64,000 bases of DNA. Origin: Auriscalpium vulgare. Taxonomy: Eukaryota; Basidiomycota; Agaricomycetes; Russulales; Auriscalpiaceae. Positions 1-64,000 of the stretch are shown here, in pieces. The notes under the pieces were generated by a model that saw only the letters and a list, made by a program, of their open reading frames with translations, was not told the origin of the DNA and ran no database searches. The DNA is taken from assembly GCA_019915015.1 (NCBI GenBank), contig JAHBBC010000035.1, positions 62,001-126,000 of the forward strand, written 5' to 3'. The position numbers and the translations under genes were made by a program. The first letter of the stretch is position 1, and every line of letters begins with the position of its first letter.

Positions 1-2072
1 GTCGCGTCGGGCACCTTCGCGAAAGGGTGGATCGGAGGTGTTAACGGCTCCTCACCCGCTGTGGTGTCTTCGTCGGCCTGCCTTTGTTTGTCTGCGCTAT
101 CCCCAGTCTCCCCTGGTCGGTCGACGGCCTCCGGCTCGAAGGAAACCTGCTTCTTGGCTTGCGTAAACGGCTTCCTCTTCGGAATGACCACCTCTGGAAT
201 TCGTCGCGATCTTTCGCGCTCGCCAGGCAGCAGCCCTATTGCCTGGGGAAACTCGCCCGCGTCCAGTGCGGCCTGCCGGCGTTCCTTCTGAGCTTGCCTT
301 TCCGCTCGGGCCGTCAGGAGCACTGCCATCTCCTGCTGGAGCTCCGTCATTCTGTCTTCGTCGGTCAATTGCGGCGTCAGTTGGATTAGGCCGGCGACCG
401 TCTGCACTTTGGCCGGCACTGGCTCGTAGTCCATCGTCGTCAGCATCATGGCTTCTGACTGTCCGTGTTGATTCCCGGCGTAGTACGCATCCACACGCTG
501 CTTCAGCGGGCCTTCTCCTAGCGGGATAAGTCCTCCACCCTTCAGAACGACCCGGTTGTTGTGGTCCCTAGATACGCGACCCGTCGCGATGTAGTCCTGG
601 ACCACCATACATTCCCTGACGAAGTGCCCCGTTTGGCCGCAGAAAAGGCATCCTGACGGCCCTCCCTGTCCGCCTTGATTTCCTTGCGTGGCGCGCGGCT
701 GTTGAGTTCCCGAGGTACCCCCATAACCCCTCTGACCTCCGCCGTTCCCCTGGTTGACGAGCATCCGCGCGAACTGTTCGGCAACCGCGGCTTTGATTGC
801 TTCTTGAAACTGTTCTATTTTGATTACAGCCTCCGTCGTTGCAACCGCCACTGCCGGTCCTGCGCTGACCGCTGGTACGATTGAGGGAGTGCCCCTCAGC
901 TCGTACTCTCCTGCCTCTAGCACGTCGGCCATGGGGTACGGTGTTTCTTTATCGTGGTCCGGCAATTTGATCTGCAGTCTTGTCGCCACCCTGTTCATGA
1001 GGCTGTCCTGGAAAGCGCGAAGGAACGCGATATCGCGCTCACGGGTCGAGATCCTGCTTTTCTTAACCAGGAAGTCGGTGATCGCGAAGAACTGCCGATA
1101 GAATTCGCTGAGCTCGCCGCCGGACGCAATGCCCAGACGGTACCGACTGCCTACGAGCGCGTCCATGTCCGCGATGGTATACTTGCGGTCCTCATCGGCT
1201 CCCGGGTACAGTTTAACAATGGCGTCCTGAAAGTCTTGGTAGGTCTTGGTGGGATCCTTAAACTCCGGCCTCGCTTCCCACTCCTCAGCCGTCGCGACGT
1301 CTAGGTAACGCACTGCATGGCCCTTCTTCGCCGTATCATCCGCTAGTTGAGCCCGGGCAAAGAGATGATTCAGCTCGTCGAAGTAACGCGGTAACTCGCG
1401 GGCCTTCTGATTGAAAGACGGTGCGTTGCGGTCCCCGCGGGTAGGCATTGCGACTGGCGCGACGTTGGGCTGAGGCGGTATTGCCTGTTGTCCGCCGCCT
1501 CCCCCTCCTCCACCGCCTCTGCCTCCGCCGCCGCCTCCTCCACCCGTTCCTGTTCCTTGTTGCTGTGTACTCATTCCTGACTGTGTTGGCGACTTTGGGT
1601 TGCTGGGGTTCAAACGGCTTGATGGAGCTTCTTGGGGATTGTTGCTGGCTTCCGCGACGTTTCGCGAAGTCCTATCTTGTAAGGAAACGGCCCGTCCCCA
1701 TCCCGGACTGACCCGTTCGTTCCTCGAGCATTCCCCTTCCGGATCATGCCGTGTGTGATGGTCGCTATCGCCACCATCAGAATTCAGAAGCAAACCTTCT
1801 AGTCCCTCGATCGTGACGCGATCCCCTCCTGTGATCAGGGACCTAGGGTCCTCTCCGGCGCGTCGGATCTCCCTACTGAGGGTCGGTCCATGCGGATCCT
1901 CTTCTTCTGATGGCAGACTTGATAGCGATGAGACTTCCCCCTGTTCGTCTTGTGGTTCCTCGATTTCTGCCTCTATGGCCGCCTGTCGCGACGTATTGCG
2001 AGCGTCCGCCCTCGTGGTCCTCTGCGGCTGTGTTCGCGTTGGGAGGTGGGCTATCTTGGGTTTCGGCGCCAT
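1..2072 (-). CDS. gag: Gag polyprotein of Gypsy element A (C-terminus outside the window)
   Basis: This is an open frame of about 690 codons from an ATG at 2072 to the window edge, with no stop and no intron needed. The order is: an acidic, Ser/Glu-rich N-terminus; a long glycine run (about 1490-1550); a retrotransposon gag core ending in a conserved LYPGADED segment (about 1160-1420); and a CCHC zinc knuckle (CFLCGQTGHFVREC, near 620-660). The C-terminal part is charged and contains a QxEMAxLLTARAERQAQKE coiled-coil-like stretch. Gag packages the element RNA and forms the virus-like particle; the zinc knuckle binds RNA. The start is the first ATG after the primer binding site, 70 nt downstream. 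The frame looks intact, unlike the pol of element C. Confidence 0.88.
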   Translation of the reverse strand, partial: MAPKPKIAHLPTRTQPQRTTRADARNTSRQAAIEAEIEEPQDEQGEVSSLSSLPSEEEDPHGPTLSREIRRAGEDPRSLITGGDRVTIEGLEGLLLNSDGGDSDHHTRHDPEGECSRNERVSPGWGRAVSLQDRTSRNVAEASNNPQEAPSSRLNPSNPKSPTQSGMSTQQQGTGTGGGGGGGGRGGGGGGGGGQQAIPPQPNVAPVAMPTRGDRNAPSFNQKARELPRYFDELNHLFARAQLADDTAKKGHAVRYLDVATAEEWEARPEFKDPTKTYQDFQDAIVKLYPGADEDRKYTIADMDALVGSRYRLGIASGGELSEFYRQFFAITDFLVKKSRISTRERDIAFLRAFQDSLMNRVATRLQIKLPDHDKETPYPMADVLEAGEYELRGTPSIVPAVSAGPAVAVATTEAVIKIEQFQEAIKAAVAEQFARMLVNQGNGGGQRGYGGTSGTQQPRATQGNQGGQGGPSGCLFCGQTGHFVRECMVVQDYIATGRVSRDHNNRVVLKGGGLIPLGEGPLKQRVDAYYAGNQHGQSEAMMLTTMDYEPVPAKVQTVAGLIQLTPQLTDEDRMTELQQEMAVLLTARAERQAQKERRQAALDAGEFPQAIGLLPGERERSRRIPEVVIPKRKPFTQAKKQVSFEPEAVDRPGETGDSADKQRQADEDTTAGEEPLTPPIHPFAKVPDA

Positions 2073-2141
2073 GTTGATCAGCGACCGGGTGCCGTCTACG
2101 AGGCTGATTTTAAAGCTCAAACACGATCGTCATCACCATAC

Positions 2142-2159
2142 CCCTCGCGGTGGGCTCCA
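2142..2159 (-). other. Primer binding site of element A
   Basis: On the minus strand the sequence TGGAGCCCACCGCGAGG lies three bases after the presumed LTR end (ATCA). It starts with TGG, the complement of a tRNA CCA tail, and recurs at the same place in element B (5971-5989). The matching tRNA was not identified. Confidence 0.7.
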
Positions 2160-2162
2160 AAA

Positions 2163-3330
2163 TGATACGCTATCACCCGGGACGGACCCTAGCGGGGCGT
2201 GCGGCGAGTGCCTCACAGGACAACAACCACCAACACTGCCTCCTATACGTCGCGATCCAGTCCGGGTGACTAGTCTTGCTGAGGGGGGAAGGTGTTCGTG
2301 TCGCTGTTGCGCTTCGTGCCCTCCCCGCGGTCGTGCGGGGCCACCTCCTACCGCCTAAACACCAAACTAAACACTCACCTGCCTGGGGATGCCCTCTACG
2401 GGATCCTCCTCCGAGTGCTTCGCACCCGTGTGCGAAGCGTCCGCCTATGGGCCGTCGCACCCCCTCTTGCCTGTCCGCCTGCCTACCTGTTCCCACATCG
2501 GTGGGGTCCTTCCTTCCTAAGTCTGGCAGCGCCTCAGGCTACAGTTTCTGTGAGGTAAAGGGTGTGGGTGGCTTGCGCCGCCCACAGGTTGATTGGGTTG
2601 CTACGTCTCGCGCAGCTCCCTAAGTAGTGGCTCTACCTACGTCGCTAAGCCCTCCCGATCTAGCCCGTTCCGGTGATCCGTTCCGTCGCCAGTCCCGGTT
2701 GCTCCTGGGTCGCCGGACCACGTTCCCATCACCCCCGCTCCCGCGACCCTGCGCCTCGCATGCTGCTTCCCCGTCTCGCGACGTCTCGCTACACGCTTGC
2801 CCGCGGCCTGAACCTATCAGCGCGTTATCTTTGTCGTCTTGCTGGAGGTGTGTGCGCAGGGAAACGTCGGCGGACAGGCTGATTATCTCCTGCCTTCGGC
2901 GGTTCATGTGGGCCTGGGCACGCATCGCGGATTTGGCGCGATGAAGACCGACCGGGTGCGCGCGTCCGGATTTGCGCGTTCCGTCGTCGAATAATCGGTT
3001 CACGGTTAGCCCTGCTTTGACAGCCTCGACAACGTCAAGACAATCCGCACTAGGTATTGTTGCTTGTTCGTCGTCGCCGTCGGAGTCTTCATCGAGCGCC
3101 CAGGAAACTTGATTGAATGCTGACACCATGTAGTGGGTAGAAAACAATTCTATTCCAGACGGGTAGTCTGGTAGCGCTTCAATGCTGTCGACATTGAGGA
3201 CAGATTGCATGTCGAGCGGGATACCTGGTATAATGAGGTCTAGGTCAGTAAATACGAGGATAATGTACACATCGTGACGTGACCATGCCGACCGGATGAA
3301 CACATCCAGACGTCCGCTGTTCAGAATGCA
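2163..3330 (-). repeat. 5' LTR of element A and flank, outer boundary not resolved
   Basis: The LTR 3' end is placed at 2163 because GCGTATCA stands directly before the primer binding site and mirrors the TGATACGC start of the related LTRs. I could not find the matching TG start, so the right limit is uncertain. A minus-strand frame at 2620-3450 crosses this area but resembles no family I know; its Arg/Gly-rich tail suggests it is not a real protein. Confidence 0.45.
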
Positions 3331-3508
3331 CGAGGCGCACGGAAAACGGTTGATCAACAGGATGAATGCATCCACACTTTGACCTCCCATATTCCGTGCT
3401 TCTAGTCGTGCGAGGATAGAGTGCTTAAAGCAACGAGGCCCAAGGCGCACGGAGGACGGTTGATCAACAGGATGAATGCATCCACGCTTTGACCTCCCAT
3501 ATTCCGTG
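3331..3508. repeat. Direct repeat, two 68-bp copies 110 bp apart
   Basis: Copies at 3331-3398 and 3441-3508 differ at only a few positions and both end in CCCATATTCCGTG. They are separated by 42 bp. No gene is evident here. They may be relics of a tandem duplication or the edge of element A. Confidence 0.85.
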
Positions 3509-4253
3509 TCCCTAGGCCGACGGGTCCACCCTTTGGTACGTAGGCGGCCGATAGAGGGCGCATTGGGAAGCTGCGCGAACTCACCTGGAGAAGAGGGATG
3601 CTGGGTGATGGAAACCCCAGTATCTGCTAGGCTTTATATATGTCAGAGACAATAAACGCGGGGAATAGCGGGAGGGAACACCCATTGTGATCGCTTTGCA
3701 GCTTGGAACGGCCAAAGGTGAGTGTGGCCGCGTCGTTCTTAACGCCCAACGTGGTCGTGGTGAGATTAGAGCTGCGACATTCGATGCCGAATGCCCGATC
3801 TATTGGCTTACTGGTGCAGTCGTAATTGCGGCCCTTGAGAGCGACAAGAACCTCGGAAATCGCGTACTCATTCAAGCCAGCGCTCGCACAAGGGAGTTCG
3901 CAAGATCAACTCGAGTACAGGGACACAGCGCGAATGTTCGGCTCGTGAGATATTGCGCAAGCTGCTCGGAGGTTAAAGACAATGTGCGAGGCCGTCACAG
4001 CGTGTTGACCACATAGTATAAACCGCGCCGCAGCTTGTCGTGCACCACGCGATGTCAACCGGACCACGTGACCTTGGCCTAGCCTATTGTCTATTATCTA
4101 TTGTCAACGGCGCGAGCTTCATTCTCTAGTTTTGTAGTCCGCAATCCTCTTACTACAAAATCACTCGTAGATTCGCCGGAAAACCGGTATTTTCTGGATT
4201 TTCTATCTATGACAACCAAGGGCTCGCTATATTTAATACAAGTTATCGGGCAT
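3509..4253. other. Spacer without a recognisable gene
   Basis: Only short shadow frames occur. A TATATA string near 3636 is readable on both strands. Nothing else was recognised. Confidence 0.5.
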
Positions 4254-4589
4254 TTAGGCGTAGTGCGAATTGTTCATTTCACCAAAATCATATCCAGTCT
4301 CTCCGGAGGCAAGGAGGACAACACGCTTCATCTGGAAGTCAACGCGCGTCATATCCTTTGCCTTCGGCTTGTTCTCGACGTCGGACAAAGCCTTGTACCG
4401 ACCGATTCCAACATCCACATAAACGAGGTCGCCTCGCAGGAGAAACTGAGGCTCCATGGACAATTCGCCGATAGCGAGGTCTTGAGCATCGAATATTTCT
4501 GAGTAGGGAACAGGCTGGATGCAACGTGAGCTTTGGAGAGGTGGTAAGGAAGTTAGGCACAGACCACAGAGCCTATCACACCTCGACGC
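4254..4589 (-). pseudogene. 3' part of an unrecognised gene split by element B
   Basis: A minus-strand frame ending at 4254 has normal protein composition (a stretch with LLRGDLVYVDVGIGRY and a charged tail) but reads into the LTR of element B at 4590 and has no start of its own. A second fragment on the same strand lies beyond element B at 9378-9695. Removing element B and one copy of its target duplication would bring the two together. I do not recognise the family and do not assign a function. Confidence 0.45.
4586..4589. other. Target site duplication ACGC, left copy (right copy 9309-9312)
   Basis: ACGC stands directly before the 5' LTR and directly after the 3' LTR of element B. Four to six bases is usual for Gypsy integrase. 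With the near-identical LTRs it shows a simple, recent insertion. Confidence 0.8.
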
Positions 4590-5966
4590 TGATACGCCTG
4601 GTTCTGCGGTGTGCGGAGATCTCACTTCAATTTTTGAACTTTCGTCAAGTCGAGAGTTTCGCTTCGGAGTCACCTGACTTCGGAACTTGGCCAGCAGTTT
4701 CCGAGGTTTCAACCCAGTCACTTCCGAACTTTCCGAAGTCACGTGACTTCGGATTCCGAACTCGCGCCGGTCTCGGCCCGCTAGCACAGCCTCCACGGAT
4801 CTTTCCGAAGCGCCCGCACGTGATTCGGTCCAGACTTCACAAGCCCATCATCATCAGACACGCCCCAAACGTGATCCAGAGTCAAAACACTCACAGATTG
4901 TTGGGCTATGTCGCATCTAGGCCATATCCACTCCAGAACATTGCCCCCTCGTTCCCAGTATTGTCCCCTCCATTCCGACCCTACCTCGAGCCCTCCAGAT
5001 GTGGTTCGCTGCGTTTCTAGCTGCGTCGAACCGCTATGCAACGCAATACTTCGGAACTTCGGACGATAGCCGCAGCGACTTCGGAACGTGTTCCGAAGTT
5101 AGGCGCACATTCCCACTGTGGAGTCCCTTATGTTTCATTGTCTTAGGTTTCATGACTACTCTTCTCAGGCTTCCTAGCAATGGCGTTCGACTTACCGTTT
5201 GCTTGCGACTTACTCATTTCTTGTGATCTTGACCCACTTACTTCGTGTTTCGTTCTACTTATGCTCTTGTTTGTTCGCACGGTTGTATATTACTTCGGAC
5301 TCACTCGTAGTATATATAGGACTTGTCAGTACGATATTCTGCATCATATCATATGCCCCCTTCTTCCCCCTCATAGTGAGACTCACGCTAGAGACCCTCC
5401 TCGACCTCTCGCATTGTCAAAGCGTTTCTGACTTTGCACCTTTCGACTTCGACTTCGACTTCGCCTTCGCCGCACGCCGCACGTATAGTATTTGACTTCG
5501 ACTTCGGATCTCGACTCCGACTTCGACTTCGCCTTTGACGCACGTATCGTATTCGCCTTTCGTACCCTCCTTTGTCATTCAACTTCGACTTCGACTCCAT
5601 CCTCGACCCAATCACTTCGGCACTTCGGCTCCATCACTTCGGCACTTCGGCTCCATCACTTCGGCACTTCGACTCCATCACCTCGGCACTTCGGAACCAC
5701 GGCATTCAACTTCGACTTTGCCTACGTTGCACAACCACTCGACACCCCGCAGATCGTAACATCCCCACACTTCCTCGTCCTTCCTAGTTTGGATCACTCC
5801 CGAACTCACTGCTATCACGCTACAACCACCCCATTCCCACTTCGGAGACGCTCCCGGAGACTTCGGGACCACTGACGACTCGCCCCTCACACAACGGTAC
5901 CGTGCACTGTGCTCTAGGGATAGGTATACAAGACATTACCGCCCTACTACCGGCTGGTACCCATCA
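4590..5966 (+). repeat. 5' LTR of element B
   Basis: It begins TGATACGCC and ends CCATCA. The sequence is rich in ACTTCGGA words and contains a 22-bp perfect palindrome centred on CACGTG (4732-4753), a TATATATAG box near 5311 that probably drives the element, and a run of CACTTCGG repeats (5615-5695). The only difference I could find from the 3' LTR is T versus C near 5090/8432. Confidence 0.93.
4732..4753. promoter_or_regulatory. 22-bp perfect palindrome centred on CACGTG in the LTR
   Basis: The arms TCCGAAGTCAC and GTGACTTCGGA are exact reverse complements. CACGTG is the E-box type site of bHLH factors. The same design occurs in the LTR of element C at 52411-52426 and 52477-52498, with different but still self-complementary flanks. 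Confidence 0.75.
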
Positions 5967-5970
5967 TTAT

Positions 5971-5989
5971 TGGAGCCCACCGCGAGGGG
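5971..5989 (+). other. Primer binding site of element B
   Basis: TGGAGCCCACCGCGAGGGG lies four bases after the 5' LTR. The same string occupies the same place in element A. It primes minus-strand DNA synthesis from a tRNA 3' end. Confidence 0.75.
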
Positions 5990-6181
5990 ACCAAGTCAGT
6001 ATTCCTCCGAAGCCCTCGGACGTGTCTACTCCCTTTGATATAGGTGTCGCATCTCCAATCAACTTCGGATTTCGAGCACTCGATCGCAACAATCATCCGA
6101 ACCTAGGCCCGATACTTCGCCTCCACACGCCTCATCCCTTCCACATCCCATTCACTTCGCCTCCTTCGCATCCCTTGTCTA

Positions 6182-7931
6182 TTGATGGCCTCGTATATGC
6201 CCCCTCGCCGCGCACGAACTGCACCGACGTTCGATCCCAAACAGCCCCGTAGGTTCTTCTCCGACCTCGAGAAGCTCACCATGTCTGCGAACATCACCAG
6301 TGATCGCGCCAAGAAAGATTGGGCACAGAAGTACGTCGAACTTGACGAAGCTGATTTGTTTGACGCGATGGAAGTGTTCTACGGTCCTGGTAACTACGAC
6401 GACTTCAAGGAAGCAGTCGCGAACCTCTACCCAGGAGCCGAAGAAGACATCCGAAACTTCCGAACCATTGATCCAATTATGTTCGACATCGCCCCAGCCG
6501 GAGGGCCTCCAACTTCGCTCGTTTCCGAACAAATCGAGGCTATTGACGCAGAGTTGGCCTGGCTGCGCGAGCAACAGGCTCTCGAACAAGAGTATGATGG
6601 CATTGCAGCAATGCACGAGCCATCCGAAGTATTCGACACCGTTCCGAACCTCTGCTATGTCACCCCCGTTCCTGTCCCGCTCACATCTTCCCATCGTCGC
6701 GAACCAGAAGACTGCAACATGACTTGGGTCACCGTTTGCTTCGACGCTTCGGATCCAGCGTTCGCAAGTGAGGCACAAGACCCCGCTGCCACGTCCTCGC
6801 CTTTGGAGCACTTCGCAAGCGCCCCGGAGCTTCGCTTCGCACCCATTGCACTGCGTACAACCATTGAACAAGTCCCGAACCAAGACGCAGAGATACGCAG
6901 CGACGCGAACGACACCATCCCACTCACTCCACACCTCAGAACATTTCCGAGCTACCGAGGAGACGACGCACTACTCGTACAGGACATCCGAACTACCATC
7001 CCCAACTTCGACACACTTCGCCCCATTCCCAGTGACAGCTACAGCCGCATTCCAATCGAACACTCGCAGTTCAACGTCTCGACGTTCATCATGCCCCGCA
7101 TCATCGACAAGCACCTCTCCAACCTCTTCCGAACTTACCAACGCATGTTCGACACTGGAGGCATGTTCTCTGGTACGAAGTCGATCCTCGTCTCACACGA
7201 ACTCATCATCCTTCGTCACATCCTCTCGACTGGCGCGCACGACTTGCCTCTGTGGAACTTCGGATCACTTCGCAACTTCGACTTCGTCTCTCCAGCAATT
7301 GGCCACACTTCGACTTCACGTGGCATTGCGGGCAGCAATACCATCGTTCATAGCAACCCAGCGAAGCCGATGAAACACTGCTACAATTGTTTCGGACCCA
7401 GTTCGCTTGGTTTTCGAGCACGCAGCTCGACTCTGCCAACCTTCGAGTTAGGAAACTTCGGATTCTTTCGTGGACTTCGGACGCCTCACATCCTTAGGAA
7501 TCACATCACAGACATCGACCTTTCCTCCGACCACAGCATCTCGCACACCACAGCCGTCGCATCGACAGAGGAGTTACAACTTCGTCGCATCAACTTCGGA
7601 GTATTCCTAGGCTTCACGTCCCTCTTCCTCGCGTTCGATCGTCGATTCCCACGGTACTTCGGAAGTACCGCGCCTCCGCTCGACCTCTCAAACCAACATC
7701 CTGTCTCAACGCATTCCTCCGACACTTCGCGTTTTGCACATGGACGCATCACCATGACTCGCATCTTCCTCTTCCACCACGACGCACCCATCATCCTTCG
7801 CGACTTTGCCAAACTACTTCGGATCTTTGCCACATCACTTCGGAAACTCCATATGGCGCAGCTCGGAATCCTCGCGCACGTCGCGTGTTGGGCTCTGACC
7901 GTGGACGGTCAGTATCAAAGTATGGAGGAGG
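6182..7931 (+). pseudogene. Gag-like remnant protein of element B
   Basis: The frame opens at 6182, directly after a 215-bp leader, and runs without a stop through the internal region into the 3' LTR (formal stop at 8362, 726 codons). Residues 10-95 match the gag core of element A (PTFDPKQPRRFFSDLEKL, LYPGAEED). The rest is not gag: it contains a shrunken reverse-transcriptase piece around 7090-7230 and long Ser/Phe-rich stretches. No zinc knuckle is present. It could still supply a gag-like particle function, but the absence of an RNA-binding knuckle argues against it. Reading into the LTR is probably fortuitous. Confidence 0.6.
7895..7931 (+). promoter_or_regulatory. 3' polypurine tract of element B with upstream hairpin
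   Basis: An inverted repeat CTGACCGTGGACGGTCAG (7895-7912, 8-bp stem) is followed by 11 bases and then GGAGGAGG directly before the 3' LTR. The polypurine tract primes plus-strand DNA synthesis. The same hairpin, 11-nt spacing and tract occur twice in element C. Confidence 0.8.
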
Positions 7932-9308
7932 TGATACGCCTGGTTCTGCGGTGTGCGGAGATCTCACTTCAATTTTTGAACTTTCGTCAAGTCGAGAGTT
8001 TCGCTTCGGAGTCACCTGACTTCGGAACTTGGCCAGCAGTTTCCGAGGTTTCAACCCAGTCACTTCCGAACTTTCCGAAGTCACGTGACTTCGGATTCCG
8101 AACTCGCGCCGGTCTCGGCCCGCTAGCACAGCCTCCACGGATCTTTCCGAAGCGCCCGCACGTGATTCGGTCCAGACTTCACAAGCCCATCATCATCAGA
8201 CACGCCCCAAACGTGATCCAGAGTCAAAACACTCACAGATTGTTGGGCTATGTCGCATCTAGGCCATATCCACTCCAGAACATTGCCCCCTCGTTCCCAG
8301 TATTGTCCCCTCCATTCCGACCCTACCTCGAGCCCTCCAGATGTGGTTCGCTGCGTTTCTAGCTGCGTCGAACCGCTATGCAACGCAATACTTCGGAACT
8401 TCGGACGATAGCCGCAGCGACTTCGGAACGCGTTCCGAAGTTAGGCGCACATTCCCACTGTGGAGTCCCTTATGTTTCATTGTCTTAGGTTTCATGACTA
8501 CTCTTCTCAGGCTTCCTAGCAATGGCGTTCGACTTACCGTTTGCTTGCGACTTACTCATTTCTTGTGATCTTGACCCACTTACTTCGTGTTTCGTTCTAC
8601 TTATGCTCTTGTTTGTTCGCACGGTTGTATATTACTTCGGACTCACTCGTAGTATATATAGGACTTGTCAGTACGATATTCTGCATCATATCATATGCCC
8701 CCTTCTTCCCCCTCATAGTGAGACTCACGCTAGAGACCCTCCTCGACCTCTCGCATTGTCAAAGCGTTTCTGACTTTGCACCTTTCGACTTCGACTTCGA
8801 CTTCGCCTTCGCCGCACGCCGCACGTATAGTATTTGACTTCGACTTCGGATCTCGACTCCGACTTCGACTTCGCCTTTGACGCACGTATCGTATTCGCCT
8901 TTCGTACCCTCCTTTGTCATTCAACTTCGACTTCGACTCCATCCTCGACCCAATCACTTCGGCACTTCGGCTCCATCACTTCGGCACTTCGGCTCCATCA
9001 CTTCGGCACTTCGACTCCATCACCTCGGCACTTCGGAACCACGGCATTCAACTTCGACTTTGCCTACGTTGCACAACCACTCGACACCCCGCAGATCGTA
9101 ACATCCCCACACTTCCTCGTCCTTCCTAGTTTGGATCACTCCCGAACTCACTGCTATCACGCTACAACCACCCCATTCCCACTTCGGAGACGCTCCCGGA
9201 GACTTCGGGACCACTGACGACTCGCCCCTCACACAACGGTACCGTGCACTGTGCTCTAGGGATAGGTATACAAGACATTACCGCCCTACTACCGGCTGGT
9301 ACCCATCA
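7932..9308 (+). repeat. 3' LTR of element B
   Basis: It is a copy of 4590-5966 with one visible substitution. The CACGTG palindrome recurs at 8074-8095. Its first 40 bases after TGATACG still resemble pol coding sequence of element C (see findings). Confidence 0.93.
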
Positions 9309-9377
9309 ACGCATCTGCGTCGACCAAGCCTTTGCATACACACCAGACAACACGATGTCATTGGCAACTATGATGCG

Positions 9378-9695
9378 TTAGCGAGTAACGATAAGACAGC
9401 ACAGAGACTTACTGCTTTCCGGCTTAGTGTGGCGACGTACTATAGCCTGTGCTTGCAGCATTGCTTGCTTTGTGAGCGGCAGGATACCCAGTGTGGGTTG
9501 CGCCACAGGTTTGCTGTAGTCGAAGAAGCGAAGAAATTTGATTTCGCCGATGATGCGCAGGATGACAGGAGCATCGTTTGTGGCAAGGCAAAGTGCATTT
9601 CCAATCCATTTGACATTGTTCGGCGGCGCCGAGAGAGGGAAAATATTATCAGCGGGATGTGAGGTCGTCATAATGGACCGGATACGGCTGGGCAA
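9378..9695 (-). pseudogene. 5' part of an unrecognised gene split by element B
   Basis: The frame starts at 9695 and has a plausible intron near its end (donor GTAAGTCTC, branch CGCTAAC, acceptor ATAG, about 9366-9410). It is on the same strand as 4254-4589 on the other side of element B. The protein has a hydrophobic stretch (NDAPVILRIIGEIKFLRFF) but no family that I recognise. It lies two bases beyond the stop of the Helitron-like gene; whether both belong to one transcript is unclear. Confidence 0.4.
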
Positions 9696-9697
9696 TG

Positions 9698-11809
9698 TTA
9701 AGACAGGTGAATAAAGACGGGTGAATATAGGACGTGAGTCGTCGTCGCGCTCTCTTTCGCACTCGTGTATCCCACTGTCTCCATTAACAGATCCTCGCTG
9801 CTGTACGTCGGCGCAGTCCCATGCTCTGCATACGAAGAATTTGTGGCTGCCGCGACGTCTTGTCGCTTAGCTATATGCTGAATTTCAACAGCCTTGGTGA
9901 TGCCCGTGTCGCCGCTAAAGTAGGGAGTATCGCAAAGGTCTGTCAAATTCGCTGCACTGTACTGCATGCCGAGGTCCACGTAGTTCTTATTATTTGCCAG
10001 CAGAAATTTAGCCATCTTCTCTACACGGTTCTTCGACACGAGTACAGGGTGAAACTTTTTTATGGTCTCGGCTGTTGGCTCCTGCCCTCCAATAAACATT
10101 ACGCATATAGAATATTGCAAATCCGCGGCCGTTGGTGGAAGCAATTTGGTCATCTCGGCAACATCCTGAGGAATAATAGCTACGTTGCCCTTTGTAAATT
10201 TTGGGGGAGCGCCAGGATGACCACCTTTAGCTGCAGGACAAATGTACGAAACCTGTGTCGCACGGCAACAGGAAACAAGCTGCAGCTCGTGTGCGGTAGC
10301 ACGTTCAAACATACTCCGGATTTCCGTAGGCAACCTTTCATGCCCGTAATATTGGTAGTTTGCTATGGAATCAAGGGGTTGCCGCCCACAAGACAGGGCA
10401 GAGCTACATGTTCCGCATATATCAAGATCCGCTAATTCATTAGTGCTGTGCATCCCGCTACTGCAAAGATATGCTTTCGAATACAACTCGAAATTATAGC
10501 TTACGGGCTCCATGTGATGGGGAATGTCATCATTCTGAAGTAAATGCAACGAAACATCTTTCAATTCTGTTCGAGTTAACTCATGGGGAAACCGCTTTTG
10601 ACCGCAGACCGCGCAGGCTTTGTACACCCAGCGGCGCTCATCGATGAAAGCTTGAAACTCCCGGATAACATCTTCACGAAGAGTCGGGTCTGGTTGCGGT
10701 GGAAAGCTATCATCAACATCATCACCTGAACCCATAGCAGCGAGACGATCCCGAATTTCGACTTGCGTAGTTTCGATTCTGGATGCGTCATCGGCTGGGA
10801 CAGCATCTCGGGCACGAGTCGATTTCGTCGAGAAGGTCGGCACATCAGAATTTATTTCAGTGCGTTGTTTGAATAGATAATGAATGGACCTGCAAGACGA
10901 CGTGCACAGGTGGCCCTCGAGTAACTCTGCCTTCAACTGCCTGATCGTCCATCTCGACCGCATGGCTATACCGTGAGCTTTCAATATTTGAATCAAGTCG
11001 TCTCGGCGCCACCGAGCAAAGCCCTGAATGAGCCGATGCAGAGCAGGCACAAGCACATCGACAACGCCGGCTTCTGGCTCAACAGCATTGTGGCTGTCTA
11101 CTACAACACGACGAAAGTCATACCACGAGTTCAACTGGAAAACCGTAACGGATCGGAAGGAAGACGACGAGGAGAAGTCATCAACATCTAAGTCGTCAGG
11201 TACAAGGTGATACACGTCCATGGCTAGTCATACAATCAATGCAAGCGTACAATGCGTGTTGGTCAGCCAAGGAACATTTATAAAGTCACAAAGAACGTAC
11301 CGGAACGTTGTCGCAGGTTGGACGGACTCGAAGACGAAGCCGACGCGCCTCCCAGTGTTTCTGCAAAAAATGATAAGTTTGCAGTAGACCAAACCGACGA
11401 ACACCTACCTGGTGGCGGTCGGGAGTGGATGGTTGGTTCATGTGAAGGAACACATGCCGCACCAACTGAGGCTAAACTGAGCACATATATTATCAGCCTG
11501 AATATAATGATGCATACCTGGAAAGTCGGGACGCTCCACATCCATAGCTTCGTCGGTAAAAGAGGTATTAGGGTCGATAGTTGCAGCCGCGGGCTCAACA
11601 GTAGTCTCCTGTTCAGATGCCTGGCTAGCCACCACGGAGTTTCGAACGACGTCTAAAAGACAATGTAACACACCAGCCATGACTAGTAAGAGAGTACTCA
11701 CCACACAGCCGACAAACGCGAGCATCGGAGGATAAGAAGGCATCAACCCCCGCCTCGTCTTCGCTCATGAGGAGCGGCCCATCATCCGACAATACAGGGG
11801 TAAGATGAT
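9698..11809 (-). CDS. Helitron-type protein, N-terminal DUF6570-like part only, five exons
   Basis: Exons are 11702-11809, 11518-11652, 11409-11471, 11301-11360 and 9698-11223; the four introns are 46-77 nt and all lie in phase 1. The last exon carries a Cys motif (ACAVCGQK), an HHMEPVSYNFELYSKAYLC stretch, a DICGTC motif and a block ending in FTKGNVAIIPQDV and LLPPTAADL. This is the layout of the DUF6570-type region that precedes the Rep and helicase domains in fungal Helitron proteins. Here the protein stops before any Rep (HUH) or Pif1 helicase motif, so it cannot mobilise DNA alone. The first Met in the mapped part is at 11767; a further upstream exon may exist. It is either a truncated transposon gene or an exapted domain. 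Confidence 0.62.
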
Positions 11810-12194
11810 CTACGGGAAGTCAGAGGATGTCAATCTCAAGACAGGAACCCACCATCTGGGCAAGCACAAGGTTCGTCGTCAACTCTGACGCGAACTCTTC
11901 GCAAAAAAACATCGACAGATTGGCGTCTTTTGAGCATTTGTGTGCAATTGATGTGGTGGAAGGCAGGCGGCGCGGCGACAGCCACGCCGAAACTGTCGCC
12001 GCGCCGAAATTCGCACGCTCACAAGCAAACGTCACGGTCACAAGGCGTGATTTCCATTTTGAGCGACCTTCAGAGCCTGACAAGACCTAGTCCCGATAGT
12101 ACCTATCGGAACCAGGAATACAAGATGCAGTCTAGAACAACTGGAGGAAACTAGTTCATCTGCGTAGCCGCCTTGTAGCGCTCCTCCGCACCAG
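11810..12194. other. Upstream region of the Helitron-like gene
   Basis: A minus-strand frame (start 12083) followed by a GTGGGT...CCGTAG intron-like segment could be a first exon, but the phase does not match the next exon. No other gene was seen. Confidence 0.3.
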
Positions 12195-13644
12195 TCACCA
12201 GAGAGTTGGCCATCGGATGCGCGCGACCTGGACTTCTTCGGCAGCCCTGATCTTCACCTCAGACGGCGGCTCCTCGCTCTGAGGTGTCGCTAAGTCACAT
12301 TCGTCTTCAAGCTCCGGGTCAAAGAGACCCTCCGAGATCTGATCCCAGTGCTCCAGTAGCCACACCGTCGTCTCGCACGTCCCGTCGGAGAACTCCCAGA
12401 ACAACCCTTTGCCGAACTTGTTCGCAATCTCGCCAAAGTCGAAGTGATCGGGACCGAGCGGGAGCTGAGCGAAGAAGGTGAAGGCATATACGAGGATGGA
12501 AAGGCTCTGCGAGGGCAGCAGGCGAAGGATGTCCCGTGCGACGGCGATTCGAATGGCCTCTTGGTCCGCTTCTGCCTTCTGGTGTCGGCGGAGGCGCTGA
12601 TTGATGCACATCTCTGGCTTCGAGGTATCTAGTTCTAGTCCTCCGCGATCCACCGAAGCCTTGACGCAGTAGTAGAACAGCGGCTCGTAGATGAGCTGAG
12701 GAATTACTCCGCCGGGGGTATTCACGAACCACGCCGCCAAGAGCGCTGCGACATCCCCCATGCCCTCCGTGCGCAGGCTAGGGTCATAACCGTACATATG
12801 TGGTACGTTGAAGATATCGAGGAGATTCAAATAGCGTTCGTGGTCGGCTGGTTTCGGAACAAACTAACTTCATGTATCCCTGAATGCTCCATGTGAGCAA
12901 CGCGTGGCGTGAGCGAGGGGCAAATACGCATACCACTTAGATACAGCTGTTCTATAGGAGCGACGAGCGCGCTCGGCAGATCATGCGCGTAGCCATGCAT
13001 GACGACCCTGGTTGACGCACATGGCACGATGTCGTCCACTGGTGAGGCGAACGCAGCATCTAGCGACAGGCTTCAGTTGGAAGGTCAAAGCAATGAGGAA
13101 CTCACAAAGTATGCGCTTCCTCTCTGCGATTCCGATCCGCCCAGTCTTGTCGATCCAGCTCCTGAATATCCGCCACGGCGATGTGTTCCTCGGTAGACTT
13201 GCCGATCGACGTCATCTGCCTCTTGATGCGACTCAGAAGTAGGTGGCAGGGCCACTTGGGCGCCCACGGCGGTGGGCTCTTGGTCCTGGCAAAGCGCGGG
13301 CGTTGGGTGACCTCCTGCAGGGGTGAACGAGGGACCTGCGGGGTCAAAAGCGAGCCTTCGCTGTACGACCGCACGAGCATGGCCGGCTCCCAGTTGATCT
13401 CCGGGACCGTCTCCGGCAGCGAAACAGAGCGGCCCCGCGCGCTGTCGGCGAGGCTGGTCGGAACGCATCGCCCACCCTGCCTCATGCCTGCATTGGACTC
13501 GAGCTTGCTGGCGTCCGGCTTGCGCTTGCACTGGGACTGGCTCGCAGGCCCGAGCGTCGTAATGATAGGGGCGAGTCCGAAGGGATAAGAGGCACGACGG
13601 CCGGCGTCGCTTTTAGAGAGATCGTGTGTGGGAATGATCGTCAT
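12195..13644 (-). CDS. RhoGAP-domain protein, frame broken by one base
   Basis: Proposed exons are 13106-13644, 12934-13070 and 12195-12879. The N-terminal 180 residues are Ser/Pro-rich and basic (RSYSEGSLLTPQVPRSP). The GAP domain starts around VMHGYAHDLPSAL and IEQLYLSGIHEV-LFR, with the arginine finger in the LFR motif, and continues as RYLNLLDIFNVPHMYGYDP, GMGDVAALLAAW and PGGVIPQLIYEPL. Such proteins speed GTP hydrolysis on Rho/Cdc42 GTPases in polarity control. The frame changes near 12853 inside the arginine-finger segment: LFR continues only if one base is added in a CGAAACC string. The first intron would be only 35 nt, so its acceptor is uncertain. It is either a sequence error or a recently broken gene. 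Confidence 0.68.
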
Positions 13645-14761
13645 GTCCTGGACCGGCAGGGTGTTGCTAGTGATAAAGAGGGGATTGGATGTGGGTACGA
13701 TGGGTGATGGTCGTGGAGAAGGAGAGAAATGCAGATGCCAGCCTCCGTCATCGACATGGCCATGTTATGGGACGCGAGCGTCCAAGGCCGGCAGTCATAT
13801 TTCAAACCACGCGAAGGAGCAGGACCACTAGGCGGCCCTCGGTTTGTAGGCAGTATTGTGAGCGTTAGAGACCAGGAGATGGCTGCTAGGGGGTCAAACG
13901 GTGATGGCGATGGCGGGAGAGGCTAGGGACATACTAAGTATGACGGCCTATGCAGATTTTGCTTCTCGGTGATCGGCATAGCCCACCAGCCGACAGCAAT
14001 CAGGACAGACTGCTCCTCGACGGGTGACTACGGAGGATGTTAAAGAGATACAGGAAGGGAAGTCCTGGTCAAAGCAAAGATAGCGCCGCCATCGTGCCAA
14101 CGAGATATACTTCAGACCTGTTTCGGGCGTTCGCTCTGGAGATGGACACGGCGGCCACCCATTGCCAGCGTCAGTATACTAGCAGGAAGAGCAAGGAAAG
14201 AGCCTTAAGATCCAAAGAGCGACCTGACCCCTCCAGACTTCTTTGTTGAATCTCATCTGCCTCTTCGCTTCACCCGTCTTGGCAAAGTTGGCAGAAGTGA
14301 CGACAATATCGAGCATTGAGCTTGCGTCAAGGATCCAGCTGCAGCTGATCCAGGAAGGTGTTTCTTCCTCGAACATCATTGAGTATGAGTGAGAAGAGGA
14401 CGTGGAGGAAGGAGACAGTCCGACACGGAGGAAGCGAAGTGGCGCCCGCCACTGCCAGCAGGCGCCTCATGGCTCACTCTCACTGGCAGTGGCCATGCAT
14501 GGTGCTTTGGAGTCGGTACGACAGGCCTATCTCCTTGGCGAGAAAATACGCGCGGTATTTCGCCCATGCTGTTTGGACTTTATATTATGACTACTATTTG
14601 CAGTAAATATATTGCACGACCGGCGCAGCTGTCACATAGTCGGCATACGATTCGGAACATGTACTATGTATTTATGTGCTTTCGAGCCCAGAGTATTTCC
14701 ATCACACGCGAAGCAGGACCAAGGTGCATGCGAGGTAATTGGTTATCTGTAAATCAAATAA
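13645..14761. other. Spacer without a recognisable gene
   Basis: This stretch contains the 5' flank of the RhoGAP gene and only short shadow frames on both strands. No tRNA, repeat or promoter motif stood out. Confidence 0.5.
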
Positions 14762-15091
14762 TCAAATCAAAACTTGCTTCATCGCAAAGTGTGGGCAAAG
14801 CACGTACGATATTTCTACCTGACCGTGCGAACCTCCATCCTGCACGCTTTCAAGCGACCAGCGCTTCGGTGACAGAGACGTCTCGTGCTGAGGTGGATAA
14901 ATGGTGGATTTTCGACCACGCGAGCCTTTGGCGGCACTCCTGAATTTTTGGAAGAGCTCGGTGACCAAATTCGGGCGCGAGGTGCGACGACTGCGCGTGG
15001 GTACGTTTGTCGTAGGAATGGGATCAAGGGGGCTCCTCCACAGAGACGAATCCATGGGGATGTCAGAAGGAGTGAAGTCGTATGTGTCCAT
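14762..15091 (-). CDS. Small hypothetical protein, 109 residues
   Basis: The frame starts at 15091 and has a Ser/Arg/Pro-rich, low-hydrophobic sequence (PTRSRRTSRPNLVTELFQK). A TATATAAT string lies about 145 bases upstream (near 15238). No domain is recognised. It may be a real short gene or the first exon of one; no opposite-strand frame is better. Confidence 0.3.
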   Translation of the reverse strand: MDTYDFTPSDIPMDSSLWRSPLDPIPTTNVPTRSRRTSRPNLVTELFQKFRSAAKGSRGRKSTIYPPQHETSLSPKRWSLESVQDGGSHGQVEISYVLCPHFAMKQVLI

Positions 15092-16387
15092 TCTATCGGG
15101 TGTGCTGCTGGTGTGGATAGGTGTGTGATGAGTGCGCGTGAGATAACGGAAGTCGCTACGTCGTTAAGGGTATCAAAATGGGGGTAAAAGTTGGCTTCTT
15201 CGATGGTGATAGATCATTTGGACTGGTGAGGCAGGATTATATAGAAAATGAGAGCTCGTGTCTCGTTCGGAACATGGTGCGGGTCGGGTGCGGGTCGGGT
15301 GCGGGTAGCGCCACAGCCGCAAATTGCTGTGTTCTTCCTCGTAGGGCAGAGAATGCCGCACCATAAGGAAGGTCGTTGGCTGTAAAGTGTGCTGCACAGA
15401 AGGTTGGGAGAGTAGCATCACCATCTGATCATGTGACTATGAAGTTCGACTTGGGGTTTTAGACCAGTTTAGACCGCCTTCAGGAGGGGGTCGCGCACAA
15501 TTGTGCAGCGTGCTTGCGCACGTTACGACAGCAAAATTGGAGAAGCTGATGCCAGTTGAGTGCTGACAAGCCAGGGAAGCGGCGAGAAAGACGCACGGAG
15601 AGGCAGCGGCGTGGGCTTCAGTCGCATCGCTGGCAGCACAACTTTAAGAGCCGGGAGAGCTGGGTGCATCGTTCAGCTTGAGTTACGGCTCTTCAAGCTG
15701 CACGATTTTAAGCAGTTGCCGACCTTGACCGCCTGATCATCAGCATCAGGAAACAACGAACCAGAAACCGTACATGCGGAGCCTCGAGACTTCATGACCA
15801 TGCGGCTACGACGCTACGTCGACATGCCTTCCCGTTCAGAACTGACGCAGATAAGCTCTTGGTCTTGGTCCCTTTGCTGCCCCGCTGGCGTACTGGCATA
15901 AGTAGTGCTTGCGCATGATTGCCACGAATATCGCGTGGGGCGGATCGGGGACACTTGAAGTTTCCAGATGACACTCCATAAAGACACTTCAGGATCCACG
16001 CAAGACAGTGCATCTTGAGGATGAGAGGAAAAGAGAGCACATAGTTTATCTGCTTCCAGCGCAAGCAAAGTCGTGAGGGGCGCATGGCTTGGTTGACGTG
16101 CAAGAAGTCGATGCATGAAGTCTACACTGTATCGCGCGTGAGAGCGTTTCTTGCGCTGCACTCTGCTTTTGCAAAAGTGCAGAATCATGCCACAATGTCA
16201 TCGATTCAGCCCAAGGGGGAGGGTCAAACATATCAATTTACTGCGGCGGGGGTACAATGCATATACTAAGTACGGATGCCCTTGGTGCATTTAGAGTGCG
16301 ATGGGGGCTCGGTGTCTTCTTCGCCGCGTTGCCTTCATTCAGCATAGAGACTCTCGCTCCGGTCGGGCTCCTGTGCGATGAGCGCTG
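15092..16387. other. Spacer with an 11-bp tandem repeat
   Basis: At 15278-15306 the unit GTGCGGGTCGG occurs almost three times in tandem, just upstream of the TATA string of the small gene at 14762. The rest, including overlapping minus-strand frames at 15792-16231, shows no recognisable protein. Confidence 0.45.
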
Positions 16388-17073
16388 TCAGCGCGCGCCT
16401 GACCCCACACACCACGCAGCACTGACCCGGTACCGTGCGTCCGCGCGCTGCGGCCGGAGACACTCCATCGCCTCCGCAAAATCCTTGCGCCACGCTTCAA
16501 GCGTGCACTGGATGGCCGCCAGCTGGTTCTCGATGCGCCCAAGCGCCACGGCCTCCGGCGTCGTGAGCGGCGTCGTGGGCGCGGGCATCTGGCCGTAGTC
16601 CGATTCGTACGTGTCGCGCCGCATATGGCTCGGGTCGCCGTTGTCGCTGGCAGCGGTGCGCTCCCGCTCTTCCGCGACGCAGCGCAAGGGGCTCGGCGGC
16701 CCCGACGCAGACACACCAAATCGGTGGGCGGACACGTCGGACGCGAAGGAGGCGCGGGTGCGCAGCCGTGCTTGAGTCTCCCGCCAGTCGTGCTGTGTTG
16801 CGATGTGCGTCAGTGAACGGGTGGGTTAGGCCAGAGGTGAGCAGGACGCACGGGGAGGCTGCGGCGCGGGCCCGTGGGCTTCTGGGGCTCCGGGTCCTCA
16901 GAATTAGAGGGCAGCGGGCCAGTCGGCTGTGCTAGCGCGCCAGGCAGACTCGGGTCGGCGTATGCGTGCGGGCGGTCGAGGGTTCGTGCGTGGTCGACGT
17001 ATCCGGCGAAAGTCCAGGAGCGGAAGAATCCATAGGTGATGTATGGGGGTAGAGCGAAGCGGGTGAAGGGCAT
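16388..17073 (-). CDS. Hypothetical protein, two exons
   Basis: Exons are 16852-17073 and 16388-16792, joined in phase 0 across a 59-nt intron with donor GTGCGT and acceptor ACACAG. A TATATATA string lies about 55 bases before the ATG. The N-terminus is MPFTRFALPPYITYGFFRSW with an aromatic patch that could be membrane associated. The middle is Pro/Glu-rich; the C-terminus holds a helix-like segment AVALGRIENQLAAIQCTLEAW that may form a coiled coil. I do not recognise the family. Confidence 0.55.
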
Positions 17074-17280
17074 GAAGTTGGATGTAGGTGCGGTGGTGCT
17101 GTTGGTGTATTGAAGGAAAGAGGGAGTATATATACGGATGGGATGGCGTTGCTGCGCGGGCAATATAGAGCCTTGTGACCAAGTGAAAGGGAATGATGGT
17201 CCGCGAGACAAAGGCGGGCGGTAGAGGCCACGACGCAAGGCGGCCTACCCTTTATGTCTTTGTCTGAGTGAGTGGCGTGT

Positions 17281-18236
17281 TCAGAGCTCAATGGTTTCTT
17301 TGAACTTGAATTTGCGTCCTGCGCGTTCAGCAGCCCGGAATTGGAACTGGTTACCATATAGCTCAAACTCGATGTGTGGGTCGTCTAAGACGGTTGGTGT
17401 CGACTGCGGGGCTTCGGCAGGGCCAGCTTCACCTACTGCAGGAGGCGCAGTGGGAGCGGGTGTGGCATCCAGTGTTGAGTACAGCGGCACTGCAAACGCA
17501 AAGACAGACCCGTGTTTTGGGAGCACTGCAATTCCCGTTGAGAGAAAAACATGCACGAAGGTATGAGACATGCGTACGCTTCAGTTTGTTCTGGCGCGTG
17601 ATGACTCTGAAAGTGTTTTCCGTCTCTTGGATGACAATCCCGGACACTCCAACAAGGGCCGGGTTTTTGCTCCGTCGCACTATCACCTCGATTGTAAACA
17701 GCAGAACCTTCAGGAAGAAACGTGACCTGTGCTCACCAGTCATGATCGAGCCATGGTAGTCCGCCTTTACCAGCTTTGCGTGCATACCGGCGGAGCTGGG
17801 CATGGCTTTGGGGTCCGGAGAGCCAGACGCAGGTAGGGTAGCGAGACCCAGCAGCTCAGACATGTAGTCCATCCACATCCGGTGCAGACGAATGAACAAA
17901 TCAAATCTGCAAGATGAGCGTCCTGTCGACTTGGCAGCAAACGCACGCTGCTCACCTCGTCTCCTCCTTCTTGAGCTTCCACACCCCCTTCTCCGCCGCC
18001 TCCTTTCTCCCCATGGTGCCGTGCGCCTTGCGCTGCGCCTCCCGCTGCTGGCGCGCGCGGCGCTCCTCGCGCTCGCGCTTCTGGCGGCTCACGCGCGCGG
18101 GGTTCTCGAGCAGCAAGCGCGCCCGCCGGACACGCGCGTCATAGATGGCTTGCGGGTTGCTCGTGGCGAGGTGGGCCTGGACGTACTCTGCGGTGAAAGG
18201 CGCTGCGCTGCTGTACTTGGTTTGCGTCGTCTGGTA
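17281..18236 (-). CDS. POP4: RNase P/MRP protein subunit POP4 (Rpp29)
   Basis: Exons are 17956-about 18236, 17737-17906, 17578-17679 and 17281-17525; introns are 49, 57 and 52 nt. The basic N-terminal helix region ends in MGRKEAAEKGVW, followed by LFIRLHRMWMDYMSELLGL, MHAKLVKADYHGSI and VRRSKNPALVGVSGIV. The domain closes with LPKHGSVFAFAVPL and FELYGNQFQFRAAERAG. This is the Rpp29 Sm-like fold that binds the P and MRP RNAs for tRNA 5' processing and rRNA maturation in the nucleolus. The true start is not resolved: the frame is open to about 18236 but no in-frame ATG follows the TATATATA string near 18312, so a short first exon is probably missing. Confidence 0.9.
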
Positions 18237-19056
18237 AAACGTGGGTGAGTGGAGTAGAGGTAGAGGGCAGTGCGGTGCGTACTGCGATGCTGGGGTCGGT
18301 CGCGGTCCCGTATATATAGGTGTCTCGATTCTGTAGGGATGTGAATGCGTACTAGGTCAGTGGAGAAGTCGAGCGCACGGACTTGTCGATCTTTAACAAG
18401 ATATGCACTTTTCATGGCCGTGTTGGCGGACATATTGACGAGTAATCTGAGGCCTCCAATGGACAGCCTGGTCGTGGTAAGAGTGAGAGCGGACGAGTAA
18501 AAGCAACCCCGGTGATCTTGGCATGGCACGTGGTCTGAGACGCATTTCAAAGTTCACACACACATACAGTACTTAACAAGTCCTGTACAGATCAGTAGGG
18601 TAACTCAGAGGAGTTGGCGGAGAATATGTCCGGTTCACCACGGCGCGTACGCATGTACTAGCTATACTTAGTCCAGCCAGAATATGGCGGACGTTCCTGC
18701 TAGGATATATGTGGCAAAGCCCTGGCCCGCGCCAGGGATGCAAGCAGAAGCGCTCAAGAACGAGCATGTGGAACGGCTGGAAGCTCCTGCAGTGTGCCTA
18801 TACACAGCCGTTCGCCTAGCAAGACCTCAATCGAAGGAATACTCAAGGAATATACAACGTTCCCACATAACTGTCTTCACCGCTCCGCTGGAGACGAAAC
18901 TGTATGACAGCACACAACAGACAAACATGCCAAAAAAGAGTGGTGATGCAGTGAATTGACGCGATGGATGTGATGTGTATAGATGATTAACCCATGAATA
19001 ATGCAGTGTAACGAACTTTTAAGATATGCACTCAACAACGCAGCACTGCGCCAACC
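18237..19056. other. Spacer without a recognisable gene
   Basis: It contains the POP4 5' flank (TATATATA near 18312) and the HSP10 3' flank. A plus frame at 18684-18959 has no coding character that I trust. Confidence 0.5.
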
Positions 19057-19559
19057 TCACTCCTGGATCTTCGCCAGAATCTCCGAGTCCTTGAAGAGGA
19101 AGTACTCCTGCAAACGCACCGCGCATGAGATACCGCACTAGCGAGCAACGTCAGCGAGACAGCACTTACGTCCTCCCCGACCTTGATGGAATTCCCTCCC
19201 CAGCCAGGCAGGAGCACGCGGTCACCGGTCTTCACGGTCGTGGGGACGACCTTACCCTCCTTATTTGGCGCACCAGGGCCGACGGCGATGACGGTCGCCT
19301 CCGGCAGCGGGCTCGTGGTGGTAGAGGACGGCAGGAAGATGCCGGACGCAGTTTTCTGGGGCGGGTGGTAAGCAAGAGACAGAGCAAGCGACGGACAGAG
19401 GGCTTACAGTCTCGGGCTTGAAACGCTGGACCAAGACGCGGTCAAGCAGAGGGATGACGGCCTTAATGGACTTGAACGTAGCCTGAGCAGCCTACGACGC
19501 GTTAGAGTGTTTTGAGTAACGCGTTTGGAGGTCCCGACAAATGTGAAGATGCTCACCAT
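19057..19559 (-). CDS. HSP10: 10-kDa chaperonin, mitochondrial (HSP10/GroES)
   Basis: Exons are 19557-19559, 19408-19491, 19170-19355 and 19057-19107, 324 nt in total, 107 residues. The protein shows the GroES features: KAVIPLLDRVLVQRF, the mobile loop with SGIFLP, VIAVGPG, VKTGDRVLLPGWGG and a C-terminal YFLFKDSEILAKI. It caps the HSP60 folding chamber in the mitochondrial matrix. The first exon is only the ATG: GTGAGC follows the start codon directly and the intron ends CGTAG 65 nt later. No in-frame upstream extension is required. Confidence 0.95.
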
Positions 19560-19962
19560 TTCTACGAGTGAAGATGTCGGGGGTGAGCTGAAGAGAAGAG
19601 ACTGCAAGAAAGCTGAGAAATCGAAGCGGACAGAACGCTCCCGACTTTTCTGCCACCGAAGCGTTGTTTGCGCCGCACAAATATGGCATCACGTGTTCGT
19701 GCATCGTCTAAGCGACATTCCGACGACGAGGTCGCTCAGGTCTTCACTTGTAAGTATGATTGCAGACTAGACATGATATACTGATGCAAATATGGGGGGC
19801 GTGCGATGGAGAGAGTAATGAAAGGCGGTCAGAAGACTGAGCTAGGGCACAAATGGAAACGAGGGGATGGGTTCGCCGACCGAGAACAAAATGTGTCCAT
19901 ACAGACTGAGTAGAAGTAGAAATATCATGTACACCTGGCGGCACAGGCAGCAGCGATTCCAC
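19560..19962. other. HSP10 promoter region and MUB1 3' flank
   Basis: No clear TATA box or consensus heat-shock element array was identified, although AGAA strings are frequent between 19580 and 19650. Confidence 0.4.
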
Positions 19963-22900
19963 CTAGTCGATATCCATTGCCGCCAGGTCACCGAGTACAG
20001 GCTCGTCGCTCTGCTGCACAGACCTCGACGGCCCCGCAACGGACACATCCAGGCGCGCGACAGTCGCCGGCTCGTTGAAGAAACGACTGCGCTCCATCGT
20101 GGCAGCTGGACGCACGGGAGAGTCGATGACAGGTACCATGCCGCCTGGCATCGTCTCTGCGCGCCGACGGCCATTCACGCCCGCGCCGTCTGCGCCGACA
20201 TAATACACCTGCCGTGGTCCGCCCGCTTCATTCGTCCCGAACGGAGAAGCCTCGTAAAACGCGCGGCCCCAGCCCGTGGTTCGGTTCGCAGGCCCCCAAG
20301 GATCGTCTGTGGGCGTCGTCTCCGTGCCCACGTCGGCCATGCCAGTCGTTCGCGCAGCAGGGTCGCCAGCACGCTCACGATCTGCGTTCCGGAAAGCATG
20401 AGCAACGGCCCGAGCAACCTCCGTCGTGTCGACCGTCGTTGCCGTCGTCGCCAGCACCCGCTCCCGCACCCTATCCCTTTCTCTCCTGTCTGTCCGTCCA
20501 GTGACCGTCCCGCCTGATCCTCCGCTCCCAGTGACCGTCCGTCGTGAACTCTCGCTCACACGCGAGCTGTCCGCCGCTCCGTGCTCGGGATCCTCGTCAT
20601 TCTCTTTCGCGCTGCACCAAAACCGGTGCCCCTCACTCCACGCGGTGCTCTGACACTCCTTACCACAGTATTTTGCTTTCCTGCATCGGCGACATTTGGC
20701 AAACTCCCGGGGGTATGACTCCCATCGTCCGCACATCACTAGGGGTAGTCCATGAGGTCAGTCCAAAGATAAGATGAGAAAAGGCCTCGTACTCACTATT
20801 TGCGCACTGACGAATACCCCCACGGCTGTCATCCTTGCGACATGCGTTACGCATGATCACACAAGCCCAGTAATGGATCTCCTGAGGTACTGTCGGTGGT
20901 GGGTTGAGCATTCCGCTCTCCTGGGCACTGAGCTTAAAAGTAAAGCGCTCGACCAAAGAGAAGACATTCGTCTCGCGAGGGGCTAAAGACGACGTAGAAG
21001 ATGCGTCCGAGTTGGAGCGCTCCTTCTCCTTGCTGCGCGCCGCTGACGCCAGCGCTTTGAAGTAGCCGGCCGCGTCTTTCAAAGAGGATGGTCCAGGCGT
21101 TGCAGCTGCAGCCGCACGCGAGGGCCCAGCAGTTGGCGGGGGAGTAGGCTTGCCGTGGCTTGCTGTAGCAGGGTGGAAGCTCGGGCGGGGCTGATAAAAG
21201 GCTTGGCGAACATGCGGATATTTGCTGAGATACGCCAGTAGTTGCAGCCCGAGGAGTACATCCTCGTCGCGGTAAGGACCCGAATCCGAGTCCCGGTGGT
21301 GATGCACATGTGAGTTGATGCCCACGGTGCCTGCCCGGGCGGTACCTAGCGTGTTGAGGTGGTGTCAACGGTCGGGCCCGTGCGGGCGACGGGCGGGAGA
21401 GGGAGGTTGCGCTGCAATGGGGCGTTCGGTCTGACGGGGGTGTCATCTTGTTCGTCGCTGTCGGGATTGCGTGCCGATGCGTCCGCGAAAGGCAGATTGA
21501 CGGTGACCGCGCGCGGTGTAACGTCGGTGCCACCCCGAACACGTCGCATGTTCAGATTGGCGTCAGTTGGTCTGATGGTCCGCGCAGTCTCGATGGCCCC
21601 AGGCGCTCCAGGCGGTGCACCCATTGCGAAGTCATCGTTCGGTTCCAAGGACACGATCCCCTCCTCAACACCCTCGCCGACGCCATCCTGGTCGTGGTTG
21701 ATAATAATATGGACGTCGGAGTTCAGCTCCAGGGAGGGGCCAGTGGCGTTCGGGGCATCTGTGTCTGATATGATACCCACAGCACGCCGCGTAAGCGGCG
21801 ATGTCGTCTGTGCGGGGCGCGCCATCGGCTCCGGCGACTGAGAAGTATCGGTGGCGTCCTGGCGGTCTGTATCCATCTCTGCGTCCCCATCGTCTTCCGT
21901 CTCCGTCTCAGCGCCGTGTTGCCACGCGATGTCGAGGCCGATATCGTGCCCTGACGATCACGTGTGCGGGCTGTCCTTCGCGGAGGAAGGGCGGCAACCG
22001 AGTCCCAGATGGGTCGGGCGATAATGGTCCCGCTTCTGTCCCTGCCAGGAACTTCGACGGCGCCCGTGGGTGTATTGGAGCCGGCAGGGGTCTGATTCGT
22101 CGAGGTGTCGGTGGAGGTGTCGGCATCGCTATCAACCACCCCTGATGTCGACGCCTCCTCCGACGCTGGCGTGGGCGAGTTGAAGGCTGACATGTCGGCA
22201 GTGGCATCGTCGGAGAGGGTGGTGTCGAGTGACATATCCATGCGATCATCCTGCCATGAAAAAAAGGATGTAGGTGCGTACACAGGGTAAGCATCAGCCG
22301 AACGCACCTCCAGGTCAATCGTGAGATCCGCAGGGGGCAGCGTGCGGGGCACGCGGATGGTATCCTGGCGGGCCGCCGTCTGGCGCTCGAGGGCGCGCGC
22401 GAGATCGACAGCCTGGTGCCGCGCGCGCTGGTCCTGCTGCGCCTGTTTGCGAGCCGCTCGCTGCTCGCGTGACTCGCGTGGCAGCCCTGTGGCACTTGCG
22501 CTCGGGCCCACCGCGAACCCCTTGTTCGCCAACCACGCCTCCAGGACACACCCGACGACCTCGAGCGCCCCGGCCTGCACGACGCGCGAGCGGATCGGCT
22601 CGCTGCCGCGTACTCCAATGTTGACGACGCACTGGAAGGCGAGCGAGAAGCGGTACGCGGCCTGTTTGTCGAACGACTTGGGGTTGAGCGTTGGCGTGGG
22701 CTTGGCGGGGTGGAAGTTCGGGGGAAGCAGGCCGTAGAGAATCGCCGGATTCTCTGGCGGGGGCGGAGAGATGCAAAAATCGTGGAGGATGCGGATGAGG
22801 CGTTCGAGGCCACCGTCCATGGTCATAATCTCACGTATTCGGGGGGATGTCGAAGTGAGGTACGTCAGGTGGGTTAGGGAGTTGAAGAGTGGGAGGGCGG

Positions 22901-23047
22901 AGTTGGTGTCGAGTGCTGCACCGGGGCTGACTGAGGATCTGGCAGACCAGAAGATACAGAGAAACGCACCTCTGCGGTCGTAAAGCTGAGAGGAGATGCA
23001 TACTGAGGCCCTGTTCTGCGCAGGAATGCAAAGTTGGATTCGCGCAT
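19963..23047 (-). CDS. MUB1: MYND zinc-finger protein MUB1/SamB homolog, with three one-base frame breaks
   Basis: Exons are 22970-23047, 20797-22915 and 19963-20738; introns are 54 and 58 nt. The family start MRESNFAF is followed by the YDRRALDT block and NSLTHLTYLTSTSPRIREIM, then an armadillo-like region (LLGLQLLAYLSKYPHVRQAF). A C-terminal MYND finger follows with CxxC...C...W...H...C spacing (CRRCRKAKYCGKECQSTAW). MUB1 works with the Ubr2/Rad6 ubiquitin ligase in yeast, and SamB affects septation and growth polarity in Aspergillus. Frame continuity needs one added base near 23015, 21973 and 21345, each in a short run of identical bases. The tail is Arg/Asp/Pro-rich and probably disordered. 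Confidence 0.82.
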
Positions 23048-23546
23048 AGGGCGCCGAGGAGGGGGTGTGCTTGGGGAGGAAGGCTGTCTGTGCCGATGCT
23101 CAGACGACGCAGGCGATGTCTAAAGATGGAGAAAGAGAGGAGGCTGGGTTGTGGTCGGGGCGTTGTCCAGCTTGATCATCAAGGCAGTCACTGGCGGGCT
23201 GTTTGCGCGTGTTTGGCAGGTGGCGGGCTGACTACCGTCAACTCCCCCGCCTTGTCCACAATTGTTCTTCTGCCCGCCCCTTGTCATTCCCCGAGGCCGA
23301 CGCTCACCAAGCTTCCCTAGGCGATGCACGCGCAGCGCACCTACACAACAAGGTACTACATTATCCGAGGACTACTACGTGCATTATAATACAATGTCTG
23401 CCTGTTCGCGCAGGCGTTCAATGATTCCATGGTCCAGGTCGTGCCAACGTCGTCAAATCGTCAAACCAAAAACCGTCCCCATGGTACTCTTCGTGGCGCA
23501 GGGCTCGAGCCATCGTCTCGGGGCCGGGACTCTTCCATCGCTATCC
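23048..23546. other. Spacer between MUB1 and the NDR kinase gene
   Basis: Both neighbours are on the minus strand, so this holds the MUB1 promoter and the kinase 3' flank. No gene was seen. Confidence 0.5.
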
Positions 23547-25465
<1,919 letters not shown>

Positions 25466-25935
25466 GGTGGATGGAAACCAAACGCGGCCGGGTCCGCTGC
25501 GTCGCGGAAGCAGATGCTACTTATATCAGCCCATATCGAGTAAACAAGGTTCTCGTATCCAGCCTCCCGGGGCCTCCTCCTCCTGCCTCGCCGTCGCAAC
25601 GTGTGTCCAGTCTACACCCGTCGGCAATCGTGGCACGGACGCTGCCCGATCACCCGCGGCCGACGACGGTTCCCATCTGCCCAACGTCTATCAAACGCGC
25701 AGGGTGCCTACGTTCGACTGTCGCTTCGATACAGTCGAACAACATGCAGGGGAGCTGCCAACGGTGGGCGAACCTCAGTCAACGGTGTCAATCGTTGAAC
25801 GTGAATCGTTGAACGTGATTCCAAATGAACATGGATGAAATAAAAACATATGCGCATTTGGCAAGTGGCAGGCCCCCATGACATCACTGCACGTACATAT
25901 ACCCCGCATCGTCGGGAAACCTGCATCCCCCCACC
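25466..25935. promoter_or_regulatory. Divergent intergenic promoter region
   Basis: It lies between the minus-strand kinase and a plus-strand gene. An ACATATACC TATA-like string near 25890 is about 45 bases before the plus-strand ATG. A repeated CGTTGAACGTGA string occurs near 25793-25817. Confidence 0.5.
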
Positions 25936-26446
25936 ATGAGCGACGAATACGCAAGCACAGGCTTCCAGGGCTCTCTGGTAAACAAATGTACGCCTGCATC
26001 CGTCGCCAACAGCTACATCGCTAACGACGGGATCAGCGGCGGGTACGACCTTGACCGAGGAGACCCAGAAAAGCCAGTCAGACTACGCGACAGGCAATTA
26101 TCCTCCTCCGGGCGACAGTGCGTCGCGTTCTCTCGCCCGCAGGGCATCTCGCTGACCTCGCACACAACCAGCCACGTCGTCGGGAGGCTACCGCTCTGCG
26201 GAGGGCAACAACAACGCACAGGGTGGCCTGCTCGACCAGTCTCCCAGCGGCGGGCAACTCAGAGGGCAGGAGCGCGACGCCCAGCAAGGACGCGACGAGC
26301 GCGCGCGCGCGCAGCTGAATCCTTACCAAGGCAGCAGCAGTCCTGCGCAGGCCGAAGACGCGCTGGCGTCACGATACGGTGAAGCACGCGGGAAGGTGTA
26401 CGAAGGCAGCGGGCCGGCGGGAAACGATGGAGATGCGGGTGCGTGA
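25936..26446 (+). CDS. Small hydrophilic Gly/Ser/Gln-rich protein, 134 residues
   Basis: Exons 25936-25987, 26037-26114 and 26172-26446 sum to 405 nt. Both introns have good signals (GTACGC with branch CGCTAAC; GTGCGT with branch CGCTGAC). The protein is almost free of hydrophobic residues, with GGYRSAEGNNNAQGGLLDQ and several Gln/Asp/Arg stretches. It is probably disordered, like stress hydrophilins, but no family was recognised. Confidence 0.7.
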
Positions 26447-27050
26447 GGATGTGTCGCCTTGACGATGGAGACGTCCTTGCACGATGAGTGGACGGTGAGG
26501 AGTCCGATCAAGACACATAGCCACTGCGATATCAGAGAAGATGTGGCGGATGCCTACCGCTTGTCGAGGAATCAGTAGTATTAGAGGGAACGCTTCGGAG
26601 AGGATGACGGCAGCTGTAAGCCGGACATAAGGAAGGGCGCGCGACGTGTCTGAAGTCCTGAACAGAGATGGTGGCTTGTTGAGCACAGCTGGTCCTCGCG
26701 CATCAGGTGGCGGGCGCTGTGTGCAGACGCGCCGGGGAAGAGTACTTGCAAGCTGCAGCACTCCCACTAGTACTGGGTGCAAGCACTTATTGACGCAGAT
26801 ACGCCGCGCCGAGCAAGGAGAATGGCGGTGAGTGTGGCCAAGTGCGCAGCGTGGGAAATGCTGACGGATGGGCGGCGGAGGATGGAACCCGGGCACCGCC
26901 ACAGCGGTCATAGCCTACAACTCGAAGCCCATCACATCACGACGACCCGCCTGGCTGCGCTCACCCACATCCCCCCTCTTCATCCCCGGGCCAGCTGCCC
27001 ACCCTTCGTTCCCGTCCTTATTCTTTTCCTTCTCTTTCACGACCCACATC
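26447..27050. other. Spacer without a recognisable gene
   Basis: It contains 3' flank of the small gene and the TVP38 leader. A long minus-strand frame (26369-26911) has a short hydrophobic stretch but no matching start or splice context. Confidence 0.45.
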
Positions 27051-29167
27051 ATGTCTTCCCCATATCCGGCATATGGTAATCCCCGCGTCGGCGCAAACGA
27101 CTACATCTACCCTCCCAACGGCGCACCCTACGATAATCTCAACTCACATAGCACCATCGCCCTTGGGCCCCCCATGAAGAACGAGGACTCGGGTCGCCGC
27201 ATCTCCCGCACACCCAGCCCGACCCCCAGCGAGGCGGAGGAGCTCTCACGTACCAGCGTTTTCGATTGGAAGACCCTCCGCAGCTGGCGTTTCTGGATTC
27301 GCAAGGAGTGGATTTGTACGTTTCATTGCTGGCTGTAGGCGTCGTTTGCTGTTCACCACGCTCACTGCGCGGCGCAGGGTATTATGTGCTTGCCATCGTC
27401 TTGACCGTCATCACCGCCCTCATCACCATCTTCCACACGCAAATCGTAGACAAGCTAACCCCTGCCACTCACTGGATTAAAGAGTGCGTCTTTCCTTCCC
27501 AATGGTGGTCGCTCGCCCGCCGTCGTCCCTTGGATGTGGTCTTGTTTGGCCGCCATTGTTCTACTCCACCCTCGGTTATGTCCTCGGATACTAACCCGCG
27601 TTCTCTAGCCTTCCTGCTGGCTGGGTTATCCCAATCGCAATTCTTTTCGTCATCTCCTTCCCTCCGGTACGTGCTTCAGCTTGGCGGGCGCCTCCCCTCT
27701 GCCCGCGCCCATAACAGACATTGATGGTTACCGCAGCTTTTTGGCCACGAAATTATCGCCATCCTCTGTGGCGTGGTGTGGGGGCTCTGGATTGGCTTTG
27801 CTATCGTCGCTGCGGGTACATTCGTCGGCGAGTTGGGTAACTTCTAGTGCGTTGCCATGCCTGTCTTGTGCCACATTCCACTGACCCTCACACGCGTGCT
27901 CATCTAGTGCGTTCAAGTGGTGCTGCCGTGCAAGAGGCGAGAAGCTGGAGAGGACAAACATCACTTATGCATGCCTTGCCCGAGTAGTCCGCGAGGGTGG
28001 TTTCAAGATAGCGCTCATCGCGCGGTTCAGCGCTATTCCCGGTCACTGTGCGTACCCGCGCTTAGCTATGCAGCACAGCATCATTCTGACTGATCTTGCG
28101 CAGTCACCACGGCTGTGTTCTCCACATGTGGCATGGGTGTCATCACGTTCTCGTTGGCGGCTATTTTCTCCCTCCCCAAGCAGTTCGTAACGGTGTACTT
28201 GGGTGTACTCCTTGAAGGGAACAAAAACAGTGCGTGTGTACCTTTACCGGCTTCCGACAGACGCTAGACGGCGCCATTCTTGCAGGTGAGACTACGGGCC
28301 AGCGTGTTGCCAGCTACTCTGTAATTGCAATCACCACCATCGTCACGATCTTGGCCGTGTGGTACATCTATCGTGAAGTCAACAAGGTCAAGCCGATGGT
28401 CATTTATGACCGCCGCAAGGCCCGGTGAGCGCAATTGGTTATACATCGTCTGTGCCGTCCTAACACCAGAATAGCCAAGAGAAGATGGACTTTGCGGCTA
28501 CAGGGATGCCCTACGGCAGCGCTGCCACTTTCAACTCGAGCTCGACAGTTTCTGTCCCGTTCAACCCCGCGTCTCCGACTCTGACATCCCCCTCCACTCA
28601 TATGACCCTGAGAGCCAGGAGTACGTGCATCAGCAATGGGACTCCCGGGGCCATGCCGTAGGCTACGCTGGTGACGCGCGTCTGCATGCTCCGAAACCAC
28701 AACGAGCAAGCACGGGTCCTACGCTGCAGGCACCGTCCGACGAACAGGTTGGCGTACAATACCCTACGAGTCCTCGCGATGACGGCCGGATCCCGGTACG
28801 TCAGGCCAGCGGAGACTCATGGGAGCACGCCCAGCAGCAACAACCGCACCCGCAGCCCTCTTACTCCCCCGCCGCGATCTCCACTCCCCCCGTACATTCT
28901 GCCTACCCCAGCTTCCCACCACCGCCGTCGACTGCAGGCGGCCCCCCGCTCTCCCCGCCCTCCGCGAACCAGTACGCATCATACCCTGCGGGAGGGATTG
29001 AATCCTCCGCGCTGCCGACACCACCGTTCGGCGCCGCGTCATCGCCACGTACAGCGCCCGTGCGCGCGGGCAGCGCAGCGACGTACTACACCGGTGCGGC
29101 GACCGCGGCGCTACCCGCACGGACGTTCTCACCGCCGCCGCCGAGCTACATGACGAATGCACGCTGA
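27051..29167 (+). CDS. TVP38: TVP38/TMEM64-family (VTT domain) Golgi membrane protein
   Basis: Exons are 27051-27315, 27378-27483, 27609-27666, 27737-27846, 27908-28047, 28104-28229, 28286-28424 and 28475-29167. The hydrophobic core has the family signatures: YYVLAIVLTVITALIT, LPAGWVIPIAILFVISFPP, GHEIIAILCGVVWGLWIGF, AAGTFVGELGNFYAFKWCCR, ALIARFSAIPGH and TAVFSTCGMGVITF. These proteins act as scramblase-like or SNARE-associated factors in the Golgi. A frame change near 28550-28620 is explained either by one missing base or by an intron 28548-28618 (donor GTTTCT), which restores the frame. The last 180 residues form a Pro/Ser/Ala-rich cytosolic tail beyond the usual length. Confidence 0.88.
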
Positions 29168-29421
29168 GACGGGATGGTGTAGGGTGTATGTGGCGGTTGT
29201 GAGATATAATTGCGGTATTTGTATCACGGACTTGAAGTATCTTCATGTTTCTCCTCGTCATATTATCAGTAGACTGCCATTGGTAGGCATACCTCGTAAT
29301 TTTGATGGATATAGCCCACTTGGTCGCACTGAAGTGAATTTCAGACTCGGAAAGCGACTTGAATTAACGATGTTGTTAGAACGTGTGGGTGGTGTACAGT
29401 AGTACCAAATTTTCAAATGCG
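29168..29421. other. 3' flank of TVP38
   Basis: AT-richer than its surroundings; no gene. Confidence 0.4.
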
Positions 29422-29429
29422 AAAAAAAA
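29422..29429 (-). terminator. RNA polymerase III terminator of tRNA-Tyr
   Basis: A run of eight T on the minus strand lies two bases after the tRNA 3' end. Confidence 0.85.
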
Positions 29430-29431
29430 TG

Positions 29432-29517
29432 TCCTTCGAGCCGGGTTCGAACCAGCGACCTCGGGATGGACATGTAACCGTTACAGTCCCACGCTCTTCC
29501 AACTGAGCTATCGAAGG
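29432..29517 (-). tRNA. tRNA-Tyr (anticodon GUA) with a 13-nt intron
   Basis: The 5' acceptor strand CCTTCGA (29517-29511) pairs with TCGAAGG (29439-29433), discriminator A at 29432. The D arm is GCTCAGTTGGAAGAGC and the T arm GCTGGTTCGAACCCGGC. The anticodon loop CTGTAA is followed by the intron at 29468-29480, placed one base 3' of the anticodon as usual for nuclear tRNAs. The D and T arms hold the internal A and B boxes of polymerase III. Confidence 0.96.
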
Positions 29518-29722
29518 TATATAGCTTAGCTCAATTGAATCTTCTATCAATCTTGAACTATGATAATTTATCAAATAGTCAAATTCACCAAGGTAAGTTT
29601 TTGTAATGTTGTAATCCATTACTTCAACTACTTGTACTAGTAATATAACTGCTTATGTTATCATTCAAATATCACTCCGTACTTAATAGCAGGCTCCTTT
29701 CATCAACGACACTAGGACAGAG

Positions 29723-30695
29723 ATGGGCAAGCTTAACATCGCCCATCACAAGTCCTACCATCCCTATCGTCAAGATAATATCGAGCGAGTGCGGCGCGAT
29801 GAAGAAGAAGCCGCCCGCAAGGTTACCGAGGACGAAGATCGTGCCCTCCTTGCAGTACGTTTCACTGCTCAACTTCCCGCCATATCTCACGTCGCTGTCG
29901 CTACAGGACTCGGAGTCACGACTAGATGCCCTCCGCGCGCGTGCAGGCGTCCCTGTCGAGGCAGCCGGGAAGGAGCTGCTGGCAGATGCGTCGAAGATCG
30001 ACTCGGAGCCCATAGCGGGCTCGTCGTCGGCGTCGGCACTCACACCAGCCATCTCACGGGGCCACATCAACCTGTTCGAAGACATCGAGCAGCACGAGAA
30101 GGCGCTGTCCGTCCGCGCATCCAAGAAGGCGCCTGCGATGTCTGAGGCAGATCGTGGCTTCGCGCTCGCGCCGTCGAAGAAGGATTTGAACCCGTGGTAC
30201 TCGTCGCGGAAGGGGGAGAAAGAGCCGGAGATGCGGAACGGCTGGCGGTGCGCTCTCTACCGCTGATAATCACATCTCAGCTCACGCTGATCTCGGTGAC
30301 TCCGCAGACAACGCGACCTGTCGCGCAAGAGCCGCGCTGACCCGCTCGCCGCCATACCCGCGCACGTCAAGCAGCCCCCGCCCAAGGCCACCCGTCCCGC
30401 TGCCGTCTCGCAGCGGGCAGCGCAGGCACCGGCATCGGGGGTGGAGGGCCGTCTGGCGCGCGAGTCGTCCGAGCGCGAGCGCGCACTTGCGCTCATTCGG
30501 CGCAAGCAGCGCGAGATGGCTGGCAGTGCGACACCGAGCACGGTGCGCGGCGGCGGGTACGGGGACGTGTATAACAAGGAGGAGGTGGAGGACGCGCGAA
30601 GGGAGCGAGAGTGGGGCGGGCGAAATAGGGAGCGCGAGGCGGATTGGAGGCGCAGGGGGTGGGAGGACGACGGGCGGGGTAGGAAGGGGCGGTGA
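29723..30695 (+). CDS. LENG1-like protein with N-terminal CIR domain
   Basis: Exons 29723-29854, 29907-30247 and 30308-30695 sum to 861 nt, 286 residues. The N-terminus has the CIR-type KSYHPYRQDNIERVRRDEEE motif followed by a charged helix. The middle holds GHINLFEDIEQ, the signature shared with leukocyte receptor cluster member 1 homologs, and the C-terminus is Arg/Glu/Trp-rich (RREREWGGRNREREADW). The molecular role is poorly known; related CIR-domain proteins are linked to splicing and transcription complexes. It converges with the oxidoreductase gene 385 bp away. Confidence 0.82.
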
Positions 30696-31079
30696 GGGGT
30701 GTATGCGCACGGTTTTACTGTGAGTTCATCCGTTCTGCGCTGCGCAGCCTGTCTTATATATGGGGTGCATAGATATGCCCGTCTGGGCATCTGACGCATC
30801 GCGTCGTGTGAGCGCAACTGGTAGATGTCAACGTCCTGCCGTCGGTGATATAGGTCTACGCAAGGGCAGCTATCCTCCGGTAATGGGCTCTACATCAAGC
30901 TGCGTGGCGCTGCCAACCGCTGACAACATGGACGTTGGTGGAACAACTGACGAAGGTCATGCACAGGACGATGTCCTACATCTTCAGATACTCCGGACAC
31001 ATTATACTCGTTCCGTTCGGGCAGACACGAAATACAATGTGCATAGTAGATATAACCTGACACTGTGGGCGGGTACATC
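30696..31079. other. Convergent intergenic region
   Basis: It separates two genes that end toward each other. No further feature was recognised. Confidence 0.5.
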
Positions 31080-32454
31080 CTACAATTTCGCCTTCTCTGT
31101 CGGTTCCCGGATCCTCACGATGGCTTTGCCCCATGTTTTGCGCTTCTCTAGGTCGTCTAGCCCGCGCACGAGCGTGTCGAGCGTGTATGTTTCGGGGTAG
31201 ACAACGGGCTTCACACGCCCGGATGATAGTAAGCTGCATAGCAGCATTAGATAATAACTGCGGTGAGCAGAGGAGGACTTACGCAATGAGCTCTTCCCAG
31301 ACGGAGACGGTACGTTCTGGGTAATGCTCTGCGTGATTGTGAGTATGGACAATGACGACAGAAGACTGAACGCACGGAGGTAAGAGCCCCAAAATATGCC
31401 TATGACGGATATATTCTTCAGGAGAACAAGATTCAGAGGGAGCTGCTCGACAGGTCAGATGAATTGACACCAGGCCAAACCGAGGAGCGGCATGTTACCT
31501 TCTCGATTTCTCCCCCAGCGAAACCGACGACGAGCGCTCTCCCGCCCCATACAATGCACTTGATGGTCTCTGTCGAGAGAATCACGGAATGAGCATCATC
31601 TGCCAGGCTAAAAGCGAGAAGATATGGACCTTTTATCTTCCCGACGGGGTCATAAACCACATCCGCGCCGCGTCCGCCTGTGAGCTTCAGCACCTCTTGC
31701 TGCCAGTTCGGCTTTGTGTAGTCCACAACGTGGTCGGCACCCCCATACTTAGCAGGGATGTCAAGCTTGGAGGGTGAGCATGCAGCAATGACCTTCGCAC
31801 CAAGGGCTAGATGATGATTTATTGAACGCCAGGCGTGCTAGCGATCGCGAGACGCACCTTTTCCAATCTGCACCGCAGCGATGCCAACGCCGCCTGCAGC
31901 AGCCGTCACGAGCAGCCACTCGCCTGCCTTGAGCTGGGCGCGCCCCACTAATGCCTCGTAACTTGTGGGCCAGGTCACATACAATCCTGCGGAATGTGTC
32001 TGCATGTGTCCGGTGTCTCGCGACGTGGCAACGCGCACCTGCGCCTTCATCGAACGTCAAAGAGTCAGGGAGGGGGTGTATGTTCTTCACGGATGCCACG
32101 ACGCGCTCGCCATATGCACCCAGCGCGCTGCCGAAGACGCGCTGGCCGGGTTGAAATGGGCAACCAGGAGGCAGCGGAGCATCGCGCGCGATGGTACCAG
32201 CGAATTCCGAGCCCAGCACAAAGGGGAACGGCGGCTTCATCTGGTACTTCCCCTGTGTTGAGAGGATCTGCATGCAATATGCGGTTAGGAATGGCTGGGA
32301 TTGTAGAGACGGTGCGCACGTCGAAGAAGTTGAGACCGGCACTGTGCACGTCGACGAGGACATCATCTGAACCCGCTGGTTTGGGCTCAGGGTGGTCTGG
32401 AGTTACCGGAATCTTCGAGTGGTGCGAGTACTCCCTGACGACGAAGGCTTTCAT
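31080..32454 (-). CDS. Quinone oxidoreductase-like medium-chain dehydrogenase/reductase
   Basis: Eight exons (32320-32454, 32039-32267, 31858-31986, 31630-31806, 31499-31569, 31376-31442, 31283-31328, 31080-31233) sum to 1008 nt, 335 residues. The GroES-like N-terminal part includes SAGLNFFDIL and LGSEFAGTI. The Rossmann fold has VTAAAGGVGIAAVQIGKALGA, the NADPH-binding AAGGVG motif. There is no zinc ligand set, as in the QOR/NADPH2 quinone reductase branch (NCR1/QOR2-like). The C-terminus has the family GLDDLEKRKTWGKAIV. The intron 31570-31629 would have a non-standard GTCCAT donor, but conservation of KIKETIKCIVWGGRA across the junction supports it. Substrate unknown. Confidence 0.9.
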
Positions 32455-33280
32455 GGTGGTCGAGTGAAGACACTGGAGAGTACTGCCAGTGCCAGGACCG
32501 GGACTATTTGTACCCCGCCGCATCCGGGCCGGGCATGCGATCTTCACGTGTTACACATACTCCCGAACTGACCGAGACGCCTCTGCCATTCCACGCCCTC
32601 CGGGCCTCACCTGGTCCGGGCCTCACCTTGGTCCGGCTTTGAGGTACGTGTAAATGAGTGTTTTTAAGGTGTCTCTACGAGACACCGGGGTTGCAACAAA
32701 ATGACACGCAATAGCCTGGCTAACTTGATCACGTGCGGAAAGAAGCGGCACCCGTACCATCGCGAAAAAGGTCGGAAAATTTCAATTCCTTGTGAGGCCC
32801 CGAAATCACTCATAAATTTCTCATAATCGCTTGTAAGCGCTGAAATCGCTCGCAAGACCAGAACCGGGAGCACATCTCGATCACTCAGCTTGTAAGACTG
32901 TCATCAGTGACACATCACCTCGGCTACGAGCTGCCCCAAGTGCATCGCCGCAGTACCTCAGGCTCCTCGGGGTAAGCTTGAAGCCTTGTTCTATAGCCTC
33001 TCGACGAACTTATATCGATGTTAAGTCTCGGTCGCAATGCGCATCTTGTCGGCCACAAGCAGCCAACAGCGCGGTAGGAGTGAACTGTCAGCCGCCTCAG
33101 GCTGCAGCTTCATCGGGCAGTTGGCCACGCAGTCGGGACTCGGGAACGGCAACCACAAAAATGTATTAGGTTTGAAACTAGTGAGACACTCGTAGCCAAT
33201 GCGCTAGTGTATGGAGAGAAGAGACTAGCAACCTTGCCCGAGGACGCAGCGACGTCAACGACTGGCCGCGGTACTAGTAC
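32455..33280. other. Oxidoreductase promoter and spacer
   Basis: It contains a repeated GGTCCGG string near 32610-32635 and ATCGCT(T/C) strings near 32800-32860. No gene was seen. Confidence 0.45.
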
Positions 33281-34858
33281 TTACTGGGGTATGTCTGCAC
33301 CTGTGCCCACCGGCGCCGACGTGTTCGTATCCGCGGCAGGGCTGCTCGGTGTTTGAGAAGCTCGCTTGACATGTGCACGCATGCGCTGAAGCATGGACAT
33401 GTTTGAAGGGTTCGTGGTCTCGTCGTCCGAGGACTCGTCATCATTGGCAATACCACTAAGAACCCGTCTAGATGCAGATATTAGCTTTCAACATTCATGC
33501 AACGTATCACAATGACTCACGCATCCCACCAGGCGAGAAGCCCGTCGCGCTCGGCGGGCGTCATTGCCCCTTCGATGTATGCGACCAACCCACGGTAGAA
33601 CTTCTCGTAAGGCCAATTTCCGCCACTGCCTCCGGCGGCCATTTGCGTCTGCGAGCTCAGGGCAAAGTGAACCTATGAGAACCGATCGCTTATCATGAGA
33701 GCATATTAAGGAATGTAAAATTACACGAGGGTGGCTGCGTATGCTATAGCGGCGGGCGTGATGTGCTTGATATTGTTTTTCCCAGCGCGTGGCTTTTCAG
33801 TATATCCGTCGCGAGCACCAGCATCATCTGCGCAGGATGGACCGAGTAGGATGTGCCGCAATGCCTGACATGCGGCAGTGTGAGTTGGTGGAGGACGGTG
33901 AAAACCATGCTACGCACTTTGACCAGGATGTCCGATCTCAAAAATCCGATGTTAGGGCTGGCTTGGTCGACCCACTCGTCTTCCCATAGGAATACCGGGA
34001 GGTCATCTTCTGCAGCTGAAAACCGTGGGTCTCTATCACGTAGGCCAGCTTTGACACTAAGCATTCCAGCGCACCATACGTTAGTAATGGTCTCAATGAA
34101 CCAATAAGAGTGTTGACGCACGCGGGGTCATTCCAGTCGAGGGTTTTGCCGGGCACATGAGTCGACCAGACTCTTCGCAATTAAAGCCGCGCTTGGCCTT
34201 GATCTTTCGGAAACCGTCGTCGGGGAATTCATGCCAGTCGCATATGGCCGTCTTGATGGCGTGAACAAGGCTGCTGCGAGTCCTTGACCGTCCATTCTCT
34301 ATCTGTGATACCATGTTAATATCCATCAGGTAGAATGCGCCCGGGAAGTACCATTCGGGCGACCTCCTTCGAGCCTCCGATACCACGCGACCTGATCTCG
34401 GAGACAAGGTCCGGAGCGAAGGTTGTCAGCGTCTTGTAGAGGTCGTAGTACTTATTTTGCCTGTATCGGGAGCATCAGTGGATGACAGGCATCAACCAGA
34501 GAGTTGAAAAGGACATACTGGGCTGTGTAGACAGTCGACGGAACCTCTGTGGTTGACTGACTGCGCTTCAAGCCTTCCTTGATGATTGCCGCCACGTTAC
34601 GCCACATGTCGCCCATGATTCCGAAGATCCCGCCAGCTAAGGAGAGTGGGTGTGATTCCGTTCTGGAAAGCCCGTGCCACGTCAGCACGAAAGGAATAAA
34701 CGGCCTCGACGTGCGCACCTAGGCTTCTTACTAGGTGATTCCTCTTCATCGTTGGCGTCGGGACGAGCAGAACCTGGTCGTCGGCCCAACGCGCTGGCCG
34801 TTTCAGAGGAAGGGAGAGAGAGACGGGCCGACGGAGCGGGGGAAGCCGGAACAGACAT
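33281..34858 (-). CDS. DUF6698-type mushroom protein, at least one frame break
   Basis: A start at 34858 and first intron 34663-34718 are clear. Later exons carry MGDMWRNVAAIIKEGL, NKYYDLYKTLTTFAPDLV, KTAICDWHEF, KAKRGFNCEESGRLMCP, DLPVFLWEDEW, FLRSDILVK, LRHILLGPS, ITPAAIAYAATLVHFALSS and GLLAWWDA. This order is that of the DUF6698 family, expanded in Agaricomycetes and of unknown function. The last exon (33281 to about 33465) is an acidic, then basic tail. The frame needs one added base near 34152, between MCP and DWNDP; a second junction near 34465 is unresolved. Many copies of this family are pseudogenes in mushrooms. Confidence 0.68.
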
Positions 34859-36329
34859 TGGCTCGTGCGGTGGGCTCAGGATTGAATCCGATTACTGTCG
34901 GCATTGTCGACAACACTAGGGGGTAATAGATGGAAGGGAAAAAGGAAACGGGGGGCCGCGGCTAAAGTTCTCAAGGACACTTATAAGCCCGTCGGTCTGC
35001 GGAGACGCCCTGACTCTGAATGAACTTACCAAGTGCAGTTAGCGCCCAGTGCGGCAGAGCAAGTATTCTGGTGCCGAGTCATCTGGCGCGCCTCTGTAAA
35101 TTTCTTTCCACAAAGACATCGTGGCATGACGTTTGTGAACGGTGGAAGGAAGTGGTGGACAGATCAAAGGGGAAAGGACGTGAAGGAAGGATCCAAGGGA
35201 CTCGGGACTCGGGTGAGCACCTGTGAATTTGTATATCTTTATCAGTGACACCGCGTGCTTGGGCTACATATCGGAGCTGTCTCCTTCGAGCACGCGTGTA
35301 AACACCGAAAGGGGAGCTCGCTTGTTGGCAAAGCTGACACTGGCATTGACGGCTGCGAGCACGCAATTTTTCCGGCAGGCCGTTGACACCATACTGCTTC
35401 GCAAAGCGAGAGACAAGTCGACCGTCGTGCGGCTGGGCGCAGTCGGTGTCTGTGGAGCTGTCCGAGACTCTTCTGAAAAACTATCAGGCTCTGCCAGAGA
35501 TATGGCTACGTACTGGATAAGTACTTACTGAGTTCCTGCTCGGCAGCGCGAGCATGATGAGGCAGATAGTGAGGGAGGACAGAGGAAATGCTGTTGAAGG
35601 GGAGTTCGCCGTTGATGATGAGGGACTCCGTCGTGACGATGTTTGATCGTGACCAGTGCTGAGACACCGGCGGCCGAGTAGGCTCGGCGCAGGTCGGCAC
35701 GACAAGTGTCATGCCCACAGGGTTCTTATGAGTGCTTACAGCAATGAGTGATTCAGCGAGAATCGTGGTACGATGGTATGTACATGATGAGCGATTATGA
35801 GCCGGTTGCAAGTCGATAGAATCTCCCGATGGCCCACGTAATATGTAATCACATATAATCCCCGCGCCGTTTTCCGATTTCGCGATGACATACTATCGCC
35901 TACAGCCCTGTCTTGAGTTACCGCTCGTTCATCAATCCCTCGCTGGAGGTCAAGGTGCTTAGAAGATCTCATATACCGACCACCTCGCTCGGCAATGCGG
36001 AACGTGAGGGTACACATGCAGTTTGGATCGAGTCCACGGACAATTTCGGGTTAGGAGCGTACAAGGCAAGTTATTAGTTGAGCCTGGCGCCGTATAATGT
36101 CTGTGCTGCCTGCGAGGGCCCCAAAGGCGCCCTCCACAACCGCGTCCGAGAACACCACCGCCACAATCCCAATCGTTTCACGTCTAGGATGCCTGTTGCG
36201 GAAAAGCCAAGTCCCAAGCACTCGGGCTCCGCTTCCCACGACACGCCAACGATGAGGGTGCTATGCATCCTGCTCGAGGCCGTCAATCAGCTATCGTGAC
36301 GGACTTCCTGGCCCCTACGCACGCACCAG
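34859..36329 (-). other. Region with possible exons of an unrecognised minus-strand gene
   Basis: A frame at about 35529-35730 (ESLIINGELPFNSISSVLPHY, then GTAAGT) looks like a real exon. A segment at 35080-35480 (GRLVSRFAKQYGVNG) could follow it, and 35736-36017 could precede it. No start, stop or family could be fixed, so no gene model is given. Confidence 0.35.
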
Positions 36330-37064
36330 TCAAAACACCCCTGGGATGAAGTTGTACCGCACCCTCCTCGCATACGTCTCCCACTCTCTCCCAAACACCT
36401 CAGCGAGTCCTCCGTGGCACTGGGCACCCTGCACACAACCAGCGTTACATGTCCAAGCACCGCCACCCACGCGCCTGCGACCGCGTGGCCTAAGCGCGTG
36501 CGCGCGACGCCTGCGCCCCACCACCAGCTGCCGCTGCTCGACGCGAGGCACAGCAGCGGCGAGCCGAACTGAACCAGGAGCAAGCCGATGTAGCCTGGGT
36601 GGCGCACGACGGCGTACGGCCCGGATGTTGACGAGCTTGTGGTGCGCGGTGATTGAGAGCTCGTACGTGAAGAGACCCTTCATCGCGCGGCAAGACAGGA
36701 CGCGTATGATGCAGCCCAGGACGATGGCGAGGAATGCGAAGAGGAAGAGAGGCGGGGTGAGAATTGGACCTGGGGAAAAGAGCGAAAATGCGCATAGCGA
36801 ATGCGCTGGACGGTGCCGCGGCGGCGTAGTTTGCAGCAGTTTCGAGGGACAACAATGTACCAACGAAAAGCTGCTTCGTCAGAGTGAGTGTCGATGGTAC
36901 AGAGCGGCGGATGCTCGGGGCGTAGCCACCATGGTCTGGGCAGTCCGTTCCAAAAGAGAATTGCGTGCGGCCCGCGTTCGCTCGTCGGAAGAGGCTCTGT
37001 GATACGTCGTGACTAAATGGCAGAGCCAGGCAATTAGCATCAAGTTTGCGCGGAGAAAAGACAT
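36330..37064 (-). CDS. Isoprenylcysteine carboxyl methyltransferase-like protein (ICMT/STE14 family), frame broken twice
   Basis: The N-terminal Met is at 37064 (MSFLRANLMLIAWLCHL). The membrane core has PPLFLFAFLAIVLGCIIRVL and FTYELSITAHHKLV, then the hallmark GPYAVVRHPGYIG, a second hydrophobic segment, TEDSL and the C-terminal FGREWETYARRVRYNFIPGVF. ICMT enzymes methylate the C-terminal farnesyl-cysteine of CAAX proteins in the ER, using S-adenosylmethionine; the His/Pro of RHPGY and the Glu/Trp near the end belong to the cofactor site. Conserved blocks sit in different frames: one base too many near 36632 and one missing near 36398. The Ras protein encoded 2 kb away is a natural substrate type. 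Confidence 0.75.
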
Positions 37065-39108
37065 GGGGAGCGCACAGTGTGCAGCCGCAATGTAAGACCC
37101 GTATTTATGTCTAGCGGACATGTCGGTGGACGTGTACTGTTCAAGGCAATGACAATGTGTTGCTAGGTCCGACATAACGCGTAAACAGAGTGCCAAGTCG
37201 AACGGAAATGATGACGCAACCGACATTTGGAGGGCCTGTTCGACCACTGTTCGACCACAAAACGTCGGATTATTAATAAATACTGGGGGGACGGTCACAA
37301 TACCTGTGAGCACTTGCAGGCCGCAGGCAATTCAGGGAACTCACAGCACGAATGAGAGCGTAAGCGACAACTTACTTATCTATATGTTTGGTGTCGTGCT
37401 TGGTCAGCTAGTCAAGCCATGGAAATAATATCAGCATCGACGGTCAAACATCACCGCGACGTACATCGTCCGAGGATTGCGGAGGCTCGGGGCTGGCCGC
37501 GGATGTAAGCCGTGAGGGAGGGTTGTCTCCTGAATCTGTACAATGCGAGTGACCTCGGAGGGCCAGTCAAGAGCGAAGGCGACGAACGGGCAAAGGGAGT
37601 GTTTCCAATTTATATTGGTTTTTTTTCTTGCCTGTAGAATCCGCGAGACTGGCAATTGCGAGCTGGGGTGTGAGCCGTACGTTTGCTATTGAGCGGAGAC
37701 GAAGAACTTCACGTAGTCTCTGTGGTTGACCTTATTCACAGAAAACAGTCGTTCTAGCCTTCATAGTTACCGGAGAAAAAAAGCGCGGGGACGCATCTTG
37801 GATTGAGCACACTGCTTCGCGAGAGAATATGGCCGATACTGCTCAGACGTGACGGTCGATATTCAGCAAGTGGTCGGAAAGCCGAGAAAATGTGCTCGCA
37901 GAGAGTGTTACTACATGCAGAGGCTACTTGGATATTTTGGCAGCCGCGGGGTACAGGGTAGCAGATAGCATGTCGAGTTTCGCTGATGTCAATTTCTCCT
38001 GACAGATGCATCAATACCAGCTGTGGTATGTGTGCAAGAACGTGCGAGATACCTTCCCGACATTCTAGAGGATGTAGATCTGGTCCCATTGCGAGAGTCC
38101 TGGAACGTCCCAGAGTACGTCACGAGCTTGTTCTCCACACAGAACACAGCAACCTTCGTGATGTCCACGCTCCCAGACGACAAATTACGCAGGACGAAGT
38201 TGCGCACCGTCGGGGAGCCCGACGTCGCAGATGGAATGGACAGCGAGCGCGGACCGAAGCAAGCTGTAGACTAGCTCTGTGGTGATTTTCTGTCGCATTC
38301 AATTCCTGTTCTTGTCCCCAGACCGCCACATCAAATTTGCTGCAATGGTTTTCGTGGATACCCTGCCGCCCGCCCTACTTCTGTCTCAAGGTCATATGGC
38401 AACGACGGAAGCACTGAGTTGCAGGATTACTCAAGGGAACAGGAAGGACAAGGGAACACTCAGATAACAGTTACTGACGGCTGTCCTGTACTGTTACGGG
38501 GGAGTGAACTGGACATGAGTCAGTCTGATTCCGCCCCGAATATCTGAGGACGCACCGCAAGGGTCAGAATGCACAACGCACCCGCGAAACTGATCAACAG
38601 TCACCGGCACGAAGCCATACAGGCAGGCCACGTACAGAGCGACGCACAGTACGTGCCCCCCCCCTCCCGGATACTACTCCCTAAGTGCACGTCGAGCGAG
38701 GAGCTAGCCCATCTGGACGGTATCAGCCACCAAGCTGCTTCTGTTCTGCTGCGACAGGCCAAGTGGGACGCCTGATAGTATTAGTTCCTCTGGAGAGCCT
38801 TACATTGTCCTGAGAATCTGAATGCCGAGCTCTTGCGCGCGATGAAGTCATCGCCATCCCCAGTCGCCAGTTAACGGCATCTTGCGGGACGAGAGGCCGT
38901 TTGGGAATTGCGGAGCACGGCACGAAAATTTGAGCACGCAAACTGGACATGAGATAATGCGATCCAAGAAAGACAAGACATGGTTGAATGGGACATCCAG
39001 TGCAGAGCAAATGAGATGCAAATGGGCAATGTGTAGAGGACAAACAAGACAGGAAGGAGATGGGGATGTGGGAGGGGAACAGATGGCGGAAATGACGACG
39101 GTATGGGC
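37065..39108. other. Long spacer without a confident gene
   Basis: Overlapping frames of both strands occur at 37754-38285, for example a plus frame at 38023-38274 with PEYVTSLFSTQNTATFVMS and its minus counterpart, but neither has a start/splice context or a known family. The rest shows nothing. Confidence 0.45.
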
Positions 39109-40114
39109 TCAGACGACGATGCAGCCCCCGCAGCCGCCCGTGTTCTGGTCGAGCCCGTCGGGATGGCTGGTCTGCTGCTCCTGCAGCCAACAAAGAAAGC
39201 GTGGGCGGCGAGCTCACGGGTTGAGTGAGCAGGGCGGCGCACCTTATTGTACTTGCGGATATCGCGGACGAGGTTCAAGAAGGCCTCGTCGACGTTGGCG
39301 CTCTGCTTCGCGGACGTCTCGATGAAGCGGCAGCCAAAGCGCTCTGCGAGTTCACGGCCCTCTGTTTGTGTGGCGGCACAGCACGGCAGAGCAAGGCATG
39401 CGCGGGGCGGCGAAGACAGGGCCACGACGCAGGCAAACAGGCGGGGCTGTCAGCGTGTCGCGCTGGATAAGACAGGAGCAGTACACGCACCATTCATGCC
39501 GACCGGGCGTTCGTACTCGAGGTCCGAGTCGCACTTGTTCGCCACCACGATTACGGGGAAGGAGTCCTTCTCCTTGATGCGCAGGATCTCCTGATGGAGC
39601 GTGCTAATCTCCTCGAACGAAGTACGCGAGGTGACGGAGTAGACAAGGAGAAAGCCATCGCCTGTGCGTATGTACTGCTGGCGCATGGCCCTGCACGCGA
39701 TTACGTCGACTTGACATTAACGAAAGACAAGGCGCGGGAGGACGATGCGCACCCGTAATCCTCCTGGCCAGCCGTGTCGAGGACGTCGAGGAGGGCAACC
39801 TCGTCGTCGATGACACACTGCTTGCGGTATGCATAATACTAGAGGGGTGTTAGACGCGGACAGGCGGGGGTTGATTCATGGGGGCGCACATCCGCGGTGG
39901 GGTTGTACTCGTCCACGATACGGCCTTCAACGAAATTTAACGCCAAAGCAGACTTGCCGGTGCCTGGGCGTCGCAGCAAGGTGAGCAGAGGAAGAGCGTA
40001 TGGGGGAAAAGAGACAGACCACCGGCGCCGGCAACGACCAGCTTGTACTCGCGCTGAGCCTGTGGACTGGTGAGCTCAACGCGGGGAGCAGGGGGGCGGA
40101 CGCACCCTAGACAT
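39109..40114 (-). CDS. RAS1: Ras-family small GTPase with CAAX box
   Basis: Seven exons (40106-40114, 40020-40059, 39890-39963, 39753-39838, 39491-39690, 39243-39361, 39109-39180) sum to 600 nt, 199 residues. The P-loop is GAGGTGKSA, switch [14 protein letters not shown], nucleotide motifs NKCD and ETSAK, and the C-terminus ends CGGCIVV, with a farnesylation CAAX box and a nearby Cys for palmitoylation. Ras controls cAMP/MAPK signalling and morphogenesis at the plasma membrane. The first exon encodes only three residues. Switch I reads YNPTADYYAYRKQ, keeping the effector Thr but replacing the usual Ile-Glu-Asp-Ser. The exon junction there (39839-39889) has normal splice sites. Confidence 0.93.
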
Positions 40115-40976
40115 ATGTGCAGTGAGAGGGGGATGGGAGAGGCATATGATGGGCGGGGTGCGGGGGAATAAAAGCGCGGTGGTGCCAGTCCAAGGCAGCA
40201 GCGATGACAATGAGCAGTCTTGCTTCTTCCGTCTTGCATTGAGTGGCACAAAGCAGCATCCACACTAGTCATATCGAAGTCGTGGACACAGCCGACGCTT
40301 TCTTTTCCTTGTTTCCATTATTCCACGCCTTGTTCCGTAGACAGAGGGCGAGTCCGAGGTTATGAACTCAGAAGTCAAAGATCGTGATTGAGAATGGGTT
40401 CAAAAGTAGGCGGACTTACCTGGGAAAGATGGTGAAGGCGGCCGGGGGACGATGTCAGGCCGTCGAGTTCTATGTTGCTGCCGCAGCAGCACCTCTGCGA
40501 CTGGGAGGCCCGGGCCACGGTTACGGGCGGTGCAAAGGTCATGGGCCCGCGGGGTGTGTGTCGTGTAAGTATAGGGTTCATGCATGAACTCGTGGTCTTG
40601 AGCTACATGCCACCAGATATACCGCCAATACAGGCAGGTCCGCATGTGCGCGCTGAGTCAGTGCGTCTTGTCAAGCAGATCAGGTAGTTCAGTATAGGCT
40701 TCGGGTAGACCCATCGTCTCCAGCATAGCGTAGAATATTGGTTGGCGGGTGAGTCCTCAGTCCAGGGTGGGACCTGAGTCCTTATGACCGGGAACACGTG
40801 CTTCAACTCGGAGTGGCCGGAGATCTGGGAAGTGATGGGCGCTTCGGGGTCCGGACACGTCAGAGGCTGGAAAGTTGTCGGCGCTGGCAGCTACAGCACA
40901 CTCCTCCTCATATTTGACACGTCGGCCTGCGTTCTCCTCCACTCTCTTTCGCTCCCTAGAGCTCCCCGGCCCCGTC
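40115..40976. other. Divergent promoter region between the Ras and ERV41 genes
   Basis: Both flanking genes are transcribed outward. No gene or clear TATA box was recognised. Confidence 0.45.
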
Positions 40977-42918
40977 ATGGCGACAACGACAGAGCAGTCG
41001 CTGCTCGACAAGCTCGACTCCGTTTCACCCGCCCCGCTCACCGCCTTCGATGCTTTCCCCAAGCTGCCCTCGACATACAAGGCTCGCTCGGAGTCCCGGG
41101 GCTTCTTCACTATCGTCGTTAGCCTGGTTGCCTTCCTGCTTGTCCTCAATGATATCGGCGAATTTCTCTGGGGCTGGCCGGACCACGAATTCAGCGTAGA
41201 TCATGACGACAACAGCTACATGAGCGTTAACGTCGACTTGGTCGTGAATATGCCCTGTCGATGTGAGTCTCAACGGGTTCGCGTCTACGCTTGGCTGACG
41301 GCATTTACAGACTTGAGCGTCGACCTACGCGACGCAGTCGCCGACAGACTATATCTCAGCAAGGGCTTCCGCCGGGACGGAGTGCGTTGCCATCTCTTGA
41401 TCGCTCTCCCAATATGTTGCTTACGGACCGCATCAGGTTCTGTTTGACGTCGGTCAGGCAACCACACTCAAGTGAGTGTATTTCTATGCCACGCGAAGGC
41501 CGTCGTCTTGATCTGCCGCGCTAGAGAGCACGCTGCCGCCATTTCCGCACGCCAAGCTGTATCCCAGTCGCGCAAGTCTCGCGGCTTCTTTTCTGCAATC
41601 GCCGGTCGCCCGAGTGCTGGCTTCAGCCCAACCTACAATCACGAAGCAGCCGACAGCGCATGTCGTATATTTGGCTCTCTGGATGTCAAGAAAGTCAGCG
41701 GTACGCTGTCCACGTATATGCCATCGAATTAACATGGCGAATTGGTGTCCACAGCGAATCTCCACATCACAACGCTTGGACATGGCTACGCCAGCAATAT
41801 CCACGTGCCTCACCATTGTGAGTTCTGCGACCACTCTCTTAGCATGCGCCGACTGACGCAATTCAGTAATGAACATGTCCCACGTCATCACCGAGTTCTC
41901 GTTTGGCCCCTTCTTCCCGGAAATAGCTCAGCCTCTGGATAACTCGTTTGAAATCACGCATGATCGTACGTGTCTGCCCGACATATGCCCTTTAAGTTCT
42001 CACTCACCTCAATTAGCGTTCGTCGCCTACCAATACTTCTTGCGTGTCGTCCCGACAACCTACGTTGCACCGAGGTCGAATCCTCTTGATACCAATCAAT
42101 ACAGTGTCACACACTACACCCGTGTGCTCGAACACAACAGAGGGACACCAGGAATATTCTTCAAGTTCGATATCGAGCCTATTAGGCTCAGCGTCATTCA
42201 GCGCACCACCACGTTTGCCCAGTTCTTCATCAGGTATGTTTGTTTTATTTTATTCGCGTTGCGTTTGATGTGCTAATCACCCCACAGATGGGCCGGCGTG
42301 GTCGGCGGTGTGTTCGTCTGCGCTTCGTGGGGCCTTCGCGTTTCGAACAAGGCCTTCGTCATGGTGGCTGGCCCCGACGATTCAGACACCATCACGCCCA
42401 CCGACTCTGCGCGTGCTTCCGGCCTCCGTACAAAGTGGGGCGGCAGCTCCCTGCGCACGCGGCCAGCTGCTTCCAACGGACGCGTCTTGCGCCAGGGCAA
42501 CAGCTGGGTCGTCGAAGGTGGTTCGCCATACTCGAGCTACGCCGGGACGCCGAACCCCACCACGCCCTACACCCCCGCATCAGTCGCGTCACCCTACTCC
42601 CCTGCGCCGCCGCCCAGCCGTCCAGTCTCGGGCAACTTCAGCGCTGGCGCGCGCCCGGTCTCAGGCAACTTCACCGGGCTGGGCCTCTCGCCCGGTGTCT
42701 TTGGGCCCGGCACACGCTCGCCGGTGCCCGCGTCTGCTGCGTTGCCCACGGCAGCGACGGTCGGCTCGCCGTACCTCCCCAGCGCGAGCACGACGCCCGC
42801 GTATCCGAACTTCCCGCCGACGCCTGCGTCGGGCGCGTTCCCGAACTCGGCGTTCAGTAATCCAAGTTTAAGCCCGAGGCCGCCGCCGACACCGCGAGAC
42901 CGAAGGAAGGATGACTAG
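40977..42918 (+). CDS. ERV41: ERV41/ERGIC2 COPII vesicle protein
   Basis: Eight exons (40977-41262, 41311-41381, 41437-41471, 41525-41700, 41755-41817, 41867-41965, 42017-42233, 42288-42918) sum to 1578 nt, 525 residues. The N-terminus has FDAFPKLPSTYKARSESRG followed by a transmembrane segment. The luminal domain has VNVDLVVNMPC, ADSACRIFGSLDVKKVSGN, LHITTLGHGYAS and FVAYQYFLRVVPTTY. A second membrane segment (WAGVVGGVFVCASWGL) precedes the tail. ERV41 pairs with ERV46 in ER-Golgi vesicles and recycles ER proteins. The tail is about 180 residues of Ser/Pro/Ala/Gly, much longer than in yeast. Confidence 0.95.
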
Positions 42919-43230
42919 CGTGGCAGGTGTGGGACTGAGGGAGGTGTCGCTGTGTTTTTTGCGTTCTGTACAAAAGCATTGTGGAATATACATATCGGAG
43001 CGTGTCTCCGGTTTTATGTGGATTGTGTCGTGACATCGTGAACGTCGACCTGGCTCACGCAAAACGATTCTGTAGTTACTTCGGCCTCCCGAAGAACATC
43101 GCAGCGGCCCGGGCTCGCGCACGCTAGCATCTCTCCACCTCGCCACCATCGCCACCACCACTAAGTAGCGTGTCAGTCTGTATCGTCTCGTGCTCATCTC
43201 TAGCGACAACCGAAAAGCTGTTTCATAGCC
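42919..43230. other. Spacer, ERV41 3' flank and RING gene 5' flank
   Basis: No feature recognised beyond a short ACCACCATCGCCACC repeat-like string near 43138-43160. Confidence 0.4.
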
Positions 43231-44412
43231 ATGGACGAATCCTTTACCGTCCTCACAACCGAGTCTCTCCCAGCGCCGACGACGACGCGTCCACTGCCTC
43301 CACGCGCCTCTCGGTCCGGGGGCGCGCACGCTCACGAGCCTCTGGCAGCTCCCCCTCCGTCTCGGGGTCAAGGCAGGCGAGCCGTGTGGGCTCGCGTGCA
43401 GGTTCTGCCCCTCTTCAGGAGCCCGCATCTGCATGGGCCGAGGCACGCTTAGCCCCACCTGCGGACGCGTATGCGACTGCGCCGTGGCTTTTGCAGACGC
43501 AGGACCAGTTTGTGGAGACGTCGGCAGCCGAGAAACGTTCGTATGAGAGCGACAGGGCTGATGGAGAGGGATCCGATGCGCGGAAGAAGAGGCGGGTGGA
43601 CGAAGGGAATGATCTGCCTGTTGCTGTTGCGACTGGAGAAGACCATGTCGGTGCAGGAGAAGCAACGTCGAGCTCGAGCTCAGTTCGTCTTGTTAGCATT
43701 TATGTTCTCACTTTCTCGTCTTTTGCTCACCGTTTCGACTGGTATATGCACAGATGGATGTGGACATGGAACAACAAGCGGGACCTTCTTCTGCGGGACC
43801 TGGGCCACCCGAGCCTCAGCCAAGTACCTCTGGCTCCTCCTCGTCGCACCCTCTATCGACCTGGGACTTCGTTCTCGCCGGTCCATCCAGCGACTTCACG
43901 CTTCCCTCCACTCTCGGACCTTCGGAGCAGCCTTCGCCGTCATCCTCCCGAACGTTCGCGTCCGCGCTCCTCACGACCGACCTCGGCCCCACCGCCACGG
44001 TCTCCGCGCCCGCGTCCCCGAGCGTCCCGCGCCGTACCCCGCCCGCCGCGCCGCGCGCGCCTTCCATTCCACCGCTCCCCGCGCCCATGCCGCTCGCAAC
44101 ACGCGCCGCGCGCGAGCCGCTGCACGCGTACACGTGCCCGATCTGCCTCGCGCCGCCGACGAACGCGACGCTCACGCCGTGCGGGCACATCCTGTGCGGC
44201 GAGTGCCTCTTCACCGCGGTCAACGCCGCGGTCATGCGCACCGGGATCACCGGGCTCGGCGCGAGGTGCGTGTTCCGTTTTGCTGCGGGGAGAGGTGGCT
44301 GATGTGGACGGGTGGGTACAGGTGCCCGGTGTGTCGCGCGTCGATCCCGGGGTGGGATGGGCGCGGCGGGGGCGTGATCGGGCTGCAGCCGCGCATCATG
44401 ATCTCGCTGTGA
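43231..44412 (+). CDS. RING-finger protein, putative E3 ubiquitin ligase
   Basis: Main exons: 43231 to about 43682, about 43754-44265 and 44322-44412. The C-terminus is a C3HC4-type RING: CPICLAPPTNATLTPCGHILCGECL, then after the last intron RCPVCRASI. The long N-terminal half is Ser/Pro/Ala-rich with an acidic patch and a basic KKRR string, probably disordered. Cys/His spacing fits Zn2+ binding and E2 recruitment. The presumed ATG at 43231 is in a different frame from the following exon; one missing base near 43264 or an unseen first exon would explain it. Confidence 0.75.
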
Positions 44413-45080
44413 GACGTTCCTGCGCCCGTCGGCGCGCACGGGGTGCCGGGACCTCAGCGCGCTGGACTAGGCTGGACTAAGCGCGTCTTGCGCTGCGCAT
44501 CACGCCATCAGATCTGCGAGTCGTCGCACCTGCGAGCACGCTGACTGACATCAGTTGATGACCGAGGCCCAGGAGGATGTTCGCCAGGGGGATACAATGG
44601 GAATCACGCAGTCTCACACCAAGACTCCTGGCGTTCGGGGGTTTTGATCGAACCTAGGAGATACTATTCCACCGGGGGCAGATCTCGATATCCTTTACTT
44701 TACGTTGGCGTGGATGGGGATATGATTCAATCGCGTTCTATGTACGGGCAAAAGCTTAGAACTGTTTTTATGTGGTTTTCATGCAGAACGGACGAAATTC
44801 AGTGGGTGACGAAGTGTAACATCCTGAATATCTGCCCGTGGGAATTCATGCCACCCACGCGACGCGCGTCTTTCTCATCTCGCCACTAACTGACGCGTCG
44901 CAGACCATCCGACATTCAGTCTTGAGATTGAAAGTGAAGTGCGTGTCTCGAGTTTCTGCATCTCGCAGAACGTGTACTGAATTATCTGCAGTGTAACTCA
45001 CGTCGTACCGGTCAAACAGCTGTACCGCACGGGGTCCTTCCCACCGTCCGCGCAGACCGTTTGCACAACAGGACAAAGAC
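44413..45080. other. Spacer without a recognisable gene
   Basis: It contains the HUS1 5' flank. A plus frame at 44644-44889 has no recognisable content. Confidence 0.45.
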
Positions 45081-46197
45081 ATGCGGTTCCGCGCGACTAT
45101 TGAGAATGTCGACACCTTCCACCGTGAGCCGCACCCACCGCGACCGCGATCTGCGCTGACCTCTTTTGCAGGCATCATCCAGACCGTCGAGAAGCTGCAG
45201 AAGAAATGTATCATCAAGTTCGGCGAGTCCGAGATGCACATCATCTGCCACACAGACGAGAGCGGCGTGCAAGTCTGGTCGTGCGTCCCCTCCTCCCGCG
45301 CGCGCATAATACACGCACCCGCTGACAGCCCCGCGCAGGCAGATCCGCGTGAGCGCGCTGTTCACCGAGTACCGCATCCAGTCGAACTCGCGCAACCAGA
45401 TCGCGCTGCTGCTCGGCGCGGACGCGCTGTCGGCGGCGCTGCGCTCGGCGGCGGCGGAGCACACGGGGGCGGAGGCGGTCGTGATGAAGCTCGCGAAGAA
45501 GCGCGACGTCGCGGTGCTGAGCGTCGAGATCTTCGGCGCGTCGCGCATGGGGCGCCACATCCGCGTCGCGCACGACGTGCACATCGAGATCATGAAGCCC
45601 GCGGACATCGACGCCTGAAGGAGCCGCTGTGCCCCGAGCCTGACGTGAGTGTCTTCTCGCTTTTGTGTGCGGGGCGGGTGGCTGACTGACGGGGGCAGAT
45701 TCACATATTGCTGCCGTCGCTGGTGAAGGTGCGCACGATCGTCGAGCACCTCCGTGCGCTGTCGGACGTCATCGCGGTGCGCGCGAACGGCGTGGGGAAG
45801 CTGCAAATCTCCGCGGCTACGGACAGCGCGAAGACGGACGTCATGTGGGAGGGGTGTACGAATCCCAAGATGGGTGCGTGGTGCGTTGTCGCTTTCTGTG
45901 CTGCGGTGTGGCTGAGGCGGGCGCGCAGAGGACGAGGACGAGCAGGAGAAGCCGGACCCGGAACAGCTATTCGGCGTGCTGGTGCAAACGCGCAGCTTCA
46001 TCAAGTTCCTCAACGCGCATATAGTGTCGAATACGACGATTGCATGTGCGTGATTTGTGCTCCGTGTGCGGCGTATGGCTGACGGCGCGGAAGGCATATG
46101 TCAGAACCACTGCCTGATCCTTTACGTGTATATCGGAGAGGTGGCGGATGCGGGGGGCGTGCTGACGTTCTACATCCCGGCCGTGCTCGATGACTGA
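45081..46197 (+). CDS. HUS1: HUS1 subunit of the 9-1-1 checkpoint clamp, one frame break
   Basis: Exons are 45081-45123, 45172-45280, 45339-45644, 45699-45873, 45929-46045 and 46094-46197; introns are 48-58 nt. The start MRFRATIENVDTF, then IIQTVEKLQKKCIIKFGE, ALFTEYRIQSNSRNQIALLL, VKVRTIVEHLRALSDVI and the C-terminal VLTFYIPAVLDD are typical of HUS1. It forms a PCNA-like ring with RAD9 and RAD1 at damaged DNA. Exons sum to 854 nt: one base is missing. The break is at about 45614, where GACGCCTGA gives a stop, while one more C restores an ALKEPLCPEPD reading. Confidence 0.9.
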
Positions 46198-46383
46198 CTG
46201 GCTAGCGTACATATACATTGGAAGAGAGAGCGATCTGCAGAAGGGCTACAAGAAATCTGCAGAGTGGTGTCTACTGATTGGGATTAAGCGAGTGTAAGAG
46301 TATGTGGATGCGCACAGGGAAAGGGATGGTGCATTTGCAGGATAAGAACAGTGAGCGTACCATTACCGACAACAAGACCATGC

Positions 46384-46466
46384 GCGCCCCCGAGCCCCGA
46401 CAGTCCGCGCCCCCGAGCCCCGACAGTCCGTGCCTCGCCCCGACAGTCCGTGCCTCGCCCTGGCTG
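46384..46466. repeat. Short GC-rich tandem repeat
   Basis: Two copies of a 23-bp unit (GCGCCCCCGAGCCCCGACAGTCC-like) are followed by two copies of a related shorter unit (GTGCCTCGCCCCGACAGTCC). It lies between the convergent HUS1 and isochorismatase-fold genes, next to the stop codon of the latter. Confidence 0.85.
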
Positions 46467-46470
46467 TCGG

Positions 46471-47072
46471 TCAGTCCATAAAAACGCCCGGGACGTCGTT
46501 CATATCCAAGAGCACGACGCCCGCCTCCTCGAGCTCCGACTCAATCTCCGTCTCCACCACGCTCGCGGCGGTCACGCGCCGCCCTGCCAGACCTCGAGGC
46601 GGTCGTAGGTCGCGTGCGCGCCGCGGATGAGCAGGACGCCATTGCCTCGGCCAAGCGCGGTGCTGCACGTCGCACGAACGCAAAAGTCGCTGAGGAGGCC
46701 GACGACGACAAGCTCGTCCTCTGCGGCCACGAGCTCGCCGAGGGACGTGCCTGCAAAGGCGTTGTTCTTGAGCTTGTCGATGACGGGCTCGTGGGGAAGC
46801 GGGGCGTGGACGAGGTGCCAGCCGGGGGTGCCGCGCTCGTCGACCTCGCCGGCGTCGCCGCAATTGCGGACGTGCACGATGAGCGGGGGGTGCGGGGCGG
46901 CGCGGGCGGCGAGGAGGATGCGGGTGAGGTTGGTGCGCACGTCGAGGGCGTGGGGGACGCCGCCCTTGGGGGGTGTGGCGAGGAGGCCCTCCTGCGCGTC
47001 GAGGATGAGGAGGACGCGGCCCGGCTTGGGGCTGTCGAGGGCGGGCGCGGGCGCGGAGGACGTCGTCGACAT
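46471..47072 (-). CDS. Isochorismatase-fold hydrolase (nicotinamidase-like), one frame break
   Basis: The single-exon frame starts at 47072 (MSTTSSAPAPALDS). It shows the cysteine-hydrolase fold: VLLILDAQEGLL with the catalytic Asp, a Lys region in VIDKLKNNAFAGTSL, and the GLLSDFCVRATCSTALGRG segment with the nucleophile Cys. The conserved C-terminal VTAASVVETEIESELEEAG is in another frame: one base missing near 46580 in a GGCGGCGCG string. The substrate is not predictable. Transposon DNA starts only 16 bp upstream of the ATG (47088), so the original promoter is displaced. Confidence 0.8.
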
Positions 47073-47087
47073 GGCTGGCGGATGCGG

Positions 47088-47220
47088 TAGCGTTGCGGGA
47101 AAAACTGAGTTTTTCCCCGAAAAAGTTTTTCCCCGGTAATGTACCTGTATAGTACCGGTACCATACCTGCCCTGCCCTGGCCCCCAATATACCGGTACAA
47201 TACCTCCAGCACGTGATGTG
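47088..47220 (+). repeat. Left terminal inverted repeat and subterminal motif zone of the hAT element
   Basis: An 18-bp terminal repeat (one mismatch to the right end) is followed by an A/T-rich stretch and GTACC/ACCGGTAC motifs up to CACGTGATG at 47211-47219. The zone lies directly upstream of the isochorismatase-fold gene and may act as its promoter. Confidence 0.8.
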
Positions 47221-47517
47221 TGTCGGCCCCTCCGGCGCCCGGCGCCGGCCCATGAGCCATGAGGCTCGCAGCCTCGCACGCAGACATGGCCGGCAGTCGT
47301 AAGGTGGTTGTGCAATGCTACGCGGATGTTTAAGGAGGTATTAGACACATCCCGCCTCGGCATGGGATAGTTGCAAGAGTGTTGTATGCAGCACGTGTGT
47401 ATGATCGACCCGTTGCTGTGATCGACATTTACACTCCGTAGTGAGTGACTAAATGAGGGCGCAATCTTCACCTTCGACACTGGCCTAGCACATTTTGCCA
47501 ACCCTCAAAACTGTCAA

Positions 47518-50500
47518 ATGGCGGACGACGAGGTCATCCACGACATCGACTCATTTCAAACTCTGGGTGATATCCTCAAAAGAATACCCATTCCCGACGA
47601 CATTAACATGTCCTACTACCCACACCAGCCCTGCGCAATGCCGATATCCAGATTTCCCTGTCCCACCGGAGGCGAACGCGCCGTCTCTGCTCCAGCAGAG
47701 CACACTCTTCTCGAAGGGCCAAAGCTTCATAACGGCCGCAAATGCAATGGTCCTGCTCTCTAGGCCGATGCCGCCGCACACCGAGGTGTTGGAAATCCTG
47801 CAAAACCGCGTCAACCCCGCCCTAGAGACAGGCTATGCTTGCCTGGGCTATCCTGTTCAAGAGTCGGTCACTCAACAAACACTCAAAACCCCGATGTGGG
47901 TTCTCACCTACTGGTACGAGGTCCGGCGCATACTCGCTGCCAAGGCGCGCCTTTCTCTGGCCACTGCGTGGTTGAAGACTTGGACCGAGGGCTTGCTCAA
48001 CGACGAGGTGAAGTCCCTTGCTGCAGACACGTCAGCACTCCTCGACGACTGGCCATGGGACGTACCCCTCCCAACGACGATGGGCGTCGATCCAAAGACG
48101 CTTACATCGTACTGTGGTCGGCGTTGGCTGGCGGCGGAGCATATGGATCAGCTGGGGATGCTGCTAGGTCATCGTCTGCAAAGACAAGGCAAGCCGGCAT
48201 GTATACTGCCGAGTGCGGCATCAGTCAAGCTCATTGACACGTACCGCAACCGCGCACGACTCAATGCTAGCGGAACATCTTACCAATCAATGCGCGGCAT
48301 CACTCCCCTACGATTGGCTGGCTCGCAGCTGCAAGATGGATCACTCAAGGAGGTTGGAATGACGATCGGGGTGCGGATCGATGGCGCGGATGTGCTCTTG
48401 CCAGCAGCCGTACACGAGACAAATCACTGGGTGTCCATTGCGGTCAGCGTAGAGCCACACACGGCTTTCTATGCTGATTCTCTTGGACGGAAGCCGCCCC
48501 GCGAGCTGTTGGAGATGATAGAATGGTGGTTAGGACAACACGGAGCGACTGGGCCGCTTTCACTCAACGTGTTACCATGCACCCACAGCTCGACAGCTTC
48601 TCCTGCTCTGTCCTCAGCCACAATTCTCTTGCTCACCATCTCATCCCCGACGACATCCATCTCCTCTCGGATACAGACTGTGTCGTGCAACGCATTCGAC
48701 ACCTTGCTGACAGACATGGTCAGTGCGCGCTCAGCTTCACTTACTTGCGGACTCGACTCACCGACAGTGCAGGACAGTCTCAAATACAAGTCCAATATGC
48801 TAGCGCCTGGCATGCTTATACGGGCAAGTGCGCACACATCGGCGTTCACGAAGCCGCAGTTATTGAGTCTAGAAGGCGTCGTTAAGAGGCGACTGAGTGT
48901 AGCCACCATGTCACGCCACTCACCGTGCCAGCCAAACGCACGAAGAAAAATGCCGCTTCGAAAGGAAAGGAACCGGCGGAGAGTTCCGGCAATGCGGGGA
49001 GCAAGCAGCAGTGGGACGAGGTCTTCAAACCGGCGTCGTTGAATCTGCATATTGCTGGAACGTCAACTGTAAGTGCCCAAAGAGGTTGTCAGCGCGCGAC
49101 AGCAGTAAGTAACAGAAGCTTTGCTTACAGGTTGCAAAGCGTTCGGGCGGAAACACAGTCGCTACGCACAAGCAGCCTAGTAGTTCACCGTACTGCAAGA
49201 CCAGCAGCTCGATGAACAGAAATCAGATGCCGAGGAGTTGCGGACGGCGCAGCTCCGTATGTGAACGAGATGGGGGAAGAAGATGGGAGCGACATGGAGA
49301 TTGAGCTTAACCCTGGTGACCTTGTCAAATGGGTGCAGCCGAAGAAGGATGCGCGCCGGGGAGGACGGCCGCCGGATCCTCTGATGGACGCTCTCACCGA
49401 GGCTTGCTATCGCCGCGACAATCCAACTACGCTGCTCTGGCGCTGTGTCGGAGGTCCTGATAACCCTTGCCATCATACTTTCCGACATCGAGCGTTGATC
49501 CGAGTCGTTCGTCATGCAAAGGACTGCCCAAGCTGTCCTCAGAGCTGCGGGAGAAAGTGCACATACATTCAGCTGGAAAGGCACTGTCTGCGCAGGTCCA
49601 GGAGCTCACCAATTCGAAGGATCCATGATGGTTGCGAAGGACTAGGAGCTCAAGATGGAATTGGACAAGATGGGAGAAGCAGATGCAGGCGCCGCGACAC
49701 ATGCGTTCTTTCGGCAAGCAAAGGCGCTTGGGAAGCTCGAGCGTCACAGAAAGCTCGACCTTGCCATTCTTAAACTCATATGCGTCGCGGGTTTGCCAAC
49801 ATATATCGTCTCGCGCCCGGAGTGGAAGGAGATGCTTGAGATTGCCTTACCATCATATGCACCTTCAACCAGAGACAAGCTCGAATATGAAGGCATCGTA
49901 AACGAAGCATCGTGGGTCCGCCGGGAGCAACTCAAGTATCTGCAAGGTCAGGAAGACCTCACTCTCTCCTATGACGGCGGAACTTCGACAGGTCGTGAGT
50001 CCTACTGGACTGTACACGTCTCGACCTCAGACCGTGAAGTATACTTGATGGACACACGGGAGGCAACTTCCGAGTCGCACACTGCACCTTGGATCGTTGA
50101 GAATGTCGCAAGTCCGGTACGTGGGCATTGGAACTTAACTACTTCAGCGATTTCTAACAACTTCGCGCAGATTGTCAATGCCATCGGTCCGTCCAGGTTT
50201 TCCGGCCTGACATGTGATAGCACGGGTAACACGCGAGCCTCGCGTTCCATTGCAATTCTGGCCCTCATGCCCACTGCGCTCAATCTTGCGGATGTTTGCC
50301 ATCACTTGAATCGCACAATCCTTGAGATTAATCTCATTGATGTTTTCAAACCGGTGCGCAAACGTCCACACTACAGCATTAATCAGATCTAATCCGCAAC
50401 CAGATCATCCGTGTGGTGCGGCAGACATAACATTATTTCATACCTCGCACGCTGGACATGCAGCCCTCAAGAAAGCTCGTGAAAAACTAAAGACAGGACG

Positions 50501-51992
50501 CGGCCTGGAGGCTATCGGAAAGACGAGATTCGCAACAATCCCGCTCTCTGCTCGCTCTGTCCATCGGTCCTCAGCTGCGATCAAGAAAGTCATCCGTGAA
50601 TCGCCTAACGGACTTTATGAGGTACAATTGATGGATCGACTAGACGAAATGACTTGCTGACAACATTCGCAGGAAATTGCTGAGTATTTTCAGCCTGCAC
50701 CGGATGATCACCAGACATTCAAGTTCGAGTCTGGTCTCTCCCCGTTCATCGCGGCCACTTTGCCTGCAACAAAGGCATTAGCCTGCCTGGAGGCTCTGGA
50801 GGCAACTGCTTCCGACGTCTATATATTCTGGCATGCTGTTATTCGTGCAACAGAGGACGCCTTTCAAAATCCTAGGCTGTATTTTGACGCTGAGGTCGCG
50901 AACGCCATCCGCGGCATCCTCAATGCGCGACATCGCCAACTCTTTCTGGATGGCAACATAGCTAATAATGCATACCTTGCTGCAGCATATCTGAACCCTG
51001 GTTAGAGCCATTCTTTTGCTTGCATCTCGTCGCTGTCTTATGTGTGCATCAATCAGATCTTATCACGTCGGACCTGTGGCTACCGGAAGGCGAGAAGGTG
51101 ACACTCATTGGTGTTCGGCATCCATCAATTTTCGAGTCCGTTGTCCGCTTCTTAGCCAACATCGGAGAGAAAGAGATCGTTCATGGCCATAAGAAGGCAT
51201 TCTTGAAGTGGGCAAAAAAGGGAAATCATTTACAGCCCAACTTCACAGGGAAACTCTAGCCTATGCTCGACACCAGTTCCCATTCGATCATCCGCTCGAC
51301 GATACGGTTCCGCAGGCGGTCCTTAGTGGTGGAAGGGCCGTGTTGGCTCTGATAATGTGCACATCCTTCCGGTACGTGTTCGTGTCCGTATGATTCACCG
51401 AGCGCTGCCGACTGATGCTGTCATGAATAGCATCTCGCTATCAAACTGTATTCCGTCCGAGTCAACTCCATGCCCGATGAACGGACTGGCTCTACATTCA
51501 CATGGCTTACTCCAAAGCATAGGAATCGGCTATCCGTGCATAACATGTCTGCAATGACTCAAGTCCGACAGTACCACATGTCTAAGAGCAGGTAAGCAAC
51601 CTCCGTTCTTTATTGAAGTACACAGTGTTCCAACCATTCGAGCAGGTGTGCGCGCACACTAATCAATTCCCTTCGGTCAAGTTCTACAACATCGAAAAGA
51701 AGGTATTCCCTCTTCAGAAAACGCACCCGCACCGATGTCGGACGAAGAAGACGACAATGACGTTCAAGGTGAAGACCTGGCAGAACCGTACGAACCTGCC
51801 AATGCTTTCATCAAGATGCCTCACATCAACCTGAGGTCTGCAATTTTATCTGATGTCCTCGCGGAGGAAGCTCAGCTTCCTGCACGTCGGAACCCTGCTG
51901 TCGGAGTCAGTGCAGGTCAGGCTAGGGACGAGAGCATACCAGATTCTGATGAAGAGGACAATGATTTCAGCACAGATGCCTTGTTTCAATAA
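47518..51992 (+). CDS. Ulp1-like cysteine protease fused to hAT transposase
   Basis: From the ATG at 47518 the coding track continues through several exons and some frame breaks to 51992. Order: an N-terminal region (DDINMSYYPHQP, AANAMVLLSRPMPPHTEV); a Ulp1/C48 protease with NHWVSIAV (His, about 48425), YADSLG (Asp) and QLDSFSC (Cys, about 48600); an intron near 49069-49130; a coiled coil; a BED-like zinc finger (WRCVGGPDNPCHHTF...C, about 49435-49530). Then comes the hAT core with RPEWKEMLEIALPSYAPS, LSYDGGT, YWTVHVSTSDREVYLMD, SHTAPWI and LTCDSTGNT, and a C-terminal hATC-like region (about 51250-51560, MPDERTGSTFTW). An acidic tail follows. At least three one-base breaks suggest either decay or sequence errors. 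The transposase would cut and paste DNA; the protease may remove SUMO-like modifiers. Confidence 0.7.
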
Positions 51993-52254
51993 GCCTCCCG
52001 AGGTTTCAGTATGTATTGTACGCGTTGTTACAATGTACGCTCGAGTGCTGCGGCAGCCTTGCAAAAGCCGCGTCTGCTGACAAATCATGACACTTGTGTA
52101 GCAGGCAGCAGCGAATTCGTACAGGTCGGGGCACCTACGGCTAAGCTCTGGCAATTTGGCTATGGATACATACACTGCTAAATCTTCATCTGATGCATTG
52201 AAACCATTCCAAATCCTCGTGTGTACGCGAAAATCGAGCTGCTACTGCGTGGGA

Positions 52255-52371
52255 ACTAAACATCACGTGACTATTTCCCTGGTACGGTACCGGTTTGATA
52301 CCTCCCCGGCTAGGAGCGCCACCGGTACCTTACCGGGGGGATACTGGCCAGAGGTTTTTCCCGCAACACTA
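52255..52371 (-). repeat. Right terminal inverted repeat and subterminal zone of the hAT element
   Basis: It mirrors the left end: an 18-bp terminal repeat and inward GGTACCGGT-type motifs, ending in CACGTGATG (reverse strand). It abuts the truncated LTR of element C. Confidence 0.8.
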
Positions 52372-52560
52372 GACTGGAAACGAGGCCGAAGCGCTGGAAA
52401 GTTCGGAGCAGAAGTCACGTGACTTCGGAACTTTCCGAAGTGGCTGTGCCGAAACGGCGGAAACGACGGTCCGGAGACCAAAGTCACGTGACTTTGGTTC
52501 GAAATTAAAAATCGAAAAGTCGCGGTGGAATCCCCGCTCGACGGGGAATCAGGCGTATCA
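52372..52560 (-). repeat. Truncated 3' LTR of element C
   Basis: It begins TGATACGCC at 52560 (minus strand) directly after the polypurine tract. It keeps two CACGTG palindromes and is cut at 52371 by the hAT element; the remaining LTR is missing. Confidence 0.82.
52411..52498. promoter_or_regulatory. Two CACGTG-centred palindromes in the LTR of element C
   Basis: GAAGTCACGTGACTTC at 52411-52426 and a 22-bp perfect palindrome at 52477-52498 (arms ACCAAAGTCAC / GTGACTTTGGT). Compared with the LTR of element B the outer bases differ but pairing is kept. Confidence 0.75.
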
Positions 52561-52597
52561 CCTCCTCCATACTTCGATAGTGACCATCCACGGTCAC
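52561..52597 (-). promoter_or_regulatory. 3' polypurine tract of element C with upstream hairpin
   Basis: On the minus strand GTGACCGTGGATGGTCAC (stem GTGACC/GGTCAC, 52597-52580) is followed by 11 bases and GGAGGAGG (52568-52561), then the LTR. The outer pair is changed relative to element B on both sides, keeping complementarity. Confidence 0.78.
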
Positions 52598-53137
52598 CGA
52601 GATGAGGGGAGATGTGATCCGAAGGCAAATGTGGCAAGTGATGGGAAACTCGGGAAAAGTCGGAACGTGGAAGCGAAGTCGGAAGCGATGTCAGGGGCGA
52701 GAAACAAAGCGGCGGGCATGTCGGGATGATGATGCGATCATGATTTGCGCCGGGGGCCGAGGCAGAATTGATGAGCCGTGGTCGTGGGAGCGATCGGAAT
52801 GTGGAGGGTAGAGGCGAAGTCGAATTAGGTCGATGACGTCGTGATGATGTCAGATATGATATCATGGTCTAGGCTCTATTGGAAATATACCCAAATCGGT
52901 GTATCTGGTTGCCGAGCGCGTTCGGCTTTGCGTTGCTAGCGTGGGATCAGGGTCGAGGGTCGGAAGATTTTTACGAAGTCGGCGGATGCCTCTTTGTTCG
53001 TCTTGGGGGCGCCTATTTGCCGAACAATGGGAGGGGAAAAGGGATAAAAGGAGGCGAACTTTTCCGTGGTTCGCCTTCAACGTTCCTCCCTTTCCCTTTA
53101 CCTCTCACCTCGGGCGCTCCCTTCCCTAACCACTACC
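52598..53137 (+). promoter_or_regulatory. Promoter and leader of the antisense gene
   Basis: A GGGATAAAAGG TATA-like box lies at 53040-53050, about 90 bases before the ATG, and a pyrimidine-rich leader (CTCCCTTTCCCTTTACCTCTC) runs to the start. The region is retroelement sequence rich in GAAGTCGGA words. No other frame is credible. Confidence 0.6.
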
Positions 53138-55104
53138 ATGTCGGCATCCACGTCCTCCAGGTCCACCAAGGCGAAGGTCTCGCTCCGTGAGATTCACCTC
53201 GGCATCAACGGCCTGCTCGACTCCTTCAACCCGGAGGCGACCGAGAACGCGAAGCGCGCCTGGTGCAAGTCCATCTTGCTCGGGCTTGTAAGTCCTCGTC
53301 GTCTTCGGCTGAAAACCTCGCGCTGACTTCGTCTCTCTAGAAAATGGGTCGGCCGCACCCGCAGTTCCAGGTCGAGCTCGGAGGGTGCTTGGCGCGCCTC
53401 CAGCACTACGCGGACCACCACGGCACGCCTGCGTGGGTCGACAACTCTGACGGCCTGCTGCAGCCGCTGCCTCCAGTAAGTCGCCTCCATCTTTGTTGGC
53501 TTTGCATGATCGCTAACTCGGTTCGTATCTAGAAACGCAGCGCCTTTGAGCTCATGCTCGAAGGCCAGCTCGCCGGCGACGATGTCGAGGTCGACTTTGG
53601 CGAAGTCGAGTACGGACCCGCGGGGGCGGCTATCACCACGTTGCCTGACGCGAAGTCCGAGGGTGAGTCCGAGGTGCCGGGCGAGGAGCTGGAAGACGGC
53701 GAAGTCGCGGACGACGAGCCCGCAGAGGACGAGCTCGCCGACAAGGAGAAGGAGGAGGATCTCGAGGCGAAGAAGACGAAGAAGAAGGCGACCAAGCACC
53801 TCGTCCTCGAGTTGGACGACCCGACTTGGACGAGGGACGCGAAGTGGGGAGCGCAGTACCGGGAGGCCAACGCGCTCGTGAAGACGATCAAGACGGGGAA
53901 GTACAACTACGAGTCATACGGTTCGGTAAGTCGTTCGTCTTTGTGTCCTGGGTTCGGCGCTGACTTCGGCTCATTTTCTAGGTATGCGACTATTGTCGCG
54001 GGTACATCGCGACGCACGGGCACGCCTGCGCGCCGCAGATCGTCAAGATCCAGACGAAGGTGAAGGTGTCGTGCGCCCGCTGTATGATAGCGGTGCACGG
54101 GTGTTACTGGACCAACGGTCCAGTTGTCGAGTCAAGTAAGTTCGGATTTGTCCTGTACGCATTTGAGTCGGAGCTGATGCCTTTGTAACAGAGAAAAAGG
54201 GCAAGACGGAAGATTTGGGCCTCAAGCGCGTGCCCGAGGCCTCGCCGGACCATGACGACGATGTCGTGCAGCCGGCGGCGAAGAAGGTGAAGGCGACGCC
54301 CAAGGCGACGCCGAGGAAGGAGACGCGCGCCCAGGCGCAAAGTAAGTGACTTCGTTTGACTTTGTTCGAGGAGGAGAGCTGACCCGAGCCCACAGAGAAA
54401 AAGGCAGTGGCTCCGTCCGAAGTCGACCTGACTTCGGACATCGAGATGGCTGGGCCGTCGCAGACGCAAGCGACGATGCCAGGTAAGAGCACGCTGCTCT
54501 TCCTGCCTAGTCCGAAGTCTGACTCGGAGCAAGACGTAGGGTTCGGGACCGCGGGGGAGGACATGTGGGAGGAGATGGGCAAGGACCTCAAGGGTAAGTC
54601 GTCGCCTGATCGTGATGGCGTCCCGAAGCTAACACGATCCTAGAAACCTTGGTTCGGCCTCCAAGCGCGCCGGTCGCGGGCCCGAGCAAGCCGAAGAACA
54701 AGGGCAAGGCCAAGGCCAAGGCGAAGTCGTCCCGGACGCACCGCGTCATCCCTGTGCCCATCTACGGGAGCGAGGCGAGGGTGCGCGGGCTGCCTCAGTC
54801 CGACCGCTTCACCGACCACACCCTCCCCGAGCCGCCGACGATGGACGACCTGGAGGCCATGGCGAGGGCGATCGACGAAGTGCCGACGGACATCGGGCTC
54901 ACCGAAGCTGAGCGCCACATCGTCCGGTACATCCGGATCCTGAAGGCCGACGCCATGACGCTCGCCTTCCTCGTCCACAACCGCATCATCGACTTGAACT
55001 GGGCCGAGACCCGGTACCTCAACCGGGCGCTGTGGGAGCGATACAACGCGGGCGAACCGGTGACGTTGTACGGCGGGATCGAGGGCAAGGACGAGGAGGA
55101 TTGA
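53138..55104 (+). CDS. Intact seven-exon gene antisense inside Gypsy element C; Cys-cluster protein, 546 residues
   Basis: Exons 53138-53287, 53341-53475, 53533-53925, 53982-54135, 54192-54341, 54396-54593 and 54644-55104 sum to 1641 nt. All six introns are 50-57 nt with GTAAGT donors and AG acceptors, and no stop or frame break occurs. Residues 1-95 form a helical region (REIHLGINGLLDSFNPEA; MGRPHPQFQVELGGCLARL). An acidic stretch follows, then a domain with a putative zinc site: VCDYCRGYIATHGHAC and SCARCMIAVHGCYW. Two basic nuclear-localisation-like strings (KKVKATPKATPRKE; KPKNKGKAKAKAK) and a conserved-looking helical C-terminus (LTEAERHIVRYIRILKADAM) complete it. It is probably nuclear and nucleic-acid related. 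I do not recognise the family. It is not env, gag or pol, and it shares the word bias of the element. Confidence 0.85.
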
Positions 55105-55523
55105 GCGGAGTCGAGGGAAGTTGGCGAAGTCGAAGGGGAGAAGGGCGAAGTCAAAAAGAAAAGGGGAAAGGAGGAGAAAAAATGTAAATAGAATGAGAGT
55201 CTTTTGTTCTTGGGTCTTGGTTTTGAATTGTATTTGTTTCTTGCGTTCGAACTGTGTGAGATCAACACGAAGTGAACGTACGAAAGCCGAAGCGGCTTCG
55301 GAACTCTGAAGCGCACATAGCTAAGTCAGGAAAGATGTAAATTCAATTCTTTTGTTTAAGTCTCAGTATTCCTTCATAGACTTAGGACTTTGATCTTGAG
55401 TAGCCCTGCGCTACAGCGGTAAATGCGAGTGACTTAGTATAGTACAAAAGAAAATGAGATAAGAGACACGATGGGGAGGAGAGGGAAGTGGTGTGGATTC
55501 TGGAATGCGCTCCGTCGCGTTCT
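55105..55523. other. 3' flank of the antisense gene and 3' flank of pol
   Basis: Two opposite transcripts end here. The sequence is AT-richer, with TTTTGTTCTTGGGTC and repeated GAAGTC words; no further gene. Confidence 0.5.
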
Positions 55524-57112
55524 CTACTCTTGTTCGGCTTCTGCTTCATCATCAGGGGGCTCTACGTCGCGTTGCTCAACTTCGGGTGGATCTGCTTCGT
55601 CTTTGTTGCCTTGCGTCTCGCTTTGTTCGAGCTCGCGAAGTCGCTGAGTATCTATGTCGATGTCGCGAATGTCAATCTCGATCGGTTCTCGACGAGCGAA
55701 GTAAGGAATGACTCGGAATGCGGCAATGAGGCGATCTAGAACGGAAGCGTCGAGGTCGGCGAGGATGTATGCGCCGCCTCGGTTGCGCGAGATGACAACG
55801 AGGGGACCGAGGTAACGTGGACGCATCTTGCGGTTGAGCGATTTCTCTATCGCGGTGTTGCGCATGAGTACGAGTGTTCCCCGTTTGAAGTCGAAGTCGC
55901 GAATCGTGTGCGAATGTTCGGCTTCAAAGCGTCGAGCGTTCTCGATGCGAGTCTCATAGACTTGGGAGCGAAGTGCCGAGATGTCGGCGTATCGCTTCTG
56001 GAGAGCGATGGCGCGGCGAGCGATGAGATCTGTGGTCGAGAGTATGGAATCTGGAGGGGGTTGGAGATACGTGGCTTCAGCAATGTCCAGGGGAATGAGC
56101 GGGTGACAACCCGTGACCGCGAAGTAAGGCAAACAGCCCATGCGTTTCCGAACTGTGAGGCGCTCCGACCAGAAGACAGAGTGAGCGTGGCGCGCCCATT
56201 GTGACTGGTCTCCGTCCGCTGCTTTGAAGAGTGCCTGCCGAACATCGTAATGTGGGCGTTCGACTATACCGTTTGCTCGGGAGTTGTAGCCGCTGATTCG
56301 AATATGTCGGATGTGGTACAGCGTTTCGAGGTGCTCGAGGGCTTTGATGAACGGTTTGCCGTTGTCGGTGACGATCTCGCTAAGCGAACCCCAACGGGAG
56401 ATGATTTCCTCGTAGAAGAACTTCGCGAGTGCGACAGAGTCCTCTTTCTTGAGTAGACGGAATTCGGGATACGAAGTGATGGAACATCGACCTTGGACGA
56501 TGTAGCGGTACCCGTTCGAGGGCGGCATGTGCATGGTGTCGACGTAGATCTTCGCGAACAAAGAAGCGGGTGGTGCAACGGTCGGGGGTAGGAGGATTTG
56601 GAGTCGTTGACGCTGTTGGCAGATTAGACACGTCCGAACATACCACAGTACGTCGGCTTCGTAGGACGGCCACCAGAAGCGTTGGCCGATGAGCGAGCGT
56701 GTTGCGAACACTCCTCAATGGCCGACTTTGTCATGGCAGTCGATGAGGATGTCGACGCGGCGTTTCTTGTGCGGGACGAGCTTGTGTCCGCCATCTTTGT
56801 GACGACGCCAGAGGCGATCTCTAGTAACGAAGAACTTGGTGGTGTAGCGAACGAATGTGGTGAACTCGGAGTCGGTCATTTTCTCGGGACGTACTGGGTC
56901 TTCTAGCCAATCTCGGACGTAGATGATGCGTTTGTCGGCTTTGTGTGCGGCTTCGGTGCGCGGGATCTCGCCATATCGCAGCACCAGGGGCTCCTCCTCC
57001 ATACTTTGAGTCTGACCGTCCTCGGTCAGTGCGAACACCTCGTGGACGGACGCGGAAGGGGTAGAAGGAGTCCAAGTCGGTTGCTCGTTCATGCTGGCGG
57101 TGTGAGCGATGT
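55524..57112 (-). pseudogene. Integrase part of pol, element C, one in-frame stop
   Basis: The zinc-binding HHCC region (HDKVGH ... CLICQQRQ) is split by a TGA at 56712-56714 where CGA (Arg) is expected. The catalytic core shows IYVDTMHM (first Asp), EIVTDNGKPF (second Asp) and NGIVERPHYDVRQAL (Glu). The C-terminal part has a GPLVVISRNRGGAYILADLDG-like beta domain and an acidic tail. Integrase inserts the DNA copy into the genome. Apart from the stop the integrase frame (55524-56711) is open. Confidence 0.85.
56991..57030 (-). promoter_or_regulatory. Internal copy of the hairpin plus polypurine module (candidate central polypurine tract)
   Basis: Within pol, on the minus strand, CTGACCGAGGACGGTCAG (57030-57013) is followed by 11 bases and GGAGGAGGAGC (57001-56991). 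Hairpin, spacing and tract match the 3' polypurine modules of elements B and C, yet here the sequence is coding (ALTEDGQTQSMEEE) before the integrase. Confidence 0.65.
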
Positions 57113-57592
57113 TCAGGAAGCCGTACAACTCGTCGATCCAGTTGTCGAAGTCGTCGTCTTGAACTTTGGGAGGATCTCCAGGCTACCGAACGCGTCGGGA
57201 GAGACCGTCGGGCCGTGAAAAATTCCTGGGACGTGCCGAAGTAGAAATTTGAAGGCGAGGATGGAGATAATCCAGCGATTGGTGCTCGCAGTGGGGACTA
57301 GATCTGGGTGCTTCAGCATACCGCCAATGGAAAGAGCGTCAACTTCGACGATGAGGTTCCGAAGTCCGATGAGGTAGATCTTCAGCGTCTTCAATGCGTG
57401 GTAGAGACCATAGATTTCGAGCTTCGGCTGGGAGAAGCGACGTTCGCGATCGTTTAGCGATATTGATCCGAACTGACTGTAGTATTGCTTCTTCTTATTC
57501 TCTTCGTCTTCTTGGGCGAGGATGTAGCCAACGGCGATGTAGGAGGTGTCAACGGCGAGGATGACGGCGGCGGGAGATTCGTAGTCGATGGC
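57113..57592 (-). pseudogene. RNase H part of pol, element C, frame break and stop
   Basis: The frame continues from the reverse transcriptase after a TGA (57593-57595). Motifs are AVILAVDTSYIAVGYIL (first Asp), FSQPKLEIYGLYHAL (Glu) and LIVEVDALSIGGML (second Asp). Near 57200 one base is missing in HGPDGLSRR, and a TAG follows near 57184 where CAG (Gln) is expected. RNase H removes RNA from the hybrid and frees the polypurine primer. Confidence 0.8.
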
Positions 57593-59092
57593 TCAAAGTG
57601 CTTCGGAATTGACGAGTGCTTCTTTGAGGTACTCTTGTGCGATAAGCTGCTCGGTACCATACTTGAAGTCAACTCCTTTGCGCGTGAGCTTCGTGAGGGG
57701 CCAAGCGTGCTTCGCGAAGTCCTTGATGAAGATCCGACAAACTCCAACGGTTCCGAGGAACGCGCGAACATCTGAAAGATCTTTACAAGGTCCCCAATTG
57801 GTGATCACGGAGATGGTGGTAGGGTCTGCACGTCTGCCTTCTGGAGTGCAGAGATGGCGAAGAACCGTGAACTCGCGCGATATGAGGATCGACTTTGTAC
57901 CGGAGAAGGTGCCCTCCGAATAGCGCATGTGTTGGAGGATTCGGTTCGTGTTGAGGAGATGTTCCCAGACGAAGCGACGGATGTCTGGGTTCTCTGGTAT
58001 CATCTCATATGAACCGTCCGCGAGCCTGTAGTCCGACTGCGGGCCTTTGATGGGGACATCGTCGATGAAGGGGATGGTATATGTCGGAATCTCTTTGCGA
58101 AGTATGTGGGTGACGTTGTCGTGGAATATCGGGACCGAGTTCGTCCAACCCATCGGCAGGGTGACGAGACGATGCGCGCCGTAGGGGGTTTGGAAGGTGG
58201 TGAAGTCGCGGGATCGTTCGTCGATGACTCGCTCGTCGTAGCCGACGCACAGGTCGAGGATACCACCGCAAGCACGACCTCCGAACTGCTCGGCGAGGTG
58301 CTCTTGGATAGGCGGGACTCCGGAATGTGCGACCGTGACGGCATTGAGCGGTTCGAGCGAGTGGACGATGCGAAGCTTACCGTCCTTCTTCGCGACGCAA
58401 AACCACTTCGATCGATAGGAGGAGTTGGAAGGTTCATAGACGCCTGCATCAATGTTCTTCTTGATCATTCTGCAGACTTCGTCGCGGATGCCTGGGGGTA
58501 TGGGGATGTTACGATCGACCCAAGGGACATGCGCGACCACTGGGATTTGAATAGGCGGAAAGTACTCCTCTTTGAAGCTTCCTCGCTCATTCTCGGCCCA
58601 GGCGAACGCTTCGTTTTGCTCGGAGATGGTGTTGTGGAGAAGGTCGCGCTCGGTCGGTGTCAAGAAATCATAGTTCAGAAGGGCGTCCATGGCGTCGTGT
58701 CGCTCTTGGGTATATCGACCGGTAGGTGTGAACTTCGGAGGATGAGGGTTGAGCGGCGGCATGGAGGTGAGTGGATCGCCGGTGATGTTGCGCTCGATTT
58801 GGAAGCCTTCGGGAAGCGTACCTAGGACGGGTTTGACTTTCTGCCCGACTGGTTTGTACTTCTTTTTGCCGATGAAGGTATCGTGTACGTCGGCGTCATG
58901 TGTCGAAGGCGAAGTCGAGGGCGTGGCCAAGAAAGGAGTCGAAGTGCGCTGGGTGCCAAGATAAGAGTCTGGGGATGTTTGGGAAAGTGAGGGGGATGGC
59001 ATCATCGGTCCTGTGGAACTGGGCGGGGATTGCAAACCGGGACCGAGGGGTTGCGAACTGAGAACGTAAGTACGCGAGGACTGAGGAGACAT
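57593..59092 (-). pseudogene. Reverse transcriptase part of pol, element C
   Basis: About 500 codons are open. The first 180 residues form a Ser/Pro linker; then come VPWVDRNIPIPPGI, MIKKNIDAGVYEPSNSSYRSKWF, KKDGKLRIVHSLEPLN, FQTPYGAHRLVTLPMGWTN and the catalytic FIDDVPIKGP (FIDD in place of the more common YxDD). Thumb and connection follow (FLGTVGVCRIFIKDFA). It ends at a TGA (57593-57595) where CGA is expected. It would copy the element RNA into DNA. Confidence 0.88.
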
Positions 59093-59336
59093 GTTGAAGA
59101 GAGCCATTGCTACGCACGGCAGGCGATTCCACACAAGCATGGGAACTAAAGTTAGGAAGAATATATCATGAATTCGAAAATGTAACAGTTGATACCTGTG
59201 ACAAATTAGAGACATGTTGAAGAGAGCCGTTGCTACGCACGGCAGGCGATTCCACGCAAGCATGGGAACTAAAGTGAAAAAGAATATATCATGAATTCAA
59301 AAATGTAACAGTTGATACCTGTGACAAATTAGAGAT
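59087..59336. repeat. 123-bp tandem duplication upstream of the reverse transcriptase
   Basis: Copies at 59087-59209 and 59210-59332 begin GAGACATGTTGAAGAGAGCC and differ at a few bases. The duplication extends the minus-strand frame artificially to 59263. Confidence 0.9.
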
Positions 59337-59590
59337 TTCCTGGGAATGCAAGATTTTGAGGCTTTCCTTAGCTACTTATTGAGGCGTATTTAATTAGATG
59401 AAAAGGGAGCTACAATAAATATATACTTACATATGATGAGTTCTACACGTTTGCATTTTGTTATTTGCTACAGTAGCACTGAATGAAAGCATTTAAATTA
59501 AACATGTAGGTTATAAAGAAGGATTATATATTATGCATAATATATATATATATAAAGAATAAAGTAATTGAATTTAAAATCGATTTTTTT
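59337..59590. other. AT-rich spacer
   Basis: It includes a (TA)n run near 59536-59556 and has a composition unlike the GC-rich neighbourhood. No gene. Confidence 0.6.
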
Positions 59591-62500
59591 CGGAAAACGC
59601 GGGTGAGCCTCGGGTGAACCCGTAAAGTGTACTTTACTTCGGACTCCGACGCGCTATTCTTCTCCTTGAAAGAACTGATTCCCAATGTGGAATCAGAACA
59701 GGATATGCTTCAAGAGATGTGTAGGGTGCCTAGGTCGAAAATGTACGAACCTTCAGGAAGTTGTAGACACCCTTCAAGAAAATGTATGGACCCTTCAAAG
59801 GTTTGTAGTCCCCCTTCATGATGCACAGGCATGGCAGTTTGCAATCTTTAATTCGTCTGGACCGCAAATGAAAAGTAATCTTTCTTTATTTCGGTGAGCT
59901 CAAATTTATTTTATATTGCACCTGCCCAGAAGCCAATAGAGCTGTCAATATTCAAATGTTGATATATGTCGCACTCAATAGCACTCAGCCTCTGAGCTGA
60001 CCCAGCAACATTGAGTCTTTTAATATGTATTGTGCTCAGAAAGAATTTAATAATGCTCCGGAAAAACGCGGGTGAGCCTCGGGTGAACCCGTAAAGTGTA
60101 CTTTACTTCGGACTCCGACGCGCTATTCTTCTCCTTGAAAGAACTGATTCCCAATGTGGAATCAGAACAGGATATGCTTCAAGAGATGTGTAGGGTGCCT
60201 AGGTCGAAAATGTACGAACCTTCAGGAAGTTGTAGACACCCTTCAAGAAAATGTATGGACCCTTCAAAGGTTTGTAGTCCCCCTTTATGATGCACAGGCA
60301 TGGCAGTTTGCAATCTTTAATTCGTCTGGACCGCAAATGAAAAGTAATCTTTCTTTATTTCGGTGAGCTCAAATTTATTTTATATTGCACCTGCCCAGAA
60401 GCCAATAGAGCTGTCAATATTCAAATGTTGATATATGTCGCACTCAATAGCACTCAGCCTCTGAGCTGACCCAGCAACATTGAGTCTTTTAATATGTATT
60501 GTGCTCAGAAAGAATTTAATAATGCTCCGGAAAAACGCGGGTGAGCCTCGGGTGAACCCGTAAAGTGTACTTTACTTCGGACTCCGACGCGCTATTCTTC
60601 TCCTTGAAAGAACTGATTCCCAATGTGGAATCAGAACAGGATATGCTTCAAGAGATGTGTAGGGTGCCTAGGTCGAAAATGTACGAACCTTCAGGAAGTT
60701 GTAGACACCCTTCAAGAAAATGTATGGACCCTTCAAAGGTTTGTAGTCCCCCTTCATGATGCACAGGCATGGCAGTTTGCAATCTTTAATTCGTCTGGAC
60801 CGCAAATGAAAAGTAATCTTTCTTTATTTCGGTGAGCTCAAATTTATTTTATATTGCACCTGCCCAGAAGCCAATAGAGCTGTCAATATTCAAATGTTGA
60901 TATATGTCGCACTCAATAGCACTCAGCCTCTGAGCTGACCCAGCAACATTGAGTCTTTTAATATGTATTGTGCTCAGAAAGAATTTAATAATGCTCCGGA
61001 AAAACGCGGGTGAGCCTCGGGTGAACCCGTAAAGTGTACTTTACTTCGGACTCCGACGCGCTATTCTTCTCCTTGAAAGAACTGATTCCCAATGTGGAAT
61101 CAGAACAGGATATGCTTCAAGAGATGTGTAGGGTGCCTAGGTCGAAAATGTACGAACCTTCAGGAAGTTGTAGACACCCTTCAAGAAAATGTATGGACCC
61201 TTCAAAGGTTTGTAGTCCCCCTTCATGATGCACAGGCATGGCAGTTTGCAATCTTTAATTCGTCTGGACCGCAAATGAAAAGTAATCTTTCTTTATTTCG
61301 GTGAGCTCAAATTTATTTTATATTGCACCTGCCCAGAAGCCAATAGAGCTGTCAATATTCAAATGTTGATATATGTCGCACTCAATAGCACTCAGCCTCT
61401 GAGCTGACCCAGCAACATTGAGTCTTTTAATATGTATTGTGCTCAGAAAGAATTTAATAATGCTCCGGAAAAACGCGGGTGAGCCTCGGGTGAACCCGTA
61501 AAGTGTACTTTACTTCGGACTCCGACGCGCTATTCTTCTCCTTGAAAGAACTGATTCCCAATGTGGAATCAGAACAGGATATGCTTCAAGAGATGTGTAG
61601 GGTGCCTAGGTCGAAAATGTACGAACCTTCAGGAAGTTGTAGACACCCTTCAAGAAAATGTATGGACCCTTCAAAGGTTTGTAGTCCCCCTTTATGATGC
61701 ACAGGCATGGCAGTTTGCAATCTTTAATTCGTCTGGACCGCAAATGAAAAGTAATCTTTCTTTATTTCGGTGAGCTCAAATTTATTTTATATTGCACCTG
61801 CCCAGAAGCCAATAGAGCTGTCAATATTCAAATGTTGATATATGTCGCACTCAATAGCACTCAGCCTCTGAGCTGACCCAGCAACATTGAGTCTTTTAAT
61901 ATGTATTGTGCTCAGAAAGAATTTAATAATGCTCCGGAAAAACGCGGGTGAGCCTCGGGTGAACCCGTAAAGTGTACTTTACTTCGGACTCCGACGCGCT
62001 ATTCTTCTCCTTGAAAGAACTGATTCCCAATGTGGAATCAGAACAGGATATGCTTCAAGAGATGTGTAGGGTGCCTAGGTCGAAAATGTACGAACCTTCA
62101 GGAAGTTGTAGACACCCTTCAAGAAAATGTATGGACCCTTCAAAGGTTTGTAGTCCCCCTTCATGATGCACAGGCATGGCAGTTTGCAATCTTTAATTCG
62201 TCTGGACCGCAAATGAAAAGTAATCTTTCTTTATTTCGGTGAGCTCAAATTTATTTTATATTGCACCTGCCCAGAAGCCAATAGAGCTGTCAATATTCAA
62301 ATGTTGATATATGTCGCACTCAATAGCACTCAGCCTCTGAGCTGACCCAGCAACATTGAGTCTTTTAATATGTATTGTGCTCAGAAAGAATTTAATAATG
62401 CTCCGGAAAAACGCGGGTGAGCCTCGGGTGAACCCGTAAAGTGTACTTTACTTCGGACTCCGACGCGCTATTCTTCTCCTTGAAAGAACTGATTCCCAAT

Positions 62501-63450
62501 GTGGAATCAGAACAGGATATGCTTCAAGAGATGTGTAGGGTGCCTAGGTCGAAAATGTACGAACCTTCAGGAAGTTGTAGACACCCTTCAAGAAAATGTA
62601 TGGACCCTTCAAAGGTTTGTAGTCCCCCTTCATGATGCACAGGCATGGCAGTTTGCAATCTTTAATTCGTCTGGACCGCAAATGAAAAGTAATCTTTCTT
62701 TATTTCGGTGAGCTCAAATTTATTTTATATTGCACCTGCCCAGAAGCCAATAGAGCTGTCAATATTCAAATGTTGATATATGTCGCACTCAATAGCACTC
62801 AGCCTCTGAGCTGACCCAGCAACATTGAGTCTTTTAATATGTATTGTGCTCAGAAAGAATTTAATAATGCTCCGGAAAAACGCGGGTGAGCCTCGGGTGA
62901 ACCCGTAAAGTGTACTTTACTTCGGACTCCGACGCGCTATTCTTCTCCTTGAAAGAACTGATTCCCAATGTGGAATCAGAACAGGATATGCTTCAAGAGA
63001 TGTGTAGGGTGCCTAGGTCGAAAATGTACGAACCTTCAGGAAGTTGTAGACACCCTTCAAGAAAATGTATGGACCCTTCAAAGGTTTGTAGTCCCCCTTC
63101 ATGATGCACAGGCATGGCAGTTTGCAATCTTTAATTCGTCTGGACCGCAAATGAAAAGTAATCTTTCTTTATTTCGGTGAGCTCAAATTTATTTTATATT
63201 GCACCTGCCCAGAAGCCAATAGAGCTGTCAATATTCAAATGTTGATATATGTCGCACTCAATAGCACTCAGCCTCTGAGCTGACCCAGCAACATTGAGTC
63301 TTTTAATATGTATTGTGCTCAGAAAGAATTTAATAATGCTCCGGAAAAACGCGGGTGAGCCTCGGGTGAACCCGTAAAGTGTACTTTACTTCGGACTCCG
63401 ACGCGCTATTCTTCTCCTTGAAAGAACTGATTCCCAATGTGGAATCAGAA
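59591..63450. repeat. Tandem array of a 469-bp unit, 8.2 copies
   Basis: Eight full copies start at 59591, 60059 and every 469 bp after that; a ninth stops after 108 bp (63450). Copies are nearly identical: copies 2 and 5 share CCTTTATG where the others have CCTTCATG, and the first has one A less at its start. Each unit begins CGGAAAAACGCGGGTGAGCC and includes CGGGTGAACCCG and TAAAGTGTACTTTA inverted repeats. It is a satellite inserted between protease and reverse transcriptase of element C. The short frames in it (64 and 70 codons) have no start context and repeat only because the DNA does. Confidence 0.97.
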
Positions 63451-64000
63451 CGAGGACGATGCGGCAAACTGGTTCGGAAATGCGTGTTTGGGATCAAGAT
63501 GAGAGTGCTCAGCCGCTAGTGGCTTTTGAGGCGGGGCGGGACAGATATTCTGCATGAAAGAAGGCGCGGAGTGTTCGGGAAGATGTGAGCGTGCTTCGGA
63601 AGCGGTGACGTATGCGTGGCGAACCGCCGACTCGTCCGAGGAGTTGATTTGGGTATAGGCGATGATCCGGACATTGTCTCCTTCACCTTCGATGATCATG
63701 GCGATGGAGTTGCCTTCGTCGACTTCGTCTTCAAAGTCGGGCTTGAGCAATTTGCTCCTCGCGAAACCGATGGTGTCCCCGAGGATATGTGGGGATGACG
63801 AGGCGGTCGCCTGTGTTCGGGTTGCGGATGGTGACCGTCTGGTCCTCGTTCTGGAAGTTGTGAACGATCGACTCGGTGAGGACGTCGAAGGGGCGACCGA
63901 GGAGAATGTCGTAGGCAACGTTCCGCACGATATGAACCTGGAGGTACAATGTCATGCTTCCGAACTTGATAGGAACGTTACGTGCCAGCCCGAGCGACTC
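63451..64000 (-). pseudogene. Retropepsin end of element C, runs off the right edge
   Basis: From the edge: LGLARNVPIKFGSM, VHIVRNVAYDILLGRPFDVL, then NFQNEDQTVTIRNP. ILLGRPF is the conserved C-terminal ILG motif of Ty3/Gypsy aspartic proteases. The frame changes near 63790, continuing as a Ser/Glu-rich linker to 63451, where the satellite array cuts it. Gag and the 5' LTR must lie beyond 64000. Confidence 0.75.

Follow-up and report, generated by a model that had tools for sequence, protein, structure and literature searches.

A protein-coding antisense gene with six introns in a Gypsy retrotransposon lineage of the mushroom Auriscalpium vulgare

Results

Structure of the Antisense Gene and of the Element Around It

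The window analyzed here is a stretch of 64,000 nucleotides from the genome of Auriscalpium vulgare, a member of the Russulales (C35:62001-126000). A gene on its plus strand at 53138-55104 comprises 546 codons plus the stop after the splicing of six introns of 50-57 bp each, as an initial annotation of this DNA had proposed. The donors are GTAAGT in six of six introns, and all six acceptors are TAG or CAG. Exons 1 (53138-53287) and 2 (53341-53475) encode the N-terminal domain, exon 3 (53533-53925) an acidic/basic linker, exon 4 (53982-54135) a Cys module at residues 228-269, and exon 5 (54192-54341) a basic linker with the string AAKKVKATPK. They are followed by exon 6 (54396-54593) and by exon 7 (54644-55104, stop included), which encodes the conserved C-terminal domain and for which homologues were found. 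Introns 1 to 3 (53288-53340, 53476-53532, and 53926-53981) are in phase 0, while introns 4 to 6 (54136-54191, 54342-54395, and 54594-54643) are in phase 1, according to splicing, the alignment of copies and the comparison of subfamilies. A simple gene-finding script returned six identical introns; since its codon table was derived from the window gene itself, this agreement is no independent confirmation.

The gene lies opposite to the pol of an LTR retrotransposon, which is on the minus strand. The two are convergent with 419 bp between their stops, and the gene has integrase on one side and the 3' polypurine tract (PPT) on the other, so the antisense position claimed at first holds in the window copy. 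The integrase piece of pol (55524-56714, minus strand) matched Integrase_H2C2 in Pfam with an E-value of 4.6e-10, and the RNase H piece (57113-57592, minus strand) matched RT_RNaseH with an E-value of 2.2e-12. The reverse transcriptase piece (57593-59296, minus strand) was recognized by eye, and its frame gave no Pfam RT match. The element is thus assigned to Gypsy (Ty3) by the order of RNase H and integrase in Pfam, together with the visual recognition of the reverse transcriptase. In the copies C2 and C18, the LTRs form pairs that end in TG...CA and are flanked by 4-bp duplications, while the window copy has a truncated 3' LTR only.

The pol of the window copy is in pieces, as had been noted. 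Of the three stops claimed, the list of open reading frames gave two in-frame stops, where frames meet at 56714/56715 and 57592/57593, and one frame change at 57113-57182. Pol is further split by a tandem array at 59591-63456, detected by self-comparison. The array consists of about eight units of ~469 bp arranged head-to-tail and mostly 99.7-99.9% identical, which may be due to array expansion or to an assembly effect.

The 3' PPT, GGAGGAGG, is located at 52561-52568 (minus strand), and its motif also adjoins the start of the LTR in other copies. Beside it is a short hairpin, TGACC...GGTCA (52581-52596), with similar hairpins in C2 and C18. The remnant of the 3' LTR (52372-52560, minus strand) retains 189 of about 1583 bp and matches the terminal part of the complete C2 LTR at 97.9%; the remaining part was not found within the window. 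It is cut off beside a DNA transposon (~47092-52367) with the inverted ends GTTGCGGGAAAAAC, in which frames for a hAT-like transposase and a Ulp1-like protease were seen by eye. The hairpin-plus-polypurine motif recurs within pol at 56993-57018 (minus strand; C35:118993-119018), where it was found by pattern search. In 15 of 15 places of the window-type subfamily, this second motif precedes the start of the integrase match by ~0.28-0.3 kb, and the pattern had 43 matches genome-wide vs. 0 for the reversed control. It resembles a central PPT. A separate short element at 4590-9308 of the window has 1377-bp LTRs of 99.9% identity and ~1.97 kb of internal sequence. Its LTR ends are related (75-80%) to those of the gene-carrying element and, with the beginning of gag and a fragment of RT seen by eye, it is probably non-autonomous.

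The word GAAGTC occurs 5.1 times per kb in the gene and 2.8 times per kb in the integrase-RT region, compared with 0.6 per kb at 10-44 kb of the window. The word bias that the initial annotation attributed to both gene and element was therefore found in both.

A Conserved Region Upstream of the Gene

Nucleotide diversity was compared among nine of the 12 other full-length copies of the window type, and the integrase comparisons likewise used nine of the 12. In bins of 48 bp, pi was 0-0.0185 throughout 52802-53137 (plus strand), the nearly invariant block upstream of the gene, vs. 0.077-0.156 in the spacer adjoining the PPT. The values were 0.0015 at 52851-53000 and 0.0097 at 53001-53137, whereas the LTR part and the spacer that follows the PPT had 0.085-0.093. 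Exons ranged from 0.012 to 0.041 and introns from 0.020 to 0.110, so that some introns were less variable than some exons (0.020 in intron 5, 0.041 in exon 2). No other non-coding stretch measured from the LTR to integrase was as conserved as the block at 52851-53000. A TATA-like promoter of the gene's own had also been suggested. The TATA-like GATAAAAG (53043-53050, plus strand) lies within this conserved region and does not differ between the window and the nine copies; the promoter itself is putative. The upstream block fits a dedicated promoter with a 5' UTR; alternatively, it may have a role in the sense RNA.

Association of the Gene With Integrase Across the Genome

The genome containing the window was searched with the gene protein and with integrase. 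All counts are lower bounds, since the search scores the best candidates only. Subfamily A, the window type, has at least 18 copies of the last exon, and 15 of the 18 lie directly behind an oppositely oriented integrase with 95-100% identity to that of the window. The gap between gene and integrase was 424-466 bp in 14 of these copies and 838 bp in C9, where integrase was partly matched. An exception on C8 consists of scattered pieces. C10 carries two inverted gene copies (374942-376704 and 385942-387901) with no scored integrase adjoining, which are collinear with the window up to about 55121 and 55148, just beyond the stop. C47 (without the last exon) and C17:931588-933104 (last exon missing) were excluded from this tally. 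When the 3' end of integrase had to lie at most 1.2 kb away and on the other strand, the association was seen for 15/18 last exons in subfamily A, 24/26 in B and 8/11 in C, together 47 of 55. Homologs thus do lie antisense behind integrase, at least in this genome.

Seen from the integrase side, 105 matches were scored. The gene was present at 48 of the 52 scored places with at least 74% identity (one of them 5.3 kb distant), that is, at 15/15 places of 95-100% identity and 33/37 places of 74-78% identity. By homology, no gene was found at any of the 27 places of 71-73% identity (integrase groups E and F), nor at the single place of 67% identity. In two gene-less elements that were read directly (L032 and L034), the LTR-start motif lies ~200-240 bp behind integrase, which leaves no room for the gene. 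The gene is dispensable to elements of this type, as those of integrase groups E and F do without it.

Two copies are complete enough to place the gene inside the LTRs. In C2, the LTR pair is 99.94% identical over 1583 bp and is flanked by the target duplication ACGT. In C18, the pair differs by one mismatch and 14 gap positions in 1598 columns, and the target duplication is CCGT. The gene lies between pol and the 3' LTR in both copies tested, as in the aORF-3R class of antisense genes. C2 and C18 are recent, independent insertions that carry the gene with all its introns. Because they do so within near-identical LTR pairs and 4-bp target duplications, the introns survive retrotransposition, as the initial annotation expected from the antisense orientation of the gene relative to the element RNA. 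No LTR pair was found for C19a in the stretches examined, and the gag region of this copy contains a transposase-like frame by eye.

A stray, diverged relative (L036, C1:2321000-2326000) lies between a KH-domain (vigilin-like) gene and another host-like gene, both judged by eye. No scored integrase is nearby, and its last exon is apparently frame-shifted (by eye).

Selection on the Protein

All 13 full-length A copies that were aligned keep 546 intact codons without exon indels, and single-base indels occur in their introns only. Two of the four partial copies are damaged, C88 by the deletion of 1 bp from an exon and C47 by a stop at codon 224, while C10a and C4a are undamaged in their remaining parts. 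In C65, the acceptor of intron 5 is changed. The 12 A copies other than the window gave a dN of 0.0106, a dS of 0.046 and an intron divergence of 0.072, corresponding to a dN/dS of 0.23 (the four partial copies were excluded, and the gene alignment was made without C8 and C70). Their variable sites were distributed 24/16/62 over codon positions 1/2/3. For subfamily B, nine of the 26 copies were examined over exons 3-7, with L037 as the reference copy and L046-L056 excluded. All nine were open over the 472 codons compared and free of exon indels. The eight distinct sequences among them gave a dN of 0.011, a dS of 0.114 and an intron divergence of 0.093, with a dN/dS of 0.095 and variable sites of 11/14/84. 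The ratios in A and B are not near 1, and at the family level the gene codes for a protein under purifying selection. For comparison, integrase in nine A copies (355 codons) showed a dN of 0.0042 and a dS of 0.0138. Its ratio of 0.31 is not below that of the antisense gene, while its divergence is lower.

The window copy does not follow this pattern. The suggestion that this particular copy had been kept intact by selection was not supported by its private changes, 29 nonsynonymous (N) and 14 synonymous (S), spread 15/13/15 over the codon positions. The neutral expectation on this branch was 29.7 N : 11.9 S (P = 0.29) with 1.3 stops, and since so few stops are expected, their absence from the window copy is unremarkable. 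Codons 489, 542, and 544 carry several changes and were scored base by base, which inflates N, and the label S544* in these counts denotes no real stop. Integrase on the same branch had 3 N : 12 S (Fisher P = 0.002 against the gene). The integrase stretch compared is constrained there, and no such constraint is visible on the gene, which would have been relaxed or diversifying on this branch, mainly toward its C-terminus. Of the 29 N changes of the gene, 17 affect the C-terminal part, whereas residues 196-275, with the Cys module, have none. This pattern could reflect relaxation, diversification or recombination with another subfamily.

Subfamilies and Age of the Gene

With the window protein as tblastn query, the B gene (L031) was recovered at an identity of 27-30% (best E 8e-10), whereas the match to the C gene (L033) was weak (E 0.01). 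Profile comparison with hhalign gave E-values of 1.4e-24 for A-B, 2.1e-15 for A-C and 4.1e-12 for B-C, and in each case none of 40 column shuffles scored as high. The aligned proteins of A, B, and C are 21-27% identical. All three share six introns at matching places with the phases 0,0,0,1,1,1. The columns of introns 1 and 3 are identical in A, B, and C, that of intron 5 is identical in A and B, and the others lie nearby in gappy parts of the alignment; the B and C gene models are predictions made in this analysis. A seventh intron predicted in L033 is probably false, since the database protein P0002 retains that stretch.

By sequence homology and common gene structure, A, B, and C are one family. 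Because the intron phases match at such low identity and relatives occur in Auriscalpium vulgare, the association is old. The earlier preference for long association over fresh capture is thus in line with the profile homology and the matching phases. The A and C types are probably older than the species split, with horizontal spread as a less likely route; this takes A. vulgare as a second species, but the stated source of the window is A. vulgare. In an integrase tree of eight sequences, A, B, and C grouped together (97/97) apart from E, F, and G, with D on a long branch and an uncertain root.

Integrases of 58-59% identity (subfamily D) are accompanied in 23 of 25 cases by a different antisense gene, which has two introns and encodes six Cys. 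This D-type gene, with its six-Cys module, was seen at L035 (C18:923500-928100) and 43 similar places. Its Cys module found no relatives in the protein database. The pN/pS of D was 0.35 over 13 of the 44 matches (L081, which is partial, and L070, the reference copy, were left out), a rough value given that three of the 13 have frame-breaking indels. Homology of the D-type gene to A-C was tested and was unsupported: hhalign gave a probability of 0.19 and an E-value of 0.31, two of 40 shuffles scored as high, and the best alignment brought the Cys modules into register. The D-type gene is a possible further version at this place, unrelated or very distant. Both histories of the gene, ancestral with loss in E/F or gained independently, stand because this homology is unsupported.

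Features of the Protein

The protein consists of an N-terminal domain, acidic and basic linkers, the Cys module and the conserved C-terminal exon. The module has the pattern C-x2-C-x10-C-x14-C-x2-C-x6-C-x-W; the six Cys and the Trp are present in 17 of 17 aligned copies, and the module is also kept in the aligned subfamilies. The pattern suggests zinc binding, and the basic strings point to a nuclear location. The Zn2Cys6 consensus is C-x2-C-x6-C-x5-12-C-x2-C-x6-8-C. The module has two C-x2-C pairs, six Cys and a last spacing of C-x6-C in common with this GAL4-type cluster, but its second and third spacings are wider (x10 and x14 vs. x6 and x5-12). With the spacings x2, x10, x14, x2, x6 and no Pfam zinc-cluster match, membership in Zn2Cys6 was rejected. 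No Pfam family was matched by the protein; the best was a sub-threshold DUF3846 (E 0.21), and with the B protein only. A sequence search for relatives of solved structure gave no convincing match (best E 0.41).

With the masked alignment as query, the protein database yielded three matches (P0001-P0003), all from Auriscalpium vulgare and all deposited as "hypothetical protein"; a first search had given one match among the best 7999 candidates, those sharing most words. Two of the three are A-type and one (P0002) is C-type, 66% identical to L033. As the query held a C-type row, the E-value of P0002 is no proof of A-C homology. Among viral contigs, seven stretches matched a pattern and none was a relative.

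Discussion

The position between integrase and PPT, the six introns, the recent LTR-flanked insertions, the family-level selection, the invariant upstream block and the conserved intron phases are the sequence-level support for a gene that belongs to its element. We consider, with a probability of roughly two in three, that this is an old antisense accessory gene of one Gypsy lineage, with its own upstream region and six introns, encoding a nuclear zinc-module regulator of the element. The gag-pol RNA would carry the gene backwards, the spliceosome would leave its introns in place and the cDNA would pass them on; this protection of introns follows from retrotransposon biology and not from the sequence. 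Transcription by host RNA polymerase II would start at a promoter belonging to the gene, and translation of the spliced mRNA would give a nuclear protein that contains basic strings and a structural zinc module. We infer that the gene serves the element rather than the host. The protein would most likely control the transcription of the element itself or the state of its chromatin, in the way proposed for nuclear accessory proteins of retroviruses and plant retroelements.

The main rival is a role on the host side of integration or defense: instead of controlling transcription, the protein would direct where the element integrates or act against RNAi or DNA methylation. Its basic strings and Cys module suit any nuclear nucleic-acid or chromatin binder. 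Related integrase groups without the gene are what a dispensable counter-defense gene might leave, and an arms race would be in keeping with a gene that changed faster than integrase on the window branch. Nevertheless, we regard this function as unlikely, as the invariant upstream block equally suits an autoregulated transcription factor.

It is improbable that the useful product is an antisense RNA, with convergent transcription giving dsRNA that limits copy number and with an incidental frame. The convergence of gene and pol over 419 bp in the window would suit such a role, and antisense regulation is discussed for plant elements in the text of PMC7264820. However, a frame of no consequence does not agree with the concentration of variable sites in third codon positions in A and B, with the dN/dS of both subfamilies and a mean intron divergence above dN, or with the absence of exon indels from 13 full A copies and nine B copies.

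The capture of a host gene by the element, or the takeover of the window copy by the host, appears very improbable. The intact window gene beside a broken pol could be read in this way, as could the C1 relative between two host-like genes. Against this, 47 of the 55 A-C last exons lie behind integrase, the C1 relative itself seems frame-shifted, the window branch looks neutral, and the three database matches are all from Auriscalpium vulgare, the first search having scored the 7999 candidates with most words in common. A host gene or a fresh capture was rejected, as most copies are carried by elements and the gene structure is ancient. The chance that the gene is a gene-finding artefact is practically negligible: a GC content of 62% favors long open frames, but a chance frame is refuted by the intact copies and the dN/dS in A and B, and the six consensus introns and the homologues among A. 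vulgare database proteins also speak against it, the latter having been counted as coming from another species although the stated source of the window is A. vulgare too.

Antisense accessory genes are already known in plant elements and in the ascomycete element Boty. The product of gene23 of maize Grande is nuclear, and gene23 is transcribed from a promoter upstream of it (PMC7264820, PMC11963269), while the product of the TRP28 genes of Retand is suspected to bind DNA (PMC11963269). Both are aORF-3R genes of plant Gypsy elements, whereas the present gene is fungal and has six introns; the word "intron" is absent from the main text of these two papers. As to TRP28, the window protein had no match in the Pfam library used, which may lack a TRP28 model. 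In fungi, brtn of Boty (Botrytis cinerea, Sclerotinia sclerotiorum) is listed among the antisense genes between pol and the 3' LTR in PMC7264820 and is mentioned in PMC8365987 and PMC4227169. It resembles the present gene as an additional antisense gene of a fungal Gypsy element and differs in its ascomycete host. Moreover, the Boty-like gag-pol bears a chromodomain according to PMC4227169, unlike the window integrase, which had no chromodomain match in Pfam.

The present gene may also be viewed as an independently evolved counterpart of a retroviral antisense gene. HBZ is spliced and encodes a bZIP protein. As described in PMC11963269, HBZ of HTLV-1 is an antisense gene with a nuclear product, and in PMC7264820 the HTLV antisense promoter is placed within the 3' LTR. 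The present protein has a Cys module in place of bZIP, and its gene has a conserved upstream block inside the element in place of a promoter in the 3' LTR. The chances seem about even that an HBZ-like antisense gene for a nuclear zinc protein, with six introns and a promoter of its own, evolved independently in a mushroom Gypsy lineage, has been passed on by retrotransposition, probably from a time before the A. vulgare split, and was lost or never gained in relatives; the split presumes a second species, and the stated source of the window is A. vulgare. It would then be a lasting intron-rich gene of a retroelement. Among the matches listed in the open literature, to which subscription papers are mostly external, no mushroom or multi-intron antisense accessory gene was found, in weak agreement with the claim that no such gene had been described in mushrooms. 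What is new is an intron-rich, selected gene of this kind in a mushroom lineage.

Retrotransposons are expected to shed introns with each jump, while here six introns are kept by a gene that runs against the genomic RNA. This is a clean natural case of introns kept through transposition, with selection acting on the encoded protein. Such element genes resemble ordinary spliced host genes, which is a warning for annotation. About a hundred copies are present in one genome (at least 55 A-C last exons and 44 D-type matches) next to gene-less relatives, and the presence of both kinds in one genome allows the function of such genes to be tested. With this finding, antisense accessory genes, known from plants and an ascomycete, now include a case from the Agaricomycetes.
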